A DNA stretch of 37,543 nt, taken from contig NZ_JRJG01000045.1 in NCBI RefSeq assembly GCF_000759435.1, forward strand, positions 1-37,543, written 5' to 3'. The DNA is from Hoeflea sp. BAL378 (GTDB lineage: Bacteria; Pseudomonadota; Alphaproteobacteria; Rhizobiales; Rhizobiaceae). The translations under genes and the position numbers were made by a program. Numbering within the stretch: position 1 is the first letter of the stretch; every line of letters starts with the position of its first letter. Under the pieces are notes generated by a model. The model searched no databases. It was not told the origin of the DNA and saw only the letters and a program-made list of their open reading frames with translations. Positions 1 through 37,543 of this stretch are shown here, one piece after another.

Positions 1-102
1 CCCCCCCCCCAGAAACGTGCCTGATTCGCTCTCAAATCCGCAGATTCGGCGGGGTCCGGGAGAGGGCGGTTCATGACATCGCGAATTCGTCGGCAAGTGC
101 TG

Positions 103-150
103 TTGACAGCGGGTCGATTCGTTTTCTATATTCTATACAATGTAGAATAT
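103..150 (+). promoter_or_regulatory. Sigma70-like promoter with overlapping palindromic operator
   Basis: A perfect -35 TTGACA lies at 103-108 and a -10-like TATATT at 127-132, with an 18-bp spacer. A perfect inverted repeat, ATATTCTA (128-135) and TAGAATAT (143-150) around a 7-bp centre, covers the -10 and the expected start near 139. A protein bound there would block RNA polymerase. The obvious candidate is the GntR/FCD regulator encoded at 6904, whose family binds short AT-rich palindromes. The promoter and repeat are seen directly; the pairing with GntR is inference. Confidence 0.72.
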
Positions 151-176
151 GCAGCACGACCAAGGAGGATGATATC

Positions 177-1532
177 GTGACAAGCATGGACAAGAGGACG
201 ATTGCGGGGCGCAGACGCGTGCTTGCGGGGATGGCCGGATCCCTGATTCTGGCGACGATGCCGTGGGCCTCGGCCTGGGCGGAAGACGGCCTGGGAACCG
301 CCGACGCTCCCGTTGAAGTCCGGATCATGGCCAACGAAGCCTTCGCCAACTCGTGGCAGACCCTGCTCGTGCCGGAGTTCAACAAGGTGTATCCCAACAT
401 CCACGTCACCTTCGACGGCGTGCCCTACACCGAGTTGCTGGCCAAGATGATGCTCGACGCCACCAGCCCGCAGCCCGAATACGACGTGCTCCTGGTCGAT
501 GATCCGTGGGTGCCGCAGCTCGCCGAAATCGGCGCTCTTGCGGACCTCAAGGGAGAGAAGATCGCCGCCCTGACGAGCGCGGACTACGACTGGGACGACT
601 TCAACGCCGCGCCGCTGGCGGCCGGCGAATGGAACGGCGTCCAGTATGCGGTTCCGGTCCGCTCCAACATGCTGCTGCGGTTCTACAACCGTTCGCTCTA
701 CAAGGCCGCGGGCCTGCCCGAGCCGACGCCGGCGCAGACCTGGGACGAGTTCTTCAGCGACGCCGAGAAGCTGGTGCGCGACACCAATGGCGACGGCAAG
801 GCCGACGTCTGGGCGGTTGACACCTATTTCGTCCGCGAGCCGCTGACGCCGACGATCTGGCAGTCGATCCTCAACGCCAATGGCGGCAGCCTGCTCGATG
901 ACGCCGGCGCGCCCGCCTTTGCCAACGAAATCGGCGCCAAGTCGCTCGAAACCCACAAGCGCCTGCTGGACTACGCGCCGCCCGGCGCCCTCGGCCACGG
1001 CTTCTCCGATTCCCTGCAGGCTTTCCGCCAGGGTCTCGTGGCCAACCTGTTCAACTGGGGCAGCGTCTACAAGTCGACGGCGGTCGATCCCAAGTCGACG
1101 ACCCTGACCGTCGACGAAGTCGGCATCCAGGTCCTGCCGGTGGGCGACGCCCGGGCAGGCTCGCACCGCGGCATCTGGATCGCCGGCATCGGCAGCAAGA
1201 CCGAGCACGTCGAGGCGTCCTGGGCCTTCCTGCAGTGGCTCACCTCCAAGCAGGGCGAGAGCGTCAACGCCACGCTGGCCGGCTCGTTCCCGGCGCGCAA
1301 GTCGACACTCACCGGCACGCCGGCAGAACCCTGGCTGGGACCGGTCTACCAGACCCTGCAGAATGCCTATGAGGTGGCGGCCGAAGGCGGCATGTGGCGC
1401 ATCCGCAGCGCCAAATCCGACGCGGCCCAGCAGATCCTCGCCGACGAGATCGCCCGCGGCCTGGCCGGACAGGCGAGCGCCGAGGAAGCCCTTTCCACGG
1501 CGTCTGAAAAGATCGCCAAGGTCCTCAAATAG
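177..1532 (+). CDS. ABC transporter sugar-binding protein (family 1 solute-binding)
   Basis: This is the periplasmic receptor of a CUT1-type sugar importer. It would capture the substrate and deliver it to the permeases at 5076 and 6002, powered by the ATPase at 7640. The protein has 451 residues, typical for the family. The N-terminus has an arginine-rich stretch (GRRRVLAG), a hydrophobic core and an AWA-type cleavage site near residue 35. Export could be Sec or Tat, since RRR-V-L resembles a weak Tat motif. The GTG start is preferred because AAGGAGG (162-168) sits 8 nt upstream. The ATG at 186 would be about 17 nt from that site. It is the first gene after a strong promoter, and two hairpins follow it. 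The substrate cannot be read from the sequence; the neighbouring enzymes suggest a sugar, sugar acid or polyol. Confidence 0.88.
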   Translation: MTSMDKRTIAGRRRVLAGMAGSLILATMPWASAWAEDGLGTADAPVEVRIMANEAFANSWQTLLVPEFNKVYPNIHVTFDGVPYTELLAKMMLDATSPQPEYDVLLVDDPWVPQLAEIGALADLKGEKIAALTSADYDWDDFNAAPLAAGEWNGVQYAVPVRSNMLLRFYNRSLYKAAGLPEPTPAQTWDEFFSDAEKLVRDTNGDGKADVWAVDTYFVREPLTPTIWQSILNANGGSLLDDAGAPAFANEIGAKSLETHKRLLDYAPPGALGHGFSDSLQAFRQGLVANLFNWGSVYKSTAVDPKSTTLTVDEVGIQVLPVGDARAGSHRGIWIAGIGSKTEHVEASWAFLQWLTSKQGESVNATLAGSFPARKSTLTGTPAEPWLGPVYQTLQNAYEVAAEGGMWRIRSAKSDAAQQILADEIARGLAGQASAEEALSTASEKIAKVLK

Positions 1533-1549
1533 ACCGGCCCACGCACTCC

Positions 1550-1600
1550 GGCATGGGCGCCCCGCGCGCCCATGCCACCCTTCCCGCGGGCCTCCGCGGG
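1550..1600 (+). terminator. Tandem hairpins after the binding-protein gene
   Basis: Two stem-loops follow the stop codon. The first is a perfect 11-bp stem, GGCATGGGCGC (1550-1560) with GCGCCCATGCC (1566-1576) and a 5-nt loop. The second is a 7-bp stem, CCCGCGG (1583-1589) with CCGCGGG (1594-1600). There is no good T-run, only GATTTTC about 10 nt later. In ABC operons such structures often cause partial termination or protect the 3' end of the binding-protein mRNA. That role is inferred here. The whole 1533-1720 stretch holds no gene that I can see. Confidence 0.6.
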
Positions 1601-1723
1601 GAAGCCTTCCGATTTTCAAACAACCGGCGACGACGCAGGACCGGGGCGCGACAGCGTCACGTGCATCAGGCGACGAATGCCTCTGGGCGGATTGACCGAG
1701 CCCGTTCTTGATTGGGGACTATG

Positions 1724-2950
1724 ATGCCGACGAAAGCCATTGTCAGTGAGGTGAAGACGCTCTCCTGCAGCAATTCCTGGCGCAACTATTATTTCCTGAA
1801 GATCACCACCGAGGATGGCATCGTCGGCTGGAGCGAATTCGACGAGAATTTCGGCTCGCCCGGCGTCTGCGCCGTCATCAACGAACTGGCCCATCGCCTG
1901 ATCGGCCAGAGCGCGATGTACCACGAGCATGTCCGGGAAGACCTGCGCAATGTGACCCGGCCGGGTTCCGGCGGGGTGGTGGGCCAGGCGCTGGGCGCGA
2001 TCGAGAACGCGCTTCTCGACGTCAAGGCAAAGGCCCTCGACGTGCCCTGCCACGTGCTGCTCGGCGGCAAGGTCCGCGACCAAATCAGGGTCTACTGGTC
2101 GCATTGCGTCTCCTACCGCACGCGCACCGAACATTTCACCCCCGGCATCGTCGATGCCGACGGCGTCCGCCAGATCGCCCGCGAAGTCGGCGAAAAGGGC
2201 TTCACCGCGCTCAAGACCAACATCTTCCACTATGACGAAGAGGATCGCATCGAGGGCTGGTCCCCGGGCTTCAGCCGCCCGCACGAGCCCGGCCGCAATG
2301 TCGAGCGCAAGACCCGCAGGGACCTGCGCAAGCACCTCGAGATCATGCGCGAGGCGGCGGGCCCGGACATCGACATCCTGCTCGACCTCAATTTCAACGG
2401 CAAGACCGAGGGTTTCCTGAGCATGCTGCGCGAGATCGAGGATCTCGACATCTTCTGGGCCGAGATCGACACGCTCGATCCGAAAGCGCTCGCTTACATT
2501 CGCTCGCAGAGCCGGCACCCGATCTCCTCCTGCGAAACGCTGATCGGACTGCAGCAGTTCCTACCCTTCTTCCGCGAGCAGGCGGTGGATGTCGCCATCA
2601 TCGACACGCCGTGGAACGGGGTATGGCAGTCGCTCAAGATCGCCGCCGCCGCGGAAGCCTATGAGGTCAACGTCGCCAGCCACAATTTCTATGGCCACCT
2701 GTGCACGATGATGAACGCGCATTTCAGCGCTGTCGTGCCCAACATGCGGATCATGGAGATCGACATCGACCGCATTGCCTGGGACACGGAAATCTTCACC
2801 CATGTTCCCGACATCAGGGACGGTCATCTGATCGTGCCGGACCGGCCCGGCTGGGGCACCGAGCCGATCGAGGCCGCCCTTGCGAAATATCCGCCGCTGC
2901 CCACCGTCGGCATGCCCAAGCGGGTTTCGATCCCCCGTCTTTCGCTGTAG
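1724..2950 (+). CDS. Mandelate racemase / enolase-superfamily enzyme
   Basis: This is an enolase-superfamily protein of 408 residues with the usual N-terminal capping domain and C-terminal barrel. Such enzymes abstract the proton alpha to a carboxylate, and most in sugar clusters are sugar-acid dehydratases or cycloisomerases. Metal ligands fit D221 (LLDLN), E247 (WAEID) and E271 (SCETL). D294 (IIDTPWNG) and H320 (ASHNFYGH) fit the His-Asp base pair of the mandelate racemase subgroup. The lysine strand reads K164-T-N166 instead of KxK, so the second base is missing or replaced. The start is uncertain: TTG 1712, ATG 1721 and ATG 1724 are in frame, and GGGG at 1714-1717 is best spaced for 1724. 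It follows the hairpins after the binding protein and precedes a GMC oxidoreductase, so it probably acts on the imported compound or its oxidised product. Confidence 0.83.
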   Translation: MPTKAIVSEVKTLSCSNSWRNYYFLKITTEDGIVGWSEFDENFGSPGVCAVINELAHRLIGQSAMYHEHVREDLRNVTRPGSGGVVGQALGAIENALLDVKAKALDVPCHVLLGGKVRDQIRVYWSHCVSYRTRTEHFTPGIVDADGVRQIAREVGEKGFTALKTNIFHYDEEDRIEGWSPGFSRPHEPGRNVERKTRRDLRKHLEIMREAAGPDIDILLDLNFNGKTEGFLSMLREIEDLDIFWAEIDTLDPKALAYIRSQSRHPISSCETLIGLQQFLPFFREQAVDVAIIDTPWNGVWQSLKIAAAAEAYEVNVASHNFYGHLCTMMNAHFSAVVPNMRIMEIDIDRIAWDTEIFTHVPDIRDGHLIVPDRPGWGTEPIEAALAKYPPLPTVGMPKRVSIPRLSL

Positions 2951-2992
2951 CGGTGGGATGGCGCCGCGCGGCCGCAAGCAGGGAACAAGGCA

Positions 2993-4591
2993 ATGAATGA
3001 ACCTGTCGACGTCCTCATCATCGGAGCCGGTGCATCCGGCGCGGCGGTGGCCTGGAGCCTCGCCGACACCAGGATGCGCATCCTCTGCCTCGAGCAGGGG
3101 GATTGGACCAGGCCGTCCGATGTCCCCAGCACCGGCAGGGACTGGGAAGCCCGCACGCTGGAGGACTTCGCCATCAGTCCCAACCGCCGGGGCCTGGCCG
3201 CGGACTATCCCGTCAATGACGACGATTCGCCGATCAAGATCGCCAATTACAACGGTGTCGGCGGCGGCACGGTTTTCTACGCCGCCCATTTTCCGCGGCT
3301 GCATCCCTCCGACTTCCGCGTCCGCAGCCTCGACGGGGTCGCCGACGACTGGCCGATCAGCTACGAGACGCTCGAGCCGTTCTACGCATTGAATGACCGC
3401 ATGATGGGGGTCTCCAGCCTCGCCGGGGACCCTGCCTATCCTCCCAAGCCGTCCATCATGCCGCCGATTCCGCTGGGCCGGACCGGCGAGAAACTCGGCG
3501 CCGCGCTCAACGGTCTGGGCTGGCACTGGTGGCCGTCCGATGCGGCCATCGCCACGGAAGCCTATGAGGGGCGCGCGCCCTGCATCAACCTGGGCCAATG
3601 CGGCTCGGGCTGCGCCCAGGGCGCCAAGGGCAGCACCGACGTGACCTACTGGCCCGAGGCGCTCCGCGCCCGCGTCGAGCTGCGCACCCGCTGCCGCGTC
3701 AGCCGCATCGAAACCAACCAGGCCGGCATGGCGACCGGCGTTCACTATTTCGACGCCCACGGAACCGAGCGGTTCCAACCCGCCGAAATCGTCATCCTCG
3801 CCTCGAACGGCATCGGCACGCCGCGCCTCCTGCTCAATTCGGCCTCCGATCGCTTTCCCGACGGCCTGGCCAATTCCAGCGGGCTGGTCGGCAAGAACCT
3901 GATGCTTCACCCCTACGCCCAGATCCGGGGCCATTTCGACGAGCCGCTCGACGGCTATCGCGGACCGCCGATCTGCACCTGGAGCATGGAGTTCTACGAG
4001 ACCGATCGGACACGCGACTTCGTGCGCGGATACTGCTTCCAGTTCTCCCGCGGCCTGGGTCCCGCCCGCGCGGCGATCAACGGCATGGCCGACGGGTTGA
4101 TCCCCTGGGGGCAAGGGCATCACGAGGCGTTCCGGCGGTTGTTCAACCACAGCGCCGGGATGGTCTCGGTCTGCGAGGATCTGCCCGAGGAGACCAACTG
4201 CGTGACGCTCGACCCGGGTCTGCGCGATTCCGATGGAATTCCGGCCGCCAAGATCCGCTACCGGCTGTCCGAGAATTCCCGCCGGATGCTCGATCATTCG
4301 GTCGCCCGCGGCATCGACATCCTCAAGGCCGCCGGCGCGCGCGACATCACCAGCAAGGCGCCGCTGTCCTATGCCGGCTGGCACCTGATGGGAACGGCGC
4401 GCATGGGCCGGGATCCGGAGCGATCGGTGGTCAACGAATGGGGCCGCAGCCACGATGTGAAAAACCTGTTCATCGTCGACGGCAGCGTTTTCGTCACCTC
4501 CGGCGGCGTCAACCCGACCTCGACCATCCAGGCCTTTGCGCTCTATGTCGCCGACCAGATCAAATCCCGAATCTACGACCTTTTCGAGTGA
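2993..4591 (+). CDS. GMC-family FAD oxidoreductase (gluconate 2-dehydrogenase-like large subunit)
   Basis: This is a flavoprotein of 532 residues expected to oxidise an alcohol group of a sugar or polyol. The N-terminus carries the dinucleotide-binding signature IIGAGASGAAVAW (about residues 9-21). A second FAD-contact segment, GVGGGTVFYA, follows at about 85. A CxxxxxCxxxC segment (CINLGQCGSGCAQG, about residue 200) is typical of gluconate-2-dehydrogenase-type GMC proteins. The C-terminal catalytic pair is H464 (WHLMGTARMG) and N507 (GVNPTST). No signal peptide is present. The gene downstream resembles the small subunit of the same enzyme class, 7 nt away, so the two probably form a complex. 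The natural substrate and electron acceptor cannot be deduced. No cytochrome c gene accompanies them. Confidence 0.86.
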   Translation: MNEPVDVLIIGAGASGAAVAWSLADTRMRILCLEQGDWTRPSDVPSTGRDWEARTLEDFAISPNRRGLAADYPVNDDDSPIKIANYNGVGGGTVFYAAHFPRLHPSDFRVRSLDGVADDWPISYETLEPFYALNDRMMGVSSLAGDPAYPPKPSIMPPIPLGRTGEKLGAALNGLGWHWWPSDAAIATEAYEGRAPCINLGQCGSGCAQGAKGSTDVTYWPEALRARVELRTRCRVSRIETNQAGMATGVHYFDAHGTERFQPAEIVILASNGIGTPRLLLNSASDRFPDGLANSSGLVGKNLMLHPYAQIRGHFDEPLDGYRGPPICTWSMEFYETDRTRDFVRGYCFQFSRGLGPARAAINGMADGLIPWGQGHHEAFRRLFNHSAGMVSVCEDLPEETNCVTLDPGLRDSDGIPAAKIRYRLSENSRRMLDHSVARGIDILKAAGARDITSKAPLSYAGWHLMGTARMGRDPERSVVNEWGRSHDVKNLFIVDGSVFVTSGGVNPTSTIQAFALYVADQIKSRIYDLFE

Positions 4592-4598
4592 GATCGCG

Positions 4599-5060
4599 AT
4601 GACCACAGCCGAACCCGGACCCGTCGATTTCTCGGACCTTGAGCGGGAGACGTTGCGCTGTGTCCTGCGCCACATGATTCCGGCCAGCGCCGAGCTTGGC
4701 GTTCCGGGCGCGGATGATCCGCTCATTTTCGCCGACATCCTGCGCTCGATCCAGCGCGACCGGTGGAGGGTGGGCGACGCGTTGCGCGTCATCGACGCGC
4801 TCTGCGGCGGCGGCCTCGCCGGCCTGGCCGATTCCGACCAGGAAAAATGCCTATCCGAATTCCGGGCCCTGCATCCCGGTCTTTCCGGCATTCTCGAATC
4901 CGCGGCCGCGCGCTGCTACTACCGCGACGACCGCGTCATGGCCTCGATCGGGATGGAGGCACGCCCGCCCTTTCCGCTCGGCTACCAGGTCGACCAGGGC
5001 GACTGGTCGCTGCTCGACCCGGTGCGGGCGCGCGGCAGGATCTATCGTGATGCAAGCTAG
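4599..5060 (+). CDS. Gluconate 2-dehydrogenase subunit 3-like small subunit
   Basis: This is a protein of 153 residues with features of the gluconate 2-dehydrogenase subunit 3 family: an early LERETLRCVLRHMIPA segment, a central helical region, and the C-terminal GYQVDQGDWSLLDPVRARGRIY block. It starts 7 nt after the GMC gene and would be its partner. Members that accompany periplasmic dehydrogenases normally begin with a twin-arginine signal that exports the complex. This one begins directly with MTTAEPGPVDFSD and has no such signal. With its unsignalled partner, this points to a cytoplasmic enzyme. The ATG at 4599 was chosen because longer in-frame starts run into the GMC gene. Confidence 0.75.
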   Translation: MTTAEPGPVDFSDLERETLRCVLRHMIPASAELGVPGADDPLIFADILRSIQRDRWRVGDALRVIDALCGGGLAGLADSDQEKCLSEFRALHPGLSGILESAAARCYYRDDRVMASIGMEARPPFPLGYQVDQGDWSLLDPVRARGRIYRDAS

Positions 5061-5075
5061 AATGGAGGGGAAACC

Positions 5076-6005
5076 ATGAGCACCGACACTGAGAAGGCGA
5101 CCGGGCAGACGTCCCCCTTGCGCCGCCGCGGGCGCACGACCGACCTGATGGTGCGCTGGTCGTTCATGTTCCCGGCGATTCTGCTGCTTGTCACCATGCT
5201 GGCCTATCCGATCTTCTACACGATCGACATCAGCTTCTCCCGGTTCGACATCGCCACTTTCGGCGCCGCCGAATGGGTGGGATGGGACAATTACCGCGAG
5301 GTGATGAGCGACTACCGCTTCTGGGAATCGCTCAGGGTGACGATGATCTACCTGGTCATCGCCCTGCCGCTGCAGGTCGTACTGGGCTTCGCCATCGCCT
5401 ATCTGATCAATGTCGAATGGGCCGGCCGCGGCGTCATCCGGGCGCTGTTCATCATCCCGATGGTGGTCGCCCCCGTCGTCGCCGGCGGCATGTGGCGCAT
5501 GATCCTCGATCCGCTGTGGGGCATCATGAACTACTGGCTGGGCTTCATCGGCGTCGGCCCGATGGACTGGTTCGGCGATCCCACCCTCGCCATGGCGGCG
5601 ATCATCATCATCGACACCTGGCGCTGGACCCCGTTCATCGTGCTCATTGCCACGGCCGCCCTGCTGGCGCTGCCCAAGGATGTCTTCGAGGCCGCCCGGA
5701 TCGACGGCGCCAATTGGTGGTCGACCCTGTGGTCCGTCGCGGTGCCGCTTCTGGTTCCGGTCATCGCCGCGACCTTCGTCATCCGCTGGCTCGGCGCGGT
5801 CAAGATGTTCGACATCGTCTTGGCGGCGACCTATGGCGGGCCGGGCAAGGCCACCAATGTCATCAACCTGTTCATCTACGAGGAGGCGTTCCGCTCCCTG
5901 CGGTTCGCGGAATCCGCCGCCATGGCCGTCATCGTGCTGGTCCTGACCATGGTGCTCACCGGCCTGTTCCTTCGCGCCAGCCGCAAACTGGAGGAACTGT
6001 TTTGA
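5076..6005 (+). CDS. ABC transporter permease, first sugar permease (MalF/UgpA type)
   Basis: This is an inner-membrane permease of 309 residues with about six transmembrane segments. The first is near residues 28-50 (FMFPAILLLVTMLAYPIFY). The ATPase-contact EAA loop is visible as FEAARIDGANWW in the last third. It pairs with the permease at 6002 to form the channel of the CUT1 importer. GGAGGGG lies 7 nt before the ATG. The last codons overlap the TTG start of the next gene (TTGA), so the two permeases should be translated together in equal amounts. Confidence 0.9.
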   Translation: MSTDTEKATGQTSPLRRRGRTTDLMVRWSFMFPAILLLVTMLAYPIFYTIDISFSRFDIATFGAAEWVGWDNYREVMSDYRFWESLRVTMIYLVIALPLQVVLGFAIAYLINVEWAGRGVIRALFIIPMVVAPVVAGGMWRMILDPLWGIMNYWLGFIGVGPMDWFGDPTLAMAAIIIIDTWRWTPFIVLIATAALLALPKDVFEAARIDGANWWSTLWSVAVPLLVPVIAATFVIRWLGAVKMFDIVLAATYGGPGKATNVINLFIYEEAFRSLRFAESAAMAVIVLVLTMVLTGLFLRASRKLEELF

Positions 6006-6862
6006 GCTCTCCCGCCGTCTCCCTGCCGCGCCGGTCGCGCAGCTCGCTCGCCACCCGGCTCAGGATCGCCGGCGGCATCCTCGTCAGCGTGATCTTCCTG
6101 TTTCCGATCTACTGGATGATCCTGACCTCGTTCAAGGACCAGGTGGACATCTTCACCACCCCGCCGAAGTTCTTCTTTACCCCGACGCTGGCGGCCTATG
6201 TCGAGTACATGAAGCGGGCCGACATCGTGAACCGCCTGGTCAACACCATCATCGTCGCCGCGGGGGCGGGGCTGCTGTCGATCGTGGTGGGGACCATGGC
6301 CGGCTATGCGCTGGCCCGGGTCCGGCTGCGGGGAGCGGCGACATTCGGCGTGGTCATCCTGCTGTCGCGGGGCGTCCCGCCGATCGCGCTCGCCGTGCCG
6401 ATGTTCCTGGTCGCGCGCAAGCTCGGCCTGATCGACAAGCACATCACCCTGATCCTCGCCTACAGCACCTTCCTCATTCCCTATGTGATGTGGCTGATGC
6501 GCAGCTTCTTCATGTCGCTGCCGCGCGAGCTCGAGGAATCGGCGATGATCGACGGATGCTCGCGCTACGGCGCCTTCTTCAAGATCATCGTGCCGATTTC
6601 CCTGCCGGGCCTGCTGTCGACGCTGATCTTCTCGATGATCCTGGCCTGGGAGGAACTGCTGTTCGCGCTGGTCCTGACCAGCCGGCACGCGTCGACCATC
6701 CCCGTGGCCATCGCCGGGATCGCCGGCGACACTGTCAACGGCGCGAACTGGGCCGCCCTGACCGCGGTGGGCACAATTACCGTGATACCCGTCGTGGTGT
6801 TTGCACTTCTGGTTCAGAAGTGGCTGATTAAGGGCTTGGCTGAGGGAGCGACCAAGGGATAG
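6002..6862 (+). CDS. ABC transporter permease, second sugar permease (MalG/UgpE type)
   Basis: This is an inner-membrane permease of 286 residues. It starts with TTG at 6002, which overlaps the stop of the preceding permease by four bases (TTGA). GAGGAA at 5991-5996 is the ribosome site. The reading frame is open much further upstream, but that part is only the shadow of the first permease. Features include an initial membrane helix (GGILVSVIFLFPIYWMIL), the SFKD segment typical of MalG-type permeases, and the EAA-like loop LEESAMIDGCSRYGAF. It forms the translocation pathway with the protein encoded at 5076. Confidence 0.89.
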   Translation: MSSPAVSLPRRSRSSLATRLRIAGGILVSVIFLFPIYWMILTSFKDQVDIFTTPPKFFFTPTLAAYVEYMKRADIVNRLVNTIIVAAGAGLLSIVVGTMAGYALARVRLRGAATFGVVILLSRGVPPIALAVPMFLVARKLGLIDKHITLILAYSTFLIPYVMWLMRSFFMSLPRELEESAMIDGCSRYGAFFKIIVPISLPGLLSTLIFSMILAWEELLFALVLTSRHASTIPVAIAGIAGDTVNGANWAALTAVGTITVIPVVVFALLVQKWLIKGLAEGATKG

Positions 6863-6903
6863 ACACCCCGCCTGTCCCATTTTAACCGAAACTGGACCGA
6901 TCG

Positions 6904-7569
6904 ATGGCTAATTCCAACACGTACATGACGAAGGCGGAACTCGCGCGCCGCCACATTCAGTCGATGATACTGACCGGCACCGTCGGACCCGGGGACCGGA
7001 TCACGACGCGGGAGGTCTCGACCGCGCTCGGCATCAGCGAGACGCCGATCCGCGAGGCGATCCGGGGCCTGGCGTCGGAAGGCTGGCTTGAGGTGCAAAA
7101 CCATATCGGCGCGGTCGTGCAGGGGCTGAAGGCCGACCAGATCCGCGAAATCAGCGCGCTGCGGGGTCTCGTCTGCGGCCTGGCGATCGAGCTGGGCGCG
7201 CGGAACTTCGACGCCCGGCGCCTCGACCAGATCGACGCCAACATCGAGGACTATGCAAGGGCGCTGAGCGAGAAGGATTACCAGCGCGTGGCGGACAAGA
7301 ACTACGAGTTCCACGAGCTGCTGTGCGACAATCCGCAATCGCCCGCCTGCCACCGCCTGATCGAAAACATGCACGGCCAGATGTCCGCCCAGCGCCACGG
7401 CATTCCGCCGCAGCACACCCGCCTCGGCGATGCGTTGGAGGAACACAAGCGCATCCGCGACATGCTGCGGGCGGGAGATTTCTCCGGAGCGGCGGACATG
7501 GTCAAGCGGCACGAGAAGAACACCGGAGATTTCCTGATCGAAATGATCAGCCAGATGCCGGACGCATGA
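6904..7569 (+). CDS. GntR-family transcriptional regulator with FCD domain
   Basis: This is a DNA-binding regulator of 221 residues. The N-terminal winged helix (about residues 8-75) contains the GntR pattern of the FadR/VanR subgroup: [31 protein letters not shown]. Residues 80-215 form an all-helical FCD ligand-binding domain, with conserved acidic and histidine positions (NYEFHELL, later HGQ and HEKN) that in relatives bind a metal and a carboxylate effector. It lies inside the catabolic operon between the permeases and the ATPase, so it probably controls this cluster. The palindrome at 128-150 is the likely operator. No strong ribosome site precedes the ATG, which suggests modest translation. 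The effector is unknown; a sugar acid is plausible. Confidence 0.88.
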
Positions 7570-7639
7570 ATCGAGGGCCGGCCTCAGGGGCCAGCCTGAA
7601 GTCCGCGCTCCAGCGGACGATACACGGGAGGAGTTTTCA

Positions 7640-8713
7640 ATGGGTACTGTGCAAATCCGCGACGTGCGCAAGTCATACGGCGCGCTCGAGGTGCTTCACG
7701 GCGTGTCGATCGACATCGAGGATGGCGAGTTCGTCGCCCTCGTCGGGCCTTCGGGATGCGGAAAGTCGACGCTTTTGCGCATGATCGCCGGGCTCGAGGA
7801 CATCACCGGCGGCGACATCCTGATCGGCGACCGCGTGGTCAACGATGTCGCGCCCAAGGACCGCGACATCGCCATGGTGTTCCAGAACTACGCGCTCTAT
7901 CCGCACAAGAATGTCCGCGACAACATGGGCTTCGCGCTGCGCCAGCGCCGTGTCTCCAGAAGCGAGATCCAAAGGCGCGTCGATGACGCGGCGCGGATCC
8001 TCGGGCTCGAGCCGCTTCTCGATCGCAAGCCGCGGCAATTGTCCGGCGGCCAGCGCCAGCGCGTCGCCATGGGCCGGGCGATCGTGCGCGATCCCAATGT
8101 CTTCCTGTTCGACGAACCGCTGTCCAACCTCGACGCCAAGCTCCGCGTCCAGATGCGCTCCGAGATCAAGGAACTGCACCAGCGGCTCAAGACGACCACG
8201 GTCTACGTCACCCATGACCAGATCGAGGCGATGACCCTGGCCGACCGCGTCGTGGTGATGAACAGCGGCATCATCGAGCAGGTGGGGTCGCCGCTCGAGC
8301 TCTACGATCACCCGGCGAGCCTGTTCGTCGCCGCCTTCATCGGGTCTCCGCCGATGAACTTCCTCGAGGGCGACTTCCTCGACGCCACGACCTTCGCGCT
8401 TGCCGACGGCACCAGGCTCCGGCTGCCCACTGCCGATCCCAAGGGCCGGCAGCGCGCCACCATCGGCATCCGCCCCGAGCATTTCACCATTGCCGAGACC
8501 GGCTGGCCGGCGACGGTGTCTGTGGTCGAGCCGACGGGATCGGAGACCCAGATCACCTGCCGCCTCGCCGGCAAGGTCATTCGCGTGCTCATCCGCGGAC
8601 GCACCGCGACGCGGCCGGGCGAAACCATCCACCTCGCGGTCGCCCCCGACCTCGTCCACTTCTTCGATGCCGCGCCGGTTCCGGCCGTGGCCGAGATGGA
8701 AGACGTGGCCTGA
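7640..8713 (+). CDS. ABC transporter ATP-binding protein (UgpC/MalK type)
   Basis: This is the ATPase of the importer, with 357 residues. The N-terminal half is the nucleotide-binding domain: Walker [10 protein letters not shown] (37-45), Q-loop FQNYALYPH, signature [14 protein letters not shown] (from 134), Walker [17 protein letters not shown] and the switch histidine in [16 protein letters not shown]. The C-terminal third is a TOBE/OB-fold domain (GIRPEHF), as in MalK and UgpC. One such ATPase normally energises both permeases as a homodimer. GGAGGAG stands 6 nt before the ATG. It comes after the regulator and about 800 nt after the permeases, but clearly belongs to the same transport system. 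Confidence 0.93.
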
Positions 8714-8754
8714 CCCGGGTCTGGTCCGCCGGCCTCGGGACAAAGGAGCTCAAA

Positions 8755-10185
8755 GTGCGCGAACTGCAGACATTCTACATCGGCGGCCGGTGGCTGCCGT
8801 CCCGGTCCGCCCGGACCCATGCCATGGTCGATCCGTCGACCGAACAGGTGACCGGTTCGGTTTCGCTCGGCGACGCCGGCGATGTGGACGCCGCGGTCGC
8901 CGCCGCGCAGGCGGCCTTTCCCGGCTGGTCGGAAACGGACCCGGCAGAGCGCATGGCCCTGATTGGGCGCATGCAGGCCATCTACTCCGCGCGCAGCGAA
9001 GAGATGGCGAAGGCGATCTCCGACGAGATGGGGGCGCCGATGGAGCTGGCGCGAACGCGCCAGGCGCCCGCGCCCCTGCGCCACATGACCAACTTCCTCG
9101 AGGCGATGAAGCATGTCGAGCTCATCCGTCCGCTGGGCTCGCACGCGCCCGGCGACCGGATCCTGCTCGAGCCGATCGGCGTCGTCGGCTTGATCACGCC
9201 GTGGAACTGGCCGATGAGCCAGGTCGCGCTCAAGGTCGTTCCGGCGCTGCTCGCCGGCTGCGCCATGGTGCTCAAGCCGTCCGAATATGCGCCGCTGTCG
9301 TCGGCCCTCTTGGCCGAGATCATCGACGAGGCCGGCGCGCCCCCGGGCGTGTTCAACCTTGTCCACGGCGACGGCGCGACCGGCGCCCGGCTGGTGGAGC
9401 ATCCGGAGGTGACGATGATCAGCTTCACCGGATCGACGCGGGCCGGCCAGAGCGTGCTTTTGGGCGCGGCCCCCGGCTTCAAGCGCGTGGCGCTCGAACT
9501 GGGCGGCAAGGGCGCCAATCTCGTCTTCGCCGATGCCGATGACCAGGCTGTGGAGCGCGGCGTGCGCCAGTGCTTCCTCAACAGCGGCCAGAGCTGCAAC
9601 GCCCCGACCCGGATGCTGGTCGAACGCTCGGTCTACGCGCGGGCCGTGGAGCGGGCGCGCGCGGTGGCCGAGGAGACAACGGTCGGGCCGTCAGGCAGCG
9701 AAGGCGGCCATATCGGCCCGGTCGTCAATGCGCGGCAATACGCGCAAATCCAGGCGCTGATCGAGGCGGGGATCGGCGAAGGCGCGCGCCTCGTCGCCGG
9801 CGGCTGCGGCCGTCCCGCAGGCTTCAACAGCGGCTACTTCGTCAAGCCGACCGTCTTCGCCGATGTCGCCGGCCACATGCGCATCGCGCGCGAGGAGATC
9901 TTCGGGCCGGTGCTGTCGATCATGGCCTTCGAGGATGAGGAAGACGCGGTGCGGATCGCCAACGACACGCCCTATGGCCTGACCAACTATGTCCAGAGCG
10001 GCGACGGGGATCGCCGCAACCGCCTGGCGCGGCGGCTGCGCTCCGGGATGGTCGAGATGAACGGTCAGCCGCGCGGCGCCGGGTCTCCCTTCGGCGGGGT
10101 CCGCCATTCCGGCGGCGCCAGGGAAGGCGGGACATGGGGGCTCGAGGAGTTCATGGTCGTCAAGTCCGTGTCCGGCTGGGGCTGA
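8755..10185 (+). CDS. NAD(P)-dependent aldehyde dehydrogenase
   Basis: This is an aldehyde dehydrogenase superfamily member of 476 residues that oxidises an aldehyde to a carboxylate. The oxyanion asparagine is N151 (TPWNWP), the general base is E248 (ALELGGKGANL) and the catalytic cysteine is C281 (NSGQSCNAPTRM). The EEIFGPVLSI motif follows in the last third. The start is GTG at 8755, with AAAGGAG about 8 nt upstream. It closes the catabolic cluster and probably oxidises an aldehyde made by the upstream GMC oxidoreductase or a later cleavage product. Its specificity cannot be told from the motifs. It converges on tonB with a gap of only 37 nt that shows no clear terminator. Confidence 0.9.
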   Translation: MRELQTFYIGGRWLPSRSARTHAMVDPSTEQVTGSVSLGDAGDVDAAVAAAQAAFPGWSETDPAERMALIGRMQAIYSARSEEMAKAISDEMGAPMELARTRQAPAPLRHMTNFLEAMKHVELIRPLGSHAPGDRILLEPIGVVGLITPWNWPMSQVALKVVPALLAGCAMVLKPSEYAPLSSALLAEIIDEAGAPPGVFNLVHGDGATGARLVEHPEVTMISFTGSTRAGQSVLLGAAPGFKRVALELGGKGANLVFADADDQAVERGVRQCFLNSGQSCNAPTRMLVERSVYARAVERARAVAEETTVGPSGSEGGHIGPVVNARQYAQIQALIEAGIGEGARLVAGGCGRPAGFNSGYFVKPTVFADVAGHMRIAREEIFGPVLSIMAFEDEEDAVRIANDTPYGLTNYVQSGDGDRRNRLARRLRSGMVEMNGQPRGAGSPFGGVRHSGGAREGGTWGLEEFMVVKSVSGWG

Positions 10186-10222
10186 CCCGGGAGGGCTTCG
10201 CCTCGCTCTAAGCCGCCGCCGA

Positions 10223-11305
10223 TTAGCGGGTGAAGCCCAGCGGCACCGAGAAGGGCCAGCTCGAGCGGCCGGCATCGGCCGGGATCGGCGGGAAGGGGGC
10301 CGCGCGGCGCACCGCGTCGGCGGCCGCGCCGTCGAGCACCGGCGAGCCCGAGCTCCGGGCGATGCGAATGCTGCTGACGCCGCCATTGCCGGTGACGACG
10401 AAGGAGACCACCACGTCGCCTCTGATCCCCTGCCGCCTGGCTTCGCGCGGATAGCGCAGCGACCGCCGGAGCTTGGACGCGATCTTGCCCGGATAGTTGG
10501 AGACCGCGGCGTTGCCGGCCGCGGCGCTGCGCTTGGCCGCCGCCGTTCCGCTCGAGGATCGGCTCGCCGTGGCGGCCTGCTTGCCGCCGTCGCCGGTCTT
10601 GGCCGGCTTGGACGCGGCGCGCCGGGTCTCGCGGTCGGCCTTGGCCTTCCTCGGCTCGGTCTTCGCCGCCTTCTTCGGGGCGGGAGCGGGGGGCTTGGGC
10701 TTGGCCGTCGCGGCCTGCGGCGGCTCGGGACGCGGCACCGGCAGCGGTATGGTGTCGGGAAGCGCCACGTCCGGGGCCGGTTCCGCGGCGGGCTCGATCT
10801 CGCGCGGCGGCGGCAGCGCCGCCAGTTCCTGGGACTGGGCCGGCAAAGCCTCGATCACCGGCGTGGCGTTAAGCGTTTCGGGCTGCGCAGTGCTCGTGGC
10901 ATCGGGCCCGGCGAGCGCGAGCGCCGGCGCCGGCTCGACGGCAAGCGCTTGCTCCGGCGGAACCGGTCCGGTCTCGTGAGCGATGACCGTCTCCGACGGC
11001 AAATGGTCAGGCGCGACGGGCGCAACCGCGGTGTCGGCAACCTGCGCGTCCGTGTCCGTGGTTTCGACCGCCTCGGCCGCGACGGGCTGCGTCTCGGCGA
11101 CGGCGTCGACGGGGTCCAGCACATCGCCCGGCTCTCCGGCCATCAGGCTGTCGTCGAAGGCGGTGCCGATTATGAGCTCGCTTGTCGCGGCGCCGCCGGC
11201 GATCTCGCCCTCGGGCTCAGGCTCGATGAAGATCGCAGCCGCGGCCACGTGCACGGCGAGCGAGAAGGTCATGGCGGTCAGGAGCTGGGCGCGGCGGAGT
11301 TTCAT
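10223..11305 (-). CDS. tonB: TonB energy-transducing protein
   Basis: This is the periplasm-spanning protein that carries proton-motive energy from ExbB/ExbD to the outer-membrane receptor. It has 360 residues. There is a short cytoplasmic N-terminus and a membrane anchor (about 9-27). A long region rich in proline, alanine, glutamate and lysine follows (PVPRPEPP, KPKPPAPAPKK). The C-terminal TonB fold (about 270-360) carries the YPREARRQGIRGDVVVSF signature. The long linker suits spanning the periplasm. It is the last gene of the minus-strand heme receptor operon, and its ATG overlaps the stop of exbD2 by four bases (ATGA). The assignment is secure; use by receptors elsewhere in the genome is possible. 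Confidence 0.9.
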   Translation of the reverse strand: MKLRRAQLLTAMTFSLAVHVAAAAIFIEPEPEGEIAGGAATSELIIGTAFDDSLMAGEPGDVLDPVDAVAETQPVAAEAVETTDTDAQVADTAVAPVAPDHLPSETVIAHETGPVPPEQALAVEPAPALALAGPDATSTAQPETLNATPVIEALPAQSQELAALPPPREIEPAAEPAPDVALPDTIPLPVPRPEPPQAATAKPKPPAPAPKKAAKTEPRKAKADRETRRAASKPAKTGDGGKQAATASRSSSGTAAAKRSAAAGNAAVSNYPGKIASKLRRSLRYPREARRQGIRGDVVVSFVVTGNGGVSSIRIARSSGSPVLDGAAADAVRRAAPFPPIPADAGRSSWPFSVPLGFTR

Positions 11306-11709
11306 TCCCGCCCCCGCTCGACGAGGAGAACGATCCCGTCGACGCCGGCCCTGCGCAGCTCGTCGAGCCTGTCGAGCAGGTCGACGGCCGGAAGCAGCCG
11401 GTCGGCGGCGATCCGGAGCGGGCGCGGTTCGGGAGCCCCGGCCTGCAGGCCCTGCCAGCGCAGGACGTGATCGGTGAGCGGCAGCGCTTCGCCGCGCCAG
11501 GTCAGGGTCCCGTCGGCGCGGATGAACAGCATGTCCGGCGGCGCGGCGGGATCGGTCGCCGCCAGGGTGATGAAATCGACGTCGCCGTCGGGCGCCGGCG
11601 CCAGCGTGCCGGCAACCAGGAAGAAGATCAGCATCAGGAAGACGACATTGATCAGCGCCACCGTGTTCTCGGGCTTGCGCGATGTCCGTGCCGGCGCGAT
11701 CCGCATCAT
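11302..11709 (-). CDS. ExbD/TolR-family protein, second copy, with Asn for the key Asp
   Basis: This is a biopolymer-transport ExbD relative of 135 residues, with one N-terminal membrane helix (LINVVFLMLIFFLVAGTL) and a periplasmic domain. In ExbD and TolR an aspartate in this helix (in LIDV) is needed for proton-driven function. Here the aligned residue is N21, encoded by AAT, in ALINVVF. The neighbouring ExbD (11706-12092) keeps the aspartate. The two may form a mixed ExbD dimer in which only one subunit has the proton-responsive residue. Both junctions are ATGA overlaps, so it is translated in step with exbD1 and tonB. The sequence is otherwise intact, with no sign of decay. Confidence 0.82.
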   Translation of the reverse strand: MMRIAPARTSRKPENTVALINVVFLMLIFFLVAGTLAPAPDGDVDFITLAATDPAAPPDMLFIRADGTLTWRGEALPLTDHVLRWQGLQAGAPEPRPLRIAADRLLPAVDLLDRLDELRRAGVDGIVLLVERGRE

Positions 11710-12092
11710 CTTTGCCGCCTCGCCACCGTCATCGGCATCTCCGACTTGCGGGCTTCGGCGATCGCCGCCACGAAATCCTGCGACGCGGCGTCCCCCTCGA
11801 CGATGACCAGAAGCCGCTCGGCGCCGGCTTCCTTGAGGTCGGCGAGCCGTCCGTCGATCTCGGTGAGCGGTGAGACCATGCCGTTGAGCTTGAGCCCGTC
11901 GCGGGCGACGGACAGGATCACGTCCGGCCGCGAGGCCGGCCCCGCCGCGCCGCCGCCGCCCGCCACGGCGATCTCCGAATAGCGCGAGAAGGTGGAGGAG
12001 AGCATAAAGAACAGCAGCAGCAGGAAGATCACGTCGATCAGCGGCGTGAGCGAGAGCCGGGAATGGCGCCGGACGGGAAGATCAATGCGCAA
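11706..12092 (-). CDS. exbD: ExbD biopolymer transport protein
   Basis: This is an inner-membrane partner of ExbB and TonB, with 128 residues from the proposed start. The helix SLTPLIDVIFLLLLFF holds the conserved aspartate (D20) of the proton pathway, and a periplasmic domain follows. I place the start at TTG 12092. GGGGAG lies about 7 nt before it, and the gene then overlaps the end of exbB by only 11 nt. The ATG at 12131 would add 13 residues with no family resemblance and a 50-nt overlap. The stop overlaps the ATG of the second ExbD gene. Confidence 0.86.
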   Translation of the reverse strand: MRIDLPVRRHSRLSLTPLIDVIFLLLLFFMLSSTFSRYSEIAVAGGGGAAGPASRPDVILSVARDGLKLNGMVSPLTEIDGRLADLKEAGAERLLVIVEGDAASQDFVAAIAEARKSEMPMTVARRQR

Positions 12093-12777
12093 GCTGCGGC
12101 TCCCCTGCCATGTCCCGGACCGGCGCCGCACCCGACAGCGGGGCGGCGCCCGACAGGATGTCGGCGGTGAGCGTCTGAATGGCGATGCGCTCGTTTTCGA
12201 CCCTCGTCTCGAACCAGGTCAGGATCACCGAGACCGGCATGGCGACGGCGAGGCCCACCGCGGTCGTCAGCAGCGCCACCCAGATGCCGCCGGCAAGGAT
12301 CGAGGGATCGACCGCGTTGCCCGCGGACTGCAGCTTCTTGAACGCCTCGATCATGCCGAGCACCGTTCCGAACAGCCCCATCAGCGGCGCCATCTGCGCC
12401 ACGGCGTCGAGGAACCGGAAACCCGACTGCAACTCGTGCAGCCGCTCGGTCGCCAGCCGGGAGAGCCGTTCCTCGATGGCCGGCTTGTCGAGCCGCTTGT
12501 CCATCACCAGCGAGATCGCCTGCGCCACCGTCTCGGCAGCGGGGTTGCTGCCCCGCGACGCGAGATCATAGGCCTCGCGGGGACGGCCGGCGGCGAACAG
12601 GGACACCGCCTGTTCCGACCGGCGGCGCGAGCCGACGCCGGCCCGCGCGAACTGGAAGATCTTGAGCAGGATGACCGCCAGGCTCAGGATCGAGCCCACC
12701 AGCAGAATGGCCACCACCGGGCCGCCCAGATCCAGGAACGCGCCGATTTGCGCAACGATTGTATCGGTCAGGGGCAT
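12082..12777 (-). CDS. exbB: ExbB/TolQ/MotA-type proton channel protein
   Basis: This is an inner-membrane protein of 231 residues with three membrane helices: near residues 18-38 (VVAILLVGSILSLAVILLK), near 130-150 (MAPLMGLFGTVLGMIEAF) and near 170-190 (LTTAVGLAVAMPVSVILTW). The GLFGTVLGMI segment and the threonine-bearing third helix are typical of the MotA/TolQ/ExbB family. It forms the pentameric channel that powers TonB with ExbD. The start is the ATG at 12777 (MPLTDTIV) with GAAAGG upstream. The open frame extends to 13323, but that part overlaps the preceding gene and has no family similarity. Confidence 0.88.
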   Translation of the reverse strand: MPLTDTIVAQIGAFLDLGGPVVAILLVGSILSLAVILLKIFQFARAGVGSRRRSEQAVSLFAAGRPREAYDLASRGSNPAAETVAQAISLVMDKRLDKPAIEERLSRLATERLHELQSGFRFLDAVAQMAPLMGLFGTVLGMIEAFKKLQSAGNAVDPSILAGGIWVALLTTAVGLAVAMPVSVILTWFETRVENERIAIQTLTADILSGAAPLSGAAPVRDMAGEPQLAH

Positions 12778-12794
12778 GGGCGAGCCTTTCGGGA

Positions 12795-13232
12795 TCAGCG
12801 GCCGAAGTCGAGTGCGGCACGGTTGGCGGTGGTGAAATCTGCCTGGCAGCGGGGAAGATCGATGCTGTGCCCGGCGCAGCGCGCCACGGAGTTGATCAGA
12901 ATGCGGGAGAGCTGTCCGCAGTCGGTCTCGGGCAGGTCGAAACGCCGCACCAGGGTCTTGCCCGCCGGCATGGCGCCGAAATCGATCACCGTCATCAGCC
13001 CGATCAGGCCGGCGGTGTCGAAGGTCACCAGCTCGAAGGCGGCTTCGTCCAGGCTCTCCTCGAACCCGTTCCTGGCCACCAGCGTGGCGCGGCAGGCCGG
13101 GCCGTTCTGTTCGAGGCGGTTGAGTTCGAGGGAAAGGCCGGCGGGCGCCGGCCCTTCCTGAGCCGCGGCCGGCGCCGACAGCAAAGCTGCCAGCGCCAGA
13201 CCCGGGGTCATCAAGGGGACCAGGGTCCGCAT
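12795..13232 (-). CDS. Small secreted four-cysteine protein of the heme operon
   Basis: This is a protein of 145 residues that I cannot assign to a named family. It has a clear signal peptide (MRTLVPLMTPGLALAALL, cleavage likely after APAAA). The mature domain of about 120 residues has four cysteines (GPACRA, ETDCGQ, ARCAGH, LPRCQA). An even number in an exported protein suggests two disulfide bonds. It lies 2 nt behind the heme receptor gene and 17 nt before exbB, so it is embedded in the TonB operon and probably works in the periplasm with receptor or ExbB/ExbD/TonB. GTG starts at 13238 and 13241 are possible; the ATG at 13232 gives the most usual signal peptide. Confidence 0.75.
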   Translation of the reverse strand: MRTLVPLMTPGLALAALLSAPAAAQEGPAPAGLSLELNRLEQNGPACRATLVARNGFEESLDEAAFELVTFDTAGLIGLMTVIDFGAMPAGKTLVRRFDLPETDCGQLSRILINSVARCAGHSIDLPRCQADFTTANRAALDFGR

Positions 13233-13234
13233 GC

Positions 13235-15427
13235 TCACCACCCGAATTTCTTGGCGAGCGAGATCTTGAAGGTGCGGCCCTTGGCGTAGTCGTTGTTGAG
13301 GAATTCCTTGTAATTCTCGTCAAAGACGTTGTCGACGCCGATCTGGGTCTCCCATCCGGCGAACTGTCCCTCCTTCGGCGCCCAGCTCAGGTAGACGTCG
13401 TGGACATTGAAGGATTGCGAGAAGCGGCTGGTGCTGGCGCCGGGGCAGGTGACCGATGTCGCGGAATTGCGGCAGGAATCCTGCGGGCCGGCGACGATCC
13501 GGGACTTCAGGCCGAATTCGATATCCCGGTCCGGCAGGCGGCCGCCGACGGTGAAGGAGAATTCGTCCGGAGCGACCGTCGTCAGATGCTGGTCGTTGGT
13601 GGCGTTGCGCCCCAGCACATGGGAGTAGCCGGCCGAGGCGAAGACGTAGTCGGACTCATAGGCGACCTCCACCTCCACGCCGTGGATGCGGGCGCGGTCG
13701 ATGTTGTAGTAGCCCTGCGTGTTGTTGAAGCCGGCAGCCAGGCCGGGCTTGAGGGCGATCAGGTCCTGGATCGTGTTGTGGAAATAGGTCGTCTTGAGCT
13801 GGACGCTGTCGCCGGGCCTGACCACGTCGTAGCCCGACAGTGCGAAGCCGCCTTCCCAGTTGTCCGATTTCTCCTTCTCCAGTCCGAAGCTCGGAAGGAA
13901 GACCGAGCGGCTCGACGTCGTCGAGAAGACCTCGTCGATGGTCGGAAAGCGCTCGGTGTGGGCGAAGGAGCCGAAGATGGCGACGGTGTCGTTGAACCGG
14001 TAATGCGCGGCGATCTTGGGCGAGACCGCGGTGTCCTCGAAATCTCCGTTCACGCCGGACGACGCGGTCGGCGATAGCCTACGGGTATCGAAGCGGATGC
14101 CAGGGATGAGCGTGAACTTCTGGTCCCAGACGAACTCGTTCTGGACGAAGATGCCGTTGCGCAGGTCGGTGCCTTCGGGGTGAAAGCCGATGCCGGAAGC
14201 GGCCGCCGGCCCGCTCAGGACGTCCGCCGTGCGGTCCTGGTGGGCGATCTGCCAGCCATAGGTGAGATAGTTCTTCCAGTTCTCGCCCTGGAATTCCGAG
14301 GTGTTCTCGATGTTGAACTGGACGGTCTGGTAGCCGTAGTCGGTATCGCAGAACAGCGCGCTGCTGGCGCAGGTGAGGCCGAACATGCGGTTGCCGGTGG
14401 CGTTGCGCTGCTCGGTCGACGTGTTCGAATACGAGGCCGAAACCTTCACGTCGATCCAGTCATTGTCCGAGAAGGGGTTCTCGTAGGACGCCACGATCGT
14501 ATCGTCGACCACGTGCCGGTCGACATAGCCGAACATCGGCATGCCCATCGTCACGCTGTCGGAGCCCGATTGCGCGTAATCCTGCCGGTCGGCGTCGGAG
14601 TCCCAGCGCTGGTAGGAAAGCCGCGCGCGGCCCTCGTCGCCGACATTGGCGGTCGCCTTGGCGAGGCCCGACCAGGTGTCGAAGAAGGAGGAGCGGATCT
14701 CGGTGCCGTCGCCGGTGGTGTAGTTGTCGGCGGTGCGGTAGTTGCCGGTCAACAGGAATTCGGCATCCGGGCTCATGCGCTGCGCCAGCACGAAGGAGCT
14801 GAGCCAGCCCTTCTCATTGGACGAATAGCTGCCCTTCAGCCTGAGCGCGCCGTTCTTGCCGGGATCGATGAAATCGGAGGCGTCCTTGGTGGTGAAGTTG
14901 ATCACGCCGCCGAGCGCGCCGGAGCCGTAGAGCGTCGAGGAGGCCGGCCCGCGCAGCACTTCGATGGACTTGTAGAGCTCGGGATCGGAGAAGAACCCGC
15001 CCATCCGGTACTGCTCGTAGAACTTGTTGACGCCGTCGACATTGACGATGATCCGGCCTTCCTCGCCGGCGTTCTCGGGGGCGCCGACGCCGCGGATGTT
15101 GAAGGTCTGGCCGAAGGCGCGGTCGGAGCCGGAGGTGTTGACGCCGGGAATGCGCTTGAGCACGTCGCCGACAAGGGTCGCCTGTTCGCGGTCGATGTCT
15201 TCCTGGCCGACGACCGTCACCGCCTGCGGCGTGTCGATGGCGACCTTCTCCTGGCCGGCGCCGACGACGAGCCGCTGCAGCGCCGTCGTGCCCGCTGTCT
15301 GCGTGGAAGACCCGGCGCCGGTCGCTTGTCCTGATGCCTCCTGGGCGCGGACATCCTGTCCGATCGCCACAACAAATAACGCGATCCCGCACATCAGATG
15401 CGCGCTGCGCCGCTTCGCCAAACCCAT
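13235..15427 (-). CDS. TonB-dependent outer-membrane heme/hemoglobin receptor (ShmR/HmuR type)
   Basis: This is an outer-membrane receptor of 730 residues. It has a signal peptide (about 1-29), a TonB-box-like LQRLVVGAG near 50, and a plug domain to about 170 (VLKRIPGVNTSGSDRAFGQ, VEVLRGPASSTLYGSGALGG). A beta barrel ends in an aromatic residue (KKFGW). The segment FGSFAHTERFPTIDEVF corresponds to the FRAP-type region of heme receptors. The family of the hemoglobin/transferrin/lactoferrin receptors fits best. It is divergent from hmuPSTUV, the standard rhizobial arrangement, so heme is the likely ligand. AGGAG lies 8 nt before the ATG. It is followed by the secreted four-cysteine protein, exbB, two exbD and tonB. 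Confidence 0.9.
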   Translation of the reverse strand: MGLAKRRSAHLMCGIALFVVAIGQDVRAQEASGQATGAGSSTQTAGTTALQRLVVGAGQEKVAIDTPQAVTVVGQEDIDREQATLVGDVLKRIPGVNTSGSDRAFGQTFNIRGVGAPENAGEEGRIIVNVDGVNKFYEQYRMGGFFSDPELYKSIEVLRGPASSTLYGSGALGGVINFTTKDASDFIDPGKNGALRLKGSYSSNEKGWLSSFVLAQRMSPDAEFLLTGNYRTADNYTTGDGTEIRSSFFDTWSGLAKATANVGDEGRARLSYQRWDSDADRQDYAQSGSDSVTMGMPMFGYVDRHVVDDTIVASYENPFSDNDWIDVKVSASYSNTSTEQRNATGNRMFGLTCASSALFCDTDYGYQTVQFNIENTSEFQGENWKNYLTYGWQIAHQDRTADVLSGPAAASGIGFHPEGTDLRNGIFVQNEFVWDQKFTLIPGIRFDTRRLSPTASSGVNGDFEDTAVSPKIAAHYRFNDTVAIFGSFAHTERFPTIDEVFSTTSSRSVFLPSFGLEKEKSDNWEGGFALSGYDVVRPGDSVQLKTTYFHNTIQDLIALKPGLAAGFNNTQGYYNIDRARIHGVEVEVAYESDYVFASAGYSHVLGRNATNDQHLTTVAPDEFSFTVGGRLPDRDIEFGLKSRIVAGPQDSCRNSATSVTCPGASTSRFSQSFNVHDVYLSWAPKEGQFAGWETQIGVDNVFDENYKEFLNNDYAKGRTFKISLAKKFGW

Positions 15428-15491
15428 GACACTACTCCTGTTGAAAAACGTTGAGTGCTGGCTGGCGTCGGGCTTGCTGGCATTCGGGATA

Positions 15492-15520
15492 TGAGTGAAA
15501 AAACATGATTTTTTGACTCA
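15492..15520. repeat. AT-rich 29-bp imperfect palindrome in the divergent heme promoter
   Basis: TGAGT (15492-15496) pairs with ACTCA (15516-15520), and AAAAAA (15498-15503) pairs with TTTTTT (15509-15514), with one mismatch between the two arms. Eleven of the twelve arm positions pair. Its right half contains the IRO-like box 15506-15520 and the -35 of the hmuP promoter, so it is more likely an operator than a terminator. Confidence 0.5.
15506..15520. promoter_or_regulatory. IRO-like box (TGA-N9-TCA), candidate RirA site 1
   Basis: The sequence TGA-TTTTTTGAC-TCA matches the iron-responsive operator pattern TGA-N9-TCA bound by RirA in rhizobia. It covers the -35 element (TTGACT, 15513-15518) of the hmuP promoter. 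Binding in iron-replete cells would block the promoter. The match is seen directly; binding is inferred. Confidence 0.55.
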
Positions 15521-15540
15521 ACTATTGTGTTCGATATAAA
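15513..15540 (+). promoter_or_regulatory. Promoter of the hmuPSTUV operon
   Basis: TTGACT (15513-15518) and TATAAA (15535-15540) are separated by 16 bp, a good sigma70-type promoter. Transcription would start near 15547 and leave a leader of about 87 nt before hmuP. IRO-like boxes overlap the -35 and the start point. Confidence 0.68.
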
Positions 15541-15559
15541 ACATGATAATTCTTGTCAA
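15533..15559 (-). promoter_or_regulatory. Possible promoter of the heme receptor operon
   Basis: On the minus strand TTGACA reads at 15559-15554 and TATATC at 15538-15533, with a 15-bp spacer. That is short, so confidence is limited. Transcription would start near 15526 and give a leader of about 100 nt. The -35 box overlaps the IRO-like site at 15544-15558. Confidence 0.4.
15544..15558. promoter_or_regulatory. IRO-like box (TGA-N9-TCA), candidate RirA site 2
   Basis: The sequence TGA-TAATTCTTG-TCA is a second match to the RirA operator pattern. It lies on the expected transcription start of hmuP and over the candidate -35 of the divergent receptor promoter. One bound repressor could therefore silence both operons. 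Confidence 0.58.
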
Positions 15560-15633
15560 GAAATAACGCACGACCACCAACCCTCGCCCAGCCAGCACGC
15601 CGCCAGCCCAGCGAGACGAGGGATTATCCCAGC

Positions 15634-15846
15634 ATGAACACCATCAAGAGCCAGGCTGATCGCGACCAGGCATCATCGACTTCGCCGGTTTCGGCGCGGC
15701 CGACGGGGGCGCCGTTTGCGCCGCAGATACCGGTCTTTGACAGCAAGCAGCTTTTCGGCGCCTCCAGCGAGATAGGCATCATGCACCAGGGCTCCCTCTA
15801 CCGGTTGAAGATCACGCGGCAAGGCAAATTGATTCTCAACAAGTAA
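15634..15846 (+). CDS. hmuP: Hemin uptake protein HemP/HmuP
   Basis: This is a small protein of 70 residues. The C-terminal half is the HemP signature: an IPVFDSKQLFG segment, then IMHQGSLYRLKITRQGKLILNK. The first 30 residues look disordered. In rhizobia HmuP is a regulator needed for expression of the heme receptor gene. It is the first gene of the heme operon and ends 11 nt before hmuS. The ATG at 15634 is the only start that fits the family length. A GAGGG ribosome site (15618-15622) is rather far away and overlaps the small palindrome GGGATTATCCC (15620-15630), which could hinder initiation. The open frame extends upstream to 15553, but that part is the leader. Confidence 0.88.
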   Translation: MNTIKSQADRDQASSTSPVSARPTGAPFAPQIPVFDSKQLFGASSEIGIMHQGSLYRLKITRQGKLILNK

Positions 15847-15857
15847 GAGGCCCGGCA

Positions 15858-16910
15858 ATGACACATGCACTCGACCCTGCGGCGATACGAGCGGCGCAGG
15901 CCGACAATCCGAAAATGCGCGCGCGCGATCTGGCAACCTCGCTCGGCATTGCCGAGGCGGACTATGTGGCTGCCTGGTGCGGCGAAGGCACGACCCGCCT
16001 CAAGATGGATTTCAATGCCATCTTCCCGGCGCTCGAAGCGCTGGGCGAGGTGATGGCGCTGACCCGCAACGAAAGCGCCGTCCACGAGAAGGTCGGCGTC
16101 TACGACAAGTTCTACGGCGGCAAGGTCGCCGCCATGATGCTGGGCGAGACCATCGACATGCGCATGTTCTCAAAGCACTGGGCGCATGCCTTCGCGGTGG
16201 ATACGCGCGACGGCGACGCCGTTCGCCACAGCCTGCAGTTCTTTGACGCCCATGGCGAGGCGGTTCACAAGATCCATTCCAAGCCCGCCACCGACCTTGC
16301 CGCCTGGCGCGACCTGGTCGCCACCTTCGCCCATGAGGATCAATCCGCCTCCGTCGTGCTCGAAGCCAGGGGCCCGGCCGCCAGGCGTTCCGGCTCCGAG
16401 ATTGCCCTCGACGAGCTGCGCGAGCGCTGGAGCCGCATGACCGACACCCACCAGTTCGTCTCGATCCTGAAGAAGCTCGACCTCGAGCGCATCGACGCCG
16501 TGCGCGGCGTGGGCCCCGATTTCGCCTGGCAGATCGACGCCACCTCGATTGCCGCGATGCTCAGGCTGTCGGCCAACGAGAAGCTGCCGATCATGTGCTT
16601 CGTCGGCAATCCCGGCTGCATCCAGATCCATTCCGGCCCGATCGACTCGATCAAGGAGATGGGGCCGTGGCTCAATGTCCTCGATCCCGGTTTCAACCTG
16701 CATCTGCGCCAGGACCACGTGAAAGAAGTCTGGGCCGTGCGCAAGCCGACCGACAAGGGCCACGTCACCTCGCTCGAAGCCTATGACGCGGCGGGCGATC
16801 TCATCGTCCAGTTCTTCGGCAAGCGCATCGAAGGCCAGGACGAGCGCGAGGGCTGGCGCATGATCATGGAGCAGTTGCCGCGCGTCCACGCCGAGCGGGC
16901 GATCGCATGA
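15858..16910 (+). CDS. hmuS: Hemin transport/degradation protein HmuS
   Basis: This is a cytoplasmic heme-handling protein of 350 residues. It contains the two related HemS-type halves of this family (about 1-170 and 180-345). Recognisable blocks are NPKMRARDLATSLGIAEADYVAAW near the N-terminus, GETIDMRMFSKHWAHAFAVD at about 95-115, and NPGCIQIHSGPI with VLDPGFNLHLR in the second half. Relatives bind heme delivered by the importer and degrade it or pass it on, releasing iron. The gene follows hmuP by 11 nt with AGAGG as ribosome site. Its stop overlaps the ATG of hmuT (ATGA), so HmuS is made together with the importer. Confidence 0.92.
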   Translation: MTHALDPAAIRAAQADNPKMRARDLATSLGIAEADYVAAWCGEGTTRLKMDFNAIFPALEALGEVMALTRNESAVHEKVGVYDKFYGGKVAAMMLGETIDMRMFSKHWAHAFAVDTRDGDAVRHSLQFFDAHGEAVHKIHSKPATDLAAWRDLVATFAHEDQSASVVLEARGPAARRSGSEIALDELRERWSRMTDTHQFVSILKKLDLERIDAVRGVGPDFAWQIDATSIAAMLRLSANEKLPIMCFVGNPGCIQIHSGPIDSIKEMGPWLNVLDPGFNLHLRQDHVKEVWAVRKPTDKGHVTSLEAYDAAGDLIVQFFGKRIEGQDEREGWRMIMEQLPRVHAERAIA

Positions 16911-17803
16911 GCGCCGTGATGAGACCCGCCCGGCGCCTTCTGATCGGCGGCGCCATCGCCATCGCCGCCTTTGCCGGCGCGGCCCTGACCGCCGCGCCCG
17001 GCTTTGCCGAGGAACCCGACCGCATCGTCGTCATCGGCGGATCGCTCACCGAGATCGTCTATGCGCTGGGCGAGGAACACCGGCTGATCGCCCGCGACAG
17101 CACCAGTTCCTTCCCCCAAGCCGCCAACGACCTGCCCGATGTCGGCTACATCCGCCAGCTTTCGCCGGAAGGGGTGCTGTCGGTGGGTCCCGACATGATC
17201 CTCGCGCTCGAGGGCTTCGGTCCGCCGGAAGCGGCAAGCGTCATCTCGCAGGCGGGCATTCCGGTCGTGGTCGTGCCCGACGGCTTTGACAGCGACGCGA
17301 TCCTGACCAAGATCCGCGTCACCGCCGAAGCGCTCGGCCGCGCTGAGGCGGGCGAAAAGCTGGCCGCGAAAGTCGGCGCCGATCTCAAGGCCGCCGAGGA
17401 CGCCGCCGCCGGAATCAAGGACAAGCGCAGGGTGCTGTTCCTTCTCTCCGTGCAGGGCGGGCGCCTGATGGCAAGCGGCGGCAACACCCATGCCGACGGC
17501 ATCATCACGCTTGCCGGCGGCGTCAACGCCCTGTCGGGCTTCGACGGCTACAAGGAGGTGTCCAACGAAGCCGTGATCGAGGCGGCGCCCGACCTGATCC
17601 TGCGCATGCGCGGCGGCCGAGATCCCTCCAGCGACGCCGAGGTGCTGGCCCATCCGACGGTCGCCGCCACGCCCGCCGGCAAGGCCGGCAGGGTGATCGG
17701 CATGGATGGTCTCTTCATCCTCGGCTACGGACCGCGCACCGCCGAGGCCGCGCGCGAGCTGGGCCAGGCGCTCTACGCCGACCTTCCGGCGGCCGGCAAC
17801 TGA
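16907..17803 (+). CDS. hmuT: Periplasmic heme-binding protein HmuT
   Basis: This is the substrate-binding protein of the heme ABC importer, with 298 residues. A signal peptide covers residues 1-34 (hydrophobic core LLIGGAIAIAAFAGAAL, cleavage near GFA-EE). The fold is that of the helical-backbone binding proteins (PDRIVVIGGSLTEIVYALG). Y81 in DVGYIRQLSPEG aligns with the heme-ligating tyrosine of the ShuT/PhuT/HmuT family. It receives heme from the outer-membrane receptor and hands it to HmuUV. Translation is coupled to hmuS by an ATGA overlap and hmuU starts 3 nt later. Confidence 0.92.
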   Translation: MSAVMRPARRLLIGGAIAIAAFAGAALTAAPGFAEEPDRIVVIGGSLTEIVYALGEEHRLIARDSTSSFPQAANDLPDVGYIRQLSPEGVLSVGPDMILALEGFGPPEAASVISQAGIPVVVVPDGFDSDAILTKIRVTAEALGRAEAGEKLAAKVGADLKAAEDAAAGIKDKRRVLFLLSVQGGRLMASGGNTHADGIITLAGGVNALSGFDGYKEVSNEAVIEAAPDLILRMRGGRDPSSDAEVLAHPTVAATPAGKAGRVIGMDGLFILGYGPRTAEAARELGQALYADLPAAGN

Positions 17804-17805
17804 GC

Positions 17806-18906
17806 ATGCTCCAGCGCATCGCCCAGAGACAGGCCGCAACGGCCTATCCACCCGCTCTCCAGGGCGACCGGTCCGCGCGCGCCCGTTTCGCCCTGGTCGT
17901 TCTGGCGGTGACGCTGGTCCTGACCATGGCGCTTGCCCTGCAGGTCGGCGCCTTCGACGCGCCGACGCTGCGCATTCTGATGGCCTGGGCCGGCCTGGAC
18001 GACGGCCAGGGGCTCGCGGCAGTGGACCGGATCGTGATCCTCAGCATCCGCCTGCCGCGGGTGATCATGGGGGCCATGGTCGGCGCCGCGCTCGCGGTCT
18101 CCGGCGCGGTCATGCAGGGCCTGTTCCGCAATCCGCTGGCAGATCCCGGCATCGTCGGCGTCTCCGCCGGGGCGAGCCTGGGCGCGGTCGCCATCATCGT
18201 CCTGGGCGGCACGGTGCTGGCGCCCTATGCCGAGCTGACGGGAGCCAACGCGCTGCCCTTCGCGGCCTTTCTCGGCGGCCTCGCCTCGACCTACATCCTC
18301 TACTCCATCGCCACGCGCGAGCGCCGCACGTCGGTGGCGACCATGCTCCTCGCCGGCATCGCGCTCGGCGCCTTCGCGCTGGCGATGACCGGCCTCCTGA
18401 TCTTCGTCGCCGACGATCTGCAGCTCCGCCAGATTTCCTTCTGGAGCCTGGGCTCGCTCGCCGGCGCCACCTGGGAGAAGGTGGTCTCGGTGATCCCGAT
18501 CATCCTGCCGGCGCTGGCGGCGAGCGCCTATCTGGCGCGCGGGCTCAATGCGCTGGCCTTCGGCGAGGCCGCCGCGGTGCATATGGGCATCCCGCTGCAG
18601 ACGGTGAAGAACACCGCCATCTTCGCCATCGCCGCGGCCACGGGCGCCGCCGTCGCCGTCTCGGGCGGCATCGGCTTTGTCGGCATCATCGTCCCGCATG
18701 TGCTGAGGCTGCTGATCGGCCCGGATCACCGCTACCTGCTTCCCGCCTCGGCGCTGCTCGGCGCGGTCTTCCTCCTCCTCGCCGATTGCGTGAGCCGGAC
18801 CATCGTCCCGCCCGCCGAATTGCCGATCGGCATCGTCACCGCCGCCATCGGCGCGCCCTTCTTCCTGTGGATCCTGCTGCGCCGGCGCGGGATCATCGAC
18901 CTGTGA
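17806..18906 (+). CDS. hmuU: Heme ABC transporter permease HmuU (FecCD family)
   Basis: This is an inner-membrane permease of 366 residues with about ten helices. The FecCD signatures are present: LRLPRVIMGAMVGAALAVSG and GLFRNPLADPGIVGVSAGAS (about 80-125), and GGIGFVGIIVPHVLRLLIGPDHR (about 285-305), the ATPase-contact region. It forms the heme channel with HmuV as a 2+2 complex. It lies between hmuT (2-nt gap) and hmuV (11-nt gap). Confidence 0.93.
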   Translation: MLQRIAQRQAATAYPPALQGDRSARARFALVVLAVTLVLTMALALQVGAFDAPTLRILMAWAGLDDGQGLAAVDRIVILSIRLPRVIMGAMVGAALAVSGAVMQGLFRNPLADPGIVGVSAGASLGAVAIIVLGGTVLAPYAELTGANALPFAAFLGGLASTYILYSIATRERRTSVATMLLAGIALGAFALAMTGLLIFVADDLQLRQISFWSLGSLAGATWEKVVSVIPIILPALAASAYLARGLNALAFGEAAAVHMGIPLQTVKNTAIFAIAAATGAAVAVSGGIGFVGIIVPHVLRLLIGPDHRYLLPASALLGAVFLLLADCVSRTIVPPAELPIGIVTAAIGAPFFLWILLRRRGIIDL

Positions 18907-18917
18907 GGACCGCCGCC

Positions 18918-19724
18918 ATGGTTGAAGCCGAGAACCTCAGCATACGCTACGGACCCCACCTGATCCTGCGCGACATCGACTTTGCGGCCGAGGCGGGCTG
19001 CGTGAGCGTGATCGCGGGCCCCAACGGCTCGGGCAAGACCACGCTTCTGAAGGCGCTGTGCGGCGACCTGTCCTATGCGGGGACGATCCGCCTGAACGGC
19101 CGGAATATCCGCGGCCTCAAGCCCTACCAGATGGCCGCCCGCCGCGGCGTGCTCGCCCAGGAAACCACGCTGAGTTTCCCGTTCACGGTGGCCGAGGTGG
19201 TGCGCATCGGCATGTCCGCGCTCGCCGCCCGCCCCGACGATCGCGCTTTCCGCGACCGGCGCGTCTCCGAGGCCCTGGCGGCGGTCGATCTGCCGGGCTT
19301 CGCCGGCCGCTTCTACCAGGAACTCTCCGGCGGCGAGCGCCAGCGCGTGCAACTGGCGCGGGTCCTGTGCCAGATCTGGGAGCCGGTCGACGAGGATGGC
19401 CCGCGCTGGCTGTTCCTCGACGAGCCGGTGTCGAGCCTCGACATAAGGCACCAGATCGGGGTGATGGAGCTGGCGGCCGATTACGCGCGGCGCGGCGGCG
19501 GCGTCATCGCGGTCATGCACGATCTGAACCTGACGGCGATGTTCGCCGACCAGGTCACGCTGCTGTCGGGCGGCACCGTCGTCGCGGCGGGGACGCCCGA
19601 CAGGGTCATGACCGACGCGGCGCTGTCTACGACCTTCGGCTGCCGGCTGCGCGTGGGCGTGAGGCCTTCCAACGATCTCTTCGTCCTGCCGCACTCCATG
19701 ATGGCCCATTCCGCGACCTCCTGA
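18918..19724 (+). CDS. hmuV: Heme ABC transporter ATP-binding protein HmuV
   Basis: This is the ATPase of the heme importer, with 268 residues. It has Walker A GPNGSGKTT (34-42), signature LSGGERQRVQLAR (about 137-149), Walker B WLFLDEPVSSLD (about 164-175) and the switch histidine in VIAVMHDLNLTAMFAD. The insert between signature and Walker B (CQIWEPVDEDGPR) is characteristic of HmuV-type heme ATPases. GAGGAC lies 8 nt before the ATG at 18918. The open frame extends upstream into hmuU, but only as a shadow. It is the last gene of the plus-strand heme operon. Confidence 0.93.
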   Translation: MVEAENLSIRYGPHLILRDIDFAAEAGCVSVIAGPNGSGKTTLLKALCGDLSYAGTIRLNGRNIRGLKPYQMAARRGVLAQETTLSFPFTVAEVVRIGMSALAARPDDRAFRDRRVSEALAAVDLPGFAGRFYQELSGGERQRVQLARVLCQIWEPVDEDGPRWLFLDEPVSSLDIRHQIGVMELAADYARRGGGVIAVMHDLNLTAMFADQVTLLSGGTVVAAGTPDRVMTDAALSTTFGCRLRVGVRPSNDLFVLPHSMMAHSATS

Positions 19725-19790
19725 GGGAGCGCGGGCCTGCGGTCGCGGATGACATCCCCCGAATACCCATCGCCAGTCCCGTGAAGATGC

Positions 19791-19818
19791 GGGCGACTTG
19801 ATCCCGATCAAGTCGCCC
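19791..19818. promoter_or_regulatory. FNR/FixK-type box inside a perfect 28-bp palindrome
   Basis: GGGCGACTTGATC (19791-19803) and GATCAAGTCGCCC (19806-19818) form a perfect 13-bp inverted repeat around CC. The centre reads TTGATCCCGATCAA (19798-19811), an exact TTGAT-N4-ATCAA anaerobic box for FNR, FnrN or FixK. It lies 67 nt after hmuV and about 170 nt before the P-type ATPase start. The missing T-run makes a plain terminator less likely. No clear -10 was found at the expected distance (about 19834-19839). The rest of 19725-19989 shows nothing else I can name. Confidence 0.62.
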
Positions 19819-19989
19819 GACGGCCATTGGGCGCACCTTGTGGCCATCGGTGGGGACCGTGCCGTTTGCGCTCGTTTCTCATCGACAGGAAGCCAACCCT
19901 ATCGGGCACGGGCGCGACGACAGGCCGGACCCCTGTGGCGCGCGCCGGGGCGGAGGGGAGTATCGGGGAGTGCCCTTCGCGTGAATGCA

Positions 19990-21867
19990 ATGTCCCATGA
20001 CCGAATTAAGACCACCTTGCTGGCCATCGCCGCGCTCGGGCTGGCCGCGGGTCTCGCCCTCCTTGCGGCCGGGCTCCCGGTCCAGGCCGATCTGGTCTGG
20101 ACGGCGGGCGTTGTCCCGGTCCTCGCCGCCCTGCTGATCGAGATCGTGCGCAGCCTTTCCAGGGGCGAGGTCGGGCTCGACATCGTCGCGGCCCTGTCGA
20201 TGACCTCGGCGCTCGTCTTCGGCGAAACCCTGGCTGCTGCGGTGGTCGCGGTGATGTATTCGGGCGGCACGTTTCTCGAGAGCTTCGCCGAGGGCCGCGC
20301 CCGGCGCGAGATGAGCGATCTTCTCTCCCGCGTGCCCCGGACCGCGACGCGGCGCCGCAATGGCGCGCTCGACGAAGTCCCGCTCGACGACATCGCGCTG
20401 GGCGACCTTCTCCTGATCCGGCAGGGCGATGTGGCGCCGGTCGACGGCACGGTCGAAAGCGACCGGGCGATCCTCGACCAGTCGGCGCTGACGGGCGAAT
20501 CGATGCCCGTGCGCCTGCTGCGCGGCCAGGAGGTGATGAGCGGCTCCACCAATGCGGGCGACGCCTTCGACCTGCGGGTCGCCCGGCGCGCCGCCGACAG
20601 CACCTATGCCGGCATCGTCCGGCTGGTGGAGGCCGCGCAGGCGTCCCGGGCGCCGATGGCGCGGCTCGCCGACCGCTGGTCGCTTTTGTTCCTGCTCGTC
20701 ACCGTCGCCCTGGCGGCGGCGGCCTGGTGGCTCACCGGCGACCCGATCCGCGCGGTCGCGGTGCTGGTCGTGGCCACGCCCTGTCCGCTGATCCTGGCGG
20801 TGCCGGTGGCGCTGGTGGCGGGCCTGTCGCGGGCGGCGCATTTCGGCGTGCTGATCAAGGGCGCCAAACCGCTCGAGGCGCTGGCGCGCATCACCACGCT
20901 GATCCTCGACAAGACCGGCACGCTGACCGACGGCCGGCCGCAAATCGTGTCGATCGGCGTCCACGGGACCTGGTCCGAAGACGAGATCCTGTATTTCGCC
21001 GCGGCCCTCGACCAGGCGTCCAAGCACCCCATCGCCCAGGCGATCGTCGCAGCGGCGAGGGAGCGCGGCATGGTCCTGCCGGTCCCGGAAAACATGGTCG
21101 AGACAGCCGGCGAGGGCGTCGCCGGCACCATCGATGGACGAAACCTCCTGGTCGGCGGCGCAAAATTCGTGGCCTCGCAGCTCGGCACGACCGACATTGA
21201 CGGCGCGGTGGCCGAGACCGGGTCGGTGGTCGTGTCGCTCGGCGTCGACGGCGTGCTCGCGGGTCATCTTGTCATGGCGGATGCGCTGCGGTCGGGCACG
21301 GCCGAGTTCCTGGCGGGCCTGCGGCGGCTGGGGGTGGGACGCATCCTGCTCGCCACCGGCGACCGCCGCGCGGTGGCCGATTCCATCACCGCCGGGCTGG
21401 GCCTCGATGCGGTGCGCAGCGAGCTGACGCCCGACCAGAAGGTGCTGCTGGTCCTCACCGAGCGCAAGAACGGTCCCGTGATGATGGTGGGCGACGGCGT
21501 CAACGACGCGCCGGCGCTTGCCGCAGCCGATGTCGGCGTGGCCATGGGCGCGCGCGGCGCGGCGGCGTCGGCGGAGGCGGCGGAGGTGGTGCTGCTGGTC
21601 GATCACCTCGACCGCCTGCTGCCCGGCATCGAGGTGGCCCAGCGCGCCCGCCGGATCGCGCTCGAAAGCGTCGCCGTCGGCATCGGCCTGTCGATCCTCG
21701 GCATGATCGCCGCCGCACTCGGCTATCTCACCCCGGTCGAGGGCGCGCTGCTGCAGGAACTGATCGACGTCGGCGTGATCCTGAACGCGCTGCGGGCGCT
21801 CAGGATCAATCCCAGGCTCGGCGCGGCCTCGGCCGAGCCGGAGGCGGCCGGCCACCGCCCCGCGTGA
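19990..21867 (+). CDS. Heavy-metal P1B-type ATPase, P1B-5-like (TPCP / QELID)
   Basis: This is an inner-membrane metal pump of 625 residues from ATG 19990; GTG at 19981 is also possible. The core motifs are intact: TGES (DQSALTGESMP), phosphorylation site D307 (DKTGTLT), SKHPIAQ nucleotide-binding HP, and GDGVNDAPAL. The metal-selecting motif in membrane helix 4 is T263-P-C-P266 rather than CPC or SPC. The last helix has QELID, matching the QExxD pattern. These features define the P1B-5 group, whose studied member (Nia of Sinorhizobium) is linked to Fe and Ni export. There is no N-terminal CxxC metal domain, and the C-terminal hemerythrin domain often seen in P1B-5 proteins is absent: the protein ends about 25 residues after the last helix. 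Position behind heme uptake favours iron export. Confidence 0.85.
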   Translation: MSHDRIKTTLLAIAALGLAAGLALLAAGLPVQADLVWTAGVVPVLAALLIEIVRSLSRGEVGLDIVAALSMTSALVFGETLAAAVVAVMYSGGTFLESFAEGRARREMSDLLSRVPRTATRRRNGALDEVPLDDIALGDLLLIRQGDVAPVDGTVESDRAILDQSALTGESMPVRLLRGQEVMSGSTNAGDAFDLRVARRAADSTYAGIVRLVEAAQASRAPMARLADRWSLLFLLVTVALAAAAWWLTGDPIRAVAVLVVATPCPLILAVPVALVAGLSRAAHFGVLIKGAKPLEALARITTLILDKTGTLTDGRPQIVSIGVHGTWSEDEILYFAAALDQASKHPIAQAIVAAARERGMVLPVPENMVETAGEGVAGTIDGRNLLVGGAKFVASQLGTTDIDGAVAETGSVVVSLGVDGVLAGHLVMADALRSGTAEFLAGLRRLGVGRILLATGDRRAVADSITAGLGLDAVRSELTPDQKVLLVLTERKNGPVMMVGDGVNDAPALAAADVGVAMGARGAAASAEAAEVVLLVDHLDRLLPGIEVAQRARRIALESVAVGIGLSILGMIAAALGYLTPVEGALLQELIDVGVILNALRALRINPRLGAASAEPEAAGHRPA

Positions 21868-21883
21868 GGGCAGGGCGGTGGCC
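21850..21883. terminator. Hairpin at convergent gene ends
   Basis: GGCCACCGCCC (21850-21860) and GGGCGGTGGCC (21873-21883) form a perfect 11-bp stem with a 12-nt loop that contains the stop codon of the P-type ATPase gene. It lies 16 nt from the end of the opposing flavodoxin-like gene. A symmetrical stem between converging genes suggests bidirectional termination, but no T-run is present on either strand. Confidence 0.5.
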
Positions 21884-21898
21884 GTCGCGGCCCGTGGC

Positions 21899-22507
21899 CT
21901 ATCTGGATCCGGGATAGGGGTCTCGCGCAAGCAGTCTCGCCAGATGCAACGCATTGGCGACCATCATGTCGATGGTGCTCTGGACCTTCTTCGGCGTTTC
22001 GGGCAGATCGATGAAATCCGTCGATTTCATCGCTTCGCCCACCCAGTAGGCGATGGCGTTGGGCGCAAGCGAGAACCCGACATCGTTGAGCGCCTGGTAC
22101 AGTTCGGCCGAGACATGGTGCGCGCCGTCCTCGTTGCCGACGGCGGCGACCGCGGCGACGCGACCATAGGTCGGCATCCGGCCCCGATCGTCGGTTTCGC
22201 CCAGGAACGCGTCCATCCGCTCCAGCGCGCGCTTGCACACGCTCGACGGCTGCCCCAGCCAGATCGGGGTGCCCAGGATCAATATGTCGGCTGCGAGTAT
22301 CTTCTCGCGGATCATCGGCCATTCGTCGCCGTCTCCCTCGCCCGAGGTCACGCCCGGCCAGATGTCGTAATCGGCAAGCGTCAGGATCTCGCAGTCGACA
22401 TCTTCCTTTTTCATCGCCGCGGCGATGAGGTCGAGCATGTGGCCGGTCGACGATTTGCTCCGGTCGGGGCCGGACTTGAGCGTGGCGTTCAGTGCAATGG
22501 CTTTCAT
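21899..22507 (-). CDS. Flavodoxin-like / NADPH-dependent FMN oxidoreductase
   Basis: This is a cytoplasmic flavodoxin-fold protein of 202 residues. The FMN phosphate loop follows the first strand (ALNATLKSGPDRSKSSTG). The segment ILGTPIWLGQPSSVCKRALERMD is the typical flavodoxin-family flavin contact (TPIW/TPxY) of NADPH-dependent FMN reductases of the WrbA/ArsH-like superfamily. It likely reduces quinones or other acceptors two electrons at a time, a protective role. The ATG at 22507 is preferred over 22513 because GGAGG lies 6 nt before the former and abuts the latter. It is divergent from the glycine-zipper lipoprotein gene and sits beside stress-type genes. Confidence 0.82.
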   Translation of the reverse strand: MKAIALNATLKSGPDRSKSSTGHMLDLIAAAMKKEDVDCEILTLADYDIWPGVTSGEGDGDEWPMIREKILAADILILGTPIWLGQPSSVCKRALERMDAFLGETDDRGRMPTYGRVAAVAAVGNEDGAHHVSAELYQALNDVGFSLAPNAIAYWVGEAMKSTDFIDLPETPKKVQSTIDMMVANALHLARLLARDPYPGSR

Positions 22508-22694
22508 CTGCATCCTCCGGATCTGCGTCCTGCTGCTGTTTTCTGGCGGGGGCTTTGCGAGGAGCCGTAGGAGCGTGGTGGTCGTATCTGGCGCGCCCTG
22601 TCCCGGTTCCCGCTTTGAGGCCGCCCCGGGTTCACAACCATGCCCGTCCGGGTTTGTTCCCGGCCGGGGAGGCGGCGGCGGAGGAAAGTTTTTT

Positions 22695-22719
22695 GGAACT
22701 TCGGCGGCGCTGCGCGGTT
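22695..22719 (+). promoter_or_regulatory. EcfG-type general stress promoter of the lipoprotein gene
   Basis: GGAAC (22695-22699) and GTT (22717-22719) are separated by 17 bp, matching the promoter of the alphaproteobacterial general stress sigma factor EcfG/RpoE2 (GGAAC-N16/17-cGTT). A start near 22726 would leave a leader of about 25 nt to the ATG at 22751. Confidence 0.65.
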
Positions 22720-22750
22720 ACCCGCGTATCGACACAGAGGAGAGATGACG

Positions 22751-22999
22751 ATGAAACATGTTTTGCTGGCAACCCTGCTGCTCGCACTCGGCGCCTGCAC
22801 CGCGACTGAACGAGGAGCGGCCATCGGCGGCGTTTCCGGCGCTGCGATCGGCGGCGCCGTCAGCGGCGACATCCGGGGAGCCGCCGTGGGCGGCGCCGTG
22901 GGCACCGTGGCCGGCGCCCTGATCGGCCGGGCCAGCGAGCCGGGCCAGTGCTACTACCGCGACGGCAACGGTCGTCGCTACACCGCTGCCTGCCCCTGA
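22751..22999 (+). CDS. Glycine-zipper outer-membrane lipoprotein (17-kDa antigen-like)
   Basis: This is a small envelope lipoprotein of 82 residues. A short signal peptide ends in the lipobox LGAC with the lipidated cysteine at residue 16. Residues 22-60 are alternating glycines and small residues (AAIGGVSGAAIGGAVSG and a second block GAAVGGAVGTVAGALIG), a glycine zipper likely inserted in or lying on a membrane. The tail is CYYRDGNGRRYTAAC, with two cysteines. The ATG at 22751 has AGGAGA 7 nt upstream; the ATG at 22745 is too close. An EcfG-type promoter precedes it and a strong terminator follows, so it is a single stress-induced gene. The exact function is unknown. Confidence 0.82.
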   Translation: MKHVLLATLLLALGACTATERGAAIGGVSGAAIGGAVSGDIRGAAVGGAVGTVAGALIGRASEPGQCYYRDGNGRRYTAACP

Positions 23000-23016
23000 T
23001 ACGGCCCGAACCCGTG

Positions 23017-23056
23017 ACGCAGACCCGGCGCCTTCGGCGGGTCTGCGTTCGGTTTT
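23017..23056 (+). terminator. Rho-independent-like terminator of the lipoprotein gene
   Basis: ACGCAGACCC (23017-23026) pairs perfectly with GGGTCTGCGT (23039-23048). The loop can add a GCC/GGC pairing around TTC. TCGGTTTT follows. It begins 18 nt after the stop codon. Confidence 0.72.
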
Positions 23057-23239
23057 CAGGCGCAGCGGAAGCCGCCAGGCAGGAGACCCTGCCTGCCATG
23101 AAAGCGCGGATGACAAGAGATACAATTCAGACGGAAAGGCGCATGTGTGGGGGATGCGGACTTCTGGAGCCTTTGCGATTTAAAAGCAGGCGAGCGGCCA
23201 GTTGCGAAGCCCGGCGGATGACCCATTGAACGAAATCTG

Positions 23240-23261
23240 ACGAGGGCCCTGAAGCCCTCGT
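23240..23261 (-). terminator. Hairpin terminator of the 80-residue gene
   Basis: ACGAGGGC (23240-23247) and GCCCTCGT (23254-23261) form a perfect 8-bp stem with a 6-nt loop, 29 nt beyond the stop of the minus-strand gene at 23291. On that strand it is followed by CAGATTTCGTT, a weak T-rich tail. The stretch 23057-23239 shows no gene I can support. Confidence 0.52.
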
Positions 23262-23290
23262 ACTCGCAGACGAACGGTTCCGCGTTGGCG

Positions 23291-23533
23291 TCAGTAGACG
23301 TAGGCTTGCGGTGCGGCCGGGGTTTTCTGGTTGGTGGCGAGATCGCGGAGCGCACCGTCGGCACCCAGCCGGCGCAGCACCAGCCTGGTCCCGTCGGTGA
23401 TCTTGCCATGGGTTCCGGATTTGACGGCGGTCACCGCCAGATGCAGGCTCGGATAGGAGGCCATCAGGCGTCCGTCCAGAAGCACATCCCAGCCATCAGA
23501 CTGGGGCATGAAGTCATACACACGCTGTGCCAT
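23291..23533 (-). CDS. Small hypothetical protein, stress-promoter controlled
   Basis: This is an 80-residue protein with no signal peptide. I do not recognise a named family with certainty. The layout (MAQRVYDFMPQSDGWDVLLDGRLMASYPSLHLAVTAV, then a loop and RLVLRRLGADGALRD) resembles the small DUF2188-like fold: a short beta sheet plus one helix. GGAGGAG lies 7 nt before the ATG at 23533. A perfect EcfG-type promoter lies about 40 nt upstream and a hairpin follows the gene. The open frame extends upstream to 23611, but this would run through the promoter. Its position between two other stress-type genes suggests a stress role, mechanism unknown. Confidence 0.7.
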   Translation of the reverse strand: MAQRVYDFMPQSDGWDVLLDGRLMASYPSLHLAVTAVKSGTHGKITDGTRLVLRRLGADGALRDLATNQKTPAAPQAYVY

Positions 23534-23572
23534 CGGGTCTCTCCTCCGCTGCTCGCAATTGGCAACCGGGAT

Positions 23573-23597
23573 AACGATCGATGCGGCCGTTGGTTCC
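23573..23597 (-). promoter_or_regulatory. EcfG-type general stress promoter of the 80-residue gene
   Basis: On the minus strand GGAAC (23597-23593) is followed after 17 bp by GTT (23575-23573), with a C before it, giving the full GGAAC-N16-CGTT form. The start would be near 23566, with a leader of about 33 nt. Confidence 0.68.
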
Positions 23598-23754
23598 ACC
23601 TGCGGAGGCAATTTTGCGCGTGGTTATGCTACTGGCCTTCCACCTTGTGCCGCAGGGGAAGGGGGCCCAAAAAAATCGCGCGGCGCCGGATCTTTCCGGG
23701 TCCCGAAGCATTGATATGGCAAGCACAGATGCGGCGAGCACAAGGGAGTTCATC

Positions 23755-24099
23755 ATGATCCACCGTGACAAGAGCATTCGCGAAAGAGCCTATGAAATCT
23801 GGGAGTCCGAAGGCCGTCCCGAAGGCCGCGAGGCCCAGCACTGGGAACAGGCGCGCGCCGAGCTGGCGAGCCTGACCGGCGCCGGCGAGGCCAACCAGGC
23901 GCCCGAGGCAGTCTCCAAGGCCGGCGCAAAGCCGCGGGGCAGCACCAAATCCGCGGCTGCCGCCAAGCCGGGTGCCAAGGCTGGCTCCAAGTCTGAGGGC
24001 AAGGGCGGCGTCTCGGCGGTTGACCGGGGTGTGGCGGTGCTCCGCGAAGATCCCAAGGCCGAAAAGCCCAAGCCGAAACGCAAGCCCGGCAAGACCTGA
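23755..24099 (+). CDS. DUF2934 protein with histone H1-like lysine/alanine-rich tail
   Basis: This is a protein of 114 residues in two parts. Residues 5-37 form the DUF2934 helical motif (IRERAYEIWESEGRPEG, HWEQARAEL). Residues 45-114 are low-complexity, rich in lysine, alanine, proline and glycine (SAAAAKPGAKAGSKSEGKGG, PKAEKPKPKRKPGKT). This makes the tail strongly basic and similar to histone H1-like tails, so nucleic-acid binding is conceivable. AAGGGAG lies 6 nt before the ATG at 23755. I found no GGAAC box directly upstream, unlike its neighbours. DUF2934 has no established function. Confidence 0.8.
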   Translation: MIHRDKSIRERAYEIWESEGRPEGREAQHWEQARAELASLTGAGEANQAPEAVSKAGAKPRGSTKSAAAAKPGAKAGSKSEGKGGVSAVDRGVAVLREDPKAEKPKPKRKPGKT

Positions 24100-24280
24100 G
24101 CGCCGCTCGGCGGATCGTCTCCGGCGCTTCCAGCCTGCATGACGCCAGGTGAAACAGGCGTCGCACGAATGCCTTCTGCCGCGGCAAATGCCTGCGGCAG
24201 CCCGCGAGGATGGGCGCGAATTGCCCGCCTGAAGGGCGAAGATCCGGCGCGCGCTTCGCCGCCGGTCCTGAAAAAAATAC

Positions 24281-24305
24281 GGAACCATTGGCCCGCCACT
24301 CTGTT
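24281..24305 (+). promoter_or_regulatory. EcfG-type general stress promoter of the glgE-treS operon
   Basis: GGAAC (24281-24285) and GTT (24303-24305) are 17 bp apart. The predicted start near 24312 lies 27 nt before the TTG start of glgE and excludes longer upstream starts. It would place alpha-glucan and trehalose metabolism under the general stress response. The stretch 24100-24280 has only weak inverted repeats (GCGCCG 24100/CGGCGC 24122; GACGCC 24141/GGCGTC 24157), perhaps ending the preceding transcript. Confidence 0.68.
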
Positions 24306-24338
24306 GACCTGTCACACGACCGACCGGGGAGACTTCTT

Positions 24339-27433
<3,095 letters not shown>

Positions 27434-27437
<4 letters not shown>

Positions 27438-30400
27438 ACCAGACTACTCGATCCATCACCGCCCCCGCCATCGTCACCGATATGAACGATCCCTTGTGGT
27501 ACAAGGACGCCATCATCTACCAGGTGCACGTCAAGTCGTTCTTCGATTCCAACAATGACGGCATCGGCGATTTCGCCGGCCTGATGCAAAAGCTCGATTA
27601 CGTGGCCGAGCTTGGCGTCACCGCCATCTGGCTGTTGCCGTTCTATCCCTCGCCCCGCCGCGACGACGGCTACGACATCGCCGAATACTGCGCCGTCAGC
27701 CCCGACTACGGCACGATCGAGGAGGCGCGCGCCTTCATCGAGGCGGCGCATGCCCGCAACATCCGTGTCATCACCGAGCTGGTCATCAACCACACCAGCG
27801 ACCAGCATCCCTGGTTCCAGGCCGCCCGCAAGGCGCCGGCCGGTTCGCCCGAGCGCGATTTTTATGTCTGGTCGGACGACGACAAGCTCTATTCCGGCAC
27901 GCGCATCATCTTTCTCGACACCGAGAAGTCCAACTGGACCTGGGACGAGGAGGCGGGCGCCTATTTCTGGCACCGCTTCTATTCGCATCAGCCGGACCTG
28001 AATTTCGACAATCCCGCGGTGCTCGAGCGCGTGCTCGAAGTCATGCATTTCTGGCTGGATGCAGGCATCGACGGCCTGCGGCTGGACGCCGTGCCCTATC
28101 TCATCGAGCGCGACGGCACCTCCAACGAGAACCTGCCCGAGACCCACGATGTTCTCAAGCGCATCCGCGCCGACATGGACGCGCATTATCCCGGCCGCAT
28201 GCTGCTCGCCGAGGCCAACATGTGGCCCGAGGACACGCAGCAGTATTTCGGCGGCGCCGCCTGCGGTGAGGACAACGTCGCGCCGGTGACGGACGAATGC
28301 CAGATGGCGTTCCACTTCCCGCTGATGCCGCGCATGTACATGGCCGTGGCCCAGGAGGACCGCTTCCCGATCACCGACATCATGCGCCAGACACCCTCCA
28401 TTCCCGAGGACGCGCAATGGGCGATCTTCCTGCGCAACCACGACGAGCTAACGCTGGAAATGGTCACCGACGCCGAGCGCGACTATCTGTGGAACACCTA
28501 TGCGTCGGACAAGCGCGCCCGCATCAATCTCGGCATCCGTCGCAGGCTGGCGCCGCTGATGGAGCGCGACCGCGCCCGCATCGAGCTGATGAACGCGCTG
28601 CTCCTGACCATGCCGGGCACGCCGGTGCTCTATTACGGCGACGAGATCGGCATGGGCGACAACATCTTCCTGGGCGACCGCGACGGCGTGCGCACGCCGA
28701 TGCAGTGGTCGCCCGACCGCAACGGCGGCTTCTCCCGCGCCGACCCGGCCTCGCTCACGTTGCCCGCGATCCAGGATCCGCTCTATGGCTACGAGGCGGT
28801 CAATGTCGAGGCGCAGGAGCGCGACCGCCATTCACTTCTGAACTGGGTCAAGCGCATGCTCGCCGTGCGCCGCGGCCACCAGGCCTTCGGCCGCGGCACG
28901 CAGACCTTCCTGCGCCCGCCCAACCGGCGGATCCTCGCCTATCTGAGGGAATATCAGGGCGAATCGATCCTCTGCGTCGCCAATCTCGGCCGCACCGCCC
29001 AGGCGGTCGAGCTGGACCTGCACGAGTTCGAGGGCCGCACGCCGGTGGAACTCACCGGAGGCGCCGCCTTCCCGAAGATCGGCCAGTTGCCCTATCTGCT
29101 GACGCTGCAGCCCTACGGGTTCCTGTGGTTCCAGCTCGCCGAGGGCGTCGAGCCGCCCAAATGGGCCACCTCCGCTCCGGGAGAGGAGATCGAGCACCAC
29201 ACCTTCGTGCTGCGCTCCGGTCTCGACGGCATCGCCGATTTCGCCAACCGCGCCGCGCTGGAGCGGGACGTGCTGCCGGGCTACATCGCCCATCGCCGCT
29301 GGTTCGGCGGCAAGGACGAGCCGATCACCGGCGTCAGGCTTGAACGGCTCACGCCGATGCCCGCGGCCCAGGACCTGGTGCTGGGCGAATTCCGCGTCAC
29401 CACCCCGGTGGCCGAGGCGACCTACACCCTGCCGCTCGGCATCGCCTGGGCCGACGGGCAGAACGGGCCCTATGCCTCCAACCTGGCGATCTCCCGCGTC
29501 CGCCGCGGCCGCGATGTGGGCCTGCTCACAGACGGCTTCGCGCTTGCGCCGTTTGCCCGCTCGGTGCTGACCGCCATGCGTGACAACACCGTGGTTGCCA
29601 GTGGCGAAGGCGAGATTCGCTTTTCCGCCATGCCCGGCTTCGATCTCGATCCCGAGGGCGATGTTGAATGGATGGCGGCTGAGCAGTCGAACTCCACCAT
29701 GGTGCTCGGCCGCAAGGCGGTGCTCAAGCTCCTGCGCAAGGTCGCGCCCGGCGCCCATCCCGATGTGGAGATGGTCCGCTATCTCTCCGACAACGGCTAC
29801 CGGAACGTGCCGCCGATGCTCGCAACCGTCACTCGCCACGAGAACGGCGAGGACACCCTGCTGATGCTGGCCCAGGCCTTCGTCTACAACCAGGGCGACG
29901 GCTGGCAGTGGAGCCTCGATTTCCTGAACCGGCTCGCCACCGAGACCGAGCCCAGCTTCTCCAATTACGAGAACTTCGCCGCCAATCTCGGCCGGCGGCT
30001 GGCGGCGATGCACGAGACCCTTTCGAGCCCCACCTCCGAGCCGGACTTCGTGCCCGAGCCGGTGACGCTCGAACAGGCCGACAAGCTCGGCGGCCGCATC
30101 AAGGGCCAGGTCGACAAGGCCATGGGCCAGTTGCGCGGCGCGTCGCTCGACGAGGCCCGGGCCCGGGACGCTGACTTCCTGTTCGACAAGCGCGACGCGC
30201 TGATCGAGCGCATCGGCGCCGTCGTGCGCGGCGCGGTCGACCGTTCCCGCACCCGCATCCACGGCGATCTGCATCTCGGACAGGTGCTGGTCACCGGCGA
30301 CGACGTGATGTTCATCGACTTCGAGGGCGAGCCCACCCGTCCGATCGCCGAGCGCCGCGGCAAGGACCTGGCGCTCCGCGATGTCGCGGGCATGATGCGC

Positions 30401-30736
30401 TCCTTCGACTACGCCGTAGCCGTCGCCGAGCGCAACCGCCCGGCAGGCGCCGAGCCCTGGAGCGAGGAATGGTCCGATTCCTTCCGCAAGAGCGCCAAGC
30501 AGGCGTTCCTGGCAGGCTATCACGGCATCGAACCGGAAACGATCTCCGGCGAACCCGCCGACGGTGAAAAGCTGCGACCGGCAGTCGAAGTCGATCCTCT
30601 GCTCGACGTGCTGATCATCGAGAAGGCGGCCTATGAGGTCATCTATGAGGCGGCCAACCGTCCCGACTGGATCGGCGTGCCCGTGGCCGGGCTGGCCCGC
30701 GCCGTGCACCGCCTGCTTGCAGGGGAAGTGCAATGA
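27434..30736 (+). CDS. treS: Trehalose synthase-maltokinase fusion (TreS-Mak)
   Basis: This is a bifunctional cytoplasmic enzyme of 1100 residues. Residues about 25-570 are a GH13 trehalose synthase that interconverts trehalose and maltose: [19 protein letters not shown] at the start, nucleophile D218 (LRLDAVPYL), acid/base E260 (LAEANMW) and D337 (RNHDEL). Residues about 620-1100 are a maltokinase of the aminoglycoside-phosphotransferase fold: [11 protein letters not shown], the ATP-binding [14 protein letters not shown], catalytic D945 (IHGDLHLGQ) and metal-binding D962 (FIDFEGEP). The fusion channels trehalose through maltose to maltose-1-phosphate, the GlgE substrate. GGAGGAA precedes the ATG. 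It overlaps glgE and glgB by ATGA. Confidence 0.93.
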
Positions 30737-32928
30737 CCGGCAATGACGATATCCTGGGCGCGGCAGCCGCCGCGCTCCTGGAAGGACGCCTCGACGATCC
30801 CTTCGCGCTGCTCGGCCCGCACACCGTGCGCGACGGCCGCGTCGTGCGCACGTTCCAGCCGGGCGCAGAGCGCGTCTCGCTGGCGGCGCGCGACGGCGGC
30901 GCCGACCTCGGGGAGCTCGACCAGGCAGCGCCCGGTTTCTTCACCGGCCCCGTTTCCGACGACCGTCCCTATCTCTTGCGCATCACCTGGCCCGGCGGCG
31001 CGGTGCAGGAGATCGAGGACCCCTACAGCTTCGGCTTCGTGCTGGGCGATCTAGACCTGCATCTGTTTTCCGAAGGCCGCCATCTCGACCTCGCCAAGGT
31101 CTTCGGCGCCCAGCCCACCACCATGGAGGGCGTTCCGGGCGTGGCCTTTTCGGTCTGGGCGCCCAATGCCCGCCGCGTCTCGGTGGTCGGCGACTTCAAC
31201 ACCTGGGACGGCCGCCGCCATCCGATGCGGCTGCGCCACCAGGCCGGCGTGTGGGAGCTGTTCCTGCCGCGGCTGGGGCCGGGCGCACGCTACAAGTTCG
31301 AGATCGTCGGCCGCGACGGCAGCCTGCTGCAGAAGGCCGATCCGATGGCCCGCCAGACCGAGGCGCCGCCGGCGACCGCCTCCGTGGTGGCCGGTCGCCC
31401 TGATTTCAAATGGCACGATGCCGACTGGATGGAGGAGCGCGCCCGCCGCCATGCCGACGACGCGCCGATCTCGGTCTACGAGGTCCATGCCGGATCCTGG
31501 ATGAAACCGGACGGCGAAGGCGACCGCGCACTCGACTGGCGCGGACTGACCGAACGGCTGATCCCCTATGTGGCCGAGATGGGCTTTACCCATGTCGAGC
31601 TGCTGCCGATCATGGAACATCCCTTCGGCGGCTCCTGGGGCTACCAGCCGCTGTCGCAATTCGCCCCCTCGGCCCGCTTCGGCAGGCCCGAGGATTTCGC
31701 CCGCTTCGTCGATTCCTGCCACCGCGAGGGCGTCGGCGTCATTCTCGACTGGGTGCCGGCGCATTTTCCCACCGATGCCCATGGCATGGCGCATTTCGAC
31801 GGCAGCCATCTCTATGAGCACGCCGATCCGCGCGAGGGCTTCCACCAGGACTGGAACACGCTGATCTACAATCTCGGCCGCCGCGAGGTCTCGGGCTTCC
31901 TGCTCGCCTCGGCGATCTGGTGGCTCGAGGTGTTCCATGTCGACGGCCTCCGCGTCGACGCCGTCGCCTCGATGCTCTACCGCGACTACAGCCGCAAGCA
32001 TGGCGAATGGGTGCCCAACATCCATGGCGGCCGCGAGAATCTGGAATCCGTGGCCTTCCTCAAGCGGATGAACACGATCGTGGCGGAACGCTGCCCCGGC
32101 GCCATCACCATCGCCGAGGAATCCACCGCCTGGCCGGGCGTTTCGGCGCCGGTGGCCCAGGGCGGGCTTGGCTTCGACTACAAGTGGAACATGGGCTGGA
32201 TGCACGACACGCTCCACTACATCGAGCGCGATCCGCTGTATCGCCGCTGGCACCAGGGCGAGCTTACCTTCCCGATGGTCTATGCCTATTCGGAGAAATA
32301 CATCCTGCCCATCAGCCATGACGAGGTGGTGCACGGCAAGGGTTCGCTGGTCACCAAGATGCCGGGCGACCGCTGGCGCAAATTCGCCAATCTGCGGCTC
32401 TATCTGTCGCTGATGTGGACCCATCCGGGCCGCAAGCTGCTGTTCATGGGCTGCGAACTCGGCATGGAGACCGAGTGGAACCACGACCAGGCGCTGCCCT
32501 GGCATCTGCTCGACCATCCCGAGCACGCCGCCATCCAGAGGCTGGTGCGCGATCTCAACCGGCTCTACGTCACAGAGCCGGCGCTGCACCAGCGCGACAG
32601 CAATCCCTCCGGCTTCCAGTGGCTGGTGGCGGATGATTCCGAAAACAGCGTCTTCGCCTTCGTCCGCCATGGCGACGGCGGGTCCGTGGCGGTGGCGCTC
32701 AACATGACGCCGCAGCCGCACGATGGCTACCGGATCGGCCTGCCGGCAGCGGGCCACTGGACCGAAGTGCTCAATTCCGACGCCAAACGCTTTGGTGGCT
32801 CCAACACCGGCAACGGCGGCGGCGTCCATGCCAGCGACCACCCCATGCACGGCCAGCCCTGCTCGGCCGCCATCACCCTTCCACCCCTCGGCGCCATTCT
32901 TCTGCGCCATCAAGGATCACGCACTTGA
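30733..32928 (+). CDS. glgB: 1,4-alpha-glucan branching enzyme GlgB
   Basis: This is a GH13 branching enzyme of 731 residues, a normal length. It creates alpha-1,6 branches in the glucan made by GlgE. An N1 domain ([22 protein letters not shown]) and a carbohydrate-binding CBM48-type domain ([20 protein letters not shown], about 140-160) precede the barrel. The catalytic residues are nucleophile D409 ([11 protein letters not shown]) and acid/base E462 ([11 protein letters not shown]). The block [15 protein letters not shown] is typical of GlgB. It starts inside the treS stop (ATGA), and its stop overlaps the TTG of glgX (TTGA). Confidence 0.94.
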
Positions 32929-35027
32929 ACCTGAATATTGATCGGCTTGAACCCGGCTATCCCTATCCGCTCGGCGCCACGTTCGATGGCCTGGGCGTGA
33001 ACTTTGCGGTCTTTTCGGCCAATGCCGACCGGATCGACCTCTGCCTGTTCGAATCCTCGGGCAAGCGGCAGGTGCTCTGCCTCGAACTGCCCGAATGCAC
33101 CGACGAGGTCTGGCACGGCTACCTGCCCGACGTCGGCCCGGGCCTGCTCTACGGCTTCCGCGCCCACGGCCGCTACGAGCCCGAGAACGGCCACCGCTTC
33201 AACCCCAACAAGCTTTTGCTCGACCCCTATGCCAAGCGGCTGTCGGGCGAGGTGCGCTGGACCGACGCGCTGCACTCCTATTCGGTGCGCTCCCGGCGCC
33301 AGGACCTGAGCTTCGACCGGCGCGACAGCGCCCCGGCCATGCCCAAGGCCGTGGTCACCCAGAGCGCCTTCGACTGGTCGCAGGATGTCCGCCCGAAAAC
33401 GCCCTGGTCGGAGACGGTGATCTACGAGGCCCATGTCAAGGGCCTGACCAAGCTGCTCGAGGACGTTCCGCCGCGCCAGCGCGGCACCTATGCGGCGCTG
33501 TCCCATCCCAAGGTGATCGAGCATCTCAAGCGCGTGGGCGCCACCGCGCTCGAACTGCTGCCGATCCACAGCTTCGTGCAGGACCGCAGGCTGCAGGAGG
33601 CGGGACTCACCAATTACTGGGGCTACAACACGCTGTCCTTCTTCGCGCCGGAAGGCCGCTACATGGCGAGCGACAATTCCGACGAGCTGCGCATCGCCAT
33701 CCGCAGGCTGCACGCCGCCGGCATCGAGGTCATCCTCGACGTGGTTTACAACCACACCGCCGAAGGCAGCGAACTGGGCCCGACCTTCAATCTGCGCGGC
33801 CTCGACAATGCGAGCTACTACCGGCTGGTCGAGGGCCAGCCGCGCTATTGCGTCAACGACACCGGCACCGGCAACACGCTCGACCTCAGCCATCCCCGCG
33901 TGCTGCAGATGGTCATCGATTCGCTGCGCCACTGGGCGGAAAGCTACCGGGTCGACGGCTTCCGCTTCGATCTCGGCGTGACGCTCGGCCGCGACGGCAA
34001 CAACGGCTTCGATCCGCGCTCGGGCTTCTTCGACGTGCTGCGCCAGGATCCGGTGCTCAACCAGCTCAAGCTGATCTCGGAGCCCTGGGACATCGGACCG
34101 GGCGGCTATCAGCTCGGCCAGCACCCGCCGGGTTTCGCCGAATGGAACGACAAGTTCCGCGATTCGACGCGCCGCTTCTGGCGCGGCGACAGCGGCCTGC
34201 GCCCCGAATTCGCCAACCGCATCGCCGGCTCCGCCGACCTGTTCGACCGCCGCGCGCGGCGGCCCTGGGCCAGCGTCAATTTCATCACCGCCCATGACGG
34301 CCAGACCCTGCGCGACCTGGTGAGCTTCGAGGGCAAGCACAACGAAGCCAATGGCGAGGACAATCGCGACGGCCATTCGGAAAACCTCTCCTGCAACTGG
34401 GGCGAGGAGGGCCCGTCCGACAATCCGGCGATCGAGGATGTCCGCGACCGCGTCACCCGCTCGATGCTCACCACGCTGCTGACCTCGCTCGGCACGCCAA
34501 TGCTGCTTGGTGGCGACGAATTCGGCAGGACCCAGCAGGGCAACAACAATGCCTATTGCCAGGACAACGAGATAAGCTGGTTCGACTGGACGTTGCTCGA
34601 AAGCGATCACGGCCGCAAGCTCACCGACTTCGTCGGCCGGCTGACCAGGGCGCGCCAGGACTACCCGCTGATCCGCGCCAACCGCTTCCTGCATGGCGAG
34701 GTCGAAGTCGCTCCCGGAATTCTCGACATCGACTGGTTCGACGAGCGCGGCGAGCACCTCTCCGAGGAGGACTGGAACAACGCCGAGGGCAGGGCGCTGG
34801 TGATGCGCCGCTGCCGCCGCAAGCCGGATGGCTCGATCGAAACGGTGACGCTCTTGATGAACAGCTCCGGCGACACGCTGACCTTCAGGCTGCCGCCGCC
34901 GGATCTCCACCGGACGCTGGTCATCGACAGCGCCGATCCGGAGGCCGCCGAAGCCGAAGTCGGCGCCGAGATCGAGGTGCGTGACCGGGCAGTCCTGCTG
35001 GTGGTCGGAACCGACAGGGAAGAATAG
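32925..35027 (+). CDS. glgX: Glycogen debranching enzyme GlgX
   Basis: This is a GH13 isoamylase-type debranching enzyme of 700 residues that cleaves alpha-1,6 branches of glycogen or limit dextrins. It starts with TTG at 32925, overlapping the glgB stop, with AAGGA about 8 nt upstream. An N-terminal CBM48 domain ([19 protein letters not shown]) is followed by a barrel with nucleophile D349 ([14 protein letters not shown]), acid/base E386 ([16 protein letters not shown]) and [15 protein letters not shown]. GlgX can supply linear chains for the TreY/TreZ route, which fits its place directly before treZ. The next gene starts immediately after its stop codon. Confidence 0.93.
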
Positions 35028-36728
35028 ATGAGTTGGGGACCGCAGATCACCGCCGAGGGCAGGACCCGTTTCCGGCTCTGGGCGCCGGACAGCGATGCCG
35101 TTCACCTGGAACTGGCCGACGGCACCGTGCTGCCGATGGCCCGGGACGCGGAGGGATGGTTCGAGGCAGAGGCCGACGCCCCGCCGGGAGCCCGCTACCG
35201 GTTCCGCATCAGCGACGATCTTGCCGTGCCCGATCCGGCGTCGCGCCGGCAATCGGGCGGCGTGCATGAATGGAGCATGGTCACCGATCCCGATGCCTAT
35301 CGCTGGACCACGCCCGACTGGGCCGGCCGGCCCTGGGAGGAGGCGGTGATCCTGGAGCTGCATGTGGGCGTGCTCGGCGGCTTCGACGGCGTCGCTGAAC
35401 AGCTCGAGCACTGGCGCGACCTCGGCGTCACAGCCATCGAACTGATGCCGGTCGGCGCCTTCAGCGGCACGCGCAACTGGGGCTATGACGGCGTGCTGCC
35501 CTATGCGGTCGCCGAAAGCTACGGCACGCCCGATGACCTCAAGGCGCTCGTCGACCGCGCCCATGGGCTGGGCATGATGGTCATGCTCGACGTGGTCTAC
35601 AACCATTTCGGTCCCGACGGGAACTATCTCGGCGCCTATGCCTCGGGCTTCTTCGACGACACAGCGGACACGCCGTGGGGCGGCGCGGTGGCGGTGTCGC
35701 GCGATCCGGTCCGGCGCTACTTCATCGACAACGCGCTGATGTGGCTCGGCGAATACCGTTTCGACGGATTGCGCTTCGATGCGGTCCACGCCATCGGCGA
35801 TGCGGAATTCCTCGACGGGATGGTGTCGGAGATCCGGACCGAGCTGCCCGGCAGGCAGATCCATCTTGTGCTTGAAAACGAGCACAACGACGCCGACCGG
35901 CTCCTGCCCGGAGGCTATGACGCGCAGTGGAACGACGATTTCCACAATGTGCTGCATGTGCTGCTGACGGGCGAGACCGAGGGCTATTACGCGGCCTTCG
36001 CCGATGATCCGACGGCCAGGCTGGCGCGCTGTCTCGAGCAGGGCTTCGTCTACCAGGGCGAGGAGGGCGGCCGCGGCCCGCGCGGCAAGCCGAGCGGCCA
36101 TCTCGAGGCCACGTCCTTCGTGGCCTTCCTGCAGAACCACGACCAGATCGGCAACCGGGCGATGGGCGAGCGGCTGATCGAGCTGACCGATCCGGCGCGG
36201 CTCTGCGCCGCGGTGGCGCTGATGCTGCTGTGCCCGCAGATCCCGATGCTGTTCATGGGCGAGGAGACGGGAAGCCGGACTCCCTTCCTGTTCTTCACCG
36301 ACTTCCAGGACGACCTCGCCGACGCGGTGCGCCAGGGCAGGCGCCAGGAGTTCTCGCACTTCTCGGCCTTCACCGATCCCCAGGTCCGCGAACGCATTCC
36401 CGATCCGAACGATCCCGCCACTTTCGCGGCCTCGGCGCCGAAGCCCGGGCCGGAGGCTGCGCACTGGCTGAGCTTCTATCGCGAGCTGATCGCGCTGCGC
36501 CACCGCCACGTCGTGCCGCGCCTCAAGGGCGCGCGCGGTGAGGCCGCCCGGGTGCTGGGCGACAAGGCGGTCACGGCGAGCTGGCGCATGGCGGACGGCT
36601 CGATGCTGTCCGTTGCCCTCAATCTCGGCGAGGCCGCTGTCGCTTTTCCCGAGCCGGACGGCGACATCCTCTTCGCCCTCGGCGAGGCCGGTATGCCCTC
36701 GAGCTTTGTCGCCTGGACTGGCCGATGA
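35028..36728 (+). CDS. treZ: Malto-oligosyltrehalose trehalohydrolase TreZ
   Basis: This is a GH13 hydrolase of 566 residues that releases trehalose from the maltooligosyl-trehalose made by TreY. An N-terminal beta domain (TRFRLWAPDSDAVHLEL) leads into the barrel with TreZ-type blocks: VILELHVGVLGGFDGVAEQL, ELMPVGAFSGTRNWGYDG and VVYNHFGPDGNYLG. The catalytic residues are D251 (GLRFDAVHAI) and E283 (LVLENEHND); QNHDQIGNRAMG follows. It begins at 35028, the base after the glgX stop, with GGGAAGA upstream. Its usual partner treY is not in the window and may follow malQ. The stop overlaps the malQ start (ATGA). Confidence 0.92.
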   Translation: MSWGPQITAEGRTRFRLWAPDSDAVHLELADGTVLPMARDAEGWFEAEADAPPGARYRFRISDDLAVPDPASRRQSGGVHEWSMVTDPDAYRWTTPDWAGRPWEEAVILELHVGVLGGFDGVAEQLEHWRDLGVTAIELMPVGAFSGTRNWGYDGVLPYAVAESYGTPDDLKALVDRAHGLGMMVMLDVVYNHFGPDGNYLGAYASGFFDDTADTPWGGAVAVSRDPVRRYFIDNALMWLGEYRFDGLRFDAVHAIGDAEFLDGMVSEIRTELPGRQIHLVLENEHNDADRLLPGGYDAQWNDDFHNVLHVLLTGETEGYYAAFADDPTARLARCLEQGFVYQGEEGGRGPRGKPSGHLEATSFVAFLQNHDQIGNRAMGERLIELTDPARLCAAVALMLLCPQIPMLFMGEETGSRTPFLFFTDFQDDLADAVRQGRRQEFSHFSAFTDPQVRERIPDPNDPATFAASAPKPGPEAAHWLSFYRELIALRHRHVVPRLKGARGEAARVLGDKAVTASWRMADGSMLSVALNLGEAAVAFPEPDGDILFALGEAGMPSSFVAWTGR

Positions 36729-37543
36729 CGGCGCTGCACCAACTGGCCCGCGCCGCCGGGCTGCAGATCGACTGGACAGACGCCCTCGGCGAAAACCAGC
36801 GGGTGAGCGACGAGGCATTGCGCAAGGTGCTGGCGGCGATCGGCCTGCCGGCCGGCTCCGGCGCCGAGATCGCCCGCAGCCGGGAGCAGTTGCACGAGGC
36901 CGAGCGCGAAAACTGCTTCGTCTCCGTCGATCTCGGCGAGCGGGTCATCCTGCCGCCCGGCTTCGGCGTGGCCGGCGAAGGCCTGCTGACGCTCGAGAGC
37001 GGCGAGGCCGTGCCGGTCCTGCTGCACCAGGACGCGAACAGCCTATGGATCCCGTCGATCGATGTGCCCGGCTACCACCACCTCGAGCAGGGTGGCCGCG
37101 AGATCCGCATCGCGGTGGCGCCGAAGCGCTGCTTTTCCGTGGCCGACGCCGCCCCCGGCCGCAAGCTGTGGGGACCGGCGGTGCAGGTGCCCTCGCTGCG
37201 CGACGGACGCGGGCTGGGCTTCGGCGATTTCGGCACGCTTGCCGACAGCGCCGCGAGCTTCGCCGCCCGCGGGGCCGATGCGCTGGCGATCAGCCCCACC
37301 CACGCGCTGTTTCCCTCCGATCCCGGCCGCTTCAGCCCCTATTCGCCCTCGAGCCGCTCCTTCCTCAACATTCTCTTCGGTGATCCGGCGCTGATCGGCG
37401 CTCCGGTCGCCGGGTCTGCCGCCGCGGGCGAGCTGATCGACTGGACCACGGCGGTCCCGGAGCGCCTGGCGGTCCTGCGCGCGGCCTTCGCCAACCGCGG
37501 CGACGGGGTGCGCGACGCCGTTGCCGCCTACCGCGCCGGCGCC
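36725..37543 (+). CDS. malQ: 4-alpha-glucanotransferase MalQ, 5' part, cut by the window edge
   Basis: Only the first 273 residues are present; the frame is still open at the window end. MalQ (amylomaltase, GH77) transfers glucan segments between oligosaccharides. The N-terminal part has the family's small helical domain (LHQLARAAGLQIDWTDALGE, VSDEALRKVLAAIGLP) and a beta domain. The barrel begins with KLWGPAVQVPSLRDGRGLGFGDFGTL and SPTHALFPSDPGRFSPYSPSSR, both typical of MalQ. The catalytic acids lie beyond the window. It overlaps treZ by ATGA and probably recycles short oligosaccharides left by GlgX and TreZ. Confidence 0.9.
   Translation, partial: MTALHQLARAAGLQIDWTDALGENQRVSDEALRKVLAAIGLPAGSGAEIARSREQLHEAERENCFVSVDLGERVILPPGFGVAGEGLLTLESGEAVPVLLHQDANSLWIPSIDVPGYHHLEQGGREIRIAVAPKRCFSVADAAPGRKLWGPAVQVPSLRDGRGLGFGDFGTLADSAASFAARGADALAISPTHALFPSDPGRFSPYSPSSRSFLNILFGDPALIGAPVAGSAAAGELIDWTTAVPERLAVLRAAFANRGDGVRDAVAAYRAGA

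Follow-up and report, generated by a model that had tools for sequence, protein, structure and literature searches.

A cluster of candidate EcfG-type promoter sites around a GlgE-pathway operon in Hoeflea sp. BAL378

Organization of the locus

The stretch of DNA considered here (the window) comprises 37,543 nucleotides of contig NZ_JRJG01000045.1 of Hoeflea sp. BAL378. It contains a divergent gene pair for an FMN reductase and a short glycine-zipper protein, followed by genes for an 80-residue protein, denoted U80, for a DUF2934 protein, and by an overlapping glgE-treS-glgB operon (Table 1). The glycine-zipper match of the 82-residue protein is above the Pfam cut-off; by eye, we take its LGAC sequence to be lipobox-like and refer to the protein as the lipoprotein. 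A hairpin 3' of its gene has a predicted energy of -33.6 kcal/mol (z -2.3) and was not reported by the terminator scan. The operon encodes the N/S and C-terminal domains of GlgE, a TreS-maltokinase fusion, and GlgB, which together make up the known route from trehalose via maltose-1-phosphate to branched alpha-glucan. The TTG start of glgE is common to H. olei and H. marina. The initial annotation, made from the sequence alone, had listed a glycine-zipper lipoprotein, an 80-residue unknown and a glgE operon.

Table 1. Genes and candidate promoter sites discussed in the text, in window coordinates
Feature	Position	Strand	Basis
NADPH-dependent FMN reductase / flavodoxin-fold protein, 204 aa	21899..22513	-	PF03358 E 4e-20
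EcfG-type site GGAAC-N17-GTT, FMN-reductase gene	22636..22660	-	exact pattern match
EcfG-type site GGAAC-N17-GTT, lipoprotein gene	22695..22719	+	exact pattern match
Glycine-zipper protein, 82 aa	22751..22999	+	PF13488 E 2.2e-7, PF13441 E 2.7e-7
U80, 80-aa protein of unknown family	23291..23533	-	open frame; only Hoeflea among genomes searched
EcfG-type site GGAAC-N17-GTT, U80 gene	23573..23597	-	exact pattern match
Variant EcfG-like site GGATC-N17-ATT, DUF2934 gene	23688..23712	+	both elements inexact
DUF2934 protein, 114 aa	23755..24099	+	PF11154 E 2.7e-14
EcfG-type site GGAAC-N17-GTT, glgE	24281..24305	+	exact pattern match
glgE, maltose-1-phosphate maltosyltransferase, 1032 aa	24339..27437	+	PF11896 E 4e-49, PF21702 E 2e-15
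treS-maltokinase fusion	27434..30736	+	TIGR02456 E 5e-281, TIGR02457 E 1e-143; ATGA overlap with glgE
glgB branching enzyme	30733..32928	+	TIGR01515 and NF003811 above cut-off; ATGA overlap with treS

Within 1.7 kb, this region carries four exact GGAAC-N17-GTT sites and one variant. Three of the exact sites had been pointed out in the initial annotation and are indeed present at the positions and on the strands given there; GTT and the start codon are 31 nt apart for the lipoprotein gene (ATG 22751), 39 nt for U80 (ATG 23533, minus strand) and 33 nt for glgE (TTG 24339), all within the 25-40 nt originally claimed. Two sites had been missed, namely, the exact one 122 nt upstream of the FMN-reductase start, which stands back to back with the lipoprotein site, 34 nt apart, and the variant 42 nt upstream of the DUF2934 start. 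The latter deviates from the exact pattern in both elements (GGATC, ATT) and is called EcfG-like only. The same variant is found in H. olei and H. marina, a third relative (G313) has GGAAC-N17-ATT, and GGATC sites are given for EcfG-controlled genes of Sphingomonas melonis in PMC6599016; DUF2934 probably has a variant site of its own. A sigma-70 promoter scan of positions 22300-24500 produced a single weak match, 23098-23126 (+), which is not directly before any listed gene.

Could these matches be chance occurrences of eight fixed bases in a GC-rich genome? Such occurrences do exist: the backwards pattern, our control, still occurs 132 times in the 5.48 Mb genome, and a fifth exact match in the window, 1266-1290 (-), situated within an open frame of 497 codons on its own strand, can probably be put down to chance. 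However, with the backwards control as background, a stretch of 1670 bp should hold only 0.04 matches, against the four observed, each before a gene (Poisson P for at least four, ~1e-7); in the whole window, the five exact matches compare with a mean of 0.56 in dinucleotide shuffles, none of 100 of which reached five. The original statement that chance was very unlikely is borne out by these figures. Furthermore, as detailed below, the sites are kept at matching positions in relatives with diverged spacers, footprints that disfavor a chance origin; we consider it extremely improbable.

Conservation of the sites

All three originally noted sites are kept in H. olei, as are both of the two at this locus in H. 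marina, where the lipoprotein gene, site included, resides on a separate contig. The lipoprotein site lies at -54 to -56 in all four copies of at least 70% identity, and the N17 site of U80 is present in all four Hoeflea genomes with this gene, G313 among them (BAL378 is included in both counts). The glgE site is found in three of four Hoeflea, with an identical location in H. olei and H. marina; in G313, none occurs up to 300 nt from glgE. Contig-end fragment L168 effectively did not contribute to these Hoeflea scans, nor did L196 to a separate one. The back-to-back FMN-reductase/lipoprotein pair of sites is kept in G310 (locus L180), whereas the FMN-reductase gene of G306 (78% identical) has no EcfG-type site upstream. 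A scan of relatives, suggested along with the initial annotation, thus found the sites retained before orthologous genes, with the exceptions of glgE in G313 and the FMN reductase in G306, and, since most of them are kept, the sites look real.

The association extends beyond Hoeflea. In the Rhizobium-type glgE clade, a site is present at all 10 loci fetched; nine of these sites lie no more than 930 nt from the match, and the one in L076 precedes an in-frame ATG by 77 nt. In Rhizobiaceae, where 40 genomes gave a match, 30 glgE loci show 17 forward sites versus 4 backwards ones, 16 of the 17 at a distance that we judged promoter-like, with 13 loci lacking an exact match. The 37 alphaproteobacterial glgE loci show 13 forward versus 2 backwards matches, compared to 2 and 0 for 41 other loci (Fisher p 0.001), a division made from record titles, with L054 and L058 placed as non-alphaproteobacterial and with L046 and L094 excluded for too little upstream DNA. 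The loci in these counts are related rather than independent. In sphingomonads and Erythrobacteraceae (10 of 11 loci scanned), an exact site upstream of glgE is limited to L042 and L043, and in two sphingomonad MAGs such a site precedes a glgX-like gene adjoining DUF2934-glgE, this gene being recognized in L044 solely by its near-identical N-terminus.

The sites as likely EcfG promoters

Genome-wide, GGAAC-N17-GTT has 199 matches versus a mean of 92 at the other six spacings in the N14-N20 range (554 together; Poisson P 5e-22). With N14-20 pooled, there are more backwards control matches (794) than forward ones (753); the forward excess is confined to N17. A single site proves little, because only about half of the N17 matches stand above background as judged by this excess. 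The genome encodes PhyR, NepR and EcfG at one phyR/nepR-ecfG locus, with a single NepR (E 2e-12), EcfG adjoining it and PhyR divergent. The gap between phyR and nepR contains GGAAC-N17-ATT in both directions, and a DUF1328 gene adjoining phyR has GGAAC-N17-GTT 32 nt upstream.

Many ECF factors recognize GGAAC-like -35 elements, and there are ten Sigma70_r2 matches in the genome, so that real promoters at this locus might be used by another ECF sigma factor. This is very unlikely, given the sites at the phyR locus itself, the single EcfG/NepR pair, and the distance of the other sigma loci from EcfG (at most 38% identity over any aligned stretch for the seven compared of nine). Moreover, the pattern is that of the published EcfG motif, given as GGAAC-N16-CGTT for Rhizobium etli (PMC3892343) and GGAAC-N17-20-GTT for S. 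melonis (PMC6599016).

Thus, the presence of PhyR, NepR and EcfG, the genome-wide enrichment of the N17 spacing and the matching positions before orthologues jointly support the view, proposed in the initial annotation, that the sites serve as promoters for EcfG, the alphaproteobacterial general stress sigma factor, which would switch several transcription units including the glgE operon; we assign it a probability of about 0.85. The regulator genes and enzyme families, like the sites and their conservation, are direct observations; we infer that the sites are active promoters, that they depend on EcfG, and which way flux runs in the cell. A small stress cluster had been envisaged that might form a single desiccation or osmotic-stress unit with DUF2934; the EcfG-type sites of that proposal hold up but the single unit does not, because the sites belong to individual genes in divergent and convergent arrangement, DUF2934 probably having its own. 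In a stressed cell, EcfG would be set free once phosphorylated PhyR binds NepR, whereupon EcfG-RNA polymerase would start transcription shortly past each GTT or ATT element, switching on together the FMN-reductase/lipoprotein pair, U80, DUF2934, and the glgE-treS-glgB operon. Since GlgE, TreS-maltokinase and GlgB form a trehalose-to-alpha-glucan route, trehalose turnover would become linked to glucan storage under stress.

Accidental neighbors or a cassette?

Common control need not imply common function: EcfG might regulate all these genes with the FMN-reductase/lipoprotein pair and the glgE genes being merely accidental neighbors, a proposition that we regard as evenly balanced. Relatives of the lipoprotein are present in all 18 Hoeflea genomes, the separate H. 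marina copy has its site, and G310 and G306, both devoid of full-length glgE, have close copies of the FMN-reductase gene, the former even with the paired sites. In contrast, U80, DUF2934 and full-length glgE are either all present, as in 4 of the 18 genomes, or all absent (presence being scored among candidates from a first-pass search). Accidental neighborhood is compatible with EcfG control and is probably right for the FMN-reductase/lipoprotein half, and the best reading of the remainder is that U80-DUF2934-glgE-treS-glgB is a co-inherited cassette related to sphingomonad operons.

The association of DUF2934, a family of unknown function, with GlgE is the less expected part of these observations. 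In Rhizobiaceae, DUF2934 was found in at least 35 of 40 GlgE genomes versus at least 51 of 159 others, counts that may miss some genomes because at most 36 candidates per genome were scored; in several, it is near the GlgE cluster, and some DUF2934 genes have EcfG-type sites. The Hoeflea protein has, by eye, a Lys/Ala-rich tail and weakly matches PF23229, the DUF7067 domain of glucan water dikinase (E 0.004, below cut-off). Among ten DUF2934 sequences, six gave weak DUF7067 hits (E 0.004-0.07), all under the 27-bit cut-off, and membership in that family was not adopted; the matches found in the PDB have E-values of only 0.039 and 0.55. Tentatively, DUF2934 could be a stress-induced accessory protein of alpha-glucan metabolism that attaches to glucan, or to one of the GlgE/GlgX-cluster enzymes, via a short W-containing motif, perhaps a distant relative of the DUF7067 stretch of glucan water dikinase, and is partnered in Hoeflea with U80 under EcfG. 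The family is mentioned once in each of the publications listed for it.

U80 was found, among first-pass candidates, in 1 of 297 genomes sampled from the order and has no match in Pfam, NCBIfam, PDB sequences or plasmids. Its AlphaFold2 model, built from three sequences (pLDDT 75), comprises three strands, a helix and two strands, and a Foldseek comparison with the PDB gave nothing at E 0.001 or better. We presume a resemblance to DUF2188, to which the tool searches lend no support. The locus offers a testable context for both DUF2934 and U80.

Relation to known systems

The type of switch is already known, and the locus is a further example of it: EcfG control of trehalose and alpha-glucan genes is published for other Alphaproteobacteria (PMC6599016, PMC8092242), including treS blr6767 of Bradyrhizobium diazoefficiens (PMC8092242). 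The regulation of the GlgE pathway is called 'very sparsely studied' in a 2024 review (PMC11046441), and EcfG and glgE were not treated together among the literature matches listed. Our observations extend likely EcfG control to the trehalose-to-glucan pathway of Hoeflea and, through the recurring sites, to that of many Rhizobiaceae. Because the same kind of switch accompanies two distant versions of glgE within a single bacterial family, the sequences suggest that glgE was recruited into the stress response repeatedly.

In domains, gene order and ATGA overlaps, the Hoeflea genes are like the known glgE, treS-mak, glgB operons; the difference is a stretch of ~380 residues without a Pfam match preceding the N/S domain of GlgE, the core of which clusters with sphingomonad GlgE (support 100) and not with the Rhizobium-type GlgE found in its own bacterial family. 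The EcfG-dependent trehalose/GlgX cluster of S. melonis similarly links alpha-glucan genes to EcfG but is of the TreY/TreZ/GlgX type, the glgX upstream region having been tested as a putative indirect target (PMC6599016). With the regulon of EcfG (sigma-EcfG, RpoE2, SigT), the locus shares the GGAAC -35 and GTT -10 elements, the 17-nt spacing and the short distance to the start codon; a phyR/nepR-ecfG locus is likewise present in the genome, and trehalose and glycogen genes are among its known targets (PMC6599016, PMC8092242). Unlike the known regulon, Hoeflea has a GGATC/ATT variant before DUF2934, adds U80, restricted to this genus in the searches made, and packs several sites into 1.7 kb around a glgE-type operon.

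EcfG-type sites around the glgE operon

The initial annotation placed GGAAC-N17-GTT sites, some 25-40 nt ahead of the respective genes, before a glycine-zipper lipoprotein (82 aa), U80 (an 80-aa protein of unknown family) and the glgE operon. All three are found where claimed and on the claimed strands, the gaps to the start codon measuring 31, 39 and 33 nt (Table). A fourth exact match faces the FMN-reductase gene; the fifth, inside an open frame, is probably due to chance. Five exact matches compare with a mean of 0.56 in window shuffles, none of 100 reaching five, and the Poisson probability of at least four in 1670 bp is ~1e-7 (background: the reversed pattern, 132 in 5.48 Mb).

Table. Matches to EcfG-type motifs in the window and in other fetched loci
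Site	Position	Strand	Remark
GGAAC-N17-GTT before lipoprotein gene	22695-22719	+	31 nt to start codon
GGAAC-N17-GTT before U80	23573-23597	-	39 nt to start codon
GGAAC-N17-GTT before glgE	24281-24305	+	33 nt to start codon
GGAAC-N17-GTT facing FMN-reductase gene	22636-22660	-	back to back with lipoprotein site, 34 nt apart
GGAAC-N17-GTT within open frame	1266-1290	-	fifth exact match of the window
GGAAC-N17-ATT, phyR/nepR gap	L039 1733-1709	-	
GGAAC-N17-ATT, phyR/nepR gap	L039 1742-1766	+	
GGAAC-N17-GTT before DUF1328 gene	L039 2624-2648	+	32 nt before start; overlaps phyR end
Exact site before glgX-like gene, sphingomonad MAG	L041 5115-5091	-	
Exact site before glgX-like gene, sphingomonad MAG	L044 5170-5146	-	gene recognised from N-terminus alone

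Does the genome (assembly size 5.48 Mb) encode the matching sigma factor? Its single NepR gene adjoins an EcfG-type sigma gene and is divergent from phyR; among 10 sigma-region-2 matches in the genome, the eight compared with EcfG show, its own locus aside, no more than 38% identity over any aligned stretch. Since the phyR/nepR gap holds two back-to-back ATT sites in opposite directions and the DUF1328 gene downstream of phyR a GTT site, both variants look usable here. Genome-wide, the pattern occurs 199 times at N17 (Poisson P = 5e-22), the six other spacings averaging 92, and the backwards control yields 132 at N17 and an average of 110 elsewhere. When pooled over N14 to N20, the forward excess is absent (753 vs 794 backwards), so that the signal is N17-specific, with roughly half of the N17 matches above background. 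Given this enrichment, the encoded EcfG, NepR and PhyR, and the recurrence of sites in Hoeflea relatives, the attribution to EcfG is very probably right.

Conservation in Hoeflea

In Hoeflea olei, which with H. marina is the closest named relative in the comparison set, the lipoprotein, U80 and glgE sites are all present at matching places, as are the latter two in H. marina, always at N17 and with spacers diverged from those of the window. G313, another Hoeflea genome, has the U80 site and no site within 300 nt upstream of glgE, DUF2934 ending ~150 nt before that gene. The lipoprotein search yielded 28 places in 18/18 genus genomes: the four copies of at least 70% identity, window copy included, all carry the site at -54 to -56, and the remaining 24 gave one match only (L170, at -245), the contig-end fragment L168 lying outside the effective scan. 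Another of these four, that of H. marina, sits on a separate contig. One close copy, in genome G310, keeps its site with no full-length glgE in the genome, and the neighboring FMN-reductase gene has a second N17 site at -148, back to back with the first; the ortholog in genome G306 (78% identical) has none. The scan of relatives proposed as a check thus finds the sites recurring before orthologous genes, the exceptions being G313 glgE and the G306 FMN reductase.

By eye, a P-type metal ATPase-like open frame (19798-21867) lies upstream of the FMN-reductase gene in the window, and a similar frame directly precedes the lipoprotein gene in H. olei. The gene after U80 in G313 (L145 ~10208-11585) resembles, by eye, type IB DNA topoisomerase, with GGAAC-N16-ATT upstream; topoisomerase IB is named among EcfG-controlled genes of S. 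melonis (PMC6599016).

Full-length glgE, U80 and DUF2934 share one distribution among the Hoeflea genomes, all three being present in the same four of 18, most others having short, weak GlgE matches only. In a sample of 297 genomes from the order, U80 was found in one. The evidence favors a cluster made up of several EcfG units with two origins: the lipoprotein/FMN-reductase pair, found also where full-length glgE is missing, and a cassette of U80, DUF2934 and glgE that was inherited together. The suggested stress unit stands as to its sites and, very probably, its sigma factor, but not as a single unit, the pair in G310 occurring without full-length glgE.

DUF2934 and its linkage to glgE

The unexpected lead of this locus is DUF2934. 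GGATC-N17-ATT precedes it in H. olei, H. marina and the window, with a gap of 42 nt to the ATG in the last; G313 has GGAAC-N17-ATT there and the exact GTT site before its second DUF2934 gene, so that GGA(A/T)C-N17-(G/A)TT, a motif relaxed after inspection, fits 5/5 Hoeflea DUF2934 genes found. GGATC also appears within motifs listed for EcfG-controlled S. melonis genes (PMC6599016). Across 29 Rhizobiaceae DUF2934 loci (L196 not correctly placed), an exact N16-18 site lies within 350 nt in seven (backwards control 2) and the relaxed N17 form in eight (control 0); hence, most of these genes are without such a site. Among 199 Rhizobiaceae genomes, with up to 36 candidates scored per genome, DUF2934 is present in at least 86 and GlgE in 40. 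By overlap of the two lists, it occurs in 35/40 GlgE genomes vs 51/159 others (Fisher 1.4e-10, uncorrected for phylogeny). At least 9/40 GlgE genomes, window included, have it no farther than 20 kb from glgE; in the others, the matches listed are at other places. Seven of the eight further regions (L247-L254) are ordered glgE-treS-glgB-glgX, with DUF2934 ~2 to 6.5 kb past glgX; in the eighth (G337), DUF2934 is divergent from glgE.

glgE beyond Hoeflea

Of the best 80 of 177 GlgE loci, 78 had sufficient upstream DNA. A forward N16-19 match lies within 930 nt of glgE in 13/37 alphaproteobacterial loci (backwards 2) vs 2/41 others (none backwards; Fisher p 0.001); for random stretches taken from the alphaproteobacterial loci, the rate is 5.6%. 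The Rhizobium-type clade has such a match in 10/10 loci, counting L076 with a site 77 nt before an in-frame ATG. A second set of 30 Rhizobiaceae loci, possibly overlapping the first, gave 17 forward matches, 16 of them judged to be at promoter-like distance, and four backwards. In two sphingomonad MAGs, the exact site precedes a divergent glgX-like gene beside DUF2934-glgE. In the GlgE tree, Hoeflea sequences cluster with those of sphingomonads (support 100; 15 rows) and lie outside the Rhizobium-type clade, so that the same putative type of switch precedes two distant glgE versions; transfer between the Hoeflea and sphingomonad lineages would be the simplest reading.

The ~380-aa N-terminal stretch of GlgE (24339-25490) has no Pfam match; in loci of sphingomonads, Rhizobium and Burkholderiaceae, GlgE matches extend into this stretch, and those of Stutzerimonas start only at residue 386.

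Possible function

The operon genes, overlapping by ATGA, encode GlgE, a TreS-maltokinase fusion and GlgB, the established route from trehalose via maltose-1-phosphate to branched glucan (PMC11046441). In B. diazoefficiens, treS is under EcfG control, and TreS is proposed to degrade, not make, trehalose (PMC8092242). Given this route and that proposal, we think that the Hoeflea operon may drain or buffer trehalose: stress would turn on the operon through EcfG, and stress-made trehalose would pass into glucan, the presumed direction of flux. Envelope and redox roles for the lipoprotein and the FMN reductase, respectively, are guesses from family names. The cluster would add another instance of the known EcfG-type regulation.
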